Shown here piece after piece: positions 1 to 64,000 of a stretch of 64,000 nucleotides of DNA (its first letter is position 1; every line of letters begins with the position of its first letter). This DNA is from Paludibacteraceae bacterium (GTDB taxonomy: Bacteria; Bacteroidota; Bacteroidia; Bacteroidales; Paludibacteraceae). The DNA lies in contig JAKSNY010000004.1 in NCBI GenBank assembly GCA_024399495.1, positions 79,338 through 143,337 of the forward strand, in the 5' to 3' direction. Under the pieces are notes generated by a model. It searched no databases, was not told where the DNA came from, and saw only the letters and a list, made by a program, of their open reading frames with translations. The position numbers and the translations under genes are program-made.

Positions 1-829
1 TACCTTTGATAGGCATTCCAACTAAAGCCAAATCTCCTATAATGTCAAGCAATTTATGCCTTGCAGGCTCATTCTCCCATGCAAGCGGACGCTTGTTAAG
101 GTAGCCCAATTTATCTGTATTTACACCTTCCACACCAAGCAGTGTTGTAAGGTGGTTTATAGTATCCTTGTCCATTGGTTGGTCGTAAATTACAATGGCA
201 TTATCAAGGTCTCCGCCCTTTATAAGCCCCATTTTTAGCAGTGGCTCAATCTCTCTTACAAATACAAAAGTGCGTGCGGCGGCAATATCCTTGTCAAAAT
301 CGGAAATATTGTTAAGAATAGCAGTCTGTTTATTTAGAACAGAAGAACCAAAATCAACTGTTGACTCAATGCTGAAATCATCTGCAGGCAAAACGGCAAA
401 CTCAGAACCGTTAGGAAACTTAAAGTACTGAGCCTTCTTGATTTCCATAAACTTTCTTTCTGCCTGTTGCTCCGCAATGCCGGCTTTCTTTATGGCATTT
501 GAGATTATTGCGGCACTGCCGTCAAGGATAGGAACCTCAGGTGCATTGACCTCTATAGTGCAGTTGTCTATGCCATTTGCCATAAGGGCTGCCATGGTAT
601 GCTCTATAGTAGAGATTGATGCCTCGCCCTTCTTGACAACAGTTCCACGCTCTGTGGCTGCAACGTTGCTTGCAAGTGCCTCTACTACAGGTTTGTCCGC
701 CATATCGGTTCTTACAAATTTTATTCCGCTTCCTGCTGGGGCGGGAAGAAATGTAGCGGTTATCTGTAATCCGGTGTGCAGACCTTTGCCTTCAAGAGTA
801 AATTTGTTCTGTATAGTGTGTTGTAACAT
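1..829 (-). CDS. lpxC: LpxC (UDP-3-O-acyl-GlcNAc deacetylase), N-terminal part, cut by window edge
   Basis: This is the zinc deacetylase that commits UDP-3-O-acyl-GlcNAc to lipid A synthesis in the cytoplasm. The first 276 residues are visible, starting at the ATG complementary to 827-829 (MLQHTIQNKFTLEGKGLHTG). The opening matches the LpxC N-terminus, and STIEHTMAAL places the first zinc-ligand histidine at His77, near E. coli His79. The start lies 2 bp after the lpxD stop, so the two are co-transcribed. In Bacteroidetes LpxC is normally fused to FabZ; that half would lie beyond position 1 and cannot be confirmed here. Confidence 0.95.
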   Translation of the reverse strand, partial: MLQHTIQNKFTLEGKGLHTGLQITATFLPAPAGSGIKFVRTDMADKPVVEALASNVAATERGTVVKKGEASISTIEHTMAALMANGIDNCTIEVNAPEVPILDGSAAIISNAIKKAGIAEQQAERKFMEIKKAQYFKFPNGSEFAVLPADDFSIESTVDFGSSVLNKQTAILNNISDFDKDIAAARTFVFVREIEPLLKMGLIKGGDLDNAIVIYDQPMDKDTINHLTTLLGVEGVNTDKLGYLNKRPLAWENEPARHKLLDIIGDLALVGMPIKG

Positions 830-831
830 AC

Positions 832-1890
832 TTATTTGCTTAGTGCGTTAAGATTTTCTGTCAATTCCTTTACCTGTTTCTCTAAATCATTAACAGTTTG
901 ATAAATATCGGGTAAATTTCTGTATATTGCAATAAGTTTTCTGGATTTTGCCAATGTCATTACAGGAGAACCTTGCCAAACACCATTCTCCTCTTTAATG
1001 GTTTTAGTAACATTGGAACCAGCGGCGATGGTGGAGTTGTCTGCTATCTCAAGATGACCTACAATACCAACATTACCTGCTATTATGCAATTCTTTCCTA
1101 TTTTAGCGGAACCTGCCACACCAGAGCAAGCCGCCATAGCGGTGTTCTCACCTATCTCCACATTGTGTGCTATCTGAATTTGATTGTCTATCTTTACTCC
1201 GTTTGCTATCTTTGTTGGACCCATGCTGCCACGGTCTATAGTGGTGGATGCTCCTATCTCTACATTATCACCAATAATTACATTGCCGTTCTGAGGCATC
1301 TTTACGTAGGCTCCGTTTTCATCGCGGGCAAAACCAAAGCCGTCAGCACCTATAACTGTGGTGGCATGTATTATACAGTTGTCGCCAACCTGACAATTGC
1401 TATAAATGACCACTGAATTGTAAAGAATTGTGTTCTTGCCTATCATAGCGTTGTCATTTATGGCACAGTGAGAGTATATTTGGGTGTTGTCTCCAATTAT
1501 TACATTATCCCCGATATAGACAAACGGACCTATGTAGCAATCCTTTCCTATTTTAGCCGATTTAGACACACGAGCCGTCTTATCAGTACCTTTCTTAACC
1601 TTTTTCGTGCTTTCTTCAGCCATCTTTAGTAGAGTGGCGAGAGCCATATAAGCATCTTTAACCCTGATAAGGGTGGCTTTTACAGGCTCTTTAGGGGTAA
1701 AATCCTTATTTACAAGCACAATGCTTGCCTCTGTGGTGTATATGTAAGGCTCGTACTTAGGATTAGAAAGGAATGAGATGGTGCCGGGCTTGCCTTCCTC
1801 GATTTTAGAGTAGGTGCTGACTGTAGCGGTCTCATCGCCTTCAATCTCTCCTTTTAGGATTGCAGCTAATTGTTTTGCAGATAGTTCCAT
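832..1890 (-). CDS. lpxD: LpxD, UDP-3-O-acyl-glucosamine N-acyltransferase
   Basis: LpxD adds the N-linked acyl chain in lipid A synthesis, after LpxC. The 352-residue protein has an N-terminal uridine-binding domain (about 1-100) followed by a long run of hexapeptide repeats (about 107-300; for example [14 protein letters not shown]) that form a left-handed beta-helix. The catalytic histidine is probably His242 in [11 protein letters not shown], close to E. coli His239. A short coiled C-terminus (about 325-352) fits the family. It is first in the lpxD-lpxC order usual for Bacteroidetes and has its own minus-strand promoter candidate at 1926-1933. Confidence 0.96.
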
Positions 1891-1925
1891 AATGTTATTG
1901 TATATATTACGGTCATATTATCCTG

Positions 1926-1933
1926 CAAAGATA
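1926..1933 (-). promoter_or_regulatory. Promoter -7 box upstream of lpxD
   Basis: On the minus strand this reads TATCTTTG, an exact TAnnTTTG box of the Bacteroidetes primary sigma factor, 36 bp upstream of the lpxD ATG. The -33 element is weak (ATTG-like). It separates lpxD-lpxC from the upstream HD-hydrolase gene. Confidence 0.65.
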
Positions 1934-2006
1934 GTAATTTATCTTCAAGACAATATAAAATAAGTCTTAAAATATGTTAAAAAAGACAATAAAAAGGTAA
2001 GTTTAA

Positions 2007-3218
2007 CTATAACTTGTAATAAGTGAAGTAGTATTTCTTTATTTCTCTTGACAAAACACTCATGTCAAACATATCTGACGCTTCAGATATGCTTTTGGTA
2101 GTACCGTCAGAGTAGAGAATGTCAATGGCTGTCTCATCGCCAGTGTAAATGTGGTTGGATACTTTATTCTCCGATACCAAATACTGTGCGTCATCTTTGC
2201 TTATGTCAAATGCCTTGCACATCTCATCAATCTTGTTTTCAATAATCTGAGAATCAAATGGTTTGTTAGATATATCAAGATGGAAAAGATGTCGGTTCAC
2301 AATACCGTCACTTAGTATAGACAAAACCTTGTCATTTGAGTGAGCCCACGCTTTTAGTGCAACCCATACATCGGAGTCATCAATGTCCATAAAATTCTCT
2401 ATAACAGTGTCGTCAATGTTCTTTACAGGTTGTTTAAGAAAAAATTTGAGTGAGTCTCCGGCAAACAGATCCCCTCCATTTTGCTCCACATACCTTGCTC
2501 TGCACAGTGTTTTAGATAACATTAAGTCAGAGGCGTATGCGGTCTTGTGGTAATACACCTGCCAATACATAAGGCGGCGACTCATAAGGAAATTCTCAAT
2601 GGAATATATACCCTTTGCCTCCACTACAAGTTTACCGTCCTTAATGTTAAGCATCTTTATTATTCTTGCAGACCCGATGTTGCCCTCCTGCACGCCGGAG
2701 AAGAAACTGTCGCGGCGTATATAGTCAAGGCGGTCCATATCCAGCTGACCCGATACAAGTTCATGCAGGTAGTGCTTTGGATAGGTGTCGGTAAGAATCT
2801 CAATGGTCTTGTCAAGCTTTCCGTCAAATGTGCGGTTCATATATCTTAATAAGGCAAGACCAACCTTCTCATGAGAAATGTTGTCAAAAAAGAAATGCTC
2901 TAAAGCGTGAGAGAAAGGTCCGTGACCTATATCGTGTAGCAGAATGGCTGCATAAACGGCATCAGCCTCATCATCCGTTATCTCCACGCCTTTTTTTCGC
3001 AGGGTGTTTACAGCCTCAGTCATAAGGTGCATTGCACCCAGTGAGTGCTGAAACCTTGTGTGCTGTGTTCCAGGATAGACATACGATGTCAATCCTAATT
3101 GTTTTATTCTTGTAAGTCTATGAACAAAAGGGTATTGCATCAGGTCAAAAATAAAATCTGACGGCAACGTAATAAACCCGAAAACGGGGTCGTTGATAAT
3201 TTTCTTTTTATTCACCAT
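2007..3218 (-). CDS. HD-domain phosphohydrolase (dGTPase-like family)
   Basis: This is a cytoplasmic metal-dependent phosphohydrolase of the HD superfamily, 403 residues. The metal ligands are visible: His57 in [13 protein letters not shown], the HD pair His95-Asp96 in [12 protein letters not shown], and a downstream Asp in [14 protein letters not shown]. This pattern matches the YdhJ/SAMHD1-like branch that acts on (d)NTPs, but the substrate cannot be read from sequence. Its first 7 bp overlap the end of pyrF, so it is translationally linked to the pyrF-prfA-purM chain, an order common in Bacteroidales. Confidence 0.88.
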
Positions 3219-4033
3219 TTTAAGAGCGATTCCATCTCTTGTTGAACTTTCTTTGCAGCCTCACGTGCTTTCTCTGCAAAGTCCTCTCCGTCGGAGGCGT
3301 AAATAATTGCTCTTGAAGAGTTTACAAGCAAACCACACTGACTGTTCATACCATTCTTTGCAACCTCTTGCAGGCTTCCGCCTTGCGCCCCGATACCTGG
3401 AACAAGCAGAAAATGGTCAGGAATTATAGCCCTTATATCCTTAAGCATATCAGCCTTTGTAGCACCCACCACATACATCATATTGTCTGCGTTGCCCCAT
3501 TTTTGAGAGGTCTCAAGCACCTTTTCAAAAAGTTTCTTACCCGATTCCTTATCCTCCATAAATTGGAAATCAAAGGCACCCTTGTTAGATGTAAGAGCCA
3601 GCAGTGTAACCCATTTGCCCTCGTATGTGAGGAACGGTGACACACTATCCTCTCCCATATAAGGAGCCACAGTTACGCTGTCAAAATCCATATTTCCAAA
3701 GAATGCACGAGCGTACATAGCAGATGTGTTGCCTATGTCGCCACGCTTTGCATCAGCAATAATGAATTGGTCAGGGTAGTTGGTTCTAATGTATTCAACA
3801 GTGCGTTCCAGTACGTCCCAGCCTTCAAGCCCCATGCTCTCATAAAAAGCGATGTTAGGCTTATAAGCCACACAAAGGTCAGCGGTAGCGTCTATTATAG
3901 CCTTGTTAAAGCGGAATAGGGCATCGTCCTCATCAAACAGAAACTCAGGGATTTTCTGAATGTCAGTATCCAGTCCCACACAAAGGAAAGATTTTTTCCT
4001 CTTAATGTTCTCAAATAATTGTTCTCGTGTCAT
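3212..4033 (-). CDS. pyrF: Orotidine 5'-phosphate decarboxylase
   Basis: PyrF converts OMP to UMP, the last step of de novo pyrimidine synthesis. At 273 residues it belongs to the longer PyrF type 2 family rather than the roughly 230-residue E. coli type. The catalytic signature is [11 protein letters not shown] with Lys96 flanked by Asp94 and Asp99. The C-terminal phosphate-binding segment is [11 protein letters not shown]. The start overlaps the prfA stop by 4 bp, indicating coupled translation. Confidence 0.96.
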
Positions 4034-5136
4034 AACTCGCTCTCTTTAAGCCGTTCCGCATTCTCTGCAACAATCAGGTGGTCTATGCAATCCTGAATAT
4101 CGCCGTTCATAAATGCGTCAAGGTTATAAATTGTATATCCTATTCTATGGTCTGTAATTCTTCCTTGCGGGAAGTTGTAAGTTCTGATTTTTGCACTACG
4201 GTCACCTGTTGAGACCATAGTCTTACGCCTTGATGCTATATCATCAATGTATTTCTGATGCTCTCGGTCATAAATCATTGTGCGTAAGCGTGATAAAGCC
4301 CTCTCTCTGTTCTTTGGCTGGTCTCTTGTCTCTGTACACTCAATAAGAATCTCCTCCACATTGCCGTTTACAGGATTTTTCCACATATATCTAAGTCTTA
4401 CCCCAGATTCCACTTTATTTACATTCTGACCGCCCGCACCGCTGCTTCGGAAAGTGTCCCATTTAATCTCTCCCTCATTTATATGTACCTCAAATTCATC
4501 AGCCTCTGGTAGTACTGCCACTGTAGCCGCCGATGTATGCACCCTGCCTTGAGTTTCGGTTACAGGCACACGCTGAACCCTGTGAACTCCCGATTCATAT
4601 TTCAGTATGCCATATACACCCTCACCCGATACATTAAATACTATCTCCTTAAACCCACCTACGGTACCCTCATTGCAACTGCTCACCTGTACGCTCCAGC
4701 CCTTGCTCTCACAATACTTGCAGTACATTTTATATAAGTCTCCTGCAAACAGGGCAGCCTCATCACCACCTGTACCGCCACGTATTTCCATAACCACATT
4801 CTTGCCGTCTTCGGGGTCGGCAGGTATAAGCAATAATTTGATTTCCTCTTCTAATTTAGGGGCTTGCTCCTCACAGTTTGCAAGTTCTTCCTTAGCCATC
4901 TCACGCATCTCTTCATCTTGCTCACTATCAAGTATTTGCTTTGCCTCGTCAATACCGTTAAGGCATTGTATATACTTCTCCCTAACTTTCATCAAGGCAC
5001 TCAAATCCTTATACTCCTTGGTAAGTTTTGCATACCGTTTTTGGTCTGCAATAACCCCAGGGTCAGTAATAAGCGTTGATACCTCCTCAAATCGGGATAC
5101 AACCCCTTCAATTCTATTTAGAATACTGTTGTTCAT
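4030..5136 (-). CDS. prfA: Peptide chain release factor 1
   Basis: RF1 reads UAA and UAG stop codons and triggers peptide release on the ribosome. The 368-residue protein has the N-terminal coiled domain, the PxT-type codon-recognition tripeptide PVT at 191-193 (so RF1, not RF2, whose tripeptide is SPF), and the catalytic GGQ at 235-237 in [15 protein letters not shown]. Length and domain order are normal. It sits between purM and pyrF in the minus-strand chain; a family A repeat fills the gap to purM. Confidence 0.97.
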
Positions 5137-5148
5137 AATAAGAGTTGA

Positions 5149-5226
5149 AAGTTATTTTTACTATTTTTTTCCCTCCCTTTAGGGAGGTTAGGAGGGAACT
5201 TTTAACTTTCAATTTTCAATTTTCAA
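5149..5226. repeat. Family A fold-back repeat between purM and prfA
   Basis: The segment has a GTTGAAAGTT arm at the left, a hairpin core (CCCTCCCTTTAGGGAGG), and an inverted right arm of TTTTCAA/CTTTCAA units. The right arm touches the purM stop codon at 5227. It is a divergent member of the family seen at 6399, 8530, 19955, 22365, 25676, 32644 and 51219. Confidence 0.75.
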
Positions 5227-6393
5227 TTAATATTTGAATTTTCCAAATTCACTTATCAAGGTTAAGTGTGTATGGTCTGAGGCCTCTATTCTGCCAATGA
5301 TTTGTGCGTCTATGCCAAAAGATTTTGAAATCTCTATAACCTTATCTGCATCAGCCTTGTCAAGGTAAACCTCAAGACGATGACCCATGTTAAATACCTT
5401 GTACATCTCTGCCCAATCTGTGCCGCTCTGCTCCTTAATGGTCTTGAACAGAGGAGGAACAGGGAACAGATTATCCTTAATTACATGCACGTTCTCTACA
5501 AAGTGAAGCACCTTGGTTTGGGCTCCACCTGAACAGTGTACCATACCATGAATCTTTGGACGCATAACGTCAAGCAGTTTCTTAACTACAGGTGCGTATG
5601 TGCGGGTAGGGGATAGCACAAGTTTTCCTGCATCAAGAGGCGAACCTTCAACTTTGTCGGTAAGACTCAATCCACCAGAATATACAAGTTCATCAGGAAC
5701 AGCGGCATCAAAACTCTCAGGATATTTTTTTGCAAGATATTTTGCAAACACATCGTGACGTGCGGATGTAAGTCCGTTACTGCCCATACCGCCGTTATAC
5801 TCCTTCTCATACGTTGCCTTACCATACGATGCCAGCCCCACAATAACATCGCCGGGCTTAATGTTGGCATTGTTTATGACATCGGAGCGTTTCATACGGC
5901 AGGTTACGGTGCTATCTACAATTATGGTACGCACCAAATCGCCCACATCGGCAGTCTCACCGCCTGTTGCATAAACCCCAATGCCCATTTCACGTAACTC
6001 TGCAAGCAGTTCATCTGTGCCATTGATTATGGCAGATATAACCTCTCCAGGTACTAACAGCTTGTTTCTGCCAATGGTAGATGATACCAAAATATTATCA
6101 ACCGCACCTACGCAAATAAGGTCATCGATGTTCATAATAAGAGCATCTTGGGCTATTCCTTTCCAAACGGATAGGTCTCCTGTCTCTTTCCAATAGAGGT
6201 AGGCGAGCGATGATTTTGTCCCAGCCCCGTCTGCATGCATAATGTTGCAGTACTCCGGGTCTCCACCTAAAATATCAGGAATGATTTTACAGAAAGCCTT
6301 TGGATAAAGACCTTTGTCAATGTTTTTAATGGCATTATGCACATCTTCTTTTGATGCGGACACGCCACGTAAAATGTATCTTGAATCGTTCAT
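5227..6393 (-). CDS. purM: Phosphoribosylformylglycinamidine cyclo-ligase (AIR synthase)
   Basis: PurM closes the imidazole ring in purine synthesis (FGAM to AIR). The protein has 388 residues, the longer length usual in Bacteroidetes (E. coli about 345). Recognisable segments are the ATP/substrate region HADGAGTKSSLAY, the metal-binding DALIMNIDDLICVGA, and TGGETADVGD. The C-terminal half carries the AIRS-C fold (MVHCSGGAQTK, FNMGHRLEVY). Family A repeats lie immediately on both sides of the gene. Confidence 0.93.
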   Translation of the reverse strand: MNDSRYILRGVSASKEDVHNAIKNIDKGLYPKAFCKIIPDILGGDPEYCNIMHADGAGTKSSLAYLYWKETGDLSVWKGIAQDALIMNIDDLICVGAVDNILVSSTIGRNKLLVPGEVISAIINGTDELLAELREMGIGVYATGGETADVGDLVRTIIVDSTVTCRMKRSDVINNANIKPGDVIVGLASYGKATYEKEYNGGMGSNGLTSARHDVFAKYLAKKYPESFDAAVPDELVYSGGLSLTDKVEGSPLDAGKLVLSPTRTYAPVVKKLLDVMRPKIHGMVHCSGGAQTKVLHFVENVHVIKDNLFPVPPLFKTIKEQSGTDWAEMYKVFNMGHRLEVYLDKADADKVIEISKSFGIDAQIIGRIEASDHTHLTLISEFGKFKY

Positions 6394-6398
6394 AATTC

Positions 6399-6534
6399 AT
6401 TAGTTGAAAGTTGAAAGTTGAAAGTTGAAAGTTAAAAGTTGACTGTGAAGCTGACCAAAGGTAAAATTTATACAAACGATTCCTCCCCTTGGGGGAGGTT
6501 AGGTGGGGCATTTTCAATTTTCAACTTTCAACTT
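6399..6534. repeat. Family A fold-back repeat, best-formed copy
   Basis: The left arm is a tandem of 7-bp units (GTTGAAA, about five). It is followed by a core module GACTGTGAAGCTGACC..AAGG (about 6440-6465), then a hairpin (CCTCCCCTTGGGGGAGG, about 6481-6497) with GTTAGGTGGGGCATTTT. The right arm is the inverted heptad array and ends exactly at the TonB-like stop codon (6535). The whole unit is self-complementary, like a small fold-back or MITE-like element. No open reading frame is inside. Confidence 0.8.
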
Positions 6535-7392
6535 TCAATTTAATATGTATTTATACGTTATAGTTCCGGTTTGAATTTGGGAACCGTTATTTGCATTGAA
6601 TTTTGCTTTTTTGGCTGCAAGTTCAGCCTCACGCCTTAAGGTTGCATCGCCAATGGTGGTACCCGCCGCTCCTGCCTTTGCACTTAACACCTTACCCGAT
6701 GGGTCAACCTCTATGGTGACAACAATGATTCCTGCCTCATTTCTGTTATACGCAGGTCTTGGAACACTCCCCACAATCTTTCTGCCAGACAAACTGTAAC
6801 TTGAGCCAATGCCGCCACCGTCTGTATAATTCTGTGCTCCAGGAGTGCCTGATACTACACCTTGATTACCTTCTCCACCTGCAATACCCTGATTTTTAGT
6901 GTTGTTATCAGTGCCCTTGCCAGCCGTTGAGCCTGCAAATGCGTTCTTTGCTGTAGAGGATGCTTTCTGTGCTTTAGCCTCTTTCTCTTTACGCTCCCTC
7001 TCCTGTTTTGCCAATAACTCCTTCTGTTTGCGAATCTCCTCTTGGCGTTTAAGTTCTTCCGCTTTCTTTCGCTCTTTCTCAGCCTTTACCTCCAAAGATT
7101 CCTCAATATCCTGTGTAACTTGGTCTTCAGGTATAGGAGGTGTAACATCGGGTGGTGATGCAGGCTCTGATGCGGAATTGTCCATTACGTCCTCTATGGC
7201 TGACATTGGGGCTGGCTCAAACAGACCTTCTCCCATATCATCTGTACCATAATCCACCTCCAAACCTGTCTCATCTTTTGGTACAACTGTACGCAGTCCC
7301 CAAAACAGTAAGGCAAGCAATAGCAGCAGGTGTACTGCGACGGTACCAACGATACCTGCTATCCTGTTATCGTTTTTCTTAAAGAAATTCAT
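6535..7392 (-). CDS. TonB-family energy transducer
   Basis: This inner-membrane protein spans the periplasm to deliver proton-motive energy from ExbB/ExbD to TonB-dependent outer-membrane receptors. The 285 residues comprise one N-terminal membrane helix (about 12-33), a charged Lys/Glu-rich linker (about 95-145), a Gly/Asn/Ser-rich linker, and a C-terminal TonB-like domain (about 205-285). It overlaps exbD by 4 bp, so this is a dedicated exbB-exbD-tonB set. The linker has few Pro-Glu repeats, unlike E. coli TonB, so a TolA-like role is an alternative. Confidence 0.85.
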   Translation of the reverse strand: MNFFKKNDNRIAGIVGTVAVHLLLLLALLFWGLRTVVPKDETGLEVDYGTDDMGEGLFEPAPMSAIEDVMDNSASEPASPPDVTPPIPEDQVTQDIEESLEVKAEKERKKAEELKRQEEIRKQKELLAKQERERKEKEAKAQKASSTAKNAFAGSTAGKGTDNNTKNQGIAGGEGNQGVVSGTPGAQNYTDGGGIGSSYSLSGRKIVGSVPRPAYNRNEAGIIVVTIEVDPSGKVLSAKAGAAGTTIGDATLRREAELAAKKAKFNANNGSQIQTGTITYKYILN

Positions 7393-7802
7393 TCTTTTGA
7401 GGGTCTTGTAGCAATTACCAATTTAAACTTGTTCTTGTTTGCTATATTAAGAACTTTTACTATCTCTCTGTAAGGTACGCTCTCATCAGCGTAAAGTGCT
7501 ATGTACATTTCAGGTTCCTCTGCCACTACACTTTGCAGAAAAGGCTCTATCTCATCAAACGCCACTTGACGCTCCTTCTCTCCGCCTGTAGATACATAAT
7601 AGTTTATGTCAGCATCTATGAAAACCCTTGTTATAGGTCTTGCAGTTGCCTGACTGCTGCTTTTTGGCAGTAGCAGTTTTATGGCACTTGGGGTAACTAC
7701 CGTTGATGTTATCATAAAGAAAATCAGCAACAGGAACACCAAGTCTGTCATAGATGACATGCTGAACGATGCACTAACCTTGTTTCTTCTCTTTATAGCC
7801 AT
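7389..7802 (-). CDS. exbD: ExbD/TolR biopolymer transport protein
   Basis: This is the proton-channel subunit of the ExbBD/TolQR motor. The 137-residue protein has one membrane helix (about 18-40) carrying the conserved Asp20 in MSSMTDLVFLLLIFFM, the proton-relay residue of the family, followed by a periplasmic domain. Its start lies 3 bp after the exbB/tolQ stop and its stop overlaps the TonB-like start. Confidence 0.93.
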   Translation of the reverse strand: MAIKRRNKVSASFSMSSMTDLVFLLLIFFMITSTVVTPSAIKLLLPKSSSQATARPITRVFIDADINYYVSTGGEKERQVAFDEIEPFLQSVVAEEPEMYIALYADESVPYREIVKVLNIANKNKFKLVIATRPSKE

Positions 7803-7805
7803 AGC

Positions 7806-8525
7806 TTACTTTATAGGTTCGTTAAGCAAATCCATAAACTCCATAGTCTTTAGCTCCATCTTTTGAACCACATTGTCCAATTTAGAAACCAAATAGTTAT
7901 ATGCAAAATATGCAACTATACCTACAATAAGACCTGCTACAGTGGTTATCATAGCGGTATATATACCATCAGATAACACTGTTATATCCACATTGTTACC
8001 TGCATTTGCCATATCAAAGAATGCCTGTACCATACCAAGTACAGTACCAAGGAATCCAAGCATAGGGGCGCCACCTGATATTGTGGCAAGCATTGTAAAG
8101 CCTTTCTCTAATTTAGTGGTCTCTATGTTACCAACGTTCTCTATGGCTACCAATACATCGTTCATAGGTTTGCCAAGTCTTGATATACCTTTCTCTATCA
8201 TACGTGCCGATGGGGTGTTTGTCGTTTGGCAAAGTTTGGTAGCAGACTCTATCTGCCCCTCTGTAATATAATCCTTTATGCGGTTCATAAAGTCCTTATC
8301 CTCTTTAGATGCCTTGTGTATTACAACAAGTCTCTCTATAAAGATATAAACCGCTATAATAGACAAGATGAGTAGTGGAATCATAATGGCTGGTCCACCT
8401 TTCATTGCCATATCCAAATAGTTCATCTCTACCACTTCAGGAGTGGCTTCTGCGGCAGCTTGTGCCGTGGATGCAATAGTATCCATACTTTGCACCGTAG
8501 TGTCTGTAATGATTTGTAGTAACAT
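7806..8525 (-). CDS. exbB: ExbB/TolQ/MotA proton-channel protein
   Basis: This is the channel-forming partner of ExbD, with three membrane helices (about 45-65, 145-170 and 190-215) and the MotA/TolQ/ExbB signature around GTVLGMVQAFFDMA. I place the start at the ATG complementary to 8523-8525 (MLLQIITDTTVQ), giving 239 residues. The open frame extends 30 codons further upstream, but that extension is translated family A repeat (MKMPHLTSPKGRNK...) and is not family-like. Confidence 0.9.
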   Translation of the reverse strand: MLLQIITDTTVQSMDTIASTAQAAAEATPEVVEMNYLDMAMKGGPAIMIPLLILSIIAVYIFIERLVVIHKASKEDKDFMNRIKDYITEGQIESATKLCQTTNTPSARMIEKGISRLGKPMNDVLVAIENVGNIETTKLEKGFTMLATISGGAPMLGFLGTVLGMVQAFFDMANAGNNVDITVLSDGIYTAMITTVAGLIVGIVAYFAYNYLVSKLDNVVQKMELKTMEFMDLLNEPIK

Positions 8526-8529
8526 AATA

Positions 8530-8635
8530 ATTGATAATTGAAAGTTGAAAGTTGAAAGTGAAAAATCATACAACTTGTTCCTCCCCTTGGGGGAGGTTAG
8601 GTGGGGCATTTTCAATTTTCAATTTTCAATTTTTA
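8530..8635. repeat. Family A fold-back repeat between exbB and pdxJ
   Basis: It contains left-arm heptads (GTTGAAA), the same hairpin as the 6.4-kb copy (CCTCCCCTTGGGGGAGG with GTTAGGTGGGGCATTTT), and a right arm of TTTTCAA units. It overlaps the 3' end of pdxJ: the last residues (KIEN) and the TGA stop of pdxJ are read from the repeat arm. Confidence 0.8.
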
Positions 8636-9341
8636 ATTGATTTAAGTATTGTTTAATAGTCTCTTTTAATCCTAAGTATAGAGCGTCCGATATTAGAGCG
8701 TGCCCTATGGACACCTCTGCAAGCGGCTGCACGTTTTTAGTAAACCAAGCCAGATTTACAAGGCTCAGGTCATGCCCTGCATTCACCCCTAATCCACAAC
8801 CCGATGCCACCTTTGCCGCCTCTGTAAAATCCTTTACGGCAGCCTCTTTGCCGTTGAGGTAGGCAGATGCGTAAGGCTCTGTATATAACTCTATTCTGTC
8901 TGTGCCTGTAAGGGCGGCGGCTTCAATTATATTACGGCGTGTATCTGTGAATATAGAGGTGCGAATGCCCGCACTTTTGAATATTTTAACTATATCTATC
9001 AGGAAATCCCTGTTTTTTATGGTGTCCCAACCAGCGTTTGACGTAAGAGCCTCAGGTGGGTCAGGAACCAGTGTAACCTGAGTAGGCTTAACCTCAAGAA
9101 CCAAGTCTATAAAACTCTTGCAAGGGTAGCCCTCTATGTTAAACTCTGTGGTGACAGCCTTGCTTAGCTCACGAACATCAGAGTAGCGGATATGCCGCTC
9201 GTCGGGTCTCGGGTGAACTGTAATACCTTGAGCGCCAAAACGTTCACAGTCAAGTGCCACTTGCAGAACATTTGGAACATTACCGCCTCTGGCATTCCTT
9301 ATGGTGGCAACCTTGTTTATATTTACGCTTAATTTTGTCAT
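8619..9341 (-). CDS. pdxJ: Pyridoxine 5'-phosphate synthase
   Basis: PdxJ condenses 1-deoxyxylulose-5-phosphate with 3-amino-2-oxopropyl phosphate in vitamin B6 synthesis. The start is the ATG complementary to 9339-9341 ([20 protein letters not shown]), giving 240 residues; a longer in-frame start 27 bp upstream lacks family support. Key segments are the N-terminal [26 protein letters not shown] with the catalytic-region His and Arg, and the phosphate loop INAGHDLSL-like VNAGHDL. The extreme C-terminus and stop lie in a family A repeat. Confidence 0.95.
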
Positions 9342-9392
9342 TGTCAAAAAAAATCGCTTACTTTGCACTCAATATTAAAACATACAAATTTA

Positions 9393-9400
9393 CAAATATA
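9393..9400 (-). promoter_or_regulatory. Candidate -7 box for the pdxJ chain
   Basis: The minus strand reads TATATTTG, directly followed downstream by a second near match (TAAATTTG at 9385-9392). It lies about 50 bp upstream of the pdxJ start in the divergent gap with nadK. The -33 element is not clear. Confidence 0.5.
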
Positions 9401-9420
9401 TTGTGAAAAAATAATGTTTT

Positions 9421-10314
9421 ATGCAAGAAAGTTATCCACATATTGACAAAGTTGCAATTTACGGCAGTACACACAAGGTTGGTTTTGCTGAAGCCGCCAA
9501 GGAACTTATATCTGTATTGTTAAAAAACAGGGTTAAGGTTTATCTTAATGATAAGGTGTATGTTTTTCTATCGGGCGTTGGAATAGAGAACTTAGATAAG
9601 TGTAATATGCTTGATTACAACGATTTGCAAACTGTTGATATGGTGTTCAGTCTTGGTGGAGACGGTACATTCCTAAAAACGTCACTTGCTGTAGGGGCGT
9701 TGGAAATACCTATTTTAGGCATAAATTTAGGTCATCTTGGATTTTTGTCTGATGTGAGCGGAAATGAGATAGTGGCGGCGGTATCAGAAGTATTGAGTAA
9801 CGGATATATTACAGAGAACCGTACCATGTTGCAAATAAATCCGGCAGGTACGCTGTCTGATTCCAGTAAATGTGTGGCTCTTAATGAGGTGGTAGTTGCC
9901 AAGCAGGACTCATCTGCAATGATACAGGTTAATGCAAATGTAAACGGTGAATATCTGTGTACATATAGGGCGGACGGACTTATAGTATCCACCCCTACAG
10001 GTTCTACGGCATACGCCATGAGTGTAGGTGCCTCAATAGTGGACCCAGAGAGCAAGGTTGTGGTTATGGCTCCTGTATCGCCTCATACTCTTAATCAGCG
10101 TCCAATCATTATACCCGATGACAGAACTATAGAACTAAAGATTACAGGCAGGTGCAAGGAGTTTATGCTCTCACTTGACGGACGTTCATATCGTTGCCCC
10201 ATAGACACTAAAATTTCAATTAAGAAATCTGTGTATAAGGTGATGGTGGCAAAACGCAAAGGACGCACTTACTTCCAGACTTTGCGTGAAAAGTTAATGT
10301 GGGGAATGTATTGA
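9421..10314 (+). CDS. nadK: NAD kinase
   Basis: NadK phosphorylates NAD to NADP using ATP (or polyphosphate in some species). The 297-residue protein shows the GGDGTF motif at 79-84 with the catalytic Asp, then NLGHLGFL, and the C-terminal NAD-binding element PTGSTAYAMSVGASIV. Length and layout are typical. It is divergent from pdxJ, a pairing common in Bacteroidales. ruvC begins inside its last codons. Confidence 0.96.
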   Translation: MQESYPHIDKVAIYGSTHKVGFAEAAKELISVLLKNRVKVYLNDKVYVFLSGVGIENLDKCNMLDYNDLQTVDMVFSLGGDGTFLKTSLAVGALEIPILGINLGHLGFLSDVSGNEIVAAVSEVLSNGYITENRTMLQINPAGTLSDSSKCVALNEVVVAKQDSSAMIQVNANVNGEYLCTYRADGLIVSTPTGSTAYAMSVGASIVDPESKVVVMAPVSPHTLNQRPIIIPDDRTIELKITGRCKEFMLSLDGRSYRCPIDTKISIKKSVYKVMVAKRKGRTYFQTLREKLMWGMY

Positions 10315-10880
10315 TACCGAATTGCAGGATATTAGGTATTGACCCTGGTACTACGGTTATGGGGTTAGGTTTATTAGAGGTTTCCAACGGTAAAACCTCT
10401 CTGATAGCCATGTCCACCATAGATTTTAAGGATTGCAAGACTCACTATGAGAAACTTGCAAAAATTTTCAGGCACGTTACAGAGGTGATTGACGCCTATC
10501 AGCCGCAGGAACTTGCAATAGAGGCTCCATTTTTTGGGAAAAACGTGCAGTCTATGCTAAAACTTGGTAGGGCACAGGGGGTTGCCATCGCTGTGGCTAT
10601 AAGCAAGGGACTTAAAGTTACAGAGTACCCTCCATTAAAAATAAAGATGGCTATTACAGGAAACGGTGCCGCCAGCAAGGAGCAGGTGGCAGGAATGCTT
10701 GCCCGATTCCTTAATATAAACGATGACCGTATGCACGTCAAACTTGATGCCACCGATGCCTTGGCGGCTGCATACTGCCACTATCTTCAACTTGGTGCAC
10801 CAACAACAGATGCGGTGCACTACAAGTCTTGGAAAGATTTTGTAAATAGAAATGGAAATTCTGTGATTCCGAATAAATGA
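10299..10880 (+). CDS. ruvC: RuvC Holliday-junction resolvase
   Basis: RuvC cuts four-way DNA junctions with RuvAB. The 193-residue protein has the catalytic acids Asp15 (ILGIDPGTT), Glu75 (ELAIEAPFFG) and the C-terminal pair in KLDATDALAAAYCH. The call uses a GTG start at 10299 that overlaps nadK by 16 bp; a TTG at 10311 is the alternative and would remove four residues. No ATG precedes the conserved ILGIDPG segment, so a non-ATG start is required. Confidence 0.93.
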   Translation: MGNVLIPNCRILGIDPGTTVMGLGLLEVSNGKTSLIAMSTIDFKDCKTHYEKLAKIFRHVTEVIDAYQPQELAIEAPFFGKNVQSMLKLGRAQGVAIAVAISKGLKVTEYPPLKIKMAITGNGAASKEQVAGMLARFLNINDDRMHVKLDATDALAAAYCHYLQLGAPTTDAVHYKSWKDFVNRNGNSVIPNK

Positions 10881-10896
10881 GCAAAGACAACTCTTT

Positions 10897-11619
10897 TTAC
10901 TCCTCCGGAGCCATGTTGGTATAGACGTTCTGTACGTCCTCATCTTCCTCTATCTTGTCTATGAGTTTTTGTACAGACTCACGTTGCTCAGGGGTAACCT
11001 CCTTGTAGTCATTAGGAACACGCTCAAATTCAGCACTGTTGATTTCAAATCCGTTGTCCTCAAGATATTTCTGAATCTCAGAGTTGTTCTGGAAATCACC
11101 ACAAATTATTAGGTTCCCGTTCTCGTCGGTGTCTATCTCCTCTACGCCATAGTCTATAAGCTCAAGTTCAAGGTCGTCCATGGCAATACCCTCTTTAGGG
11201 CATACGTTAAATATGCACTTGTGGTCAAACAGGAACTGCAGGCAGCCTTGTGTGCCAAGAGAACCGCCGTGTTTTGTAAAATAACTGCGGATATTGGCTA
11301 CGGTACGCATATTGTTATCTGTAGCGGTCTCTACAAATATTGCTATTCCGTGAGGACCGTATCCCTCATAATTGAGTTCCTTATAGCCTGCTTCGTCTTT
11401 GGATAATGCCTTTTTAATGGCTCTATCCACATTGTCCTTAGGCATATTCTCTTTCTTTGCCTGCTGAATCAGTACTCTAAGCCTTGGATTCATATCGGGG
11501 TCTCCGCCACCGTCACGTGCAGCCATGGTAATCTGCTTTCCAAGTTTTGTAAATACTCGGGCCATATTGCCCCAACGTTTAAGCTTTGTCGCTTTTCTGT
11601 ATTCAAATGCTCTTCCCAT
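10897..11619 (-). CDS. YebC/PmpR-family protein
   Basis: YebC/TACO1-family proteins were long annotated as transcription regulators and are now also linked to relieving ribosome stalling. The 240-residue sequence opens with the family signature MGRAFEYRKATKLKRWG and contains ITMAARDGGGDPDMNPRLR, followed by three alpha/beta domains ending in an acidic tail. The stop codon faces the ruvC end (convergent, 16 bp gap). It lies downstream of pheT with a family C octamer array in the gap. Confidence 0.93.
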   Translation of the reverse strand: MGRAFEYRKATKLKRWGNMARVFTKLGKQITMAARDGGGDPDMNPRLRVLIQQAKKENMPKDNVDRAIKKALSKDEAGYKELNYEGYGPHGIAIFVETATDNNMRTVANIRSYFTKHGGSLGTQGCLQFLFDHKCIFNVCPKEGIAMDDLELELIDYGVEEIDTDENGNLIICGDFQNNSEIQKYLEDNGFEINSAEFERVPNDYKEVTPEQRESVQKLIDKIEEDEDVQNVYTNMAPEE

Positions 11620-11630
11620 AATAATTGTTT

Positions 11631-11694
11631 AATCGGTTAATCGGTTAATCGTGGAATCGTTCAGTTCACCGATTCACCAGTTCACCGGTTCACC
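11631..11694. repeat. Family C octamer array (eight 8-bp units)
   Basis: Eight contiguous 8-bp units run here: AATCGGTT twice, AATCGTGG, AATCGTTC, AGTTCACC, GATTCACC, AGTTCACC, GGTTCACC. The array fills the gap between the pheT stop (11704) and the yebC start. A second 64-bp array of related units lies inside the helicase gene (24065-24128), and a third reaches the right window edge (63972-64000). Confidence 0.8.
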
Positions 11695-11703
11695 GTTGTT
11701 TAT

Positions 11704-14148
11704 TTATCTTATCGTTGCTCCCAACTTCTCTTGGAACGCTTTCATAAGGCGTTGCATAATATTATCTATTTGTTTGTCTTCAAGTGTTTTCTCCGTATCC
11801 TGAAGGGTAAAGTTTACAGCGTATGACTTTTTGCCTGCCTCAATGTTCTTGCCTTCATATACATCAAATAGAACCACTTTCTTAAGCAGTTTGTGTTCAA
11901 CGCCAAACGCTATGTTCTCTATCTGCTCAAACTCAATGTTTTTGTCAAGTAGCAGAGCCAAATCCCTCTTAACCTCAGGAAATTTAGGCAAATCCTGATA
12001 GGTTATGGCATTGGACTTAATCTGACGCAGAATCCTGTTCCATTGGAAATCAGCATAGAATACATCTGCATCTATGTCAAAATTCTTAAGAAGTCTCTTA
12101 GCCACAATACCTAACTCCGCCAATACGACACCGCTGCGTGTCTCTATCCTTATGGCTTGAGAGTAGATGTCGCTCTCCATACTCTTAATGGTGTAGGCAT
12201 TTTCATTTATACCCAAACGCCTGATTATGTTTAGTGCGTGTGCCTTAAGGTCAAAGAATGTAAGCGGACGCTCAGAGTCTGTCCATGATTGCTCATAACG
12301 GTTGCCGCTGAGCCACAATGCAAGATGTAACTCTTCTGAATATGCTGCAAGAGGCTTCTCTCCACCTGCCTTCTCCTTATTGTAGTGGTAGCATTCTCCA
12401 AACTCATAGAATTTAAGGTTTGTACGCTTACGGTTGCGGTTACGTGCTATGCTCTCAAGACCGCCAAACAGCAGTGTCTGACGCATAACGCTCAGGTCTG
12501 AGCCAAGCGGATTCATAATGCGTACCGCATTCTCTACAGGATAAGATGTAAGTCCGTTATAGTAAGATATTTTAGTCAGTGAGTTGTTAAGAATCTCACT
12601 GAAACCTGCACCTGTAAGGTGTCGTGCCACATTGTTCTGCAACTTTACGGTATCGGGGAATGAGGAGTAGCTGATAGATGACTTTACAGAATCGCCAGGG
12701 GTTACATTGTTATATCCGTAAATTCTGAGAATATCCTCTATAACATCTACATCACGCTTTACATCTGCACGGTATGGTGGTACCAGCAGAGTCATGGAGT
12801 CATTGTCCTCACGTGCAATCTTTATCTCCAGTCCGCTAAGAATAGACTTAATGGTGCTTTTCTCTATCTCTTTACCTATAAGGTCGTTTATTTTCTTAAA
12901 TGTTATCTCTACCTTGAAATCTTCAATAGGGTTAGGGTAGATGTCTATTATATCACTCGATACGCTGCCTCCTGCAACCTCTTTTATGAGCAGTGCGGCA
13001 CGTTTAAGTGCATAGATGTTTATGTTAGGGTCGCAACCACGCTCATAGCGGAACGATGCGTCTGTGTTAAGCCCATGACGGCGTGCAGTCTTTCTGACCC
13101 AAACAGGATTAAAGTAGGCACTCTCTATAAAAATGTTCTTGGTTTCCTCTTTTACACCTGAGTCAAATCCGCCAAACACACCTGCAATACACATGCCCTC
13201 TTCCTTGTTGCAAATCATAAGGTCAGAGTCAGACAGTTCTCTCTCTACACCGTCAAGAGTGGTGAATTTGGTCTTATCGGGTAGGGTACGCACGTTAATC
13301 TCACCTCCTTTAATCTTGTCTGCATCAAATGCGTGCAGCGGTTGCCCAAGCTCATTAAGAATGAAATTTGTAACATCTACAACATTGTTTATAGGCCTTA
13401 AACCTATTGAGTTAAGCCTATTCTTAAGCCAATCGGGCGATTCCTTTACCGTTACCCCCGATATGGTGACTCCGCAATATCTTGGACAAGCCTCCGTATT
13501 GTGAACATTAACCTTAATAGGCAGATTGTGGTTCTCTATGCTGAAAGCATCTACGTTTGGACGTATTAGCGGTAGCCCCAATGCGGCAGACAGGTCTCTT
13601 GCCACACCAAAGTGAGATATTGCATCAGAACGGTTAGGGGTTATATCTACCTCTATAAGTGTGTCGTTCTCTATCTTGTAGTAATCTTTTGCAGGTGTGC
13701 CTACCTCTACATCATTGGGTAATTCTATAATGCCGGCATGGCTTTTGCCTACACCAATCTCATCTTCGGCACAAAGCATGCCAAATGATTCCACACCACG
13801 TATTTTTGATTTCTTTATGGCAAAGCACTCATCGCCGTCATAAAGTTTGGTGCCAATTGTAGCCATTATGGTTTTAAGCCCGGCACGGCAGTTAGGGGCA
13901 CCACATACAACCTGAATAAGCTCTCCGCTTCCGTTATCCACTTTGGTTATGTGCAGGTGGTCTGAATCAGGGTGCTCCACACACTCCACAACTTTAGCGA
14001 CAACTAAACCTTCAAGCCCGCCTTTTATGCTCTCTACGGTCTCCACAGAGCCTACCTCAAGACCTATGGATGTAAGTTTTTTAGCGGTCTCATCTGCACT
14101 TATATCAAGCAGAATATACTTTTTAAGCCAATTAAAAGATATGTTCAT
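11704..14148 (-). CDS. pheT: Phenylalanine-tRNA ligase beta subunit
   Basis: PheT is the beta chain of the alpha2-beta2 PheRS, which charges tRNA-Phe and edits mischarged tyrosine. The 814-residue protein shows the EMAP-II-like tRNA-binding domain (about 40-150; VVCGAPNCRAG), the B3/B4 editing domain (about 210-400; VDVTNFILNELGQPLHAFD), B5 (about 405-480), a catalytic-core-like domain (about 490-690), and the C-terminal ferredoxin-fold anticodon-binding domain (about 720-814; KFPEVKRDLALL). Length is standard. pheS is not in the window. Confidence 0.97.
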   Translation of the reverse strand: MNISFNWLKKYILLDISADETAKKLTSIGLEVGSVETVESIKGGLEGLVVAKVVECVEHPDSDHLHITKVDNGSGELIQVVCGAPNCRAGLKTIMATIGTKLYDGDECFAIKKSKIRGVESFGMLCAEDEIGVGKSHAGIIELPNDVEVGTPAKDYYKIENDTLIEVDITPNRSDAISHFGVARDLSAALGLPLIRPNVDAFSIENHNLPIKVNVHNTEACPRYCGVTISGVTVKESPDWLKNRLNSIGLRPINNVVDVTNFILNELGQPLHAFDADKIKGGEINVRTLPDKTKFTTLDGVERELSDSDLMICNKEEGMCIAGVFGGFDSGVKEETKNIFIESAYFNPVWVRKTARRHGLNTDASFRYERGCDPNINIYALKRAALLIKEVAGGSVSSDIIDIYPNPIEDFKVEITFKKINDLIGKEIEKSTIKSILSGLEIKIAREDNDSMTLLVPPYRADVKRDVDVIEDILRIYGYNNVTPGDSVKSSISYSSFPDTVKLQNNVARHLTGAGFSEILNNSLTKISYYNGLTSYPVENAVRIMNPLGSDLSVMRQTLLFGGLESIARNRNRKRTNLKFYEFGECYHYNKEKAGGEKPLAAYSEELHLALWLSGNRYEQSWTDSERPLTFFDLKAHALNIIRRLGINENAYTIKSMESDIYSQAIRIETRSGVVLAELGIVAKRLLKNFDIDADVFYADFQWNRILRQIKSNAITYQDLPKFPEVKRDLALLLDKNIEFEQIENIAFGVEHKLLKKVVLFDVYEGKNIEAGKKSYAVNFTLQDTEKTLEDKQIDNIMQRLMKAFQEKLGATIR

Positions 14149-14183
14149 AATCTAATGATTAGTCCTAATTACCAAATAAAGCA

Positions 14184-14191
14184 CAAAGATA
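14184..14191 (-). promoter_or_regulatory. Promoter -7 box upstream of pheT
   Basis: The minus strand reads TATCTTTG, 35 bp upstream of the pheT ATG in the gap to ispF. A TTTG (CAAA on plus at 14214-14217) lies 22 bp further upstream, slightly long for a -33 element. Confidence 0.6.
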
Positions 14192-14224
14192 CTATTTATT
14201 TGGAAAACAATAGCAAAAAATATA

Positions 14225-14701
14225 CTATTTTTGAATTAAAGATACAGCGTAAGCGGAGATTCCCTCTTCTCTGCCTGTAAAGCCAAGTTTTTCTGTGGTG
14301 GTGGCTTTAATTGAGATGTCATCAATGTCACACTCTAACACCGATGCCAAGGTGGAACGCATTGCCTCTATATGCGGATTAAGTTTGGGCTTCTCTGCAC
14401 AAACTGTGGCATCTATATTGCATAGTTGCCAGCCTTTGGAACGTACCAAATCTATGGTGCGTTTAAGAAGTATTTTAGAGTCTATATCCTTGTAGGTATT
14501 GTCTGTATCAGGAAAATTGTAGCCTATATCACGCAAAGATGCGGCTCCCAAAAGAGAGTCGCATATTGCATGTATAAGTACATCGGCATCTGAATGTCCA
14601 AGCAAGCCTAAAGAGTGGTCAATCTTTATTCCGCCAAGCCACAATTCACGGTTTGGCACCAACTTGTGTACATCATATCCCAAGCCGACTTTGAATCTCA
14701 T
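14225..14701 (-). CDS. ispF: 2-C-methyl-D-erythritol 2,4-cyclodiphosphate synthase
   Basis: IspF makes the cyclic diphosphate intermediate of the MEP isoprenoid pathway. The 158-residue protein carries the zinc ligands Asp10 and His12 in GLGYDVHKL, the HSDADVLIHAICD segment, and the C-terminal KATTTEKLGFTGREEGI. Length is exact for the family. It begins 2 bp after the porV stop; the porU-porV-ispF order matches Porphyromonas gingivalis. Confidence 0.97.
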   Translation of the reverse strand: MRFKVGLGYDVHKLVPNRELWLGGIKIDHSLGLLGHSDADVLIHAICDSLLGAASLRDIGYNFPDTDNTYKDIDSKILLKRTIDLVRSKGWQLCNIDATVCAEKPKLNPHIEAMRSTLASVLECDIDDISIKATTTEKLGFTGREEGISAYAVSLIQK

Positions 14702-14703
14702 TG

Positions 14704-15936
14704 TTAGAAAACCTCGTTTTCATTGTCATTTACGTCGTTCTTGACAAGGTTATGGATGCCTGCCATATTGAAACCAAGCGTAAATTTAAGTGTTTGGTCA
14801 AGTGGGTTGTTTTTAGCAACTGAAAGCAAATACGCTACATCAAGAACTACAACATTTAGGCGGAAACCTGCACCAAATTCAAGGAATTTTCTGTTGCCGC
14901 ATTGTTTTGACTCATTAAAGTAACCCATACGGGCAAGAAACATATTCTTGTAGTCGTACTCAATACCTACAGAGAAGTTCATTTGTTTTAATTTGTACAC
15001 AAAATCATATTTGCTGCCATCAGGCATATCCGCAAAAGACTTTCCTATACCTGTAAGAGGGTCCATATGGTAGTATTCGTCAAGACGCTTGTTGTAGTCT
15101 TCCAGACTTTCTTTATCCCCCTGAATAGGTCTTGCCGGTACCAACAGTTTGTTTATATCCACATTAAACGACATGTGGTTGTAATCATTGCCAAGCGGTA
15201 ATTTGAAACTGCCTCCCAATCGCAGATTGGTTGGAATAAACGCACTTGACCTATAATCACCATAGTCAATCTTTTTACCCAAGTTGGATATGTTGAAACC
15301 AAACGAACCACTACCTTTACCAAAAGAGAAATCAACCTCTTTAGTGTAGAAACCAGAAATATCGGCGGCGATACTCCAACCTGGTTTCAGATAGTTTCCG
15401 TCAACAGAGTGACCGCCTGTAAGGTCAGACCAAATAAAGCGGAGAGCCACACCCATTGAGAAACCTTTTGCAAGAATTCTTGAATAAGATGCGTCTAATG
15501 CCAAATCGTACGGCTTAACATTATAGCCAGGGTCGTTGGGGTCTTTCTTTATCAATACATTTCCTATAGAGAAGAAACGGAACGACATAGCCACAGTCTG
15601 CACATCCTTTATCTTATAGAAACCTGCGGCGGAAACAAGGTCAATGTCAGAAACCAATTTTCTTAACCAAGGTACGTAAGATACTGATGCACCGCCTACG
15701 CCATCAATAAATGCGTATTTTGCCGGATTCCAAAATTGAGAGTTCTCATCGGGAGTGGTGGCACCACCGGTATCACCCATACCACCGCACCTTGCATCAG
15801 GAGCGATAGTCAAAAATGACGCACCTGTTGTAATAGGGGCATAAACATCCTGAACGGTTGGCTCATTCTCATCTGCCATAACGCCAAAAGGCAATATGCA
15901 CAATAATGTTAAATAAATTTTAAAATTCTTCTTCAT
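14704..15936 (-). CDS. porV: PorV, type IX secretion outer-membrane shuttle protein
   Basis: PorV (LptO) is a FadL-like outer-membrane beta-barrel that carries type IX cargo from the translocon to the PorU sortase. The 410-residue protein has a signal peptide (about 1-21) and the PorV opening TTGASFLTIAPDARCGGMG, followed by the typical alternating barrel strands and NSQFWNPAKYAF. Its neighbours porU and ispF give strong context. A -7 box at 15973-15980 suggests it can be transcribed apart from porU. Confidence 0.93.
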   Translation of the reverse strand: MKKNFKIYLTLLCILPFGVMADENEPTVQDVYAPITTGASFLTIAPDARCGGMGDTGGATTPDENSQFWNPAKYAFIDGVGGASVSYVPWLRKLVSDIDLVSAAGFYKIKDVQTVAMSFRFFSIGNVLIKKDPNDPGYNVKPYDLALDASYSRILAKGFSMGVALRFIWSDLTGGHSVDGNYLKPGWSIAADISGFYTKEVDFSFGKGSGSFGFNISNLGKKIDYGDYRSSAFIPTNLRLGGSFKLPLGNDYNHMSFNVDINKLLVPARPIQGDKESLEDYNKRLDEYYHMDPLTGIGKSFADMPDGSKYDFVYKLKQMNFSVGIEYDYKNMFLARMGYFNESKQCGNRKFLEFGAGFRLNVVVLDVAYLLSVAKNNPLDQTLKFTLGFNMAGIHNLVKNDVNDNENEVF

Positions 15937-15972
15937 TTGTTAAAATTTTTTACATTTCACAAAAAACGGCTA

Positions 15973-15980
15973 CAAAGATA
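15973..15980 (-). promoter_or_regulatory. Promoter -7 box upstream of porV
   Basis: The minus strand reads TATCTTTG, 37 bp upstream of the porV ATG and just after the porU stop. No clear TTTG -33 element is visible at the usual spacing. Confidence 0.55.
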
Positions 15981-15997
15981 ACGCTCTTTTTTTAATT

Positions 15998-18900
15998 TTA
16001 TTGCGTTTTTATTATAAATTTTTGAACTTTGTGAGTAAGATTGCCGTTACTGTCTGTTATTTTGGCTCTTACCCAATACACGCCACTTGCCATATTCCCA
16101 TATTTTCCTTTTAAATCCCAATGAGCGGTGTAAGTGCCGTCCGTGTTATCCGTGACAGTGGTTTCCCAATGTTCTCTCCATAACATGTCATAAACTATAA
16201 ATGTTACAGTTACAGGTGTATATGGGCGGTCATAACGCAAGTGAATATTCAATTCTGTGGTAACGGGATTGGGATAAATATAATATTCCTCAAGTGTGGG
16301 TTTGGCATCGGTATCAACTACAAATGTAAGATTTGACACTGTAGATATATTCTGCATATTCCAAGACTTAAAATTAAGATTATATGTGCCATTTTCCAAT
16401 TTTGGGAACTGATACCTTACGGAACCACTCTTATAATCGTTTAGAGATGATGTGTAATAGTCATTGAGAATATAATATTTTGAAGGGCTGTTGTTAAGTT
16501 GAAGTGTCATATCATGCCCGATACCTGAACCTATTACATTTATACCGGAATCATCATATAAATGTGCGTAAAATACTGGTGTGTCATTAACCTTATCACC
16601 GTTTTCAAACTCTGGAACATTTATATACGCCCGCACTATAGAGCCTTTATTACTTGGGTCAACAGTAGGGTCTGTGCCATAAACCTCAAACTCTGTATTA
16701 TTTCCAAAAGCATCGTTATCGGGTAATGAATTTATATGGGCATAATACACTATTTTTCCATATCCGTTTGTGTATCTGATATCTTTGGGTACCATAAAAG
16801 TAATACTAAACTTCCCGTTCTCTACACTTACTGTGCCCGAAAACAGTTTGTTTGCATAATCAGTATATTGGAATTTAGGTCCTGTTTGCCCTAACGTGGT
16901 AAGAATCGACTCCTTATCATATACAACAACCTTCAAAGACCCATTATAATCATCAAGACGTTCTCCTTTGTAATTTTCAATGTGTCCTTTAATTGTTACA
17001 ATGCCAAGTGCTTGCATAACAGCCAAATCTGGTGTAACTCCGTTTATGGAATCGGTAACAACCCTATGCGTAGGATAATGCAATTTTATTGCAGGGTCTC
17101 CTAACAAAGTGTAATTAAGTTTGTTTTGGTTACTACCCATATCTATTTTGGATAGACGGAATATCTCTCCTAGTGTTTTAGCAGATTCGTTATCTTTGGG
17201 AAACAGATTTTTGTATGTGGCAACCATCAATTTAAAGTTATCGGACGAGAATACAATTCTTGTTGTGGTGTACATAGCCACACTGCCACCTTTGGGATTT
17301 AAAATGGCCTCCATACCGGCAGAGTGTTCGTTATTGTCGTATCTTGAGATATCACAAGATGCGGTAATCCATAAACCTAAATTATCATTGTACATGTTTA
17401 CAATGTCATTTTTAGTAATCATCTGTTCAGATGTAAGGGTGTTTGTACTGCCGTGCCCCACGTATGTAAACACAAGCACACCGCTTAGTAAATCTTTATG
17501 AATCCTGTCTTTGGCTCCTGGAAATGTTACACCTGATGATGTCTCTGTACTCTTAAAAGCATCAAGATACACCTTGTCTATTATAAAACTTTCGTTTGAA
17601 TTTTTTAATATTCTTGTCAGCGAATCGGCTTGACTGACATGCGTGTTGTTATCTCCGTCATCTGCAAGAAAAGTACAAAAACTTCTCCAATCATCTGCAA
17701 CAGATTCTGTTACATAGCGTATGGTTTTGTTTACCACGTTGTTTGCTTCAGTAACAGATGTTACAGGAAACCTGCCTACTGCAATGTCCATTTTAGCACT
17801 TGATAATAAACCGCCCTCATTATCATCAAGCATAGCATAAAAATCATCTGTGGTAAAAGATGAGGTTTCAGAGAGTGATTCAATTGACTGATAACTCAAT
17901 AGTGGCAAAGCCTGATGATGTATCCCCAAATTATCGTAAGATGCAGTCCCCATAAATAGCAGGCACTGTGGGGCAGAGTTATTGTTATCTTGATGACGGT
18001 CATAAAACATCTTCATAAACAGTCGGTAAGCAGAGGCATCTGGCGTGCCGGATGAAAACTCATTGTATATGTCCTGTGGATTTGCAATGTACACACTCAT
18101 ATTGTCGTGAGTTCTATGAAATTTTGCAAGTTTTTCAGATGCTTCAAAATATTCGGGTGCGGATATTATAACCATATCAATATTATGTAGGGCATGAAGA
18201 TTTTGATTTGCCACATTCCCAATCATAATAGGAGATTTTGCTACAGAAGATGAATTGAAAGCAAAGTACGTATGAATCATATTATGATTCTCTTTAAAGG
18301 TGGCAATATCGGAATCCAGCTCATAATCAACATACGATATATTGTTTAAATCTGTAATATTCCATATTTTGGTACCCGATGTACAGCCTTTAATATGATA
18401 TGCCACAACTGATTTGTTTCCAAGATTATCGGGATTGGTTATAAGTAGAGAACCACTGTTTCCGTGTAAAATCAGTTTCTTATAGTAATTTGCAGTTATG
18501 TAGTGCAAGTAACCTGCATCAGATGATGCATTAGGATAGAATTTCAGAGTTATCACAGGGTTGTTTTCAGTAGTATTTTTAAAATATAACATAGAGGTGC
18601 TTTTCTGCCCTTTCTGATGTAAAGAGGTGCTGCCTGCTACTGTTATTTTATTGAGCGTGCCACCAAGACTGACATCAAATGTTGTTTTGGCATTTGAATA
18701 TGCCACTACCGCCATATTTAAATAGATAGTTTCAGTTAAGTCAATATCAGTATCTTTGATTACAAAGGATTGTGTGTTTGTGGATTTCTGAAATTTATAG
18801 CCATACCATTCTCTGCCGCTATCTGCCAAATTATACTCCGATTTGTGAATATAATATCCGGCGTAAGTTGTTGTGCAGTCCACTGTAGGTTCTGCTGTGG

Positions 18901-19369
18901 GTTCAGGTTCCACTTCAATTCTCTTACCCTCGCCTGCCATGCTTGTTATAAAATAATAACCCGTGTTGCTGTAATAATTGTAGGTATATGTATGCCCCGA
19001 TGTGCTAATATTATCAGTGACAGTGCCTTGTGCGTAAAACAAAATGTAATCACCTTCAGAAAACACACCGTCGGCACCCTTTTCCATATATATTGCAATT
19101 TCAGGCAGGTCGTCATGTCGTGGTAGCAGTTTTGATAAATTCTCCTCAATTATGGCGCCTCCGTATCCATATACCCTTACCCCTGCAGGATCTCCAATGC
19201 CCATGTTTTTTATATCAGAATAGGAGAGTTTATATAGTCCGGATGTCTGCACACCTATCTTATACCACTTGCCTTGAGACAATACAGAGTTATCTGCATA
19301 CTTCTGTACTCCAGCCCAAGATAATGAGCAGTATAAAACAAAAAATATATATGATATGTATTTTCTCAT
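15998..19369 (-). CDS. porU: PorU, type IX secretion sortase (gingipain-family C25 peptidase)
   Basis: PorU sits on the cell surface, removes C-terminal sorting domains from type IX cargo and attaches the cargo to lipopolysaccharide. The 1123-residue protein has a signal peptide (about 1-19), a large N-terminal beta region, a C25 peptidase domain (about 395-760), and a C-terminal sorting-type domain (from YYIYPNPVTTELNIHL). The catalytic pair is visible: His639 in TYVGHGSTN and Cys672 in WITASCDISRYD. It overlaps the FAH-family gene by 4 bp at its 5' end. Confidence 0.94.
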   Translation of the reverse strand: MRKYISYIFFVLYCSLSWAGVQKYADNSVLSQGKWYKIGVQTSGLYKLSYSDIKNMGIGDPAGVRVYGYGGAIIEENLSKLLPRHDDLPEIAIYMEKGADGVFSEGDYILFYAQGTVTDNISTSGHTYTYNYYSNTGYYFITSMAGEGKRIEVEPEPTAEPTVDCTTTYAGYYIHKSEYNLADSGREWYGYKFQKSTNTQSFVIKDTDIDLTETIYLNMAVVAYSNAKTTFDVSLGGTLNKITVAGSTSLHQKGQKSTSMLYFKNTTENNPVITLKFYPNASSDAGYLHYITANYYKKLILHGNSGSLLITNPDNLGNKSVVAYHIKGCTSGTKIWNITDLNNISYVDYELDSDIATFKENHNMIHTYFAFNSSSVAKSPIMIGNVANQNLHALHNIDMVIISAPEYFEASEKLAKFHRTHDNMSVYIANPQDIYNEFSSGTPDASAYRLFMKMFYDRHQDNNNSAPQCLLFMGTASYDNLGIHHQALPLLSYQSIESLSETSSFTTDDFYAMLDDNEGGLLSSAKMDIAVGRFPVTSVTEANNVVNKTIRYVTESVADDWRSFCTFLADDGDNNTHVSQADSLTRILKNSNESFIIDKVYLDAFKSTETSSGVTFPGAKDRIHKDLLSGVLVFTYVGHGSTNTLTSEQMITKNDIVNMYNDNLGLWITASCDISRYDNNEHSAGMEAILNPKGGSVAMYTTTRIVFSSDNFKLMVATYKNLFPKDNESAKTLGEIFRLSKIDMGSNQNKLNYTLLGDPAIKLHYPTHRVVTDSINGVTPDLAVMQALGIVTIKGHIENYKGERLDDYNGSLKVVVYDKESILTTLGQTGPKFQYTDYANKLFSGTVSVENGKFSITFMVPKDIRYTNGYGKIVYYAHINSLPDNDAFGNNTEFEVYGTDPTVDPSNKGSIVRAYINVPEFENGDKVNDTPVFYAHLYDDSGINVIGSGIGHDMTLQLNNSPSKYYILNDYYTSSLNDYKSGSVRYQFPKLENGTYNLNFKSWNMQNISTVSNLTFVVDTDAKPTLEEYYIYPNPVTTELNIHLRYDRPYTPVTVTFIVYDMLWREHWETTVTDNTDGTYTAHWDLKGKYGNMASGVYWVRAKITDSNGNLTHKVQKFIIKTQ

Positions 19370-19959
19370 TTAATATAAAAATCAAGCATTTTTCTGCCAC
19401 ACAACCAACCTTCCAAGTGATTCCCTATGGACACAGCCCCAACCCCTGACGGTGTACCTGTAAAAAGTATGTCGCCAATCTTTATTGTATAAAAACGGCT
19501 TATATATGAAATTATTTTATCCACACTGAAAATCATATCTTTTGTATTGCCACTCTGTACTGTCTTGCCATCGATGTCAAGCCTAAAATCCAAATTCTGC
19601 ACATCGCCGCCCAAATCAGTCAGCGGAATAAATTTGCTTATGGGGGCGGAGCAGTCAAATCCCTTACATAAATCCCAAGGCTCACCGCTACTGCAAGCCT
19701 CCATCTGCATATCGCGTGCAGTAAAATCTATACCTAACCCCACCTCTGCATAATAACGGTTTGCAAATTTCTCCGCAATACCCTTGCCCAGACGGTTAAT
19801 CCTTATGGTGACCTCCACCTCATACTCAAGACTCTCTGTAAAGTCAGGAATATACACAGGCTTATTGTCCTTAAGCAGAGCGGTCTCTGGTTTAAGGAAT
19901 ATGGTAGGGCACGCAAGGGCACTGCTACCGTAATTGTTATCTATACAAATTATTTTCAA
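19366..19959 (-). CDS. Fumarylacetoacetate hydrolase (FAH) family protein
   Basis: This is a single-domain FAH-fold enzyme of 197 residues. The family acts on C-C bonds or isomerises 2-keto acids (acylpyruvase or oxaloacetate tautomerase type); the substrate here is unknown. Supporting motifs are EYEVEVTIRINRLGK with metal-ligand acids, GLGIDFTARDMQ, and the C-terminal GDILFTGTPSGVGAV. Its end overlaps the porU start by 4 bp, so it heads the FAH-porU transcript. The start is next to a family A repeat, and the first residues (MKIICIDNNYG) are short for the family's usual N-terminus. Confidence 0.9.
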   Translation of the reverse strand: MKIICIDNNYGSSALACPTIFLKPETALLKDNKPVYIPDFTESLEYEVEVTIRINRLGKGIAEKFANRYYAEVGLGIDFTARDMQMEACSSGEPWDLCKGFDCSAPISKFIPLTDLGGDVQNLDFRLDIDGKTVQSGNTKDMIFSVDKIISYISRFYTIKIGDILFTGTPSGVGAVSIGNHLEGWLCGRKMLDFYIK

Positions 19960-19992
19960 TAATTGAAAGTTGAAAATTGAAAGTTGAAAGTT
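19955..19992. repeat. Short family A heptad array
   Basis: Tandem TTGAAAG/TTGAAAA units fill the divergent gap between the FAH-family start codon (19957-19959) and the CotH-like gene. There is only one arm and no hairpin core. Confidence 0.7.
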
Positions 19993-20057
19993 ATTTTTTT
20001 GCTTGCAAATTTAATATTTTTATATTAACTTTACAAAAATTTTATTTTTCAAGCCCT

Positions 20058-21884
20058 ATGAGAAAATTTACTTCTTTTCTGTTTTTACTATTAGTGTCAT
20101 TGTGCTGTTTTTCCGCTTTAGCGGTGGATATTCCTAAAGGAACATCCTATTATATAGCAGGAGACGGTAATGCACATGAGAACTGGTGTTGCGGGTTTTA
20201 TTGGAATCCTGCAGGTTGCAAACTTACAGATGACGGAATTTATGAGACTACGTTGAGTGCTGGAACATACTCTTTTAAAATAACAAAAGGCTCATGGAGT
20301 GTTGATTGGGGTTATGAGTCATTTAATTCGTCGCAATCAACGGTGAACTGTTATCCGGAGTTAAATAATGGTAATGTCATGTTTACATTGGATAAGGCAT
20401 CAAAGATTATTATATCATTCTCAGAGAACAATGGTATAATAGTGACAGAAGGCACTGCACCAACTCCTGTTACGTGTAATCCTTCATCGGGTACACTACC
20501 TGTAATGTATCTTAATACAGATTCGGGTAAAGAGATTACAGATGATGAGAATTATGTGCCTGCCACAGTCTATATTGACGCACTGGGAATAGAGGGATAT
20601 GAGTCTTTAGGTACAAAAGAGGAGCCGCTTGTTGCACAGACAAAGGGTAGAGGCAACTATACGTGGACTGGTTTTGATAAGAAGCCGTACGCACTTAAAT
20701 TTGATAAGAAACAAACGCCTCTTGGGCTTACAAAGGATAAGAGCTTTACACTTTTAGCACACGCTGATGATGAAGATGCGTTTTTGCGTAATACTCTTGG
20801 ATTTGCACTGAGCCGTGCTATGGGGCTTGCTTATACACCAGGGCAAGAACCGTTTGAATTATTTATTAACGGGGTCTATAGGGGAATTTATTTCCTGACA
20901 GACAAAATTAAGGTTAGTTCAAACAGGGTGCAGGTAACAGAACAGGAAGATGGTGAGACAGACCCGTCGCTTGTTACAGGCGGCTGGCTTCTTGAGATAG
21001 ATAACTACGATGAAGATGAGAGCGTGCAGTTCAGAATGGAGGAGAAAGATGGTGATATATTACGTGTAACAAGTAAATCTCCTGAGGTTATGTCTAAAGT
21101 GCAGTACGATTATATGTGGAACTACCTCTTTAACACCAATAAGACTATACAGCAGAGGGGTGATTTTGAAAAATATATAGATTTGGAGTCTCTTGTAAAC
21201 TTTTATATAGTGCAGGAGGTTATAGGTAATCATGAGTCTTTCCACGGCAGTTGCTATATGCATAAAGAGAGGGGCTCTAATACAAAACTTGAGTTTGGAC
21301 CTGTATGGGATTTCGGCTCATCGCTACATCGGACTCCAGGTTGGCATATATACGATATACCGCCTTGGGGTGATATATGGATAGATGATTTGGCTAAGTA
21401 CAAATCTTTCCAAGACCAGTGTAAGAAACGCTGGAATGAGGTAGGTGGCAATCTGTATTCCGCAGTTAAGACAGAGGCAGATGCCTTTATAGATAAGATT
21501 AATTCCGCCGCTCAGTGTGACTGCAAAAAGTGGCCCGAATACGGGAATCGCGGACTATATGATAAAAAGAGAGAGGTGCTGGATTATTTGTATGCAAGAA
21601 TCCAATGGCTTAATACAGAGTGGGGAACGCCATCTATAGATGACAATATAAGCAGTAATGGAGTTGATATATCAGTATATCCAACATTTACTACAGGAGT
21701 TATAAATATAGATGGGGCAGAGTCTCTTGCAGAAATCATAGTGACAGATATGAACGGAAAACTTGTGAGAACTCTTAATCCTGCTGAGTCTTCTTGGAAT
21801 CTGAATGTAGATAAGGGGTTGTATATTATAAAGGCTAAAGATGTGGACGGTAGTGCTCACACATCTAAGATAACAGTCCATTAA
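20058..21884 (+). CDS. CotH-like protein with type IX C-terminal sorting domain
   Basis: This is a predicted surface protein of 608 residues. I start it at ATG 20058 (MRKFTSFLFLLLVSLCCF), which gives a clean signal peptide; an upstream in-frame ATG would add 27 unlikely residues. A small beta-domain (about 25-135) resembling carbohydrate-binding modules precedes a CotH kinase-like domain (about 145-510) with KGRGNYTW, LLAHADDEDAFLRN and GPVWDFGSSL. The C-terminus (about 540-608; VYPTFTTGVINIDG ... KGLYIIKA) is a type A sorting domain, so PorU/PorV are likely its exporters. CotH-family proteins are atypical protein kinases in spores; the role here is unknown. Confidence 0.85.
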   Translation: MRKFTSFLFLLLVSLCCFSALAVDIPKGTSYYIAGDGNAHENWCCGFYWNPAGCKLTDDGIYETTLSAGTYSFKITKGSWSVDWGYESFNSSQSTVNCYPELNNGNVMFTLDKASKIIISFSENNGIIVTEGTAPTPVTCNPSSGTLPVMYLNTDSGKEITDDENYVPATVYIDALGIEGYESLGTKEEPLVAQTKGRGNYTWTGFDKKPYALKFDKKQTPLGLTKDKSFTLLAHADDEDAFLRNTLGFALSRAMGLAYTPGQEPFELFINGVYRGIYFLTDKIKVSSNRVQVTEQEDGETDPSLVTGGWLLEIDNYDEDESVQFRMEEKDGDILRVTSKSPEVMSKVQYDYMWNYLFNTNKTIQQRGDFEKYIDLESLVNFYIVQEVIGNHESFHGSCYMHKERGSNTKLEFGPVWDFGSSLHRTPGWHIYDIPPWGDIWIDDLAKYKSFQDQCKKRWNEVGGNLYSAVKTEADAFIDKINSAAQCDCKKWPEYGNRGLYDKKREVLDYLYARIQWLNTEWGTPSIDDNISSNGVDISVYPTFTTGVINIDGAESLAEIIVTDMNGKLVRTLNPAESSWNLNVDKGLYIIKAKDVDGSAHTSKITVH

Positions 21885-24800
21885 ACCTTTATAACTTCCA
21901 GATTCTCAAAATAGTAAATGTAGCCGGTTATATTATTGTAGCCGGCTTCTTTATATAGAGCCATATAGTTCTGTACCTGTGATATGTGCTTCTTTTCTTT
22001 TGCCTCACCAAACTTGTAATCCACTATGGTAACTTCCCCTTCAGACCCGATGATAACCCTGTCTGGTCTCCACGTGTGATGATTCTTAATTATGCTGCGT
22101 TCAGAGAGAATGCGGTTTTCTGTATTAAACCACTCTCTTACGGCAGGGTTTAGAATATATGAGGTTAGGTCTTCTTTTAGTTCTTTCTGCTGTTCTTCTG
22201 TAATATAACCATGGTCTGCCATGTCTTGCAGCACAGGTGCCAAATCATCAATAGTCTTAATATGTTCCATTACCCGATGCATACGGCTACCACGCTCTAT
22301 CTCAGGCGTTATGGCATCATCAGAACGCAATTTAAAGTGTTGCAGTTTCTCAATGGGGGAAATGTCAGTTGATAATTGAAAATTGACTGCGGAGCTGACC
22401 GAAGGTAAAATTGAAAATTGAAAATTATCGGTGGGCTGCGAAGCTGACTGAAGGTAAAGTGGACTGTTTCCATTTTCAATTTTGCATTTTCCACTTTCAA
22501 TTTTTTGCATGCTTGCATGCAAAAGCGGCAGCGTGCTTTTGAATGTCTTGTTCTCCGCATCTTTCATCGGGTCTGTTTTGGTGGTCTGGCAATAGCCTAT
22601 AAGCACCTCTTTGGCACGCGTAAAAGATACGTATAGGGCATTTATATTGTCAATGTATAGTTTCAGGGTCTCATCGTAGTACTGTTCACGGAAAATAGTA
22701 TCTTTCAGCGTGTCGGAAAACTCTATAGGCACGCATTTAAGTTCCTCATACAGCGGGTTGCCGTCCGGAATCTGCTCCCACAGAATATCCCTATGCAGAG
22801 AATTTGTAAAACTCCAATTCAGCAGCGGCATAATAACCACCTTGTATGACAAACCTTTAGACTTATGCAGTGTGGTTATTGTAACCGCATCCGCCTCAGA
22901 GGCTGTAGTAAGGTTGGCGGAATCCTTTATCTCTTTCCACCACTCTAAAAATGAGTGAATATCAGAGCCGTTACGTGATATATAGTCCATCACCAAATCC
23001 TTAAAGGCACTAAGATACGGCTTTGCATCGTTGTCGTCATTATATCCCGATGTGTAGATTATCTGCTCCACAATCTCATACAGAGGCAGTTTGGATAGTG
23101 ATTCCAAATCAATCTCCTGACCGGCGTATATTATATTTTCAACTAAAAAGTTGTTTACAGGGTTATTCCTGTCAATAATATATCTGAGTATCGCCGTTAT
23201 ATCCTGTACAGCATTACACGATGCCACCTTCAGAGCCTCCTCCGATATAACCTTAACCCCTTTATCAAGCAAATATTCAGCCACAGCGTCCGCCTCACGG
23301 TTCTTGCGTACAAGTATGCCTATATCGCTGTATTTGTAGCCGTTGGATAGTAACATCTCTATATCGGCGTACATCTTGTCAAAAGCGGCAAGTTTGGCGT
23401 CACTGCCACGCTCATTTTCTATAAACTCAATGTTTACATAACCTTTTCCACGTAGGCTTTCATCGGGTAATTTCTGCACTATATCCTTATAGGCATCTGT
23501 AATAGTGGTATTATCAGCTCTTCCAGATTGCTTGCAATAGTAGTCCTGAAGCTTCTCCGCCATAGCCTTAAACAAGGTGTTGTTAAACTCTACTATATTG
23601 CCAAGACTACGGTGATTCACATCAAGGGTCTTAGGTTCAGCAAATGCCTTAAACTGTTCGTCTTCAAGTATCTCCTTGCCAAGAATAGACCAGTCTGAAT
23701 CACGGAAACGGTAAATGCTCTGTTTTACATCACCCACTATAAGGTTATCGAATCCCTCGCTTAAACTATTGCTTATCAGTGGCTTAAAATTATCCCATTG
23801 TATATGTGACGTATCTTGAAACTCATCTATAAGAAAATTATCTATATAGGTGCCTGTTTTCTCATATATAAAAGGTGTGTCGCTTCCGTCTATTATTCTC
23901 TTTATAAACTCACCAGAACGGCTTAGCAGTTGGGTGTTTTCTCCCTTTACATTGCTATTAACCTCATTTTCAATAAGTTTAAATAATCTAAAGTATTTGA
24001 TGTTGTGTAAAATAACATTGCAAGTATTAAACGTGCGGCGGTTGCTCTCCACAAAGTCTATAAAATCGGTGATGCGGTGATTCGGTGATGATTCACTCCT
24101 AAACTCCTTAACTCCTTCACTCCTAAACTTTAATATCGTGGGGTTTAGGGTTGGCAGTGCATCTGTGTTGTTTATGGTGTCGTAGAGTGGCGTTAATGCA
24201 CCACGTGGAAAATCGGCTTTTGTAAGCCCTTCGCTTTTAATGAGTTCTAAAACATGCTCTGCCTTGCTCTGTGCCTCTTCTAAAATGGATTTTCTTAATG
24301 TCTGCAACTCTTTGGCTTTACGGCGTATTGTGTCGTCATCGGGTAGTAGATGCTTAACCCTATTATAGCGTTCCATAAAAATCTCCTTGCTTATACCCTC
24401 TATGCTCTCTATAATTTGTTGGAAATTTATTTTATCGCCATCAGCCTCTTCTATCTGCTCGCTAAACCAATCCATAAAAGGTGCGTATTTGCCTTCATCA
24501 AGGTGTACCATTATGTTGTTTATGGTATTTGAAATCACACGCTGCACATCTAACTCCACATTGTAATTGCTGTTTATGCCCAATTCTCTTACAAATGAGC
24601 GTATTATCTGCTGAAAAAACTTATCTATGGTGGTTACTCTGAAATAAGAATAGTTTTGCAGAATGGCAATCAATAACTCCTTTGCCTTGCTTGGTTCCAA
24701 CATTTTTCCAGCCACCATTACAGGCTTGTCGCTTTTTGAAATCTCATAAAGTTTACTTGTTATCCTGCCTTTCATCTCATCTGTAGCCTTGTTGGTAAAG

Positions 24801-24934
24801 GTTACGGCAAGCACATTGCGGAACTTGTTTGGATTGCCGTCTTTGGTATTCATAAGCATACCTATATACTGCTCTGTAAGCGTATATGTCTTGCCACTGC
24901 CGGCGGAGGCTCTGTAGATGTTAAGTTTCCCCAT
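21881..24934 (-). CDS. RecB/AddA-like UvrD helicase with C-terminal nuclease
   Basis: This 1017-residue superfamily 1 helicase probably processes double-strand breaks. Walker A is ASAGSGKTYTL near residue 10. Helicase motifs follow (AVTFTNKATDEMKGR, FLIDEFQDTSHIQW, VGDVKQSIYRFRDSD, TLHKSKGLSYKVV, ALYVSFTRAKEV). The C-terminal PD-(D/E)XK nuclease has TIVDYKFGEAKEK. Its usual AddB-type partner is not adjacent. Two repeat-derived segments are translated in frame: residues about 270-290 (family C) and about 805-857 (family A). The stop overlaps the convergent CotH stop in a shared TTAA. Confidence 0.92.
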   Translation of the reverse strand: MGKLNIYRASAGSGKTYTLTEQYIGMLMNTKDGNPNKFRNVLAVTFTNKATDEMKGRITSKLYEISKSDKPVMVAGKMLEPSKAKELLIAILQNYSYFRVTTIDKFFQQIIRSFVRELGINSNYNVELDVQRVISNTINNIMVHLDEGKYAPFMDWFSEQIEEADGDKINFQQIIESIEGISKEIFMERYNRVKHLLPDDDTIRRKAKELQTLRKSILEEAQSKAEHVLELIKSEGLTKADFPRGALTPLYDTINNTDALPTLNPTILKFRSEGVKEFRSESSPNHRITDFIDFVESNRRTFNTCNVILHNIKYFRLFKLIENEVNSNVKGENTQLLSRSGEFIKRIIDGSDTPFIYEKTGTYIDNFLIDEFQDTSHIQWDNFKPLISNSLSEGFDNLIVGDVKQSIYRFRDSDWSILGKEILEDEQFKAFAEPKTLDVNHRSLGNIVEFNNTLFKAMAEKLQDYYCKQSGRADNTTITDAYKDIVQKLPDESLRGKGYVNIEFIENERGSDAKLAAFDKMYADIEMLLSNGYKYSDIGILVRKNREADAVAEYLLDKGVKVISEEALKVASCNAVQDITAILRYIIDRNNPVNNFLVENIIYAGQEIDLESLSKLPLYEIVEQIIYTSGYNDDNDAKPYLSAFKDLVMDYISRNGSDIHSFLEWWKEIKDSANLTTASEADAVTITTLHKSKGLSYKVVIMPLLNWSFTNSLHRDILWEQIPDGNPLYEELKCVPIEFSDTLKDTIFREQYYDETLKLYIDNINALYVSFTRAKEVLIGYCQTTKTDPMKDAENKTFKSTLPLLHASMQKIESGKCKIENGNSPLYLQSASQPTDNFQFSILPSVSSAVNFQLSTDISPIEKLQHFKLRSDDAITPEIERGSRMHRVMEHIKTIDDLAPVLQDMADHGYITEEQQKELKEDLTSYILNPAVREWFNTENRILSERSIIKNHHTWRPDRVIIGSEGEVTIVDYKFGEAKEKKHISQVQNYMALYKEAGYNNITGYIYYFENLEVIKV
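22365..22524. repeat. Family A fold-back repeat inside the helicase coding region
   Basis: The segment has heptad arms (TTGAAAA units on the left, inverted TTTTCAA/CTTTCAA units on the right) around two copies of the core module (GACTGCGGAGCTGACCGAAGG at about 22382-22402 and a variant at about 22436-22456). At the right edge is a perfect 10-bp inverted repeat TTTTGCATGC/GCATGCAAAA (22503-22524). It is read in frame on the minus strand as residues about 804-857 of the helicase, between helicase motif VI and the nuclease domain. Confidence 0.8.
24065..24128. repeat. Family C octamer array inside the helicase coding region
   Basis: Eight 8-bp units are contiguous: ATCGGTGA, TGCGGTGA, TTCGGTGA, TGATTCAC, TCCTAAAC, TCCTTAAC, TCCTTCAC, TCCTAAAC. 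They encode residues about 270-290 (KFRSEGVKEFRSESSPNHRI) on the minus strand without breaking the frame. Unit sequence and total length (64 bp) match the intergenic array at 11631-11694. Confidence 0.75.
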
Positions 24935-24960
24935 CTTAATTCCCCGATGTTTTTAGACTA

Positions 24961-24968
24961 CAAACTTA
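24961..24968 (-). promoter_or_regulatory. Candidate -7 box for the helicase gene
   Basis: The minus strand reads TAAGTTTG, 26 bp upstream of the helicase start, with a weak ATTG about 19 bp further upstream as -33. Confidence 0.4.
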
Positions 24969-25097
24969 CAAAAAAATCTGCAAAATTCAATTACTAAACC
25001 AAAAACATTCCGTTTTTGAAAAATACTTATTTGTGAAAGTGTGTGCAAGCCCCAATTCAAAAAATGTATTTTTTTCAAAAAAATGTTCCATATTTTT

Positions 25098-25128
25098 TTT
25101 GTTTTTTGCTCGGTTTGCACTATCTTTG
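25098..25128 (+). promoter_or_regulatory. Promoter of structured RNA candidate, copy 1
   Basis: TTTG at 25098-25101 and TATCTTTG at 25121-25128 are 19 bp apart, the standard Bacteroidetes arrangement. The A/T-rich block upstream (25053-25100, with AAAAAAATGTTCCATATTTT) is shared with the promoters at 29.9 kb and 63.7 kb. Confidence 0.7.
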
Positions 25129-25133
25129 TTGCT

Positions 25134-25240
25134 ATATGGTAAGAAAACAATGCTAAGACATAAAAGCCGCTTGCGGCTTAAATATAAAGGTAGGTAGAAA
25201 TTACCCTCCCCGAGTGCATCGGGGGGGGTAATTTGCTTAT
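25134..25240 (+). ncRNA. Structured RNA candidate, copy 1
   Basis: Downstream of a good promoter are two hairpins without a convincing coding frame. The first is AAGCCG-CTTG-CGGCTT (about 25173-25190). The second is a 16-bp stem, 25198-25213 paired with 25219-25234 around loop GTGCA, with eight consecutive G in the 3' strand. A second copy at 63754-63854 keeps both stems but changes the loops and part of the second stem with pairing retained. It could be a small RNA with its own terminator or a leader for downstream genes. I do not recognise a named family. Confidence 0.6.
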
Positions 25241-25256
25241 ATTCAATGAGTTATGA

Positions 25257-25535
25257 TTTAGTAATGAGCATTGTTTCTTGCTGGGTGCTCGCCGAGAACC
25301 CTTCAAAACGCCAAACTTGCTTACGCCGTGTTCGTCGTGGCTCGGCATAATCCAAACAGGTTTGGCTTCTGCACTCGCAACTCCTCACCGTGTTGCGGTG
25401 CTCCAAGTGGGAGGCGTTTTGCTGACGCCATGCTCGTCACGACTCAGCATAATCCAAGTAAACTTGGCTTCTGCTTTCGCTGTTCCTCGCAGTGGTGCGG
25501 GGCTCGCAATGCAATTCACAATGCTCATTACTAAA
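25257..25535. mobile_element. Candidate MITE-like element with 18-bp terminal inverted repeats
   Basis: The ends are perfect 18-bp inverted repeats (TTTAGTAATGAGCATTGT at 25257-25274, its complement at 25518-25535). The 279-bp unit has no credible gene; its two overlapping open frames are composed of repeats. The interior holds two tandem copies (period 102 bp) of family D. No target-site duplication was identified, and no transposase gene is nearby. Confidence 0.5.
25332..25489 (-). repeat. Two tandem family D palindromic repeats
   Basis: Copies at about 25332-25380 and 25434-25489 share GCATAATCC (25345 and 25447) and small palindromes (CCAAACAGGTTTGG, CCAAGTAAACTTGG) flanked by CTCGGC and TTCTGC. 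Read on the minus strand they match the family D elements at 34663 and 51243. Another palindrome of this type (ACAAACTTGTTTGT) lies near 25580. Confidence 0.7.
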
Positions 25536-25675
25536 AACAACAGTTAACGCATCACCGAATTAACGTGCAAGCCGAACACAGACAAACTTGTTTGTATGTT
25601 GAGGCGAAGCCGTTAATCACGAGCAAAGCGAGTAATCACCGATATAGAAAACGAGATTAACTAACATATTAATTA

Positions 25676-25699
25676 ACTTTTAACTTTCAACTTTCAACT
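25676..25699. repeat. Short family A heptad array before the small peptide gene
   Basis: TTTTAACTTTCAACTTTCAA directly precedes the ATG at 25700. The rest of 25536-25675 holds a family D-like palindrome and scattered family C-like octamers; no gene was seen there. Confidence 0.6.
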
Positions 25700-25822
25700 A
25701 TGAAAAAGATTTATTCCGCTCCCAAGATGGAGCAAGTAAAAATGGAGGCAGAGACATCTGTGATGTTGGCAGGGTCTGGTGTAAACGATGCAAACCTTGG
25801 TAGTTATGATACCAGGTGGTAA
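25700..25822 (+). CDS. Small peptide, 40 residues, upstream of fimbrillin-like genes
   Basis: The sequence begins MKKIYSAPKMEQVKMEAETS and ends LGSYDTRW. Short reading frames beginning MKK.Y.AP..E.V are common in Bacteroidales next to surface lipoprotein or fimbrillin clusters, from my memory of such loci; their function is unknown. It has no signal peptide or membrane helix. It is followed 35 bp later by the first lipoprotein gene and is probably the first gene of that operon. Confidence 0.6.
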   Translation: MKKIYSAPKMEQVKMEAETSVMLAGSGVNDANLGSYDTRW

Positions 25823-25857
25823 TTAAAGAGAGTAACAGATTAAAAAATTAAAAGACA

Positions 25858-26748
25858 ATGAAAAGAGTTACATTTTTAGCAATGTTGTTAGCACTTGTGG
25901 TGCTGATAGGTTGCAAAAAGGAGACCAACGCATCTGACCCTGAACAACCTGCCAAAAAGGTTCCTATGACCTTTTACGCATATCCGCAGGGTGGTGAGCG
26001 TACAGGTTTTGATGTAGATGGCAGAACATCTATTTGGACAGAAGGTGATATTATAAAGATATTCTCATCATCTGATGCAGAGGGTAGTGAGTTCATACTA
26101 TCAGAGGGTGCTGGTACAAACTATGGTGTGTTTGAGGGCGAGTTGGTGAAATCAGCCAATTATGCGGCTGCATATCCTGCAAACCTTGCAAGCAGCACAG
26201 ACGGCAGTACCATAATATTTAATCTGCCAGGTACCCAAGAGTATGTGCCAAACAGTTACGCACCCAACACGGTGCCAGTGGTGTCATACACAACAGACAA
26301 CCACCTCTACTTTGACAACACCACAGGACTTATGCGTATAGGCATTAAGACCACAGAGGCTGTAACAGTAACCAAGATGGTTCTTGCAGACAAGATTAGT
26401 ACCGCAAAACTCTGGGGTACATTCAGTATCACAGCCCTGGCATCACAGGGACTTGATTATGAATCTGGCGGAGATAACACCCTTACAATGAATTTGGGCG
26501 ATGGTGTGGAACTTAACTCAGAAGATTACACCTATTTTTTCTTCTGTCTGCCAGTTGGAGCACTTGAAGAGGGCTTCACATTGGATATGGAGTCAGCGGA
26601 CGGCAAACTTGCAAAGATAGACTATACAGGAGCAGAAGTGGCTACAGAGCTTAATGTGGGCAAACCATACAACGCGGAAGGCGTGGATTTCAAGACCCCT
26701 GTAAGCGTGCTTGACAATATGCCAAAGGAGGACGGAGCGTGGGAGTGA
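25858..26748 (+). CDS. Fimbrillin-family lipoprotein
   Basis: This predicted lipoprotein of 296 residues has a signal peptide with lipobox VVLIGC and lipidated Cys19. The mature part (TFYAYPQGG..., RTSIWTEGDIIKIFSS, AAYPANLA, TGLMRIGIKTTEAV) follows the Mfa-like/fimbrillin beta-sandwich pattern, in which the W-x-x-G-D motif and AxYP motif recur. Such proteins form surface fimbriae or anchor them. It may be an accessory or truncated subunit: no typical C-terminal donor strand could be confirmed. It lies 38 bp before a second protein with a related N-terminal half. Confidence 0.72.
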   Translation: MKRVTFLAMLLALVVLIGCKKETNASDPEQPAKKVPMTFYAYPQGGERTGFDVDGRTSIWTEGDIIKIFSSSDAEGSEFILSEGAGTNYGVFEGELVKSANYAAAYPANLASSTDGSTIIFNLPGTQEYVPNSYAPNTVPVVSYTTDNHLYFDNTTGLMRIGIKTTEAVTVTKMVLADKISTAKLWGTFSITALASQGLDYESGGDNTLTMNLGDGVELNSEDYTYFFFCLPVGALEEGFTLDMESADGKLAKIDYTGAEVATELNVGKPYNAEGVDFKTPVSVLDNMPKEDGAWE

Positions 26749-26786
26749 AACTTAATTAAAGAATAAAACAGTAAAAACATAAAGCA

Positions 26787-28319
26787 ATGAAAAAACTTAT
26801 CTATACAGTAACCGCTGCACTGATAATGCTTGCCTTTGTATCTTGTGAGAAAAAAGAGACAGTAAAGGAGGCACAGTCATCTGTAGAGAAGGCTGATATG
26901 GTGTTTACAGCCACATCAGAAAGCGGTGCTTTAAAGACCACAATGCACTCAAACGGCACCACAGTGGTGTGGTCAGAGGGCGATAAAATAAAGGTGTTCA
27001 CTGCCGAAGACCAGACAGGCAGTGTGTGTACAATGACTGACCCTAAATGGGTAGGCACTAACACAGCGGAGTTTGCAGGACAGTGTGCCAAGAAAGGACC
27101 TTGGACAGCAATATGCCCTGCCAACAAGGCTACAGGTTTTGCAAACGGCAACATAACCATTACAATGCCAGAGAAACAGACATACGCTGCTAATACATTT
27201 GCAGCAGGTGCAATGCCTTGCGTTGCATACTCAGAGATTGCCACCCTTAATTTCAAACACACATTCGGTGTGTTGAAATTCAGCCTCCAACTTAAAGAGG
27301 GAGAGACGGGTTCTGTAAAGAGCATAACAGTAACAACCAAGGGTTCAGAGAAACTTAACGGTACATTTACAGTTAACCCATCTTCAGGCAGTGCGGCTGC
27401 CCAAAAGAGCGGTGCAGATGGTACAGCATCTGTAATTATTGACTGTGGCACTGGCGTGGCACTCAGCACAAGCACAGCCACAGATTTTTGGATTGTGGTT
27501 CCACAGGGTGCGTTTGAGGGCGGATTTGACGTGACAGTAACACCAATAGACGATCATTATCTTCCAACAACAATTTCAGCCACAAAAGCCAACACCATTA
27601 CTGCAGGTAAGATTAAGGAGATGCCTGTACAGATAGTTGAGTTTAATGAAAAACCACGTCCTGCTTGTCAAGAGGCATTGGATGCAGATGCCAACTGGGT
27701 TAAGATAGGTGAACAATATTGGCTTAAGGAAAACATCAAGTGTACAGAGTATGACAAAGGGTCTGAGGCGTACAAAGTTGGCAGATACACTATTCCGACA
27801 TCATCAAATAAAACATTTAACCCATACTACACCGTCATTCCAGATTCAAAAAAACCTGATCATATGACTCCTGAGCAGTTCGGCAAGTTAGGCTTGCTGT
27901 ACAACTGGGCTGCCGCTATGGGATATACAGATCTAGAAGCAAGAGCCCAAACAGGAGCATACAGCGGAACCCGTCAGGGTATCTGCCCTAATGGCTCACA
28001 CATTCCTTCAGTAGCGGAGTGGAATGTTCTCAGTGATTATTTGGGCGGAGGCTCTGTCGCAGGCAAGAAGATGAAGACCGAAACCGGCTGGTATAAAAAC
28101 TCTGGTACTAACGAAAGTCGTTTTGCGGCTCTGCCGGCAGGCTACGCCCAAGGAAGCACCTGGTACAGTGGTGTTGGTGATGGCACCTACTATTTGTCAT
28201 CAAATGCCGACCAAATCAGTGGCGTTTACGACCGCGAGCTCGGTTACGGCTATGAAGATTTGAAACCGTACCACACCAGTAAGGAATATGCATGTAGCGT
28301 GCGTTGCTTAAGGGATTAA
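26787..28319 (+). CDS. Lipoprotein with fimbrillin-like N-terminus and FISUMP C-terminal domain
   Basis: The 510-residue lipoprotein has lipobox AFVSC and Cys20. Residues about 35-280 form a fimbrillin-like domain (TTVVWSEGDKIKVF, AICPANKA) similar to the preceding protein. Residues about 300-510 form a FISUMP domain (major paralogous domain first noted in Fibrobacter succinogenes) with WVKIGEQYWLKENIKC, LLYNWAAAMGYT, GICPNGSHIP and a final SVRCLRD. FISUMP domains occur on surface proteins; the ligand is unknown. The FISUMP half is closely related to the lipoprotein at 61125. Confidence 0.82.
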   Translation: MKKLIYTVTAALIMLAFVSCEKKETVKEAQSSVEKADMVFTATSESGALKTTMHSNGTTVVWSEGDKIKVFTAEDQTGSVCTMTDPKWVGTNTAEFAGQCAKKGPWTAICPANKATGFANGNITITMPEKQTYAANTFAAGAMPCVAYSEIATLNFKHTFGVLKFSLQLKEGETGSVKSITVTTKGSEKLNGTFTVNPSSGSAAAQKSGADGTASVIIDCGTGVALSTSTATDFWIVVPQGAFEGGFDVTVTPIDDHYLPTTISATKANTITAGKIKEMPVQIVEFNEKPRPACQEALDADANWVKIGEQYWLKENIKCTEYDKGSEAYKVGRYTIPTSSNKTFNPYYTVIPDSKKPDHMTPEQFGKLGLLYNWAAAMGYTDLEARAQTGAYSGTRQGICPNGSHIPSVAEWNVLSDYLGGGSVAGKKMKTETGWYKNSGTNESRFAALPAGYAQGSTWYSGVGDGTYYLSSNADQISGVYDRELGYGYEDLKPYHTSKEYACSVRCLRD

Positions 28320-28326
28320 AATTTGA

Positions 28327-28364
28327 ATCATCAGACTTCGGGCAGTAAGCCAAAGTCTGATGAT
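28327..28364 (+). terminator. Hairpin after the FISUMP lipoprotein
   Basis: A perfect 12-bp stem (ATCATCAGACTT with AAGTCTGATGAT) surrounds a 14-nt loop 7 bp past the stop codon. It lacks a T-tract, so it may stabilise the 3' end rather than terminate. The following stretch to 28556 holds only low-complexity repeats of an AGCCAAAYAACCAAAY kind (about 28480-28540); no gene was seen. Confidence 0.5.
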
Positions 28365-28556
28365 AACAGGCGGGCTGTCCCAAATGTCAAATAACTACCA
28401 ACGGGTCAAGGGACTGTGATTTCCTTTGACCTTTGTTTTGTTCGCTTTTCAATCCGCTACAAGCAATCAAATAGAATTCAGCCAAACAACCAAATAAAAA
28501 TAAGCCAAATAACCAAACAAAATCAAGCCAAATAACAAAAAATATTGAAAAATATT

Positions 28557-28586
28557 TTTGTATTTCACAGATTATCACTATATTTG
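28557..28586 (+). promoter_or_regulatory. Promoter of ATPase gene, copy 1
   Basis: TTTG at 28557-28560 and TATATTTG at 28579-28586 are separated by 18 bp, a near-ideal Bacteroidetes promoter 37 bp upstream of the ATG at 28624. Confidence 0.75.
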
Positions 28587-28623
28587 CAATAAATTTACAA
28601 AAACAAATTTATATGCTAAAAAT

Positions 28624-29898
28624 ATGGAGTACAAAAGAAGAATCGCAGACATAATTTTAAAAGAAAAATTGGATGCAATGGGTGCTGTTTTAATAGAAGG
28701 TCCTAAAGCCTGTGGTAAAACCACAACTGCGGAGCAACAAGCCAAAAGCATTCTTTATATGGATGACCCTCAACAGATTAAGCAAAACCTGCAATTAGCG
28801 GAAACAAACATAAAACGATTATTAGAAGGTGAAAATCCAAGACTTATAGACGAGTGGCAGATTGCCCCTCAACTGTGGGATGCCATTCGTTTTGAAACTG
28901 ACCACAGGCAAGGAGACGGATTTTTTATGCTGACAGGTTCTGCTGTTCCTGCAGACAAATCTAAAATCAATCATAGTGGTGCAGGTCGTTTTGCTTGGCT
29001 CACAATGCGCCCCATGACCCTATGGGAATCTAGAGAATCAACAGGAGACGTCAGTCTAAGAAACCTATTTCAAAACCCAGAAAAAGTTGATGGGGAAAAC
29101 AAGTTGCAGTTGGAAAACATAGCCTACTATATCTGTCGTGGAGGTTGGCCTAAAGCAATCAATAAAAAAAATGAAAAATCCGCTATACAACAGGTAATTG
29201 AGTATTATGAAGCCATAACACGTTCAGATATCTCAAGAGTTGACAACATATCAAGAGACGAGCATCGTGCCAAAAGACTTATGCGTTCATACGCGAGATT
29301 ACAAGGGGCTTCGGCTACTATCCCTACAATAGTAGCGGATATGAAAGCCAATGAGCTGGAAGATATGAGCGACGAGACCATTGCGTCTTATATAAATGCT
29401 TTAAAAAATATTTTTGTGATTGAAGACATGCCGGCGTGGAATCCTAATCTGCGTTCTAAAACAGCGATACGAACAAGTGATACCAGATATTTTATTGACC
29501 CGTCTTTAGCGACCACAGCGTTAGGGATAGGACCTAATGACTTGTTGAACGATTTGGAAACTATGGGTCTGTTTTTTGAGACCCTTTGCGTCAGAGACTT
29601 GCGCGTGTATGCCGATGCTAATTATGGTAATGTCTATCATTACAGAGATAAATCGGGACTTGAATGTGACACTGTAGTTCATTTAAGAAACGGCAATTAC
29701 GGACTTATAGAGATTAAACTTGGAGGCGAAACTCTTATTGAAGAAGGTGCTACTAATTTAAAGCGCTTGGAAGATAAAATAGACACCACAAAAATGAAAA
29801 AACCGTCATTCAAAATGGTGCTTACAGCCGTTGGTCAATATGCCTACATGCGGACAGACGGTGTAATGATAGTTCCTATAGGGTGCTTGAAAGATTAG
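28624..29898 (+). CDS. AAA_14/DUF4143-type ATPase, copy 1
   Basis: This is a P-loop ATPase of 424 residues. Walker A is EGPKACGKTTT (about 25-35) and Walker B is RLIDEWQ; a sensor-like LTGSAVP follows. The C-terminal DUF4143 region ends in a PD-(D/E)XK-like segment (GLECDTVVHLRNG ... LIEIKLGG). The family is widespread in gut bacteria and archaea, often multi-copy, with no established function; a nuclease or toxin-like role has been guessed. The start at 28624 follows a good promoter; an upstream in-frame ATG at 28558 lies before the -7 box and is rejected. Confidence 0.88.
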   Translation: MEYKRRIADIILKEKLDAMGAVLIEGPKACGKTTTAEQQAKSILYMDDPQQIKQNLQLAETNIKRLLEGENPRLIDEWQIAPQLWDAIRFETDHRQGDGFFMLTGSAVPADKSKINHSGAGRFAWLTMRPMTLWESRESTGDVSLRNLFQNPEKVDGENKLQLENIAYYICRGGWPKAINKKNEKSAIQQVIEYYEAITRSDISRVDNISRDEHRAKRLMRSYARLQGASATIPTIVADMKANELEDMSDETIASYINALKNIFVIEDMPAWNPNLRSKTAIRTSDTRYFIDPSLATTALGIGPNDLLNDLETMGLFFETLCVRDLRVYADANYGNVYHYRDKSGLECDTVVHLRNGNYGLIEIKLGGETLIEEGATNLKRLEDKIDTTKMKKPSFKMVLTAVGQYAYMRTDGVMIVPIGCLKD

Positions 29899-29962
29899 TT
29901 TTTTTTCAAAAAATGTTCCATATTTTTTGATTTTGTGAATTATAAAAAAAATAGTATTTTTG
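29899..29962 (+). promoter_or_regulatory. Promoter with conserved upstream A/T block, before the endonuclease-fold lipoprotein
   Basis: TTTG at 29932-29935 and TATTTTTG at 29955-29962 are 19 bp apart. The upstream block (TTTTTTCAAAAAATGTTCCA and TATTTTTTGATTTTG) closely matches those at 25070-25110 and 63691-63726. It starts right at the ATPase stop codon. Confidence 0.7.
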
Positions 29963-30037
29963 CAAAGTGAAGGTATTTGGTGATGTATCTCTTGTTAGAC
30001 TTGATTGGAAAAACGGACATAAATATAAATTGTTTCT

Positions 30038-31528
30038 ATGGAAAGGTTTTTAGTATTGCCGCTCATTATATTGGTGGCGTTAGCATCGTGTAAGAAAAAC
30101 AATAACGGGAAGGAGCTTACAGAGAGTCCTGAACTTGTTTCTGCTAAGATTAGTGAGATAGGGGATACTTTTGTTAAATTTAAGGTAGCGGGTGTTGACC
30201 AAAACGGAGATGCCACCACTAAGTTTGTAGTTGTGTTTCCATTACAAAAAGAGATTGGAGAAGTGGAGTGTGAGGTAGATGATAAGGGAATAATTGGGGT
30301 TGAGGGGCTTACACCTAACACAAACTATTTTGTAGGCATATTTACAAAAGACAGATGCAATAATGTATCGTACAATAGCGAGGACATAAATTTTACCACA
30401 TCTGGACCTAAAACAGTAACATTGGGTGCTGTACAGGGCGGTACGGTAAAGATGTTTTATAAGGGAGAGGAACTAAAATCGGGTGAGACAGTGCCACAAA
30501 ACTCTTACGTAACGGTAGAGGCAGTGGCAGACGATTACCATTTGTTCAGTGGCATCAATATATATAAAGGTGTGGCGGTGCGTGACTCTTTTAAAGTAAC
30601 AAAAGATACTACCGTAGTGGCGGAGTTTACTGCTGTAGATGCGTTGCCTGCTACAGATAAGTATAAGGTTTGTAACTACAATATAAGGCTATATACTGAG
30701 GACGATAAAAAAGACAAACATTGGACAAATCGTAGGAGTTATCTGTTTAAAATGATAGAGAAACACACAATGGATGTGTGTGGGTTAGAGGAGATGACAC
30801 CACAGCAAGCACCTGATTTTGAGAAAAATATGCCTGATTATGAGTATGTGGGCTATGGCAGGGATAACGGCAAGGCATACGGAGCAGGCAGTTCAGGAGA
30901 GCAGACAGGCTTGGTATATAACAAACGCCATTTTGTAAAACAAGACCAAGGCAGATTCTTCCTTTCTAACACCCCAAATAAACCCTCAAAGGTTAGCGGA
31001 GCATCATTTAACCGCATGGTTACATGGGTGAAACTAAAAGAGCGTAAATCAGATGTTATATTCTATTTCTTTGCCACCCATTTTGACCACCCTACAAACC
31101 AAACAGGTATAAACACACGTTCTAAAGAGGCCGATATAGCACTTGTAGAGGTGCCTAAAATAGTGGGGAATAATCCTATGTTCTTTGTGGGTGACTTTAA
31201 TTGCCGTCCAGAAGAGCCTGCATATCAAAAACTTGCAGCCCAATGGAAAGACTCATTCATAACTATGGGCGATAAGGCACAGGGAGGCTATGTTTGCAAC
31301 GATGCTCAACTTGCACGTCCAGGACTACAGGCAGACTGTGCCTGCAAGGGCAATACATACACAGGCCTGTATAACGTAAATGACTCATTGCCTAAGCGTA
31401 TAGATTTTGTACTATATAATGAGGTTCATGCATATCCTATATCTTACATTGCAGATGGTGACAATATGGGACACACCACACTGCCATCAGACCATGTGCC
31501 GGTGGTTACAGAGATGGTTATTAAATGA
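30038..31528 (+). CDS. Lipoprotein with fibronectin-like and endonuclease/exonuclease/phosphatase domains
   Basis: The 496-residue lipoprotein has lipobox ALASC, Cys18. Residues about 30-128 resemble a fibronectin type III domain (GLTPNTNYFVGIFTKD). Residues about 130-205 are another small beta domain. Residues about 210-496 are an EEP (DNase I/AP endonuclease-like) domain with the catalytic sequence of NYNIRLY, GLEEMTPQ, ATHFDHPT, VGDFNCRPEEPAY, RIDFVLY and SDHVPVV. Surface location suggests extracellular phosphodiester or phosphate ester hydrolysis, for example nucleic acid or phospholipid scavenging. Its TGA stop lies in a family B array. Confidence 0.87.
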   Translation: MERFLVLPLIILVALASCKKNNNGKELTESPELVSAKISEIGDTFVKFKVAGVDQNGDATTKFVVVFPLQKEIGEVECEVDDKGIIGVEGLTPNTNYFVGIFTKDRCNNVSYNSEDINFTTSGPKTVTLGAVQGGTVKMFYKGEELKSGETVPQNSYVTVEAVADDYHLFSGINIYKGVAVRDSFKVTKDTTVVAEFTAVDALPATDKYKVCNYNIRLYTEDDKKDKHWTNRRSYLFKMIEKHTMDVCGLEEMTPQQAPDFEKNMPDYEYVGYGRDNGKAYGAGSSGEQTGLVYNKRHFVKQDQGRFFLSNTPNKPSKVSGASFNRMVTWVKLKERKSDVIFYFFATHFDHPTNQTGINTRSKEADIALVEVPKIVGNNPMFFVGDFNCRPEEPAYQKLAAQWKDSFITMGDKAQGGYVCNDAQLARPGLQADCACKGNTYTGLYNVNDSLPKRIDFVLYNEVHAYPISYIADGDNMGHTTLPSDHVPVVTEMVIK

Positions 31529-31557
31529 TGTATGATGTATGATGTATGATGTATGAG
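31526..31557. repeat. Family B heptamer array (GATGTAT)
   Basis: Four to five tandem GATGTAT units overlap the stop codon of the upstream lipoprotein gene (TGA at 31526-31528) and end 15 bp before the DUF59 gene. Confidence 0.8.
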
Positions 31558-31571
31558 GAGATGTTAAATTT

Positions 31572-31886
31572 ATGTCTGAATTTTTGGAAATAGAGGAGGG
31601 TATAGTCAAAATGCTGAAAACAGTGTTTGACCCTGAAATCCCTGTAAATGTATATGACTTAGGTCTTATATATAAGATAGATGTGTCTGATACCAAAGAC
31701 GTTACCATAGATATGACCCTTACGGCGGTAGGGTGTCCTATGGGAGATTTCATAGCAGAGGATGTAAAACAGAAAGTGCAGAGTGTTGAGGGTGTCAATA
31801 GTGTTACCGTAAACATAGTCTTTGAACCTGCCTGGGACCAAAGCATGATGACCGATGAAGCCAAACTTGAGTTAGGGTATCTGTAA
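31572..31886 (+). CDS. DUF59/MIP18-family iron-sulfur assembly protein (SufT-like)
   Basis: The 104-residue cytoplasmic protein of the MIP18 (DUF59) family helps mature or transfer Fe-S clusters. It contains the family core DPEIPVNVYDLGLIY and TAVGCPMGD with the conserved reactive Cys55. Many Bacteroidetes carry it in or near suf operons, but no other suf gene is in the window. Downstream ttcA encodes an Fe-S dependent tRNA enzyme, 26 bp away, a plausible functional pairing. Confidence 0.9.
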   Translation: MSEFLEIEEGIVKMLKTVFDPEIPVNVYDLGLIYKIDVSDTKDVTIDMTLTAVGCPMGDFIAEDVKQKVQSVEGVNSVTVNIVFEPAWDQSMMTDEAKLELGYL

Positions 31887-31912
31887 TCTTTGCCAGTCCA
31901 AACAGAAACTTA

Positions 31913-32647
31913 ATGGAAACCGAGCAATCCTTTATATATCATCTGCGTGGCAAATTCTCTAAGGCGTTGAAAGATTATGCCTTGATAGATGACGGCGATA
32001 AGGTTCTCATCGGGTTATCGGGTGGAAAAGACAGCCTTGCCTTAGTGGATTTCTTTGCTGAAAGGATGAAAATCTTCAAGCCTAAGTTTACTGTTGAGGC
32101 GGCACACATTATTGTAAGGAATATACCGTATCAGTCAGACATTGAGTATCTGAAAAACTATTGTAACAGTTTTGACATACCTCTGCATATAGTGGAGACG
32201 GAATTTGACCAATCTACAGACACACGTAAGTCTCCTTGTTTCCTCTGTTCCTGGAACAGGCGTAAAAAGTTGTTTGAGACAGCATCTGAGTTAGGTTGCA
32301 CTAAAATAGCATTGGGGCACCATCAAGATGACATTATTGAGACTCTGCTAATGAACCTTACGTTTCAGGGGGCTTTTGCCACTATGCCTCCTCTACTGAA
32401 AATGAATAAGATGGAGTTCTCTATAATACGTCCGCTATGTCTTATCAAAGAGAGTGAGTTACAGCAGTTTGCATCAATTAAAGGCTTCAGAAAACAGATT
32501 AAGAACTGCCCGTATGAGAATGACTCCAACCGTGCCGATATGAAAGCCGTACTTTCAGAGTTGGAAAAACTTAACAAAGATGCCCGATACAGCATTTGGG
32601 GAGCGATGCAAAATGTGCAAGCAGAATATTTACCAAAAAAAAGTTAA
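31913..32647 (+). CDS. ttcA: TtcA-like tRNA 2-thiocytidine synthase
   Basis: This ATP-dependent tRNA thiolase of 244 residues adds sulfur to C32 in tRNAs (family function). The PP-loop SGGKDS is at 36-41. The cluster-binding Cys109 and Cys112 lie in KSPCFLCSWNRRKK, and a third Cys in KNCPYEND completes the TtcA pattern. LGHHQDDIIETLLMNL is the conserved mid-domain. The final residues (KKS) and TAA stop run into a family A repeat, so the native C-terminus may be changed. Confidence 0.9.
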   Translation: METEQSFIYHLRGKFSKALKDYALIDDGDKVLIGLSGGKDSLALVDFFAERMKIFKPKFTVEAAHIIVRNIPYQSDIEYLKNYCNSFDIPLHIVETEFDQSTDTRKSPCFLCSWNRRKKLFETASELGCTKIALGHHQDDIIETLLMNLTFQGAFATMPPLLKMNKMEFSIIRPLCLIKESELQQFASIKGFRKQIKNCPYENDSNRADMKAVLSELEKLNKDARYSIWGAMQNVQAEYLPKKS

Positions 32648-32785
32648 AAGTTAAAAGTTGAAAGTTGAAAGTTGAAAGTTTTTTGTATCTTTGCATTTTG
32701 TTATAGAACTTATAACTTTCAATTTTACTTTCAGTCAGCTAACGCAGTCAATTATCAATTTTCAATTATCAATTTTCAATTATAA
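32644..32785. repeat. Family A fold-back repeat upstream of mutA, carrying a promoter
   Basis: The left arm is AAAAGTTGAAAGTTGAAAG heptads. The core module appears in reverse orientation (CAGTCAGCTAACGCAGTCAA, about 32730-32750), and the right arm is ATTATCAATTTTCAATTATC units. The element overlaps the ttcA stop and ends just before the mutA ATG; the mutA promoter lies inside it. Confidence 0.75.
32664..32693 (+). promoter_or_regulatory. Promoter of mutA-mutB within a family A repeat
   Basis: TATCTTTG (32686-32693) is an exact -7 box. GTTG at 32664-32667, part of a heptad unit, lies 18 bp upstream in the -33 position. The repeat therefore seems to supply half of the promoter. Confidence 0.55.
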
Positions 32786-32791
32786 AAAATT

Positions 32792-34660
32792 ATGGCTAAC
32801 AAATTGAACTTTTTAGCGGATTTCCCTGCCATTACAACAGAGCAGTGGATGGCTAAAATCACTGAAGACCTGAAGGGTGCCGATTTCAACAAGAAGTTGG
32901 TTTGGCGTACCCCTGAAGGGTTCAATGTAATGCCTTTCTACCGTCAGGAGAACTTGGAGGGCTTACAGACTACAGAGAGTGCACCGGGTCAGTTCCCGTT
33001 TGTGCGTGGTGTTAAAGAGAGTAATGTTTGGCGTGTACGTCAGAACATTAACGTTAAGGAGTTGGGTGCCGCCGATGCTAACAAAAAGGCATTGGACATA
33101 CTTACAAAAGGCGTTGACTCTTTAGGCTTCAAACTTAATGCAGAGGAGTTAAGTGCTTCTTACATTGCCACATTGCTAAAGGGCATAGATGCAGAGAAGG
33201 TGGAGCTAAACTTTAAGGTTTGCATGCACAAGACTGCTGAACTTGTAGATTTGCTTTGTGAGTTCTTTAAGAATAACGGTTTTGATGCCGCTAAGGTTCA
33301 AGGTTCTATAAATGTGGACCCTATAAAGAGAATGTTACGCAAAGGTAGGAAATATTCTGCCGCTGAAGTTTCTGAATTTATAACCACAGCAGTTAAGGCA
33401 GGAGAGAAACTTCCTAAATTCCGTACAGTAGGTGTTAATCCTAAGGTATTCTGTAATGCAGGTGTTTATGCTACACAAGAACTTGGTTACGCTCTTGCTT
33501 GGGGTAACCAATATATGGAAATGCTTACAGAGGCAGGCATCGATGCTAAGGAGGCTGGCTGTGCCATTAAGTTTAACTTTGGTATTGGTGGTAACTACTT
33601 TATGGAGATTGCAAAATTCCGTGCCGCACGTCTGCTTTGGGCTAAGATAGTAGAGGCTTACAAGCCATCTTGTAACTGTGCAGCCAAAATGTGCATTCAC
33701 GCTGTAACATCTTCGTTCAACAAGACGCTGTTTGATGCTCACGTAAATCTTCTACGTTCTCAGACAGAGGCTATGAGTGCCGCTCTTGGTGGTGTATGCT
33801 CAATGACAGTACGTCCGTTTGACATTACATACAAGGCTGCCGATGATTTCTCTGAGCGTATAGCACGTAACCAGCAGTTACTGCTTAAAGAGGAGTCTCA
33901 CTTTGATAAGGTTGTTGACCCGGCTGCAGGTTCATATTATCTTGAGAACCTTACCGCTATGGTTGCAGAGCAGGCTTGGAAGATATTCCTTGAGATTCAG
34001 AACGGTGGCGGATTCTTTGCCGCTGTAGAGAATGGCTCTATTGTAAGTGCCGTTAAGGAGATTGCCGCCGGCAGAATGAAAGCTGTTGCTTCACGTAAGG
34101 AGACACTGCTTGGTACAAACCAATTCCCTAACTTTAATGAGACCGCCGCTTCCAAAATAGAAAAGAAGGGTGATTGCAAGTGCAAGTGCTGCTGTGCAGA
34201 GGCAGAACTTGAGACATTGCCTAAGAACCGTGCCGCAGAGCAGTTTGAGGCTTTGCGTCTTGCAGTAGAGAATTCAGGCAAGCGTCCAAAGGTATTTATG
34301 CTTACCATTGGTAACCTTGCAATGCGTCTTGCTCGTTCACAATTCTCTTGCAATTTCTTTGCATGTGCAGGTTATGAGGTTATTGACAACCTTGGATTTG
34401 ACACTGTAGAGGCTGGTGTAGAGGCTGCTCGCAAGGCTAAGGCAGACATTATAGTTCTTTGCTCAAGCGATGATGAGTATGCAACACTTGCCGTTCCTGC
34501 ATTTAAGGCTATAGGCGGTAAAGAGATTTTTGTAGTTGCAGGTGCTCCTGCTTGTATGGAGGATTTGCAGAAAGAGGGTATAGAGAACTTCATCCACGTA
34601 CGTTGCAATGTTCTTGAAACTCTTAAATCATTTAACGATAAATTAAGTATTAACCAGTAG
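32792..34660 (+). CDS. mutA: Methylmalonyl-CoA mutase small subunit
   Basis: This is the non-catalytic partner of MutB in adenosylcobalamin-dependent succinyl-CoA/methylmalonyl-CoA interconversion (propionate formation). The 622 residues contain a TIM-barrel domain (about 1-440; FNFGIGGNYFMEIAKFRAARL) and a C-terminal B12-domain-like fold (about 480-622) that lacks the DxHxxG cobalamin motif, as expected for the small subunit. The linker has an unusual cysteine cluster: Cys462, 464, 466, 467 and 468. mutB follows after a family D repeat. Confidence 0.95.
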   Translation: MANKLNFLADFPAITTEQWMAKITEDLKGADFNKKLVWRTPEGFNVMPFYRQENLEGLQTTESAPGQFPFVRGVKESNVWRVRQNINVKELGAADANKKALDILTKGVDSLGFKLNAEELSASYIATLLKGIDAEKVELNFKVCMHKTAELVDLLCEFFKNNGFDAAKVQGSINVDPIKRMLRKGRKYSAAEVSEFITTAVKAGEKLPKFRTVGVNPKVFCNAGVYATQELGYALAWGNQYMEMLTEAGIDAKEAGCAIKFNFGIGGNYFMEIAKFRAARLLWAKIVEAYKPSCNCAAKMCIHAVTSSFNKTLFDAHVNLLRSQTEAMSAALGGVCSMTVRPFDITYKAADDFSERIARNQQLLLKEESHFDKVVDPAAGSYYLENLTAMVAEQAWKIFLEIQNGGGFFAAVENGSIVSAVKEIAAGRMKAVASRKETLLGTNQFPNFNETAASKIEKKGDCKCKCCCAEAELETLPKNRAAEQFEALRLAVENSGKRPKVFMLTIGNLAMRLARSQFSCNFFACAGYEVIDNLGFDTVEAGVEAARKAKADIIVLCSSDDEYATLAVPAFKAIGGKEIFVVAGAPACMEDLQKEGIENFIHVRCNVLETLKSFNDKLSINQ

Positions 34661-34662
34661 TA

Positions 34663-34735
34663 TGAATTTTTGGAATAGCGAGCGAAGAACAAACTTGTTT
34701 GTTATTCCGAGTCATGACAAAAATCTATGCGAAGC
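34663..34735 (+). repeat. Family D palindromic repeat between mutA and mutB
   Basis: It contains TTTTTGGAATAGCGAGCGAA, the palindrome ACAAACTTGTTTGT, then TTCCGAGTCATGACAAAAA and ATGCGAAGC. It is highly similar to 51243-51305. The ATG within its right edge (34727) is in frame with mutB but is not the likely start. Confidence 0.75.
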
Positions 34736-36862
34736 ATGAAACCTAATTTTAATGATATAGATATTAAGAAAGTTGCCCCTTCTAAAGCAGAGGGTGCTAA
34801 CCAGAATGATTGGCTTACACCAGAGCAGATTCCTGTAAAGTCAATTTATACTAAAGAGGATATCAAAGATATTGATTTCCTTAATTATGCCGCAGGTTTG
34901 GCTCCATTCTTACGTGGACCTTACAGCGGAATGTATCCAATGCGTCCTTGGACTATACGTCAGTATGCAGGTTTCTCTACTGCTGAGGAGTCTAACGCAT
35001 TTTACCGCCGTAACTTGGCATCGGGTCAGAAAGGTCTTTCCGTAGCATTTGACCTTGCTACACACCGTGGCTACGATGCTGACCATGAGCGTGTTGTAGG
35101 TGACGTTGGTAAGGCTGGCGTATCCATCTGCTCTGTAGAGGATATGAAAGTTCTTTTCAACGGAATACCTCTAAACAAGATGTCAGTCTCTATGACAATG
35201 AACGGTGCCGTTCTTCCTATTATGGCATTCTACATAAACGCAGGTTTGGAGCAGGGTGCAAAACTTGAGGAGATGGCTGGTACCATTCAGAACGATATTC
35301 TTAAAGAGTTTATGGTGCGTAACACATATATTTACCCACCTAAATTCTCTATGAAGATTATTGCTGACATATTTGAATATACATCTAAGAATATGCCTAA
35401 GTTCAACTCAATATCCATTTCAGGATATCACATGCAGGAGGCTGGCGCCACCGCAGACATAGAGTTGGCTTACACACTTGCTGACGGCCTTGAGTACTTG
35501 CGTGCTGGTGTTAATGCAGGCATGGACATCGATGCTTTTGCTCCACGTCTGTCATTCTTCTGGGCTATAGGTACAAACCACTTTATGGAGATAGCCAAGA
35601 TGCGTGCCGCACGTATGTTGTGGGCTAAGATTGTTAAACAGTTCAATCCAAAGAATCCTAAATCTCTTGCACTACGTACACACTGCCAGACATCGGGTTG
35701 GTCTCTTACAGAGCAAGACCCATTCAACAATGTAGGTCGTACATGTATTGAGGCTATGGGTGCAGCACTTGGTCACACACAGTCATTGCATACAAACGCT
35801 CTTGATGAGGCTATTGCATTGCCTACAGACTTCTCTGCACGTATTGCCCGTAACACTCAGATTTATATCCAAGAGGAGACAAAGATATGTAAGGAGATAG
35901 ACCCATGGGCTGGTTCTTACTATGTAGAGTCTCTTACAAAGGAACTTGCTGAGAAGGCTTGGGCTCACATTGAGGAGATTGAGAAACTTGGAGGTATGGC
36001 TGCCGCTATTGAGACAGGTATTCCTAAGATGCGTATTGAGGAGGCTGCCGCCCGTACACAGGCTCGCATTGACTCTGGTGCTCAGACCATCGTAGGTACT
36101 AACAAGTATCGTCTTGACCACGAGGACCCGATTGATATCCTTGAGGTTGATAACACTACAGTTCGTAATCAGCAGATTGAGCGTCTTAAAGCCCTTAGAG
36201 CAAACCGTAATGAGGCTGACGTTAAGAAGGCTCTTGATGCCATTACCAAGTGCGTAGAGACAGGTGAGGGTAATCTGCTTGAACTTGCAGTAGAGGCTGC
36301 AAGAGTAAGGGCTTCACTTGGTGAAATCTCTTATGCATGTGAGAAGGTTGTAGGTAGATATAAAGCAACAATTAGAACAATATCAGGAGTGTATAGTTCA
36401 ACAGCAAATCAAGACCCAAGCTTCAAGGAGGCTTGTGAACTTGTAGCGAAATTCGCTAAGAAAGAGGGTCGTCAACCACGTATTATGATAGCCAAAATGG
36501 GTCAGGACGGACATGACCGTGGTGCTAAGGTAGTAGCCACAGGTTATGCAGACTGCGGTTTTGACGTAGATATGGGACCTCTGTTCCAGACTCCTGCAGA
36601 GAGTGCAAAGCAGGCTGTTGAGAACGATGTTCACGTACTTGGCGTATCTTCGCTTGCAGCAGGACACAAGACTTTAGTTCCTCAAGTAATTGCAGAGCTG
36701 AAGAAACTTGGACGTGAGGATATTATAGTAATAGCAGGTGGTGTAATTCCTGCACAAGACTATGACTTCCTTTACAAGGCTGGCGTTGCCGCCATCTTTG
36801 GACCTGGTACCAGCGTATCTAAGGCTGCTGTAGAAATAATGAACATTCTGCTTGCAGACTAA
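34736..36862 (+). CDS. mutB: Methylmalonyl-CoA mutase large subunit
   Basis: This is the catalytic subunit. From ATG 34736 ([13 protein letters not shown]) it has 708 residues; the in-frame ATG at 34727 lies in a repeat. The TIM-barrel domain (about 60-420) has [20 protein letters not shown]-type substrate contacts. The C-terminal B12 domain (about 580-708) carries [12 protein letters not shown] with cobalamin ligand His593 and [10 protein letters not shown]. Length and motifs are standard. Strongly biased, uniform codon use suggests high expression. Confidence 0.97.
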
Positions 36863-36901
36863 CTCTCGTCATGCTGAGCGAACACTCGTCATGCTGAGTG
36901 A
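36862..36901. repeat. Two 20-bp tandem repeats after mutB
   Basis: ACTCTCGTCATGCTGAGCGA and ACACTCGTCATGCTGAGTGA are adjacent. The CGTCATGCTGAG core resembles a dispersed repeat known from many bacterial genomes. The array starts at the last base of the mutB stop. Confidence 0.7.
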
Positions 36902-36914
36902 AACGAAACATCTC

Positions 36915-36955
36915 AACCTCCGATAAGAAAATATCTCTTATCGGAGGTTTTGTTT
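36915..36955 (+). terminator. Rho-independent terminator after mutB
   Basis: A perfect 13-bp stem (AACCTCCGATAAG / CTTATCGGAGGTT) has a 9-nt loop and a following TTTGTTT. Confidence 0.85.
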
Positions 36956-36990
36956 AAACTTTGCGATTGTTAATAAGTCAAAGAGATAAA

Positions 36991-37022
36991 TTTGCGTAGA
37001 ATTGGATAAATATTTATCTTTG
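36991..37022 (+). promoter_or_regulatory. Promoter of the six-gene secreted-protein operon
   Basis: TTTG at 36991-36994 and TATCTTTG at 37015-37022 are 20 bp apart and 40 bp upstream of the first ATG (37063). Confidence 0.75.
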
Positions 37023-37062
37023 TGGATGTATATTGATGGTAATATTTTTAATTTTATAGATT

Positions 37063-37545
37063 ATGAAAAAGTTAGTTTTAATTTTGGTTGCGGTTTCATT
37101 ATCGCTTGCTTGTATGGCAAAAACATCTGATAAAAAGACAAAAGAGTGGCTGTATGATATAGAGTGTGCCGGTGTAGGTGCTCAAGGTACTTATTTGGTT
37201 AAGGTGTATTCTTATTCAAACGTTCAGTCAAAAGCACAGAAACAGGCAGTTAAGAATGCTGTTCACGGCGTTCTTTTCAAGGGTGTTATGGGTAAGGGTA
37301 GAGAATGTAACTCACAGCGTCCGTTAGTAAAGTCTGATGTTGCAAGCCAACATGAGGATTTTTTCAAGAATTTTTTTGCTGAGGGAGGCGAGTATGCAAA
37401 ATATGCCTCTGCAACAGGTGCACCTGAAACATCTAAAGTAGGCTCCCAATATAAAGTAGGTGTAGTGGTTTCTGTACAAAAAGACCAACTACGCAGAGAC
37501 TTGGAAGAGGCAGGTATTATTAAAGGTTTAAGTTCAGGTTTTTAA
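37063..37545 (+). CDS. Secreted protein of unknown function (operon gene 1)
   Basis: The 160-residue protein has a clear signal peptide (about 1-19, cut after CMA). The mature part has KVYSYSNVQSKAQKQAVKNA, then GVLFKGVMGKGRECNSQ and FKNFFAEGGEYAKYA, and ends KDQLRRDLEEAGIIKG. It is a paralogue of gene 3 (38497): both share an A-x-x-Q-A-x-K-N-A-V element, a G-x-C-x-x-Q-x-P-L segment and a FF-x-x-x-GE-x-x-KY segment. The alternating pattern suggests a small alpha/beta domain like those that oligomerise in FlgT- or CsgG-type periplasmic proteins; that is inference only. Confidence 0.8.
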   Translation: MKKLVLILVAVSLSLACMAKTSDKKTKEWLYDIECAGVGAQGTYLVKVYSYSNVQSKAQKQAVKNAVHGVLFKGVMGKGRECNSQRPLVKSDVASQHEDFFKNFFAEGGEYAKYASATGAPETSKVGSQYKVGVVVSVQKDQLRRDLEEAGIIKGLSSGF

Positions 37546-37557
37546 AAAATTCCTATT

Positions 37558-38478
37558 ATGAGAAAATTTATATCAGTAATGGTTATTTGTGCTGTGGCGG
37601 TATGCTCCGTTATGGCACAAGATGTAGTATATCTTAAAAACGGAACCGTAATTAACGGTAAGGTTACAAAGAATGATGCCGTTACAGTGGAGATAGACTC
37701 AAACGGCAGACAGCTAAGCTACAAGGCAATGGATGTACAAAAAGTACAGATAGGCAGTTCTGCCGTTACAGTGCCTGAGACTCCTAAACGTCCTAAATAT
37801 AAGGATTATGAAACGGCAGAGAAAGGCTATTGGACAGCCGTTGAGTTTTGGGGTGGCGGTGCTGTAGATTTTGGAGGCAAGCCTAATATGTGTAACGTTG
37901 ATATTCATTGGATTAACGGATACAGATTTAATGAGTGGATACGTGTGGGTGTAGGTCTTGGTTTCCGTTACTATCTTGGCGATTTGAATTACAAATCAGG
38001 TGGGGTTGACTATTCTGAACCAATCAGCTCAAAGTACTCTTGGACTAATCCTAATAATCAAAAAGAGACTCAAGGCGGTAATCAGTGGGCAATTCCTCTA
38101 TACTTGGATTTACGTGGAAACATTATGTCTATGGCTACACGCTTATGCGTTCCTTACTGGTCATTTGATGCAGGTTACACATTTACAGGGAAGTTTGTAA
38201 ATCAAAAGGATTACGTAGATGATAAAACTCCAGGTACTGCAGACCCTACAAAAGATATTGACGGAAAGTTAGTTCAAGGTCAAGGTTTCTTCTTCTCACC
38301 TACACTTGGTGTAAAGATTATGGGACCTCGTCATAGTCTGCTTATAGGTATAAGCTATATGGGTCAGATTATGCCACGATACACAGAATACACATCGGGT
38401 CCACAACCTAACGGTATTCCATACGTAAAGCCGCAATATACAAATTTCATTATGGGAAGAATTGCATACGAGTTCTAA
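37558..38478 (+). CDS. Predicted outer-membrane beta-barrel protein (operon gene 2)
   Basis: The 306-residue protein has a signal peptide (about 1-20, SVMAQ). The N-terminal segment DVVYLKNGTVINGKVTKND (about 21-65) is a small beta domain seen on many Bacteroidetes secreted proteins. The remainder (about 85-306) has alternating aromatic/hydrophobic strands, Gly-rich turns (VGVGLGFRYYLGD, ISYMGQIMPRY) and a terminal Phe (GRIAYEF), typical of outer-membrane barrels recognised by BamA. It probably gives the operon its membrane component. Confidence 0.75.
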   Translation: MRKFISVMVICAVAVCSVMAQDVVYLKNGTVINGKVTKNDAVTVEIDSNGRQLSYKAMDVQKVQIGSSAVTVPETPKRPKYKDYETAEKGYWTAVEFWGGGAVDFGGKPNMCNVDIHWINGYRFNEWIRVGVGLGFRYYLGDLNYKSGGVDYSEPISSKYSWTNPNNQKETQGGNQWAIPLYLDLRGNIMSMATRLCVPYWSFDAGYTFTGKFVNQKDYVDDKTPGTADPTKDIDGKLVQGQGFFFSPTLGVKIMGPRHSLLIGISYMGQIMPRYTEYTSGPQPNGIPYVKPQYTNFIMGRIAYEF

Positions 38479-38496
38479 TTTAAAAACAGTAAAGAT

Positions 38497-38982
38497 ATGA
38501 AGAAAAGTTATTTTATAGGTTTGGCATTGCTGCTTATAGCCCCGATGTCAATGTATGGTATAAAGAAAAGTAATTCAGCCGCTTATAAGAATGTGCCTAC
38601 AGAGTGCCTTAATGTAGAGCTTGACGGTTCGCAAACTCTTAGAGTGTATGGTAAGGGCAGAAACCGTACTGATGCCATAGAGCAGGCTAAGAAAAATGCT
38701 GTCTATGATGTTATATTTAACGGCATAAAGAGCGGTAGCGGCGGTTGCAATACGCAGCCATTGCTATTGGAGGTTAATGCTAAAGAGAAATATGAGTACT
38801 ATTTTAATGTGTTCTTTAAGGATAAAGGAGAGTTCCTTAAATACATAAGTATGGAGGACCAGCGTATTGAGACAAAAAAATACGGCTATACAGGAACACA
38901 AATGTACTATGCCATAACAGTGCGTGTGTTACGTCCAGAGCTAAAACAACGCCTTATAGATGACGGCATACTTAAACCTTAA
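38497..38982 (+). CDS. Secreted protein, paralogue of operon gene 1 (operon gene 3)
   Basis: The 161-residue protein has an N-terminal signal sequence (about 1-22). The mature region carries the motifs shared with gene 1: DAIEQAKKNAVYDVIFNGI, GCNTQPLL, YFNVFFKDKGEFLKYIS, and a closing RPELKQRLIDDGILK. The duplication within one operon suggests the two act together, for example as different rings or subunits of one assembly (inference). Confidence 0.78.
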   Translation: MKKSYFIGLALLLIAPMSMYGIKKSNSAAYKNVPTECLNVELDGSQTLRVYGKGRNRTDAIEQAKKNAVYDVIFNGIKSGSGGCNTQPLLLEVNAKEKYEYYFNVFFKDKGEFLKYISMEDQRIETKKYGYTGTQMYYAITVRVLRPELKQRLIDDGILKP

Positions 38983-39024
38983 GCATTTAATATGGTCTAA
39001 CAGATAAACAAAAAACTTTTAGAT

Positions 39025-39975
39025 ATGAAAAGAATATTGATTTTTGTAACATCGCTATTAGTTGCGGTGTCAGCAATGGCAGAATCACATGCTGCAAAAC
39101 CAACTTTAATGGTAGTTCCAAGTGATGCTTGGTGTAACGAGAACGGTTACATGCAGGAATTTGACAATCAAGGTACAGTGGAGTTGATTCCAGACTACAA
39201 GAAAGCACTCCAGAGTGACCAAAACCTAATGCTTGCAATCTCTAAGATAAATGAGATGATGGCAGACAGGGGTTTCCCACTAAAAGATTTGGAGAGTAAT
39301 CTTAAATCAATATCAAACCGTACAGCAGAGATGAACATGACCACCAGCAAAAGCGGTTCCACAATAGCCCAAAGCCCTATGGACATGTTAAAGAATACTG
39401 CCAAGGCGGATATTATTATCCAATTAGGGTGGTCTGTAACTTCTAATGGACCCAAACAGACATTGACATACATTTTAAGAGGCTTGGATTCCTATACAGA
39501 CAAGCAGATAGCAGGTGCCAGCGGTAGTGGTGCTCCATCTATGAGTGCAGATGTTCCTGTACTACTTGAGGAGGCTGTTATGGACAAGATGGACGAGTTT
39601 GCAGGCAGACTTGACGACTATTTCAATGATTTGTTCAGCAATGGCAGAGAGGGTGTGTTTGAAATCCGTGTATTTGATAATGGCTCAGGCATTGATTTGG
39701 AGAGTGAGTATAATGGTATGGAACTTAGTGAGATAATAGATGACTGGATGAACCAGAACACAGTGGAGCACCGTTATTCTCAGTCAGAGGCATCAGAGAA
39801 CTATATGTTGTTTGAGCAGGTTCGTATGCCGCTTAACGATGTTAATGGTAAGGCTGTAACAGCAAAATCTTTTGCAGACCAATTGCGTAAATATTTAAAA
39901 AACACATTCCAAATAGAGTCTAAGACAGCTAATCGTGGATTGGGTAGGGCATATCTTATAATTGGAGAAAAGTAA
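39025..39975 (+). CDS. Secreted protein with LpoB/CsgG-like N-terminal pattern (operon gene 4)
   Basis: The 316-residue protein has a signal peptide (about 1-19, SAMAES). It begins KPTLMVVPSDAWCNENGYMQ, followed by KKALQSDQNLMLAISKINEM and a helix-rich segment, then KADIIIQLGWSV and a C-terminal alpha/beta part (FEIRVFDNGSGIDL, YLIIGEK). It resembles a Bacteroidetes-only DUF family; DUF6175 is my recollection and is uncertain. The opening beta-helix pattern (advice of a value, then subunit counting helices) is like CsgG/LpoB domains, but this is weak. Confidence 0.72.
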   Translation: MKRILIFVTSLLVAVSAMAESHAAKPTLMVVPSDAWCNENGYMQEFDNQGTVELIPDYKKALQSDQNLMLAISKINEMMADRGFPLKDLESNLKSISNRTAEMNMTTSKSGSTIAQSPMDMLKNTAKADIIIQLGWSVTSNGPKQTLTYILRGLDSYTDKQIAGASGSGAPSMSADVPVLLEEAVMDKMDEFAGRLDDYFNDLFSNGREGVFEIRVFDNGSGIDLESEYNGMELSEIIDDWMNQNTVEHRYSQSEASENYMLFEQVRMPLNDVNGKAVTAKSFADQLRKYLKNTFQIESKTANRGLGRAYLIIGEK

Positions 39976-39993
39976 CATAAAAATAGCAGGATT

Positions 39994-40950
39994 ATGAAAA
40001 AGTTAAGTTTTATTATATTGGGTATGTGTATGCTTGGCATTCAGTCATACGCCCAAAATGTGGACTTTGAGAACGATAAAAGCACTTGGATTCATCTTTC
40101 AATCCTGATACCTGACCAAGAGGGTGAGGCTATAACCACAGGAGCAAAGAGTTATCTTACCAACAAGTTAAAACAGATTGCCACAAAGAACGGAGTTGCC
40201 GCCAATGAGGATTTCAGCAGGTTCTTTATAACAACTGTAATAACACCATTGACCAAGGATGTGTTGCCTGGTCCACCTGCACAGGTTGCAGAGAATTTGG
40301 AAATGACATTCTATATTGCCGATTATTATGACCAAAAAGTGTATTCAAGCACATCTATGGAGATAAAGGCAATAGGCACTAACGATACCAAGGCTTACAT
40401 AAACGGTATTAAGAATATAAATGTAAACAACAAGGAGTTGGCATCATTTATGGATGAGGGTAAAAAGAAAATCATAGCCTACTACAATGCACGTTGTGCC
40501 CAGATTATGAAGATAGCACAGACAAAGGCAGACCAAAAGCAGTATGAGGCTGCACTGTATGACCTTGTTTCAGTACCTGAGGTTTGCGATTGCTATGATG
40601 AGGTTCTTGCACTGTCACAAAAGATATATCAGCAGTATATAGACAATCTATGCCAAATAAATTTGGCTAAGGCTAGAGCCGCATGGGCTGCACATCAGAA
40701 CTCATCAGGAGCAGAGGATGCCGGTCAGTATCTGTCGCAAATCCTACCAGATGCCTCTTGTTACGGTGATGCTATGGCACTTTATACAGAGATTAAGGCC
40801 AAGGTGCTTGATGATTGGAAGTTTGAGATGAAAATCTATCAAGACCAAGTTGATTTGGAAAAACAGCGTATAGAGGCTATGCGTCAGGTTGGTATAGCAT
40901 ACGGTAATCATCAGCAACCGGTTACTACAGTATTCCCGTGGCTAAGATAA
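39994..40950 (+). CDS. Secreted protein with C-terminal helical repeats (operon gene 5)
   Basis: The 318-residue protein has a signal peptide (about 1-20, SYAQN). Residues about 25-150 form an alpha/beta domain (LSILIPDQEGEAITTGAKSY, PPAQVAENLEMTFYIADYYD) with a pattern like gene 4. Residues about 160-300 are helical with TPR-like spacing (ADQKQYEAALYDLVSVPEVC, LSQKIYQQYIDNLCQINLAK). Two Cys in VPEVCDCYDE may bond. It probably serves as a periplasmic scaffold; function is unknown. Its end overlaps gene 6 by 13 bp. Confidence 0.75.
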   Translation: MKKLSFIILGMCMLGIQSYAQNVDFENDKSTWIHLSILIPDQEGEAITTGAKSYLTNKLKQIATKNGVAANEDFSRFFITTVITPLTKDVLPGPPAQVAENLEMTFYIADYYDQKVYSSTSMEIKAIGTNDTKAYINGIKNINVNNKELASFMDEGKKKIIAYYNARCAQIMKIAQTKADQKQYEAALYDLVSVPEVCDCYDEVLALSQKIYQQYIDNLCQINLAKARAAWAAHQNSSGAEDAGQYLSQILPDASCYGDAMALYTEIKAKVLDDWKFEMKIYQDQVDLEKQRIEAMRQVGIAYGNHQQPVTTVFPWLR

Positions 40951-42290
40951 GAGAATTATTATTAGTAATATGTTCAATATCCTGTGTGGCGATGTCTGCA
41001 CAGGATGTTGTTAATGATGGCATTCAGCGTTATCGCCGTAATGCCATTGCCACTATGATGGTTCATCATAGTGAAGATGAGTTTGGTAAGGATATTAAGG
41101 ACGCTTATCTTGAAATTCCCACCCCTGATAAGTATGATAACCACGATGTGGGGTTAAAAGTTTTGGAGAGTGAGTGGTTTTCCGGTGTAAAACCTAAAGA
41201 GAAAGGTTTGTATAAGGCTGTTTATGGCAAGAATCTCTCTAATGCAGAGATAGAGCGTAACGGTATTGCATTGGAAAATTTCCTCAACAAGACCAATATA
41301 GGAATGTATATGGTTGCCAAGTGGTTTAATCTCTCATCGCAGGATTCGTCTGAGTTTAATTATTCCACCGCTACATTTAATACGGAACTTATACAGCAGC
41401 GTGGCTTGTATGATGCCACAGCATTTGATGTGGATATGGCACGCCATACCATCAGAGGCGATGCTATGCTTGCAGATGCAGGTGAGGAGCTTATATCTCA
41501 ATCATTTATTATAGTCAATGATATGACTTACGTAACTGCGGAGCAGAAAGCGGCGGCAGCCAAAGCGGCATTGGCAGTGCTTGGCGGTATTGCAGACGCT
41601 TTTTTGGGCGGTTCATCGGGCAGACAGTTGGCATCTACGGCAGGAGCCATAGCAGACAGTTTTACAGGTTTTAAGGTACGTAACCACTCTTATCTGTTCC
41701 AGCTGCAATGGAATGACTCAATAGCGGCTGTATTCTATAAGGACTACTACACAGAGACTCCTGATGAAGAAAAAATAAGGTCGTTTATTCAGAATGATTC
41801 CCTGTTTAAAATAAAATATGTGGCTCATGAGTATGAATATGATGAAAATTCGGTGCTAAAAGGAAAATATGACCGCCATGATTTGGTTAAGATAAACTGT
41901 ACAAGAAGCCAGGATAAGAATATATCCCAATTACAGGTTAAATATGAGGATTTTAAGCTAAAGACACCTGTTTATCAAGTTGTAAGGAATGAAAAAGGGA
42001 AAGTTCTGTATTATAAGGCAAAAGTTGGGTTGAAGGATGGCGTTAAGCCTACAAGCAAATTTCAGGTTGTGCAACGTATAATAGACCCCAAGACCAATAA
42101 GTCAAGATACAAATATGTAGCCACCCTAAAACCTATTAAGGGTAAGATATGGGATAACCGCTATATGGCTACAGAGGAGCACGAGGAGGGTTCAGAATTA
42201 GATGCCACTCAATTTAAGAAGTCAAGTGGCGGCGAGATTTATGAGGGAATGCTCATTATAGAAGGCAAATACAGCAAAGTGGAGCAGTAA
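40938..42290 (+). CDS. Secreted protein of unknown function, last gene of the operon (operon gene 6)
   Basis: The 450-residue protein starts at a GTG (40938) inside gene 5; this start gives a proper signal peptide ending VAMSAQD. No ATG lies upstream in frame. Visible features are a helical N-terminal half (FLNKTNIGMYMVAKWFNLSS), a Gly/Ala stretch (AALAVLGGIADAFLGGSSGR, about 210-235) that may be a turn or membrane-active loop, and a lysine-rich beta C-terminal half. I do not recognise the family. A family B array and a terminator follow at once, closing the operon. Confidence 0.75.
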   Translation: MAKIRELLLVICSISCVAMSAQDVVNDGIQRYRRNAIATMMVHHSEDEFGKDIKDAYLEIPTPDKYDNHDVGLKVLESEWFSGVKPKEKGLYKAVYGKNLSNAEIERNGIALENFLNKTNIGMYMVAKWFNLSSQDSSEFNYSTATFNTELIQQRGLYDATAFDVDMARHTIRGDAMLADAGEELISQSFIIVNDMTYVTAEQKAAAAKAALAVLGGIADAFLGGSSGRQLASTAGAIADSFTGFKVRNHSYLFQLQWNDSIAAVFYKDYYTETPDEEKIRSFIQNDSLFKIKYVAHEYEYDENSVLKGKYDRHDLVKINCTRSQDKNISQLQVKYEDFKLKTPVYQVVRNEKGKVLYYKAKVGLKDGVKPTSKFQVVQRIIDPKTNKSRYKYVATLKPIKGKIWDNRYMATEEHEEGSELDATQFKKSSGGEIYEGMLIIEGKYSKVEQ

Positions 42291-42298
42291 ATCAGAGG

Positions 42299-42329
42299 TG
42301 ATGTATGATGTATAATGTATGATGTATGA
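42299..42329. repeat. Family B heptamer array
   Basis: GATGTAT-type units, one changed to AATGTAT, begin 9 bp after the operon gene 6 stop and run into the terminator stem. Confidence 0.8.
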
Positions 42330-42371
42330 GAGTCAAGAGACAAACAAAATCCCTTGACTCTTGTTTTATTT
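42329..42371 (+). terminator. Rho-independent terminator of the secreted-protein operon
   Basis: The stem AGAGTCAAG / CTTGACTCT (9 bp, 42329-42337 with 42353-42361) is followed by TGTTTTATTTT. Confidence 0.8.
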
Positions 42372-42382
42372 TGTAGTTGTAA

Positions 42383-44044
<1,662 letters not shown>

Positions 44045-44062
<18 letters not shown>

Positions 44063-44962
44063 CCACTAATTACTGTATTAGGTCCAACGGCAAGCGGTAA
44101 GACCTCTTTTGCTTGCAAGTTAGCCGCTGAATTGGGCGGAGAGATTATCAGTGCCGATTCCCGACAGGTATATCGGGGTATGGATATAGGTACAGGAAAG
44201 GATTTGGAAGACTACACAGTAGATGGGCGTAAAATTCCGTATCACCTTATAGATATACGTAATGCTGGTGAGCAATACAATATTTTTGAGTATCAGAGGG
44301 ATTTCCATAATGCCTACCGTGATATTGTTTTAAGAGGGGTGCAACCTATACTTTGCGGTGGCTCAGGGCTTTACATTGAATCGGTGCTGAAGGGTTACAG
44401 GTTAGTTGAGGTGCCTGTAAACAGTGAGTTGAGGGAGAATCTTAATGGAAAAACTTTGCAAGAACTTACTTCTATTTTAAAAACATATAAAACTCTACAT
44501 AATACCACTGATGTAGATACAATAAAACGTGCCATACGTGCTATAGAGATAGAGGAGTATTATAAGAGCCATAATGAAATTTCAGGTGTAGAACCTATTG
44601 ATAGTCTTATAATTGGAATTGATATAGATAGAGAAGAACGCCGCCTTAAAATAACTGACAGATTGAAATCAAGGCTTGAGAATGGTATGATAGATGAGAT
44701 TAAGGGGTTGCTTGCCAGTGGCGTATCATCTGATGCTCTTATTTATTACGGACTTGAATATAAATATGTTACACAATATATTTTAGGAGAACTTTCATAT
44801 AATGATATGTTCTCGCTTCTTGAAATAGCCATACACCAATTTGCCAAACGGCAGATGACTTGGTTCCGTGGTATGGAGAAACGCGGTTTCCACATAAATT
44901 GGATTGATTACTCAACTGCTGACGAGGAAAAAGTGTCTATTGTTACAAAATTGTTACAATAG
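44045..44962 (+). CDS. miaA: tRNA dimethylallyltransferase
   Basis: MiaA adds a dimethylallyl group to A37 of tRNAs reading UNN codons. The 305-residue protein has the P-loop GPTASGKTS (13-21), SADSRQVYRGMDIGTGK and the later DIDREERRLKITDR, near the family's usual 300-310 length. The first five residues (MMYDV) are translated from family B repeat; the alternative start at the next ATG (44048) only removes one residue. There is 3 bp between the ABC-F stop and this start. Confidence 0.95.
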
Positions 44963-44972
44963 TATTACGAAA

Positions 44973-45012
44973 TTACTACACTTGGAAACTATTGTAGTAA
45001 AAAAGTTTCCAA
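44973..45012. promoter_or_regulatory. Overlapping inverted repeats, likely TetR operator
   Basis: Two interleaved perfect inverted repeats occur: TTACTAC / GTAGTAA (44973-44979 and 44994-45000) and TTGGAAACT / AGTTTCCAA (44982-44990 and 45004-45012). They lie just upstream of the regulator's -7 box, suitable for binding of the TetR-family dimer to its own promoter (inference). Confidence 0.6.
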
Positions 45013-45039
45013 AAACAACAAATCTATTGTGATTTGCTT

Positions 45040-45047
45040 TATATTTG
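45040..45047 (+). promoter_or_regulatory. Promoter -7 box of the efflux operon
   Basis: TATATTTG is an exact -7 box. The regulator ATG at 45058 is only 10 bp further on, so the transcript would have a very short leader. A clear -33 TTTG is missing, which fits a controlled promoter. Confidence 0.6.
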
Positions 45048-45057
45048 TATTGCCATT

Positions 45058-45681
45058 ATGGAAAATCTACGCCAAAACATATTAAGGACAGCGGAAACCG
45101 AGTTTCTGAAATACGGAATACGGAGTGTCAGCATAGATGATATATGCAATACGTTGCATATTTCAAAAAAGACATTTTATACGGAGTTTCGGCAGAAAGA
45201 GGAGCTTATTATGTTGGTGCTGGAGTCAATAAGTGAGCGTAATAGCAATGAGGATAGGGAGTACTCAAAACTGTTTACTGAGTATAATGCTATAGATTTG
45301 GCTCTTGCATACCGTCATCCTGTGTTTAAGGAGAGAACTTCAAAGTATGAGAAGTTTATGCGTGACCTTATTAAGTATTACCCCGATATACATGGTGAGT
45401 TCCTATCCAGTAAGAAGGAGAATATTAAGAATTTTATTCTTAATAATGTACTGAAAGGTGTAAAGGAGGGATTTTATAGAGCGGAGTTGGAGGATTTGAC
45501 ATCGGGTAGTGTATATTTGGACTATTTGTATAATGTTATTGTAGTTTCTATAGATTTAGTGGAGAAGGATAATAACATTACCAAGAACGCTCTTATAGAC
45601 TTGCGTGCAGATACATTCCTGCGTATGGTCTGCAATGAAAAGGGATTGAATTATTACGAACAAAAAAATAAGATAAAATGA
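45058..45681 (+). CDS. TetR-family transcription regulator
   Basis: The 207-residue regulator starts at ATG 45058 (MENLRQNILRTAETEFLKYG). The N-terminal helix-turn-helix (about 5-50; SVSIDDICNTLHISKKTFYT) is classic TetR; the C-terminal ligand domain is helical and undefined. Its end overlaps the tolC-like gene by 4 bp, so it is the first gene of the efflux operon and likely autoregulates through the inverted repeats upstream. Confidence 0.9.
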   Translation: MENLRQNILRTAETEFLKYGIRSVSIDDICNTLHISKKTFYTEFRQKEELIMLVLESISERNSNEDREYSKLFTEYNAIDLALAYRHPVFKERTSKYEKFMRDLIKYYPDIHGEFLSSKKENIKNFILNNVLKGVKEGFYRAELEDLTSGSVYLDYLYNVIVVSIDLVEKDNNITKNALIDLRADTFLRMVCNEKGLNYYEQKNKIK

Positions 45682-46991
45682 TGAGAAGATTTTTGTTTGC
45701 ATTGATAGGGATTGCTTTTACGCTCCCGATTATTGCTCAGGAGAGTACATCGGAGGCAAATCCTAAGGTACTTAGTGTATCTTTGAGAGATGCAGTGCAA
45801 TATGCCGTTGACCATAACCGTTCACTACAGAATGCTTCGTTAGAGGAGAGACAGCAGCATGCGGCACGTTGGCAGACCATTGCCACTATGCTTCCACAGG
45901 TAAGTGGAACGTTGGATTACCTTAGTATGTGCGGGTATAAGATGAATATAGGCGGTATGGCTATGCCAATGAACCCTAACGGTACTTTAGGTGTTACCGC
46001 CGCTTTGTCTTTGTCTGGTAAGCAGGTGGTTGCCACATTGCTTAATAATTTGGCTATAGAGATGTCTGAGGTTTCAAAGAAAAAGACAGAGCAGACTGTA
46101 ATTAACAGTGTTATAACCACTTACTATACAGTTCTTACTTTAACAGAGACCATAGATTTGCTTCAGGATAACTACAATAACCTTGAAACTCTTTACCAAA
46201 GGGCGTTAAAGGCTGTAGAGGTGGGTGCCGCAGAGCAGATTTCCGCAGACCAGATAGAGGTGCAGGTAAACACTTATAAGACATCTATCAGCGATGTACA
46301 ACTAAACAGAGAGGTTATGCTCAGTACATTAAGGTTTTTATTGGGACTTGACCGTGACACCAATGTGACATTAACAGATAAAATCAGTAACCTGATGTCT
46401 ATAGATGAAACCCTTGCTATACTTGGAGAGGAGTTTGATATAGAGAAAAATTATGACTATCAGTTGGTTAGTAAGAATGCGGAAATTGCAAAGAAACAAA
46501 TAACCCTTGCCACTATGGATTATATTCCGTCTGTAAGAGCCTATTACAAGTATTCCGCCAAGACATATTTTGGTGCAGATGAGGGCTTTAATATGACTAA
46601 CCCTAACACTATAGGAATCTCAGTTGACGTACCTATATGGTCATCGGGTCAAAGAGCATCTGCCATAACACAGAAAAAACTTGCATCGCAGTCGGCACAG
46701 AACACTATGATGGATACAAAAGACCAACTTAACATAAGCAACTATCAGCTTAGGTATAATTTGCAGAATGCATACGATAAGTATGTGGTGCAGAAAAAGA
46801 ATGTGGAGGTATCGCAGAAAGTGCTTGATAATATATCCAAGAAATTTGAATACGGATATGCTTCCAGTACAGAGGTTACTACGGCATCGCAAGACCTTAT
46901 AGTGGCACAGACCAGTTATGTAAATGCCGTGCTATCTACAGTGGAGGCTTATCTTAACCTTAAGGATTTGATTAACATACCGTATAATTGA
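45678..46991 (+). CDS. TolC-family outer-membrane efflux protein
   Basis: The 437-residue protein has a signal peptide (about 1-20). Two related halves of long helices with beta strands follow the outer-membrane efflux protein pattern (SLRDAVQYAVDHNRSLQNAS near the start; YASSTEVTTASQDLIVAQTS in the second half). It forms the exit duct for the adaptor and RND pump encoded next. Confidence 0.93.
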   Translation: MMRRFLFALIGIAFTLPIIAQESTSEANPKVLSVSLRDAVQYAVDHNRSLQNASLEERQQHAARWQTIATMLPQVSGTLDYLSMCGYKMNIGGMAMPMNPNGTLGVTAALSLSGKQVVATLLNNLAIEMSEVSKKKTEQTVINSVITTYYTVLTLTETIDLLQDNYNNLETLYQRALKAVEVGAAEQISADQIEVQVNTYKTSISDVQLNREVMLSTLRFLLGLDRDTNVTLTDKISNLMSIDETLAILGEEFDIEKNYDYQLVSKNAEIAKKQITLATMDYIPSVRAYYKYSAKTYFGADEGFNMTNPNTIGISVDVPIWSSGQRASAITQKKLASQSAQNTMMDTKDQLNISNYQLRYNLQNAYDKYVVQKKNVEVSQKVLDNISKKFEYGYASSTEVTTASQDLIVAQTSYVNAVLSTVEAYLNLKDLINIPYN

Positions 46992-47014
46992 TAACAAAAT
47001 TAAAATTTATTGAT

Positions 47015-48034
47015 ATGAACAAGATTATTAAATGTTTATTGGTACTATCAGGTGCATTGACGTTTGCCGCCTGTACAAATGATGTAACTGAGACTGAAAC
47101 AGAAAAGGTGGAGCAGGTTCAGGTGCAGAAAATAGAGATGAAGCAGATAGATAGGGTGGTTGAATTGCCTACAACGCTGCAAGGTTATGAGACTATGAAC
47201 ATATCATCAACTGTAAGCGGTATTATAGACCATATTTTTGTGGAGGTTGGAGATAAGGTCTCAAAAGGTCAGCTACTTGTGAGAATGGACCCTACACAAT
47301 ACACCACATACAAACTTCAGTATGCTAATCTTGGTGTGGAGATGGGGCGTATGGAGGCACTTAAAGAGGCTGGAAGCATATCTCAGCAGGCATACGACCA
47401 AACCAAGGTGCAGTATGACCAACTTGGTGAGACTCTTGCCCTTTATGAAAAGAACACATTTGTAAAGGCAGAGTATGCCGGTGTTATTTCAGCCAAGAAT
47501 TTTGAGAATGGCGAGTTGTGTGCCGGTCAGCCTATTCTTACCCTTACTCAGATAAATGTGCTAAAAGCCTATATCAATATACAGGAGGCTTATTTTCCAA
47601 GGCTTAAAGAGGGTATGCCCCTTACTTTAAAGTCTGATATTTACCCCGATAAAGAGTTTAAGGCTACAGTGGAGATAGTATATCCTACCATCGATGCCTC
47701 ATCACATACCTTTACCGTTAAGGTTAAGATTCCTAACTCATCAGAGTTGTTACGTCCGGGTATGTATGTAAAGACATCAATTCCTGTAGGTAAGGCTTCC
47801 ACTCTTGTAGTGCCATATCAGGCAGTGCTTAAACTTATAGGTTCCAACAACCGTTATATATTTATTAAGGACGGCGATAGGGCAAAACGTGTAGATGTGG
47901 AACTTGGTCAGCGTTTTGACAAGTATGTAGAGGTTATTGGAGACATTAAGGAGGGCGATGAGATTGTAACATTAGGGCAGAGCAGACTTATAGACGGTTG
48001 TGCCATTGCCGTTGCATCTGATTCAATACAGTAA
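47015..48034 (+). CDS. RND efflux periplasmic adaptor (membrane fusion protein)
   Basis: The 339-residue lipoprotein starts at ATG 47015 and has lipobox TFAAC with Cys20. The barrel-sandwich half motifs (VSGIIDHIFVEVGDKVSKGQ and VKAEYAGVISAKNFENGE) flank a short helical hairpin, with beta-barrel and membrane-proximal domains after it (LRPGMYVKTSIPVG, IVTLGQSRLIDGCAI). It links the RND pump to the TolC-type duct. Confidence 0.93.
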   Translation: MNKIIKCLLVLSGALTFAACTNDVTETETEKVEQVQVQKIEMKQIDRVVELPTTLQGYETMNISSTVSGIIDHIFVEVGDKVSKGQLLVRMDPTQYTTYKLQYANLGVEMGRMEALKEAGSISQQAYDQTKVQYDQLGETLALYEKNTFVKAEYAGVISAKNFENGELCAGQPILTLTQINVLKAYINIQEAYFPRLKEGMPLTLKSDIYPDKEFKATVEIVYPTIDASSHTFTVKVKIPNSSELLRPGMYVKTSIPVGKASTLVVPYQAVLKLIGSNNRYIFIKDGDRAKRVDVELGQRFDKYVEVIGDIKEGDEIVTLGQSRLIDGCAIAVASDSIQ

Positions 48035-48065
48035 ACCGTTTCAGTAGTTTAAGGAGGATTTTAAT

Positions 48066-51000
48066 ATGAGTATTTACAAAACAGCCATAGACAAGCCGGT
48101 CTCAACCATACTTATTTTTGTGGCGGTTATAATAATAGGTGTATTCTCGTTCTTGAAATTACCTATAGACCAATTTCCTGAGATAGACCCGCCGTATATT
48201 ATGGTTATGACCACATATCCAGGTGCAAATGCCTCAGAGATAGAGACTAACGTAACCAAGTTAATGGAGAACACCCTTAACTCTGTAGATGGTTTGGATA
48301 AACTTACATCTCAGTCTAAGGATAATATGTCTATTGTTACATTGGAGTTTGAGTGGGGTTGGAACTTGGACGAGGCGTCTAACGATGTGCGTTCATACAT
48401 AGAGATGGCTAAAGATGAGTTACCCGATGGGGCGATGACACCTATAATATTTAAGCTTAGTTCAAGCTCAATGCCTATTGCACAGTATGCCATTACAGCA
48501 GAAGAGACTTATCCAGGACTTGAGAAACTGCTTGACGATGAGGTTATTCCAGTGCTTAACCAAGTTGATGGTATAGGAAACATATCAATGTCAGGTGAGC
48601 CTGTCAGGGTAGTATATGTGGATATAGACCAGTCAAAACTTGATGCATACGGAATACCATTGGAGACTGTAGGCACTGCCGTAAGCACTAACAACCTTAA
48701 CCTGTCATCGGGTAAGGTGAAAATGCTTGATGAGCAGTATCAGTTGCAAGTGCGTAGTGAGTTTATAGAGAGCCGTGAGATAGAGGACTTGGTTGTTACC
48801 ACCACACCTGCGGGTAAGCAAGTGTATGTACGTGATATAGCTACCGTGCGTGATACAATCCAAGATATGACACTTGATGAGAAACTTAATGGTGGCGATG
48901 GTGTGCGTCTTATAATAATGAAGCAGTCAGGTGCCAATACCGTTCAGATTTGCCGTGATGTAAACAAGAAAATTGCAGAATTGTTGCCTACATTGCCACC
49001 CGATGTTAAAATTCAGACCATTTATGACTCATCAGAGAACATTCAGAACTCTATAGATTCACTAGAGGAGTCTATTCTGTACGCACTGTTGTTTGTGGTG
49101 TTGGTGGTTTTGTTCTTCTTAGGACGTTGGCGTGCCACATTTATAATAGGTATAACTATCCCTATAGCACTTATTGTGGCGTTCATATACCTGTTGTTTG
49201 TAGATAGTTCACTTAACATTATATCACTCTGCTCTCTGACCATAGCCATAGGTATGGTTGTAGATGATGCCATAGTGGTACTTGAGAACATTACCAGACA
49301 CATAGAGCGTGGTTCTAACCCACATGAGGCTGCCATCTACGCCACTAATGAGGTTTGGGTATCTGTAATAGCCACGACCCTTGTAATTGTGGCTGTGTTT
49401 GTGCCACTTACAATGCTTACAGGTATAGCAGGTGTTATGTTTAAGGAACTTGGTTGGATTGTGACCATAGTTGTATGTACATCAACAGCCGTGGCTATCA
49501 CCCTTACTCCTATGCTATGCTCCAAGTTGCTTAAGGCAAAGAAAGTTACTGTGGTTGACGGTAAACTGATAGAGGAGAATGTACAGGCAGGTTGGTACCA
49601 GAAATATGTGGTATCATGGCTTGATAAGGTTGACCAGTGGTACGCACGTGCATTAGGTGCATGCTTAAATCACAAGGCATTAACCATCTCTGTAGCGGTA
49701 ATATTCTTTATATTGTCTATAACCCCGATGATAATAGGTTGGGTAGGTACAGACTTTATGCAGCAGCAGGATAACGGTCGTCTTACCGTAAATATAGAGT
49801 TGCACCAAACCACACGTGTGGAGGAGGCATCGGAACTTGCACGTACAATAGAAAAGAGGTTTATGGCACTTGCACCTGAGATTGAACTTATAAGCACAAC
49901 CACAGGTTCTGCAGAAGATGCAGGTTTTGCGGCACTTATAAACAATACGTCAAACAATAAAATAAAGATGACCGTCAGATGCTCTAAGAAATATGAGCGT
50001 GAACGTTCCATCTTTGCCATAGCGGAGGAGTTCCGTAAGGAGCTGCAGCGTTACCCTGAGATAGTGGATTACACATGCCAGATGTCCAGCGGTATGGGCG
50101 GTGGTGCCTCAACTGTGGATGTAGAAATTTACGGTTATGATTTTGATGCCACCAACCGATTCTCACAAGAGGTTAAGCGTGCCATTGCAGAGAACTGTGA
50201 GGGTGCACGTGATATTGATATCAGCCGTGAAGATGACCGTCCTGAGTTAAAAATTGTAGTGGATAAGGAGAAAGCGTCACAGTTGGGTCTAAGTTCAGCC
50301 ACTATATCCACGTATGTAAGGAACAGGGTTAATGGCTATACTGCAGGATTCCTTAAAGATGACGGTGATGAGTATAACATTCTTGTTCGTTTGGAGGAGG
50401 AAGACCGCAACTCTATATCTAAGATAGAGAACCTTACAATACCTACACCAACAGGTAAGTTTGTAAAACTTAGTGAGATAGCGGATGTAGTGGAGTATTT
50501 CCAACCGCCGCAAATAGAGCGTAAGACCCGTCAGCGTGTAGTAACAGTGGCTGTTACCCCTTACGACATATCATTGGGCGAACTTGCCGCAAACATACAG
50601 GGTGTAGTTGCCAAGTTAGACAAGCCTATGGGCATATCTGTGCGTTATGCAGGTGACTATGAGGAGCAACAGGAGTCATTCCAAGATATTTTAATGCTGT
50701 TCTTACTTATTGTAATTCTGGTTTATGTGGTTATGGCATCACAGTTTGAGAGTTTCTCAAAGCCGTTCATCATTATGCTTGCCTCTGTGCCGTTTGCGTT
50801 GTCAGGTACGGTATTGGCATTGTGGATTACACATACCACACTTGATATGATTGGTGCCTTAGGTGTGGTAATGCTTGTAGGTATTGCGGTTAAGAACGGT
50901 ATTGTGCTTGTTGACTACATTAACCTTATGCGAGAACGTGGTTATGAACTTAATGAGGCAATTAAGATTTCAGGAGCGTCACGTCTGCGTCCTGTACTTA

Positions 51001-51236
51001 TGACAGCGTTTACAACCTTACTTGGTATGGTGCCAATGGCACTCAGTCAGGGTGAGGGCTCTGAAATGTGGCAGCCTCTTGGTATAGTGGTTATTGGCGG
51101 TCTGCTTGTATCAACATTTGTAACTATGATGATTGTTCCTGTAATCTATGCCGCAATGTCAAAGCACGGAGAGCGTGACAAACAGGAGAAACTTAGAAAA
51201 GAGTACGTATTTATGCAGTTAAAAGTTGAAAGTTGA
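48066..51236 (+). CDS. RND-family efflux pump (AcrB type)
   Basis: The 1056-residue inner-membrane proton/drug antiporter has 12 predicted helices with two large periplasmic loops. The proton-relay pair Asp400-Asp401 lies in GMVVDDAIVVLENI of helix 4, and GVVMLVGIAVKNGIVLVDYI marks helix 10. Length fits HAE1-type pumps. The last residues and stop (KVES, TGA) are translated from a family A repeat. Substrate is unknown; drugs, bile salts or fatty acids are usual. Confidence 0.95.
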   Translation: MSIYKTAIDKPVSTILIFVAVIIIGVFSFLKLPIDQFPEIDPPYIMVMTTYPGANASEIETNVTKLMENTLNSVDGLDKLTSQSKDNMSIVTLEFEWGWNLDEASNDVRSYIEMAKDELPDGAMTPIIFKLSSSSMPIAQYAITAEETYPGLEKLLDDEVIPVLNQVDGIGNISMSGEPVRVVYVDIDQSKLDAYGIPLETVGTAVSTNNLNLSSGKVKMLDEQYQLQVRSEFIESREIEDLVVTTTPAGKQVYVRDIATVRDTIQDMTLDEKLNGGDGVRLIIMKQSGANTVQICRDVNKKIAELLPTLPPDVKIQTIYDSSENIQNSIDSLEESILYALLFVVLVVLFFLGRWRATFIIGITIPIALIVAFIYLLFVDSSLNIISLCSLTIAIGMVVDDAIVVLENITRHIERGSNPHEAAIYATNEVWVSVIATTLVIVAVFVPLTMLTGIAGVMFKELGWIVTIVVCTSTAVAITLTPMLCSKLLKAKKVTVVDGKLIEENVQAGWYQKYVVSWLDKVDQWYARALGACLNHKALTISVAVIFFILSITPMIIGWVGTDFMQQQDNGRLTVNIELHQTTRVEEASELARTIEKRFMALAPEIELISTTTGSAEDAGFAALINNTSNNKIKMTVRCSKKYERERSIFAIAEEFRKELQRYPEIVDYTCQMSSGMGGGASTVDVEIYGYDFDATNRFSQEVKRAIAENCEGARDIDISREDDRPELKIVVDKEKASQLGLSSATISTYVRNRVNGYTAGFLKDDGDEYNILVRLEEEDRNSISKIENLTIPTPTGKFVKLSEIADVVEYFQPPQIERKTRQRVVTVAVTPYDISLGELAANIQGVVAKLDKPMGISVRYAGDYEEQQESFQDILMLFLLIVILVYVVMASQFESFSKPFIIMLASVPFALSGTVLALWITHTTLDMIGALGVVMLVGIAVKNGIVLVDYINLMRERGYELNEAIKISGASRLRPVLMTAFTTLLGMVPMALSQGEGSEMWQPLGIVVIGGLLVSTFVTMMIVPVIYAAMSKHGERDKQEKLRKEYVFMQLKVES

Positions 51237-51239
51237 AAT
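51219..51239. repeat. Short family A array at the RND pump stop codon
   Basis: AGTTAAAAGTTGAAAGTTGA: heptad units that contain the pump's TGA stop. Confidence 0.65.
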
Positions 51240-51242
51240 TAT

Positions 51243-51305
51243 GAATTTTTGGAGTAGCGAGAGCAGAACAAGTTTACTTGTTATGCCGAGTCACGACAAA
51301 AAGGC
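51243..51305 (+). repeat. Family D palindromic repeat between the RND pump and the PII-like gene
   Basis: TTTTTGGAGTAGCGAGAGCA, the palindrome ACAAGTTTACTTGT, and ATGCCGAGTCACGACAAAAA. It is closely similar to 34663-34735. Confidence 0.75.
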
Positions 51306-51330
51306 ATAAAAATTTACGGAGAAAATTTTT

Positions 51331-51624
51331 ATGAAGAGCGTAATGATAATATTCAATCAAGCCAACACAGAGCGTGTTGAGTATATGCTTGATGAGCTTA
51401 AAATAAGTGGCTTCACTTTTTTTGAACAGGTGCAGGGTAGAGGTACAAACGGCGGGGAGCCTCGCCGTGGCACCCATACATGGCCTGAAATGAACTCCGC
51501 TGTAATGACAGTGGTAGAAGACAGCAAAGTGCCTGAACTTCTGCTTGCAATCCGCAAACTTGATGCCCGCAACACGGAGGTGGGCGTTAAGGCGTTTGTG
51601 TGGAACATAGAGCAGATGGTATAG
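51331..51624 (+). CDS. PII-like signalling protein at the end of the RND operon
   Basis: The 97-residue protein has the ferredoxin-like PII fold pattern: an N-terminal strand (VMIIFNQANTERVEYML), a T-loop-position segment rich in Gly and Arg (VQGRGTNGGEPRRGTHTW) and a C-terminal strand (EVGVKAFVWNIEQM). It lacks the canonical PII T-loop tyrosine context. A homologue accompanies RND pumps in other Bacteroidales, suggesting metabolite-dependent tuning of efflux (inference). Confidence 0.8.
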   Translation: MKSVMIIFNQANTERVEYMLDELKISGFTFFEQVQGRGTNGGEPRRGTHTWPEMNSAVMTVVEDSKVPELLLAIRKLDARNTEVGVKAFVWNIEQMV

Positions 51625-51755
51625 AAAGGGGACTGTTTCTAGGAACGAGGGTGAAACGTTAAAGAAATGTTAAGAAAATTGGATTTTTAACATAAAAAGT
51701 TATAAATATCTAAAATTTTTAACATTTCAAATGCTATATGTAAAAATTTTTTAAC

Positions 51756-51763
51756 TAATTTTG
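51756..51763 (+). promoter_or_regulatory. Candidate -7 box of the giant surface protein gene
   Basis: TAATTTTG lies 39 bp upstream of ATG 51803. The upstream region (51640-51755) is very A/T-rich and has no definite -33 TTTG. Confidence 0.5.
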
Positions 51764-51802
51764 CAGTGTTTTTTAATAGCCATAGGCTCAAAATACTGTA
51801 TT

Positions 51803-54800
51803 ATGATTTCGTATAAGTTAAAAAATTTAAGATTTTGTACATTTTTAACACTTCTGTTAATATTTGTTAACTGTTCTTTCGCCGCTCAATACCAACTTGA
51901 CAATGCCGGCTTTGAAAATTGGGGTTCATCTTGGAACGGAAAACCACAACCTAATAGTTGGCACCTTGCCAATGTTGAACAAGTTGGTATGAAGTTTAAT
52001 ATTGGCGAAAGATCATCCAAAGCGCATACTGGTAATTATTCCACTCTATGTAAAGGCACAGAGGTTGGAGCGTTGGGAATCACGGCTATCTCTCCATCGT
52101 GGGTTACTCTTGGAAATCCATGGGCATATCTTGAAGGTATAAAAGTTGGTAGTGCCACGGCAGGTACAGATGGTGGTATTTCATTCTCTGCTCGTCCTGA
52201 TACAATGGCTGTATGGGTTATTCGTGAGAGTGCGGGTAATGAGGATATGAATCTTCTTTATTATGCTTGGAAAGGAACGTCTAAAGGTACACAATATAAA
52301 AATAAAGATAATGGATGTACCTCAACAACCCATTATGACGAAGAATCTGATATAAGAATAACAACTGATGCTAATGCTTGCAAGACAGCGGAATATGCCA
52401 CTCAGATTAGTGAAGGCTGGTTTAAAACAAAAAGTACATATAACAATTGGACACTGATTAAGGTGCCAATAAAATATTATAATAACGAAATACCCACAAA
52501 GGCGAATGTTATTTTATCTGCATCCAGATATCCGGATTTCAGAGCCAATTCAGGACAATACACTTCAAGTAAATTGTGGGTTGATGATATTTCGCTGATA
52601 TACTCATCTCAAATATACGATATACGTTTTAATGGTTTGTCGTATATGAAATTCAATAAAGATGTATATGAATATACCAGAGAATTGGAAGATGGTGAGC
52701 CTATACCTACTATTACATGTTATCGTAGTAGCCGTTTGTTAAGTGGCAATGAAATATCAATCAAAAATGGAGTATGTGACGGAGCACCTACTGTCATTAC
52801 TGTTAATGCGGAAGATGGTAGTTCTATGTCTATATATACGATACATTTTATCTCTCATAGGGATGTAAATCCTGAGCCGGAAAATATATTGATTAACGGT
52901 GAGCCTTTGGAAGGCTTTAATAAAAAGAAATTTAATTATACAAACATTGAGTTACCATACGGAACTGTAGAAAATCCGGAAATTGAAGTTGTAAAAGGAA
53001 ATGATAAGCAAACGGTTAAGATAGAGCCGTTTACAATACCTGGTACAGCCAAGGTCACCGTCTATGCAGAGAATCCTGATTATAATGTTACATATAATCT
53101 TACATTTACCGTTCAAAAATTATCTGATACTACATTAAAAAATATTTATGTTAACGGAGTGGCGGTAAAAGGATTTTCTCCTGTAAAAATTATGTATCCT
53201 GTAAACATACCTATGGGTACTACAGAAAATCCTAAGGTTACATACGAGTCAGCATATCCTCAAGGTGAACAAAGTGTTGATATAAAAACAGTTCAAAAAA
53301 CGGTGGCAGGAAGAGATTCTGTGGTTCAGATAGTGGTATCCGCTCCTGGTGCCGCAATTCCTACAACGTATGAGTTGATATATAAAGAGGCTCTTTCAGA
53401 TTATTCATATCTTCAGGATTTGAGTGTGGAAGGAACTACAATAGATGGCTTTAAACCTGATAGCTTGAATTATATATATACATTGCCTGTAGGTACAAAA
53501 GAGTTGCCTGAAGTATCATACGTCAAGGGAGAGAGTGTTCAAGATGTTGATGTTGCGTATGGCGGGCTTGATGGCACCACTAAAATTACAGTCAAGGCTC
53601 AAAATAAATTAAATACATCAATATACAGAATCCAATTTCCCGTTATTAAGTCTGATGTCTGCATTCTAAAAAATATTTATGTGGGCGGTGTTGCTGTAGA
53701 AAACTTTAACCCCGATGTAAATGACTATATATTTGAGGTGCCGGAGGGTACCGTTGATGTTCCTGAAATTACATGGGAGCAGGGCGATGAGTTTCAAACA
53801 GTTCAGCTTAAAGAGGCTGGAATGGGAGAGAAATCCAGAATAAAGGTTACTGCTCAAAACGGAGCGACTAACGAATATCATGTATTGGTAAAAGTTGTTC
53901 AATCACATATATCATCCTTAAAAGATATAAAAGTAGGTGGTGTAAGTATTGATAATTTTGACTCTTCTGTATTAAACTATGACATAATTTTGCCTGTAGG
54001 CACAAAAGTATTGCCGGAAATATCTTATGTAAAGGGAGATGAAAAAGAGAGCGTATCGGTAAATAAAGGCGGTGTAAATGGTACTACAGAGATTAGAGTG
54101 ATAGCAGAGGGTGGGGAGGTGAGCGTTTACACACTTAACTTCAGTATAAAAAAGAGCGATAACGCCACATTAAAAAACATATTTATTGATGGAGAGCCTC
54201 TTGCAGAATTCGCATCGGAAATATTTGAGTACAATTATATTGAGAGAGAAGGTGCCGAAGGGTTACATGTTATAACAGTTGACAGGGACGACAGTCAACT
54301 TGTGCACATATCAAATCCGTTTGTTTATGGCATATCAACTATAACTGTCACCGCAGAGGCGGGAAATACTAACACTTATACCATTAATTTTGTAAGAGGT
54401 GGAAATACAAGCACGTTGTCTGATATAAAAATAGACGGTGTCACTATATCGGGATTTGCACCTGATGTGTATGAATATACTTATAATCTTAGTTTTAATG
54501 CTAAAAAAAGACCGGAGATAGAGGTGGTAAAGTCTGATGCTTACTCTGTAATGACATCTTCTCTACCTAAATTGGATGGTGATGCGGTGTTTGATATTAC
54601 AGCGGAAGACGGCAGATCTAAAAGCAAATATGTAGTGCATTTTGTAAAGCCCGTGATAAAATATAACACACTGTCTGATATTAAAGTTGATGGTACTTCA
54701 ATTTTAAATTTTAAACCATTAAAGAAAAAATACGTAGTAAAAGTAAAAAATACGCCTTCTAGTGTGATTCCAGTTGGAGCCACTGCTTCAAAAACAATTA

Positions 54801-57800
54801 ACAATGCATCTCACGTAAGGCTTGAGACCTCCGACAAGGATGATCTTAGAGGGTTTACATACGACGTATATTTTCATTATGAAGAGGATACTATTCCAAA
54901 CTGTGATTTCACACAATGGACTAAACCTAAATACACAGATGTTTCCACTGCTGTAAAACCTGTAGGGTGGAATTGTCCTGCTGATGTATTCGGTAAACAA
55001 GAAGTGACTTGGGCGGCTGCTCTTGTTTGCTTAGGCAGAACCGCTTATGCCGGTTATGAGATTTCCAATATTGACAATCAGATAGTAGCTGTAAGGTCAG
55101 ATGATTACCAGTGTGTGTTGGCGGGACCTCTTCCTGCAGTGCTGACACTTGGAACAGTTTCTTGCTCAGTAGGAGTGGCGTCACAGTCCAAAGTAGGGTT
55201 CTCTGGTGGTATAACATTCCGTAACACCCCTGAAACTGCGTCAATCAGATACAGTTATCCGAATAAAGATGGTGGTGGTGCCTTAATTGCGTTCCGATTC
55301 TTTGAAGGGTCAAAAGAGATTAATAAGGATTTGATGATAAGTAATGAGACAACAGATTTCAAAGTAAGTAATCATCCATTGAAACTTGATGGTAAGCAAC
55401 TTACTAAGATGAATATAGCCATTAATCCCAATGGCAATATATGGAGCGGGCTTACGGCTGCGGATAAGGCTCGCATTGATTTGGATTATATTCATTTCTT
55501 GTATAGTTCCAAGATAACTGCCATTAGGGTAAACGGAGTTGAAGCCTCTCTTACTGGTACTCAAGCCACTGCTACAATAGATGAGGCTTACAGTGGAATG
55601 CCCGCTATAGAGATTACAGGCGAGGTGGAAGATCAAATGTACGATATTTCATGCGGAGATGAGGTTGACGGAGTACGTACTGTAAACATAAAGAGTTATG
55701 CGGAGGATATGTCATTTACGTGTTATACACTTGAAATCACCAGACCTAATGCAAGTATCTATTTGGCTGACATCAAACTTAATGGCAATACCATATCAGG
55801 ATTCAGCCCTGAAAAACTTGAATATGAGGTGGTACTTCCGTCTGAAAAGATAAAAATGCCTGATTTGGAAGCTGTTGCCGGAGACGTAAATCAAATAGTG
55901 TCGGTATCAGAGGTTGAAAACGGATATGAGATTACGGTTACATACAAGAATTCACAAGAAAAGACTGTATATAGGGTGTTATCCACTAGGGAAAAATCAG
56001 ACACCGATTTGGCTATGATATATCTTGATGGCAATCAGATGGATGTTTTTGACCCTTATGTACAAAAATACAACATTCTAAAGGCATTGGGTGATAACAA
56101 AATGCCAGAGGTTTCTTTTGACAAAAGGTTGGAGAGTCAAAAGGTTGAAGTAACTAAAACAGAAGATGCAATTATGTTGAAAGTTACAGGTGAGAGTGGC
56201 AATCAAGCCGAATATTCTATAGATTTTGTAAAGAAACTCTATTCTGATGCCCATCTTGAGGTGATTAAAATAAATAAAGAGTACATTGAAGGCTTTGAGA
56301 GAGAAAAATTCAATTATGATATAATGTTGCCTGTAGGTTCAGATATAGAAAAAGTTGAAGTAGGTTACATTAGAGGGGATATAGGGCAGACTGTATCTGA
56401 AACACGTGAAGGCAATACTGTGAAATTAGAGGTTGTATCTCAAGATAAATCTGTAATTAATGTATATACAGTTTCGCTTGAAGTTGAAAAATCAACATAT
56501 ACTTTATTAAAAGACTTAATGGTAGGGGAATCTAGCATAGAACAGTTTGATAAGGAGGTGTTTGACTATACCATTGTTTTGCCAATGGGTGTTAAACAGA
56601 TGCCCGAGGTAAAATGTGTGCCAGGCGATGCTTATCAAACCATTGAGTATGATGTGTTAGAAGAGCAAATGCAAAAGAAAGTAATTGTCACAGCCCAAAA
56701 TGGCAATAGTAGCGTATATACTGTAAAATTTGAAATCACACTGTCAGACAACGCTTTCTTAGAGAATATAATAGTAGGTGACGGCCGTCAGTTGGTTCCG
56801 GCTTTTGATAGCGAAACCTTTAATTATGAGGTTGTGTTGCCGTTTAGGTCAAAAACGGTGCCGTCTGTAGAACCTGTGCCTGGAGATGCGGGACAGACAA
56901 TCACACCTGATTACACAGAAGATGTAAATGACACGTCTATTATAACGGTATTATCTGAAGATGAGGCGGTTACAAATATATATACAATTAAATTCAGAGA
57001 AGCGGATAGTGATGTATCAACACTTGATATGATATCATACGTAATAAATGAAGATACAATACAAATAGAGGATTTTGAACCGGAAAAATATTCATATAAG
57101 GTTGAGTTGCCGTATGGAACAACAGAAGCCCCTGAGGTGGAGTATTTGGAAACAGACCCGGCAACAGAAACAGTGTTTAAGACAACAGAGGAAATAGAGG
57201 CGGAAGAGTATTGGCAAACATCATTGGTTGTCACTGCACAAAACGGAGATATGAGTAAATATATTGTTGATTTTGTGGTTGTTCCTGATACAGAGAACAG
57301 ACTAAAGAATATTTGGGTGTTTGGTAAGCCTATAGAGGGTTTTGACCCTGATGTGCTTGATTACAACATAGAGCTTAAAGCATATAGTGATTCTTCGGAA
57401 ATTCCGTGTGCAAAAGATATTTCATTTGAGAAATTTAATGAGTATGAGCATGTTGATAATGTTGTTCAGCAAACAAGAGAGTGTATTATAATACGTGTTA
57501 CATCTATGAGTGGAGATATAAGAGATTATGTAATCAACACTACAATCAAATTATCAGACAACACACAACTTGATGGCATATATTATAAAGGTGTGTCAAT
57601 GAAAGATTTTGACCCTGATGTATATGAATATACATACAAATTGCCATTTGGAACCGCTTTTGTTGATGATGATTTGGTTACTTTTGATAAACATGAAGAA
57701 TCTCAAATGGTTAAAGTTCAAAAATCAGAACAAAGTGCATTTGATTTTATGATATCTGTTTATTCACAAGAGGATATAGAAACAGGAAAAGAAGTTCCTT

Positions 57801-58126
57801 CAGGTATGTATTATATAAGTTTTGTTCCAGATTCATTCAATCCTACATCAGAACCTACGGCAGATGATGTTTGTATTACAAGCACACCTGATGGTGAATG
57901 GAAATTCACAACCAGATGTAAGAACGTGACTATTGTACTTAGGGATTTGAATGGTGGATTTATGGATGTTGTAAACTTGCCTACCGTTGACCCTAATTGT
58001 GAAAATATATGTGATGCAAATGCCAAAGGTTATCTATATAAAGGGCAATTAGGTAAAGTGGTTATTTACAACTTTATTTATGCTAACAAAAAAAGAGTTT
58101 TGATGGGTAAATTCAAATGTTTTTAA
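51803..58126 (+). CDS. Giant repeat surface protein (2107 residues)
   Basis: From ATG 51803 (MISYKLKNLRFCTFLTLLLI) it has a signal peptide ending in SFAAQ. Residues about 15-260 and 1015-1240 are two related jelly-roll domains of PCMD (putative carbohydrate metabolism) type, each ending D-x-I-x-x-x-YSS. After each comes an array of about 90-residue units resembling cadherin-like beta-sandwich domains (LKDIKVGGVSIDNFD... then LPVGTKVLPEISYVKGD); I count nine and nine. The last 90 residues (VTIVLRDLNGGF ... VLMGKFKCF) look like a divergent sorting domain. Likely a type IX exported adhesin or glycan-binding protein. Confidence 0.82.
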   Translation: MISYKLKNLRFCTFLTLLLIFVNCSFAAQYQLDNAGFENWGSSWNGKPQPNSWHLANVEQVGMKFNIGERSSKAHTGNYSTLCKGTEVGALGITAISPSWVTLGNPWAYLEGIKVGSATAGTDGGISFSARPDTMAVWVIRESAGNEDMNLLYYAWKGTSKGTQYKNKDNGCTSTTHYDEESDIRITTDANACKTAEYATQISEGWFKTKSTYNNWTLIKVPIKYYNNEIPTKANVILSASRYPDFRANSGQYTSSKLWVDDISLIYSSQIYDIRFNGLSYMKFNKDVYEYTRELEDGEPIPTITCYRSSRLLSGNEISIKNGVCDGAPTVITVNAEDGSSMSIYTIHFISHRDVNPEPENILINGEPLEGFNKKKFNYTNIELPYGTVENPEIEVVKGNDKQTVKIEPFTIPGTAKVTVYAENPDYNVTYNLTFTVQKLSDTTLKNIYVNGVAVKGFSPVKIMYPVNIPMGTTENPKVTYESAYPQGEQSVDIKTVQKTVAGRDSVVQIVVSAPGAAIPTTYELIYKEALSDYSYLQDLSVEGTTIDGFKPDSLNYIYTLPVGTKELPEVSYVKGESVQDVDVAYGGLDGTTKITVKAQNKLNTSIYRIQFPVIKSDVCILKNIYVGGVAVENFNPDVNDYIFEVPEGTVDVPEITWEQGDEFQTVQLKEAGMGEKSRIKVTAQNGATNEYHVLVKVVQSHISSLKDIKVGGVSIDNFDSSVLNYDIILPVGTKVLPEISYVKGDEKESVSVNKGGVNGTTEIRVIAEGGEVSVYTLNFSIKKSDNATLKNIFIDGEPLAEFASEIFEYNYIEREGAEGLHVITVDRDDSQLVHISNPFVYGISTITVTAEAGNTNTYTINFVRGGNTSTLSDIKIDGVTISGFAPDVYEYTYNLSFNAKKRPEIEVVKSDAYSVMTSSLPKLDGDAVFDITAEDGRSKSKYVVHFVKPVIKYNTLSDIKVDGTSILNFKPLKKKYVVKVKNTPSSVIPVGATASKTINNASHVRLETSDKDDLRGFTYDVYFHYEEDTIPNCDFTQWTKPKYTDVSTAVKPVGWNCPADVFGKQEVTWAAALVCLGRTAYAGYEISNIDNQIVAVRSDDYQCVLAGPLPAVLTLGTVSCSVGVASQSKVGFSGGITFRNTPETASIRYSYPNKDGGGALIAFRFFEGSKEINKDLMISNETTDFKVSNHPLKLDGKQLTKMNIAINPNGNIWSGLTAADKARIDLDYIHFLYSSKITAIRVNGVEASLTGTQATATIDEAYSGMPAIEITGEVEDQMYDISCGDEVDGVRTVNIKSYAEDMSFTCYTLEITRPNASIYLADIKLNGNTISGFSPEKLEYEVVLPSEKIKMPDLEAVAGDVNQIVSVSEVENGYEITVTYKNSQEKTVYRVLSTREKSDTDLAMIYLDGNQMDVFDPYVQKYNILKALGDNKMPEVSFDKRLESQKVEVTKTEDAIMLKVTGESGNQAEYSIDFVKKLYSDAHLEVIKINKEYIEGFEREKFNYDIMLPVGSDIEKVEVGYIRGDIGQTVSETREGNTVKLEVVSQDKSVINVYTVSLEVEKSTYTLLKDLMVGESSIEQFDKEVFDYTIVLPMGVKQMPEVKCVPGDAYQTIEYDVLEEQMQKKVIVTAQNGNSSVYTVKFEITLSDNAFLENIIVGDGRQLVPAFDSETFNYEVVLPFRSKTVPSVEPVPGDAGQTITPDYTEDVNDTSIITVLSEDEAVTNIYTIKFREADSDVSTLDMISYVINEDTIQIEDFEPEKYSYKVELPYGTTEAPEVEYLETDPATETVFKTTEEIEAEEYWQTSLVVTAQNGDMSKYIVDFVVVPDTENRLKNIWVFGKPIEGFDPDVLDYNIELKAYSDSSEIPCAKDISFEKFNEYEHVDNVVQQTRECIIIRVTSMSGDIRDYVINTTIKLSDNTQLDGIYYKGVSMKDFDPDVYEYTYKLPFGTAFVDDDLVTFDKHEESQMVKVQKSEQSAFDFMISVYSQEDIETGKEVPSGMYYISFVPDSFNPTSEPTADDVCITSTPDGEWKFTTRCKNVTIVLRDLNGGFMDVVNLPTVDPNCENICDANAKGYLYKGQLGKVVIYNFIYANKKRVLMGKFKCF

Positions 58127-58146
58127 TGCCTGTTTTGTGGAAAACT

Positions 58147-58177
58147 AAAAAAAATCGGAATTTTCCGATTTTTTTTT
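58147..58177 (+). terminator. Rho-independent terminator after the giant gene
   Basis: The stem AAAAATCGGAA / TTCCGATTTTT has a TT loop and is followed by a long T run; it may act in both directions. Confidence 0.8.
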
Positions 58178-58209
58178 GCAAAAATATATGGAGTTTAAGA
58201 ATAATGTAC

Positions 58210-58217
58210 TATATTTG
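58210..58217 (+). promoter_or_regulatory. Promoter -7 box of the HU gene
   Basis: TATATTTG lies 54 bp upstream of ATG 58272. The -33 element is weak (GTTTAAG region). Confidence 0.55.
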
Positions 58218-58271
58218 CAGTCCAAATGTAAGAGAAACAAATAATTATAAACAATATTAAAATTTACAGTT

Positions 58272-58547
58272 ATGACAAAAGCAGAAATCGTAAACGAAAT
58301 TGCCAACAAAACAGGTGTTGAAAAGGTTGTGGCTATGAAGGTTATTGAGTCTTTTATGGAAGAGGTTAAGGCTTCATTAGAGGCTAAGGAGAATGTATAT
58401 TTGAGGGGTTTTGGTAGTTTTATTGTTAAGGAGCGTGCAGCAAAGGTTGCCCGTAACATTTCTAAGAACACCTCTATCAATATACCTGCACACTCAATAC
58501 CCGCTTTCAAGCCTGCAAAGGTTTTTGTTGGTAAAATCAGTAAGTAA
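58272..58547 (+). CDS. HU/IHF-family DNA-binding protein
   Basis: The 91-residue nucleoid protein has MTKAEIVNEIANKTGVEKVV at its start and a beta-arm region with the GFGSFIVKERAAKVARN signature and a PAF motif (SIPAFKPAK). It bends DNA and may act in chromosome packaging. The small basic protein gene follows 20 bp later, so the pair may be co-transcribed. Confidence 0.95.
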   Translation: MTKAEIVNEIANKTGVEKVVAMKVIESFMEEVKASLEAKENVYLRGFGSFIVKERAAKVARNISKNTSINIPAHSIPAFKPAKVFVGKISK

Positions 58548-58567
58548 TATACTAATACTTTAATAAT

Positions 58568-58657
58568 ATGCCAAGCGGAAAGAAGAGGAAGAGACATAAA
58601 ATGTCCACTCACAAGCGTAAGAAAAGACTGAGAAAGAATCGTCATAAACATAAGTAG
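58568..58657 (+). CDS. Tiny basic AURKAIP1/COX24-domain protein (29 residues)
   Basis: The sequence MPSGKKRKRHKMSTHKRKKR and the closing LRKNRHKHK are almost wholly Lys/Arg/His. It matches the short COX24/mS38-like ribosomal protein seen in Bacteroidetes and as bS22 in mycobacteria (KRRKRM..KKH..LLRRT pattern). Such proteins bind the small ribosomal subunit. The gene is too short for most automatic callers. It lies between HU and RNase G, closed by a terminator. Confidence 0.82.
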   Translation: MPSGKKRKRHKMSTHKRKKRLRKNRHKHK

Positions 58658-58679
58658 TATTTTGACGTAACGTCTTATA

Positions 58680-58720
58680 AAGAACAAACATCTGCTATGG
58701 CTGTTTGTTCTTTTGTTTTT
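58680..58720 (+). terminator. Rho-independent terminator after HU-small protein operon
   Basis: The stem AGAACAAACA / TGTTTGTTCT (58681-58690 and 58702-58711) is followed by TTTTGTTTTT. It stands only 14 bp before the RNase G start. Confidence 0.8.
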
Positions 58721-58733
58721 CAATTTTACCTAT

Positions 58734-60332
58734 ATGGATAGTAAATTACTATTAGACGTAACTAATGATGAGATAAACATAGCACTTCTTGAGGATTCCA
58801 CACTTGTGGAGTACTACAAGGAGAAACGCTCGTTATCTTATGCAGTTGGAGACATATATTTGGCAAAGGTTAAAAAACTGTTGCCCGGACTAAATGCGGC
58901 GTTTGTTGATGTGGGGTATGAGAAAGAGGGGTTCTTGCATTATCTGGATTTAGGGGTGAATTTCAATACTGTAGATTCTTTTGTGAAAAATCAGGTGGTG
59001 GTAAAAGGCAAACATCTCTCTATGGGTAAGGTAAAGCAGGAGAGCGATTTGCCAAAAGTAGGACATGTTACAGATGTGCTGTCTGTAGGGCGGGAGATAC
59101 TTGTACAGGTTACAAAAGAGCCTATTTCTACAAAGGGACCAAGACTTACGGCAGAAATATCGTTAGCAGGTCGTTCTGTTGTGTTGATGCCTTTTTACAA
59201 TAAGGTGTCAGTATCGCAGAAGATAGTAAGTTATAAGGAGCGTAACCGTCTGCGTAAAATAGTTAAAGCGGCTTGCCCTAACAATTATGGTGCTATAGTG
59301 CGTACAGTGGCAGAGGGTAAGAGTGCCGATGAGTTGGAGAACGAATTGGAAATTCTGGTGGAGCGTTGGGAGGAGGCGTTGGTAAGTTTGCAGAAAAACA
59401 GAAAGTCTGCACCGTTTCTTGTAGTGGAGGAGGTGAGTAGGGCAGAGGCTATTCTAAGAGACCATCTTAACCGTAATTTTGAGAGCATTGTTATAAACGA
59501 TAAGGACGTTTATGAGGAGATAAAGTCCTACATCGGGTTAATAGAACCGTCAAAAAGCGGAATAGTAAAGTATTATGATGACCAGTTGCCTGTTTTTGAT
59601 GTATATAATGTAACCAAGCAACTGAAATCATCGTTTGGACGGATTGCTCCGTTCAGTAAAGGGGCATACCTTGTAATTGACCATACAGAGGCTATGCACG
59701 TAATAGACGTAAACAGTGGAATACGTGTAAATAAGGATAGTTCTGAGCAGGAGGAGTCTGCGTTTGAGGTTAATATGATGGCTGTAGATGAGGTGGCACA
59801 CCAGCTAAGGCTACGAGATATGGGGGGCATTGTAATTATAGACCTTATAGATATGCATACGCAGGTGCATAACGATAAGGTTTATGAACGTATGGTTGAG
59901 AATCTTAAGTCTGATAGTGCAAAGCACAATGTATTGCCAATAACAAAATTCGGCTTAATGCAGATTACACGTCAGAGAGTAAGACCTGTAACATACGTAA
60001 ACACTATGGAGAATTGCCCTATATGTGGTGGTTCTTCTAAAATATATTCTTCAATCCTGTTTACCGATGTGCTTGAGCGTAAGGCTTACTTTGTTTTTAA
60101 CGTACTAAAGGTAAAAAAGGCACTCTTATATGTCCATCCTTACGTTTATGCCTATTTAAAACAAGGGTTCATATCTCTGAAGACAAAAATGTGCCTTAAA
60201 CATTTATTCCGTCTTAAGATTCTTCCAAATCAGAATTTCTCTTATCTGCAATATCAGTTTGTAGATGCAGACGGTGGTGAGATTGATGTTACAGAAGAGG
60301 TGGATTCGATGTTTGTTAAGGTTAAGGCGTAA
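58734..60332 (+). CDS. rng: Ribonuclease G/E-family endoribonuclease
   Basis: Rng cuts single-stranded A/U-rich RNA and matures rRNA. From ATG 58734 (MDSKLLLDVTNDEI) it has 532 residues. The N-terminal S1-like domain (about 35-130) is followed by an RNase H-like region and the catalytic acids in HVIDVNSGIRV (near 326) and GIVIIDLIDMH. The zinc-link cysteines CPICGG lie near 428. Membrane-anchoring and scaffold tails of RNase E are absent, so RNase G is the better name. Confidence 0.93.
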   Translation: MDSKLLLDVTNDEINIALLEDSTLVEYYKEKRSLSYAVGDIYLAKVKKLLPGLNAAFVDVGYEKEGFLHYLDLGVNFNTVDSFVKNQVVVKGKHLSMGKVKQESDLPKVGHVTDVLSVGREILVQVTKEPISTKGPRLTAEISLAGRSVVLMPFYNKVSVSQKIVSYKERNRLRKIVKAACPNNYGAIVRTVAEGKSADELENELEILVERWEEALVSLQKNRKSAPFLVVEEVSRAEAILRDHLNRNFESIVINDKDVYEEIKSYIGLIEPSKSGIVKYYDDQLPVFDVYNVTKQLKSSFGRIAPFSKGAYLVIDHTEAMHVIDVNSGIRVNKDSSEQEESAFEVNMMAVDEVAHQLRLRDMGGIVIIDLIDMHTQVHNDKVYERMVENLKSDSAKHNVLPITKFGLMQITRQRVRPVTYVNTMENCPICGGSSKIYSSILFTDVLERKAYFVFNVLKVKKALLYVHPYVYAYLKQGFISLKTKMCLKHLFRLKILPNQNFSYLQYQFVDADGGEIDVTEEVDSMFVKVKA

Positions 60333-60347
60333 AATGTACAGGAGTAC

Positions 60348-60382
60348 ATGTATGATGTATGATGTATGATGTATGATGTATG
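60348..60382. repeat. Family B heptamer array at the nth start
   Basis: Five tandem ATGTATG/GATGTAT units follow a small palindrome (ATGTACAGGAGTACAT, 60334-60349). The array includes the nth start at 60366. Confidence 0.85.
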
Positions 60383-60986
60383 TTTCATACTGCAATATTT
60401 TGAATCTACTATGCCCGATGCGGCAAGCGAGCTCAATTTCAGAAATCCGTTTGAACTTATTGTGGCAGTGGTGCTGTCTGCCCAATGCACAGATAAGCGT
60501 GTAAATATGGTTACACCTGCACTGTTTGCTGCATATCCCGATGCATTTGCTATGGCTAAAGCCACTGAGGCTGAGATTCTACACTACATAGGCAGTGTAT
60601 CTTATCCTAACAGCAAGGCTGCACATATTTTAGGTTTATCTAAAAAATTAGTCTCTGAATTTAACGGAACTGTGCCATCTACAATGGCTGAACTGACCAC
60701 GCTCCCAGGTGTGGGGCGTAAGACCGCCAATGTGGTTATGGCTGTTGCATTTGGAAAACCTGCAATGCCTGTAGATACCCATGTGTTTAGGGTGTCGCAC
60801 AGGCTTGGTCTTGTACCTAAGACAGCCAATACCCCTGAGAAGGTTGAGGCAATCTTAACCAAGCGTATTCCTTCTGAAATCCTTTCTAAAGCACACCATT
60901 GGCTACTATTGCATGGACGCTACACATGCACAGCCCGCAATCCAAAATGTGAGCGGTGTGGATTAAAAGAAGTTTGCAAAATCTAA
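60366..60986 (+). CDS. nth: Endonuclease III
   Basis: Nth is a base-excision repair glycosylase/AP lyase. The 206-residue protein has the helix-hairpin-helix LPGVGRKTANVV with catalytic Lys119, Asp137 in PVDTHVFRVSHRLG, and a 4Fe-4S cluster set Cys188, Cys195, Cys198, Cys204 (C-x6-C-x2-C-x5-C). The first six residues (MMYDVC) are encoded by family B repeat and replace the usual charged N-terminal helix start; from ILQYFESTMP onward the sequence is normal. Confidence 0.95.
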   Translation: MMYDVCFILQYFESTMPDAASELNFRNPFELIVAVVLSAQCTDKRVNMVTPALFAAYPDAFAMAKATEAEILHYIGSVSYPNSKAAHILGLSKKLVSEFNGTVPSTMAELTTLPGVGRKTANVVMAVAFGKPAMPVDTHVFRVSHRLGLVPKTANTPEKVEAILTKRIPSEILSKAHHWLLLHGRYTCTARNPKCERCGLKEVCKI

Positions 60987-61066
60987 TGCACAGGCAGGGT
61001 GAAACCACTTTCAAGACCTAAGCCAAGACTATATCCGCTGTGTAGAAACCATCCCCTCTGAGGATG

Positions 61067-61098
61067 TTTGATTTTTGAAAAATAATTCACTATATTTG
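61067..61098 (+). promoter_or_regulatory. Promoter of FISUMP lipoprotein gene
   Basis: TTTG at 61067-61070 and TATATTTG at 61091-61098 are 20 bp apart and 26 bp upstream of ATG 61125. Between nth and this promoter there is a small hairpin (CATCCCCTCTGAGGATG) that may end the nth transcript. Confidence 0.7.
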
Positions 61099-61124
61099 TA
61101 AAATAAAATCCTAAAAATGAGACT

Positions 61125-61991
61125 ATGAAAAATTTAAATTTAATTATGGTGGCACTTGCCGGAGTAGTGATGGCTTTTAGTGCGTGTAAGAAAAATGATT
61201 CAGGCTCAGAACCTAAACCTGAACCTAAAAAGGAGACAGTAACTGATATTTGCGGTAATAAGTATTCCGTAGTAAAAATTGGCACCCAGACTTGGATGGC
61301 TGAGAATATGGCTTGCACCAAGTATGATACTGAAAGTGAACTTGCAGGCGGTGTTATAGCGGAAGGAGACGGCAAGGGTAGTGGTTTTCAACCATACTAT
61401 ATGGACAGCAGAATCAAAGAGAAGTGGACAGATAAGGGTAAGTTTGCCGATAACATTTCTGATGAGCAGATAAAGAAATTAGGCCTGCTCTATAATTGGG
61501 CTGCCGCTATGGGTTATACCAATGAGGAGGCTTTGAATCAAACAAGAATGTATGACGGCAATCGTCAGGGAATTTGCCCTAATGGCTGGCACCTGCCAAG
61601 CCAAGTGGAGTGGCATGAATTAGAGTCAGCTATTAAAGAAGAGTATGATGAGGGTAAGACAGGTACTGAGGGTAAGCACCTTAAATCCTCATCGGGTTGG
61701 TTTGAGAATGGTAACGGAACAGATGACAAGGGCTTCTGCGTATTGCCGGCTGGAGGCTCAGATGGTGATAAGTTACTTAATGTTGGATATTACGCACAAA
61801 TTTGGACATCAACTGCGTATGATAATGAGGAGGCGTATGACGACGTGTTTATGTATAACAGTGATGATATTGTAGCATTTGACAGTTATAAGAAGAATGC
61901 CCGCAGTGTGCGTTGCCTGAAGAATTCAGGAGATAAGGTAGGAACAACATCTGACCCTGTACAACAGGGCAGACACGAGAGATTGCCTTAA
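61125..61991 (+). CDS. FISUMP-domain lipoprotein
   Basis: The 288-residue lipoprotein has lipobox AFSAC with Cys21 and a Pro/Glu-rich spacer. The FISUMP domain (about 40-270) shows VVKIGTQTWMAENMACTKYD, LGLLYNWAAAMGYT, GICPNGWHLPSQVEWHELE and ARSVRCLKN. It is closely related to the C-terminal half of the 26787 protein. The role is unknown, probably on the surface. A strong terminator follows, then the second ATPase module. Confidence 0.85.
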   Translation: MKNLNLIMVALAGVVMAFSACKKNDSGSEPKPEPKKETVTDICGNKYSVVKIGTQTWMAENMACTKYDTESELAGGVIAEGDGKGSGFQPYYMDSRIKEKWTDKGKFADNISDEQIKKLGLLYNWAAAMGYTNEEALNQTRMYDGNRQGICPNGWHLPSQVEWHELESAIKEEYDEGKTGTEGKHLKSSSGWFENGNGTDDKGFCVLPAGGSDGDKLLNVGYYAQIWTSTAYDNEEAYDDVFMYNSDDIVAFDSYKKNARSVRCLKNSGDKVGTTSDPVQQGRHERLP

Positions 61992-62008
61992 TCTAAAGTT
62001 TAATTGAC

Positions 62009-62046
62009 AAACGGGTCAAGGTTTACCAAAATCTTGACCCGTTTTT
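62009..62046 (+). terminator. Rho-independent terminator after the FISUMP lipoprotein
   Basis: A 12-bp stem (AAACGGGTCAAG / CTTGACCCGTTT) with a following T-run. Confidence 0.85.
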
Positions 62047-62048
62047 AA

Positions 62049-62072
62049 TGTCCACTTTTTCAGTCTAGTGCA
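62049..62072 (+). repeat. 24-bp direct repeat, left copy
   Basis: This begins TGTCCACTTTTTCAGTC and ends TAGTGCA. An identical 24-bp copy in the same orientation lies at 63555-63578, bracketing the ATPase gene. The motif looks like the end of an insertion sequence, but no transposase is present. Confidence 0.85.
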
Positions 62073-62081
62073 TTTTGATAC

Positions 62082-62161
62082 TTTGAATTTTGGGGTTTTC
62101 GTATATTTTAGTGGTTTGAATTTTGGGGTTTTCGTATATTTTAGTGGTTTGAATTTTGGGG
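62082..62161 (+). repeat. 33-bp tandem repeat upstream of the ATPase gene
   Basis: There are two full units (62082-62114 and 62115-62147; TTTGAATTTTGGGG then TTTTCGTATATTTTAGTGG) plus a 14-bp partial unit. The TTTTG within the last unit is the -33 box of the ATPase promoter. Confidence 0.85.
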
Positions 62162-62185
62162 AAATTGAAAAAATGACTATATTTG
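62155..62185 (+). promoter_or_regulatory. Promoter of ATPase gene, copy 2
   Basis: TTTG (62155-62158, inside the tandem repeat) and TATATTTG (62178-62185) are 19 bp apart, 19 bp upstream of ATG 62205. Confidence 0.78.
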
Positions 62186-62204
62186 CAGTCCAAAACCAAT
62201 AATT

Positions 62205-63536
62205 ATGTATATGATTTTCAAACGCAAATTATATGATAAACTTCTTGAGTGGAAAAATACCCAACAAGGGAGATCTGCTGTTTTGATTGAAGGTCCCAGA
62301 CGAGTCGGAAAATCAACATTGGTTGAAACTTTTGCAAAGCAGGAATATGTCTCTTATATAATAATAGATTTCAATAAGGCTTCAGGCGAAATTAAGGCGT
62401 TGTTTGATAACCTTATGGATTTGGATTTCATTTTTTTACATCTTCAAACAACGTATGCCGTCAAATTAGTTGAGCGGAAATCTGTTATAGTGTTTGATGA
62501 GGTTCAAAAATGTCCGAAGGCACGTCAAGCCATAAAGTACCTTGTTGCAGACGGAAGGTATGACTACATAGAAACAGGGTCTCTTATAAGTATAAAAAAT
62601 AGCACAAAAGACATAACCATACCAAGTGAAGAAGATAGACTTCCAATGTATCCTATGGATTACGAGGAGTTTAGATGGGCGTTGGGTGATGAGGTGTCAA
62701 TGCCTATGATAAAACAGTTCTTCGATAATAAAATGTCTCTTAGTGGTACGCATCGTCTCAAAATGCGTGAGCTGCGTCTGTATATGCTTGTAGGCGGTAT
62801 GCCTCAAGCCGTGGCAGAATACATTAAAACCAATAATTTAAGTGCTGTAGATAGTGTCAAACGTAAAATAATAAGGCTGTATCTTGATGATTTTAAGAAA
62901 CTTGACTCTACAGGTCGTCTAGAACAAATGTATCAAAATATTCCTGCCCAACTCAGCCGTAACAGTGCAAGGTTTAAGCCGTTTTCAGTATTGGGACAGG
63001 TTGCGGATGAGAAAATGTATGAATTGTTGATGGATTTGGAAGATAGCAAGACCGTATTGTTCTGTCATCATTCATCAGACCCCAATGTTGGTTTTTCTTT
63101 AACAAAGGAGTTGTCAAAATTCAAGTTGTTTGTAGCGGATACAGGACTGTTTGTAACGCTGGCGTTTTGGGATAAGAATTTTACTGAAAATATAATTTAC
63201 AATAAGTTGCTTAGTGATAAATTAGATTCCAATCTTGGTTATATTTATGAAAATTTAGTGGCACAGATGTTGGTGGCATCGGGGAACGAGTTGTTTTATT
63301 ACACATTCCCAAAGGATGAAAAACACAACTATGAGATTGATTTTCTTATGTCTAAAGGCTCAAAAGTAGTCCCTATAGAGGTAAAGTCATCTGGTTATAA
63401 TTCTCATTCTTCATTAGACGCGTTTTGTGCAAAATTTTCAGCAAGAATTAGTGACAGGTATTTGATTTGTGGGAAAGACTATTTTCACGATGGTCAAACA
63501 ATTGTGTTGCCATTCTATATGACACCGCTTTTGTAA
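62205..63536 (+). CDS. AAA_14/DUF4143-type ATPase, copy 2
   Basis: The 443-residue protein has Walker A EGPRRVGKST (29-38), Walker B VIVFDEVQK and a C-terminal DUF4143 region ending in EIDFLMSKGSKVVPIEVKSS (PD-(D/E)XK-like). It is related in layout to the 28624 ATPase but its sequence is divergent, so it is not a recent copy. It stands between identical 24-bp direct repeats and behind its own promoter. A second in-frame ATG at 62211 would give a start two residues shorter. Confidence 0.9.
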   Translation: MYMIFKRKLYDKLLEWKNTQQGRSAVLIEGPRRVGKSTLVETFAKQEYVSYIIIDFNKASGEIKALFDNLMDLDFIFLHLQTTYAVKLVERKSVIVFDEVQKCPKARQAIKYLVADGRYDYIETGSLISIKNSTKDITIPSEEDRLPMYPMDYEEFRWALGDEVSMPMIKQFFDNKMSLSGTHRLKMRELRLYMLVGGMPQAVAEYIKTNNLSAVDSVKRKIIRLYLDDFKKLDSTGRLEQMYQNIPAQLSRNSARFKPFSVLGQVADEKMYELLMDLEDSKTVLFCHHSSDPNVGFSLTKELSKFKLFVADTGLFVTLAFWDKNFTENIIYNKLLSDKLDSNLGYIYENLVAQMLVASGNELFYYTFPKDEKHNYEIDFLMSKGSKVVPIEVKSSGYNSHSSLDAFCAKFSARISDRYLICGKDYFHDGQTIVLPFYMTPLL

Positions 63537-63554
63537 ACCTGACTTATTTTTGTG

Positions 63555-63578
63555 TGTCCACTTTTTCAGTCTAGTGCA
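63555..63578 (+). repeat. 24-bp direct repeat, right copy
   Basis: Identical to 62049-62072 and in the same orientation, 19 bp after the ATPase stop codon. Confidence 0.85.
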
Positions 63579-63716
63579 AAATTATTTTTGATAGTACAAG
63601 GATGTTTTGGAAAAATAAATAATATCACGATTGGCGAAGCCTGAGCGGTAGGCTGCACCTCAACAAAACCAAAACAATTCACAAAACGTACTTTTTTCAA
63701 AAAATGCTCTGCATTT

Positions 63717-63748
63717 TTTGGTTTTGTCCATAATTTTCACTATCTTTG
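63717..63748 (+). promoter_or_regulatory. Promoter of structured RNA candidate, copy 2
   Basis: TTTG at 63717-63720 and TATCTTTG at 63741-63748 are 20 bp apart. Upstream, 63691-63719 contains a perfect 9-bp inverted repeat (AAAAAATGC TCT GCATTTTTT) matching the A/T block at the other two sites. Positions 63579-63690 hold no gene. Confidence 0.7.
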
Positions 63749-63753
63749 TCCAC

Positions 63754-63854
63754 GATAGGAAGCTAAAGTGATAAGACATAGAAGCCGGAAACGGCTTACA
63801 TATAAATGTAGGTAGAATTACCCTCCCGTGTAAACGGGGGGGGTAATTTGCTTA
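63754..63854 (+). ncRNA. Structured RNA candidate, copy 2
   Basis: Same order as copy 1: hairpin AAGCCG-GAAA-CGGCTT (about 63783-63798), then a stem AATTACCCTCCCG / CGGGGGGGGTAATT (about 63816-63848, one bulged G, loop TGTAAA) and the shared GTAATTTGCTT. The loops and the top of the second stem differ from copy 1 while pairing is kept. A further 8-bp hairpin (AGTTACAA/TTGTAACT) follows at about 63866-63886. No coding frame is convincing. Confidence 0.6.
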
Positions 63855-63906
63855 ATATCAGATAGTTACAATGCAGTTGTAACTGTGAGGGTCAAGGAAC
63901 AAGGAT

Positions 63907-63967
63907 TGATGTATGATGTATTAAACTCCTATGGAGTTATGTATAATGTATGATGTGTGATGTATGA
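63907..63967. repeat. Family B heptamer array (degenerate)
   Basis: GATGTAT units are interrupted by a 6-bp palindrome (AACTCCTATGGAGTT). Confidence 0.7.
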
Positions 63968-63971
63968 AATC

Positions 63972-64000
63972 GATTCACCGATTAACCGCATCACCGCATC
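63972..64000. repeat. Family C octamer array, cut by the window edge
   Basis: The units GATTCACC, GATTAACC, GCATCACC, GCATC... run to the last base. Confidence 0.75.

What the first reader, a model, noticed from the sequence alone, without database searches (positions are those of the whole stretch)
22365..22524. A fold-back repeat element is translated in frame inside the helicase-nuclease gene
The same element that sits in intergenic gaps (7-bp arms, GACTGC..GAGCTGAC core, inverted arms) occurs within the RecB/AddA-like gene, with two copies of its core. It is read through without a stop as about 53 residues rich in Ser, Asn and Gln (NSPLYLQSASQPT, LPSVSSAVNFQLST) between helicase motif VI and the nuclease domain. 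Rickettsia palindromic elements are the known precedent for selfish repeats accommodated inside proteins; this sequence family is unrelated to them as far as I can judge.
Basis: partly seen in the sequence, partly recalled or inferred. Interest (0 to 1): 0.82.

Follow-up and report, generated by a model that had tools for sequence, protein, structure and literature searches.

The report
Repeat DNA translated as protein linker
In a gut bacterium of the Paludibacter family, short repeat DNA that usually sits between genes is also found inside conserved genes, where it is read through in frame and seems to serve as a spacer between parts of the protein.

Summary
Window 22365-22524 is a fold-back composite of 7-bp repeats (TTGAAAR) with two 21-bp cores, read without a stop on the minus strand as residues ~804-857 of a RecB/AddA-like helicase-nuclease, between motif VI and the nuclease domain.

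The core occurs at least 27 times in this 2.08-Mb genome. Four copies lie in frame in three homology-supported genes (RecB-like x2, DNA polymerase I, an Ig-like lipoprotein); 23 were judged to lie outside genes.

Other genes are cleaner. In the lipoprotein and a GldF-GldG protein, orthologues lack the repeat between conserved flanks. In DNA polymerase I, 9 of 16 genus orthologues carry 7- or 8-bp arrays in one interdomain region, with units that differ between most species. All 27 in-gene arrays found by a scan of four genes have period 7 or 8, none 5, 6, 9, 10 or 11.

Best reading: dispersed 7/8-bp repeat modules, which in genes survive where orientation, frame and position allow. They work like Rickettsia palindromic elements and TAACTGA heptamers but are neither. 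New variant of a known kind. How they spread is not shown.

The parts
21881..24934 (-). RecB/AddA-like helicase-nuclease gene, 1017 aa (P0001), host of the element
   Evidence: dN/dS against sister G010 outside the linker 0.13
22365..22524 (+). Composite fold-back repeat, read in frame on the minus strand as residues ~804-857
22369..22384 (+). Heptamer arm (TTGATAA TTGAAAA)
22385..22405 (+). Core copy 1, GACTGCGGAGCTGACCGAAGG; shared with the G010 orthologue
22411..22426 (+). Heptamer arm (TTGAAAA)2
22434..22454 (+). Core copy 2, GGCTGCGAAGCTGACTGAAGG; absent from the G010 orthologue
22470..22507 (-). Degenerate inverted heptamer arm
22503..22524 (.). Small perfect hairpin TTTTGCATGC-TT-GCATGCAAAA at the edge of the composite
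24068..24124 (-). Second in-frame repeat of the same gene: octamer arrays of the GGAGTTTA and GAATCACC kinds, residues ~270-289
   Evidence: G010 has a longer GAATCACC array there, L022-L025 none by the scan
6402..6540 (.). Intergenic composite: heptamer arm, core, CCTCCCCTTGGGGGAGG hairpin, inverted arm
   Evidence: same element in G010 with two heptamers fewer
8527..8638 (.). Fold-back composite without core; G010 has only two heptamers at this place
   Evidence: it overlaps the TTG-start end of ORF 7806-8615, a start I take to be wrong
32639..32781 (.). Composite with a core variant, filling the gap between two genes

Best explanation
The segment is dispersed repeat DNA that has become the interdomain linker of a RecB/AddA-like enzyme under purifying selection. 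The genus carries a stock of short repeat modules: heptamers TTGAAAR, GATGTAT and AGGGTCA, octamers GAATCACC and GGAGTTTA, a ~28-bp core that sits in heptamer phase, and hairpin modules. Arrays grow and shrink by whole units, and modules are exchanged between sites. Most copies lie between genes. A copy in a gene survives if it lies in the orientation without stops, if its net length keeps the frame, and if it falls where length is tolerated, mostly between domains. In RecB the ~50-residue linker is now almost wholly repeat-derived; it is tolerated as a spacer whose exact sequence is little constrained. Shown: sequence identity with intergenic copies, open frame, one-strand openness, position, turnover between sister species, purifying selection on the rest of the gene. 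Inferred: neutrality of the peptide, and growth by replication slippage. Not shown: how copies reach new sites, or that the protein is made.
For: Core in at least 27 places of the genome, 4 in homology-supported genes. All 4 genic copies lie in the permissive orientation; in 25 of 25 core copies tested the other strand has 0 open frames (the 2 copies outside that pattern were not in this test). DNA polymerase I of this genome has the core inside an array where sister G010 has only heptamers; the difference is 27 bp, in frame. The Ig-like lipoprotein has two in-frame inserts that G003 lacks between conserved flanks, and at both places G002 has the GAATCACC octamer instead. GldF-GldG: octamer in G000, heptamer AGGGTCA in G010 at the same join, no array by the scan in the other 14 of 16. 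DNA polymerase I: 9 of 16 genus orthologues with arrays, all in one interdomain region; codon shuffles give 0. All 27 in-gene arrays in four genes have period 7 or 8, as do all 16 window arrays. RecB dN/dS 0.13 outside the linker, 0.70 within.
Against: RecB orthologues at ~50% identity have linkers of similar length, so a clean insertion cannot be shown in this gene. The array scan, at its threshold, does not pick up the short heptamer arms of 22365-22524 themselves. The linker dN/dS rests on 57 codons that are partly unalignable, the shared core on 22. Not every insert is plainly in a linker: in DNA polymerase I the Pfam exonuclease match starts at profile position 43, so the repeats may have replaced the front edge of that domain; in two MurF-type proteins the insert follows a Mur_ligase_M match that stops short of the profile's end; a second MurF insert appears to lie inside the N-terminal domain. 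Draft genomes only. No expression data.
Confidence: 0.84

Rival explanations
1. The arrays arose in place by slippage of low-complexity linker DNA; nothing was copied in from elsewhere.
For: Copy number does change by whole heptamers at one site (4 against 2), and these protein regions tolerate length change.
Against: The same units and the same 21-bp core recur at unlinked sites. Periods are 7 or 8, not a multiple of 3 as codon-tolerated slippage would favour. One polymerase linker holds two octamer families, a heptamer array and the core together.
Confidence: 0.06
2. The composites are MITE-like transposons moved by a transposase acting in trans, and the genic copies are ordinary insertions. 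This is a mechanism of spread and is compatible with the main reading.
For: Inverted arms, stable folding, and a near-empty site in G010 for the 8527-8638 composite.
Against: No fixed ends or clear target duplication were seen; arms vary by heptamer number and inner modules vary. A Y1/RAYT transposase was found in 2 of 16 genus genomes and not in G000, which is 82.5% complete. Other transposase families were not searched.
Confidence: 0.3
3. The linker peptide is a selected functional segment, for example a binding motif.
For: The peptide LP(S/P)VSSAVNFQLST occurs in both RecB and the lipoprotein.
Against: DNA polymerase I reads the core in another frame. The sister species has other modules in most of the linker. 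dN/dS in the linker is 0.70. No NCBIfam model matches the linker peptide at E up to 10.
Confidence: 0.06
4. Assembly artefact: repeat-driven misjoin of contigs.
For: The genomes are drafts, at least G010 a metagenome bin, and repeats cause misjoins.
Against: The frame is open through unique, orthologous flanks in separate genomes. The distal core is shared by the orthologue of a separately deposited horse-faeces bin.
Confidence: 0.03

Closest known systems
Rickettsia palindromic elements (RPE)
   Same: Repeats in and between genes; in-frame insertion into unrelated metabolic genes (PMC10969869, passages read; PMC2635572, passages read)
   Different: RPEs are ~150-bp units each encoding a conserved peptide. 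Here the units are 7-8 bp with a ~28-bp core, the length is not fixed, the core is read in more than one frame, and several families alternate at one site. No RPE-domain match (that NCBIfam holds such models is recalled).
TAACTGA heptamer repeats of Beggiatoaceae, Cyanobacteria and some Bacteroidetes, including Paludibacter (PMC4679880; sections 9 and 15 and passages read)
   Same: Heptamer arrays, mostly intergenic; stops in all frames on one strand, open on the other; some copies inside ORFs in the open orientation; indels in 7-nt steps
   Different: Unit differs, and TAACTGA pairs are absent from the stretches held here. In that paper most ORF-internal copies are in hypothetical proteins or at protein ends, one being in a variable region of an RNA polymerase beta-prime-like protein. 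Here they are inside conserved enzymes, with cores, hairpins and octamers. At start codons it is the open strand that abuts the ATG, not the stop-bearing one.
BrickBuilt MITE of Porphyromonas gingivalis (PMC4596501, outline and abstract seen)
   Same: Tandem repeats inside an inverted-repeat element in a relative within Bacteroidales (order recalled)
   Different: 23-nt unit, always intergenic
QMITE1/2 of Coxiella (PMC5896051, passages read)
   Same: Small repeats that sometimes overlap ORFs or sit in them in frame
   Different: MITEs of 150-400 bp with direct repeats, in another phylum

Membership tests
Rickettsia palindromic elements | In-frame insertion into unrelated protein genes as well as intergenic copies | tested here: met
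Rickettsia palindromic elements | Unit of ~150 bp encoding a conserved peptide | tested here: not met
   No fixed unit; RecB and lipoprotein share a peptide, DNA polymerase I reads the core in another frame
Rickettsia palindromic elements | Match to RPE sequence families | tested here: inconclusive
   0 NCBIfam hits for the 66-aa linker peptide at E up to 10; that RPE models are in the library is recalled, not checked
TAACTGA heptamer repeats | Unit TAACTGA in tandem | tested here: not met
   0 tandem pairs in 304,832 bases of G000 (window plus 43 stretches); the rest of the genome was not tested
TAACTGA heptamer repeats | Stops in all three frames on one strand, translatable on the other | tested here: met
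   0 open frames on one strand in 25 of 25 core copies, mean 1.2 of 3 on the other
TAACTGA heptamer repeats | Stop-bearing strand directly upstream of start codons | tested here: not met
   ATG within 40 nt: stop-bearing strand 7 of 87 arrays, open strand 33 of 87
REP/RAYT elements | RAYT (Y1) transposase in the genome | tested here: not met
   PF01797: 0 in G000 (82.5% complete); found in 2 of the 16 genus genomes
MITE | Terminal inverted repeats | tested here: met
   Inverted heptamer arms in many composites
MITE | Target-site duplication and fixed ends | tested here: inconclusive
   One near-empty site compared; flanks are themselves heptamers, so a duplication cannot be read
BrickBuilt | 23-nt tandem unit, strictly intergenic | tested here: not met
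   Periods 5-11 scanned: window arrays are of period 7 or 8, and copies lie inside genes; a 23-nt period was not scanned for
Rfam families | Match to a described RNA family | tested here: not met
   Only MIR8675 at E 0.099, far below its gathering score, window 5000-33000

The most novel reading that the evidence does not exclude
The genus has a genome-wide traffic of 7- and 8-bp repeat modules that keeps rewriting interdomain regions of core proteins. The same region of DNA polymerase I, GldF-GldG, the lipoprotein and RecB is occupied by different repeat families in different species. Sequence there would be set by repeat DNA and filtered only for frame, orientation and tolerated length, and an existing array would act as a landing pad that makes these sites recurrent targets.
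Probability: 0.43. Interest if true: 0.75.

Novelty: new variant of a known kind. Interest (0 to 1): 0.62.

Why it matters
Repeats inside bacterial proteins are known chiefly from Rickettsia and from scattered heptamer and MITE cases. Here tiny non-triplet repeats recur in the interdomain regions of replication, repair and envelope proteins within a gut genus. Different families occupy the same site in different species, so insertion, exchange and loss could be ordered on a tree. That would make the question of how dispersed repeats become protein sequence directly testable. It also warns that such regions will mislead alignment and annotation.

Tried and rejected
Considered and dropped. (1) A 301-aa ORF around the core at C12:194561 (L071) and a 234-aa frame at C13:32424 (L241) were counted as non-genic: both look spurious and have 0 Pfam hits at E up to 0.1. 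(2) Arrays in long open frames of L069, L081, L179-L182, L185, L187, L189, L194, L195 and L197 lie upstream of the likely start codon and were not counted as genic; in L183 and L188 a stop falls before or within the hit. (3) The idea that an octamer array had fused gldF to gldG was rejected: the fusion is a single open frame of 764 aa or more in 15 of 16 genus genomes (G004 has a shorter frame with a stop inside the match), and 14 of 16 have no array. (4) RAYT mobilisation: not supported. (5) Known RNA family: none. (6) Looser-pattern core hits in G009, G002:C2 and G003:C23 (3 of 10 outside G000) have no heptamers around them and lie in long frames of the other strand; taken as chance. (7) Paper searches for a described Bacteroidales case of 7/8-bp repeats in protein linkers brought only the TAACTGA paper as a near case; one search listed 15 of 26 papers. 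Most subscription papers are not in that library, so absence from print is not claimed.

Limits. In-gene counts are lower bounds: the peptide searches list only part of their matches, and the 20 stretches (plus two already held) were chosen mostly for long open frames. That the other 23 core copies lie outside genes rests on the absence of a long open frame through them, on a start codon just downstream, or on a frame without Pfam match, not on homology of the surroundings. Polymerase ORFs of L206-L215 were cut by locus ends. The dN/dS is a pairwise NG86 estimate. GldF-GldG had no codon-shuffle control. Structure prediction did not run.

Full report
What is there. The gene at window 21881-24934 (minus strand, 1017 aa) is a RecB/AddA-like helicase-nuclease with UvrD helicase domains and a PDDEXK_1 nuclease. 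Between motif VI (FTRAK, residues 771-775, motif name recalled) and the nuclease match (from 866) lies the stretch 22365-22524. It is built from heptamers TTGA(A/T)A(A/G), two copies of a 21-bp core, a degenerate inverted heptamer arm and a small perfect hairpin at its edge. Read on the gene strand it gives residues ~804-857. On that strand two of three frames are open; on the other strand none is. As single-stranded DNA it folds better than all of 200 shuffles (z -3.7).

The same family elsewhere. In the window's genome (G000, 2.08 Mb, 26 contigs, 82.5% complete) a heptamer triple gives 95 hits at up to two mismatches and its reversed control 74. The reversed pattern is (TTAAAAG)n, itself a unit of these arrays, so this count says little. 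The core is cleaner: 11 hits against 0, and 25 against 1 with a looser pattern. The two lists together hold 27 places. Four lie in homology-supported genes: RecB x2, an Ig-like lipoprotein and DNA polymerase I (the last two both on contig C23). The other 23 were judged to lie outside genes: no long frame runs through them, or a start codon follows, or the frame has no Pfam match. Intergenic copies are composites of heptamer arm, core, a CCTCCC-GGGAGG hairpin module and inverted heptamer arm, in varying combinations. In the 16 genus genomes the strict core is found in 4: G000 11, G010 2, G003 1, G002 1. The looser pattern gives G010 5; its single extra hits in G009, G002 and G003 look like chance. 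In G002 and G003 the core stands beside a different heptamer, CTCATTT.

RecB orthologues. All 61 genomes searched have a match to the protein, though a few matches are short or to other helicases. The linker is variable in every full orthologue aligned. G010, at 87% identity and from a Paludibacteraceae bin of horse faeces, shares the distal core (LPSVSSAVNFQLSTD). The rest of its linker is made of other modules: a GGAGTTTA octamer array and a unit GATCTTTCGCTACGCTCAAGATGACGG that also sits between genes in G010. L022, L023 and L025, at about 50% identity, have linkers of similar length without arrays; L024 (G002) has a different heptamer array there (FQLSIVNCQLS). What is met is that the linker is repeat-made and turns over. 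Outside the linker G000 and G010 differ with dN/dS 0.13 (945 codons), within it 0.70 (57 codons, partly unalignable). A second in-frame repeat of octamers lies at residues ~270-289 of the same protein and is longer in G010. Of 15 genus orthologues scanned 3 have an array (G000, G010, G002).

Cleaner sites in other genes. The Ig-like lipoprotein (Pfam Big_5) of G000 has two in-frame repeat inserts, one of heptamers and hairpin, one with the core. G003 lacks both between conserved flanks, although both species keep an ACTCC octamer-like stretch beside the first. G002 has the GAATCACC octamer (ESPNHRIT) at both places. By the array scan 2 of 9 genus orthologues are positive. The GldF-GldG protein has an octamer array in G000 between the NCBIfam GldF and GldG matches (a weaker Pfam membrane match runs across it), a different heptamer array in G010, and no array in the other 14 of 16. 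DNA polymerase I has arrays in 9 of 16 orthologues, all between the 5'-exonuclease domain and the exonuclease/polymerase part. The units differ: TGTCAAC (G001), CACTGTC (G003), GGAGAAA (G002), two octamers (G012), octamers plus TTTCAAC shared by G000 and G010, and others. In the six-species group of G000 the repeats may also have replaced the front edge of the exonuclease-like domain, whose Pfam match starts only at profile position 43. Between G010 and G000 the polymerase linker differs by one core set in the array, 27 bp, in frame. Further in-frame octamers: in an LD-carboxypeptidase between its two Pfam domains, in a LysM protein before a LysM match, in a DUF4292 lipoprotein before its domain, in an HU-like protein behind its domain, and in two MurF-type proteins behind an incomplete Mur_ligase_M match, one of them with a second insert that appears to lie inside the N-terminal domain. 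Outside the genus 0 of 15 RecB and 0 of 6 lipoprotein orthologues scanned have an array; these are ones for which loci were held.

Why this is repeat DNA and not a protein domain. A scan for tandem periods 5-11 found 27 arrays in the orthologues of four genes, 8 of period 7 and 19 of period 8, none of another period. In the window it found 16, thirteen of period 7 and three of period 8, with none in five block-shuffled windows. Codon shuffles gave a mean of 0.0 for every RecB, polymerase and lipoprotein sequence. The scan's threshold misses the two-unit arms of the 22365-22524 element itself; its case rests on the core and on pattern matches. Periods that are not multiples of three do not arise by simple codon slippage under selection. 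In 25 of 25 core copies the non-permissive strand has no open frame, and the genic cores use the other strand.

How it changes. Comparing G000 with G010 over the window's 5-20 kb part shows one composite conserved except for four against two heptamers, one composite in G000 where G010 has only two heptamers, and one gap holding different modules in the two species. This points to slippage by whole units plus exchange or insertion of modules. The enzyme that moves them, if any, is unknown. A Y1/RAYT transposase was found in 2 of 16 genus genomes and not in G000, and no clear target duplication was seen.

Relation to what is known. Rickettsia palindromic elements are the best functional analogue, but fixed size and conserved peptide are not met. 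The TAACTGA heptamers share period, one-strand openness and some ORF-internal copies, and occur in Paludibacter, but the unit is absent from the stretches held here and the orientation at start codons is the opposite. BrickBuilt is intergenic with a 23-nt unit. I therefore file this as a new variant of a known kind: dispersed repeats tolerated inside proteins.

Noticed in passing
window and L051-L093 (G000): Heptamer arrays are oriented at gene ends. Read as CTTTCAA they end within 40 nt before an ATG of a 100-codon frame in 33 of 87 arrays (31 of them at 2-14 nt), read as TTGAAAR in 7 of 87; a stop adjoins the array start on the TTGAAAR strand in 27 of 87 against 11 of 87. Some composites thus fill a gap from stop to start. 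A role in translation initiation is possible.
   Followed up: partly
window 31525-31556, 42299-42329, 44034-44061, 60348-60382: A second heptamer family, GATGTAT, forms arrays between or at the edges of genes in the downstream half of the window.
   Followed up: no
window 34661-34723 and 51240-51302: A 63-bp repeat, 86% alike, with an internal inverted repeat around ACAAACTTGTTTGT, just downstream of genes.
   Followed up: no
L178 and orthologues L270-L285: GldF and GldG, separate models in NCBIfam, are one open frame in 15 of 16 genus genomes, with the repeat at the join in G000.
   Followed up: partly
L095 (G003) and L227 (G002): The strict core stands beside CTCATTT heptamers instead of TTTCAAC in these two species, as if core and array unit can be combined freely.
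   Followed up: no
L192 (G013): A MurF-like protein carries two repeat-derived segments, one beside the peptide STLRQAQGPE, which I recall as a product of a widespread CTTCGACAGGCTCAGG-type repeat.
   Followed up: no
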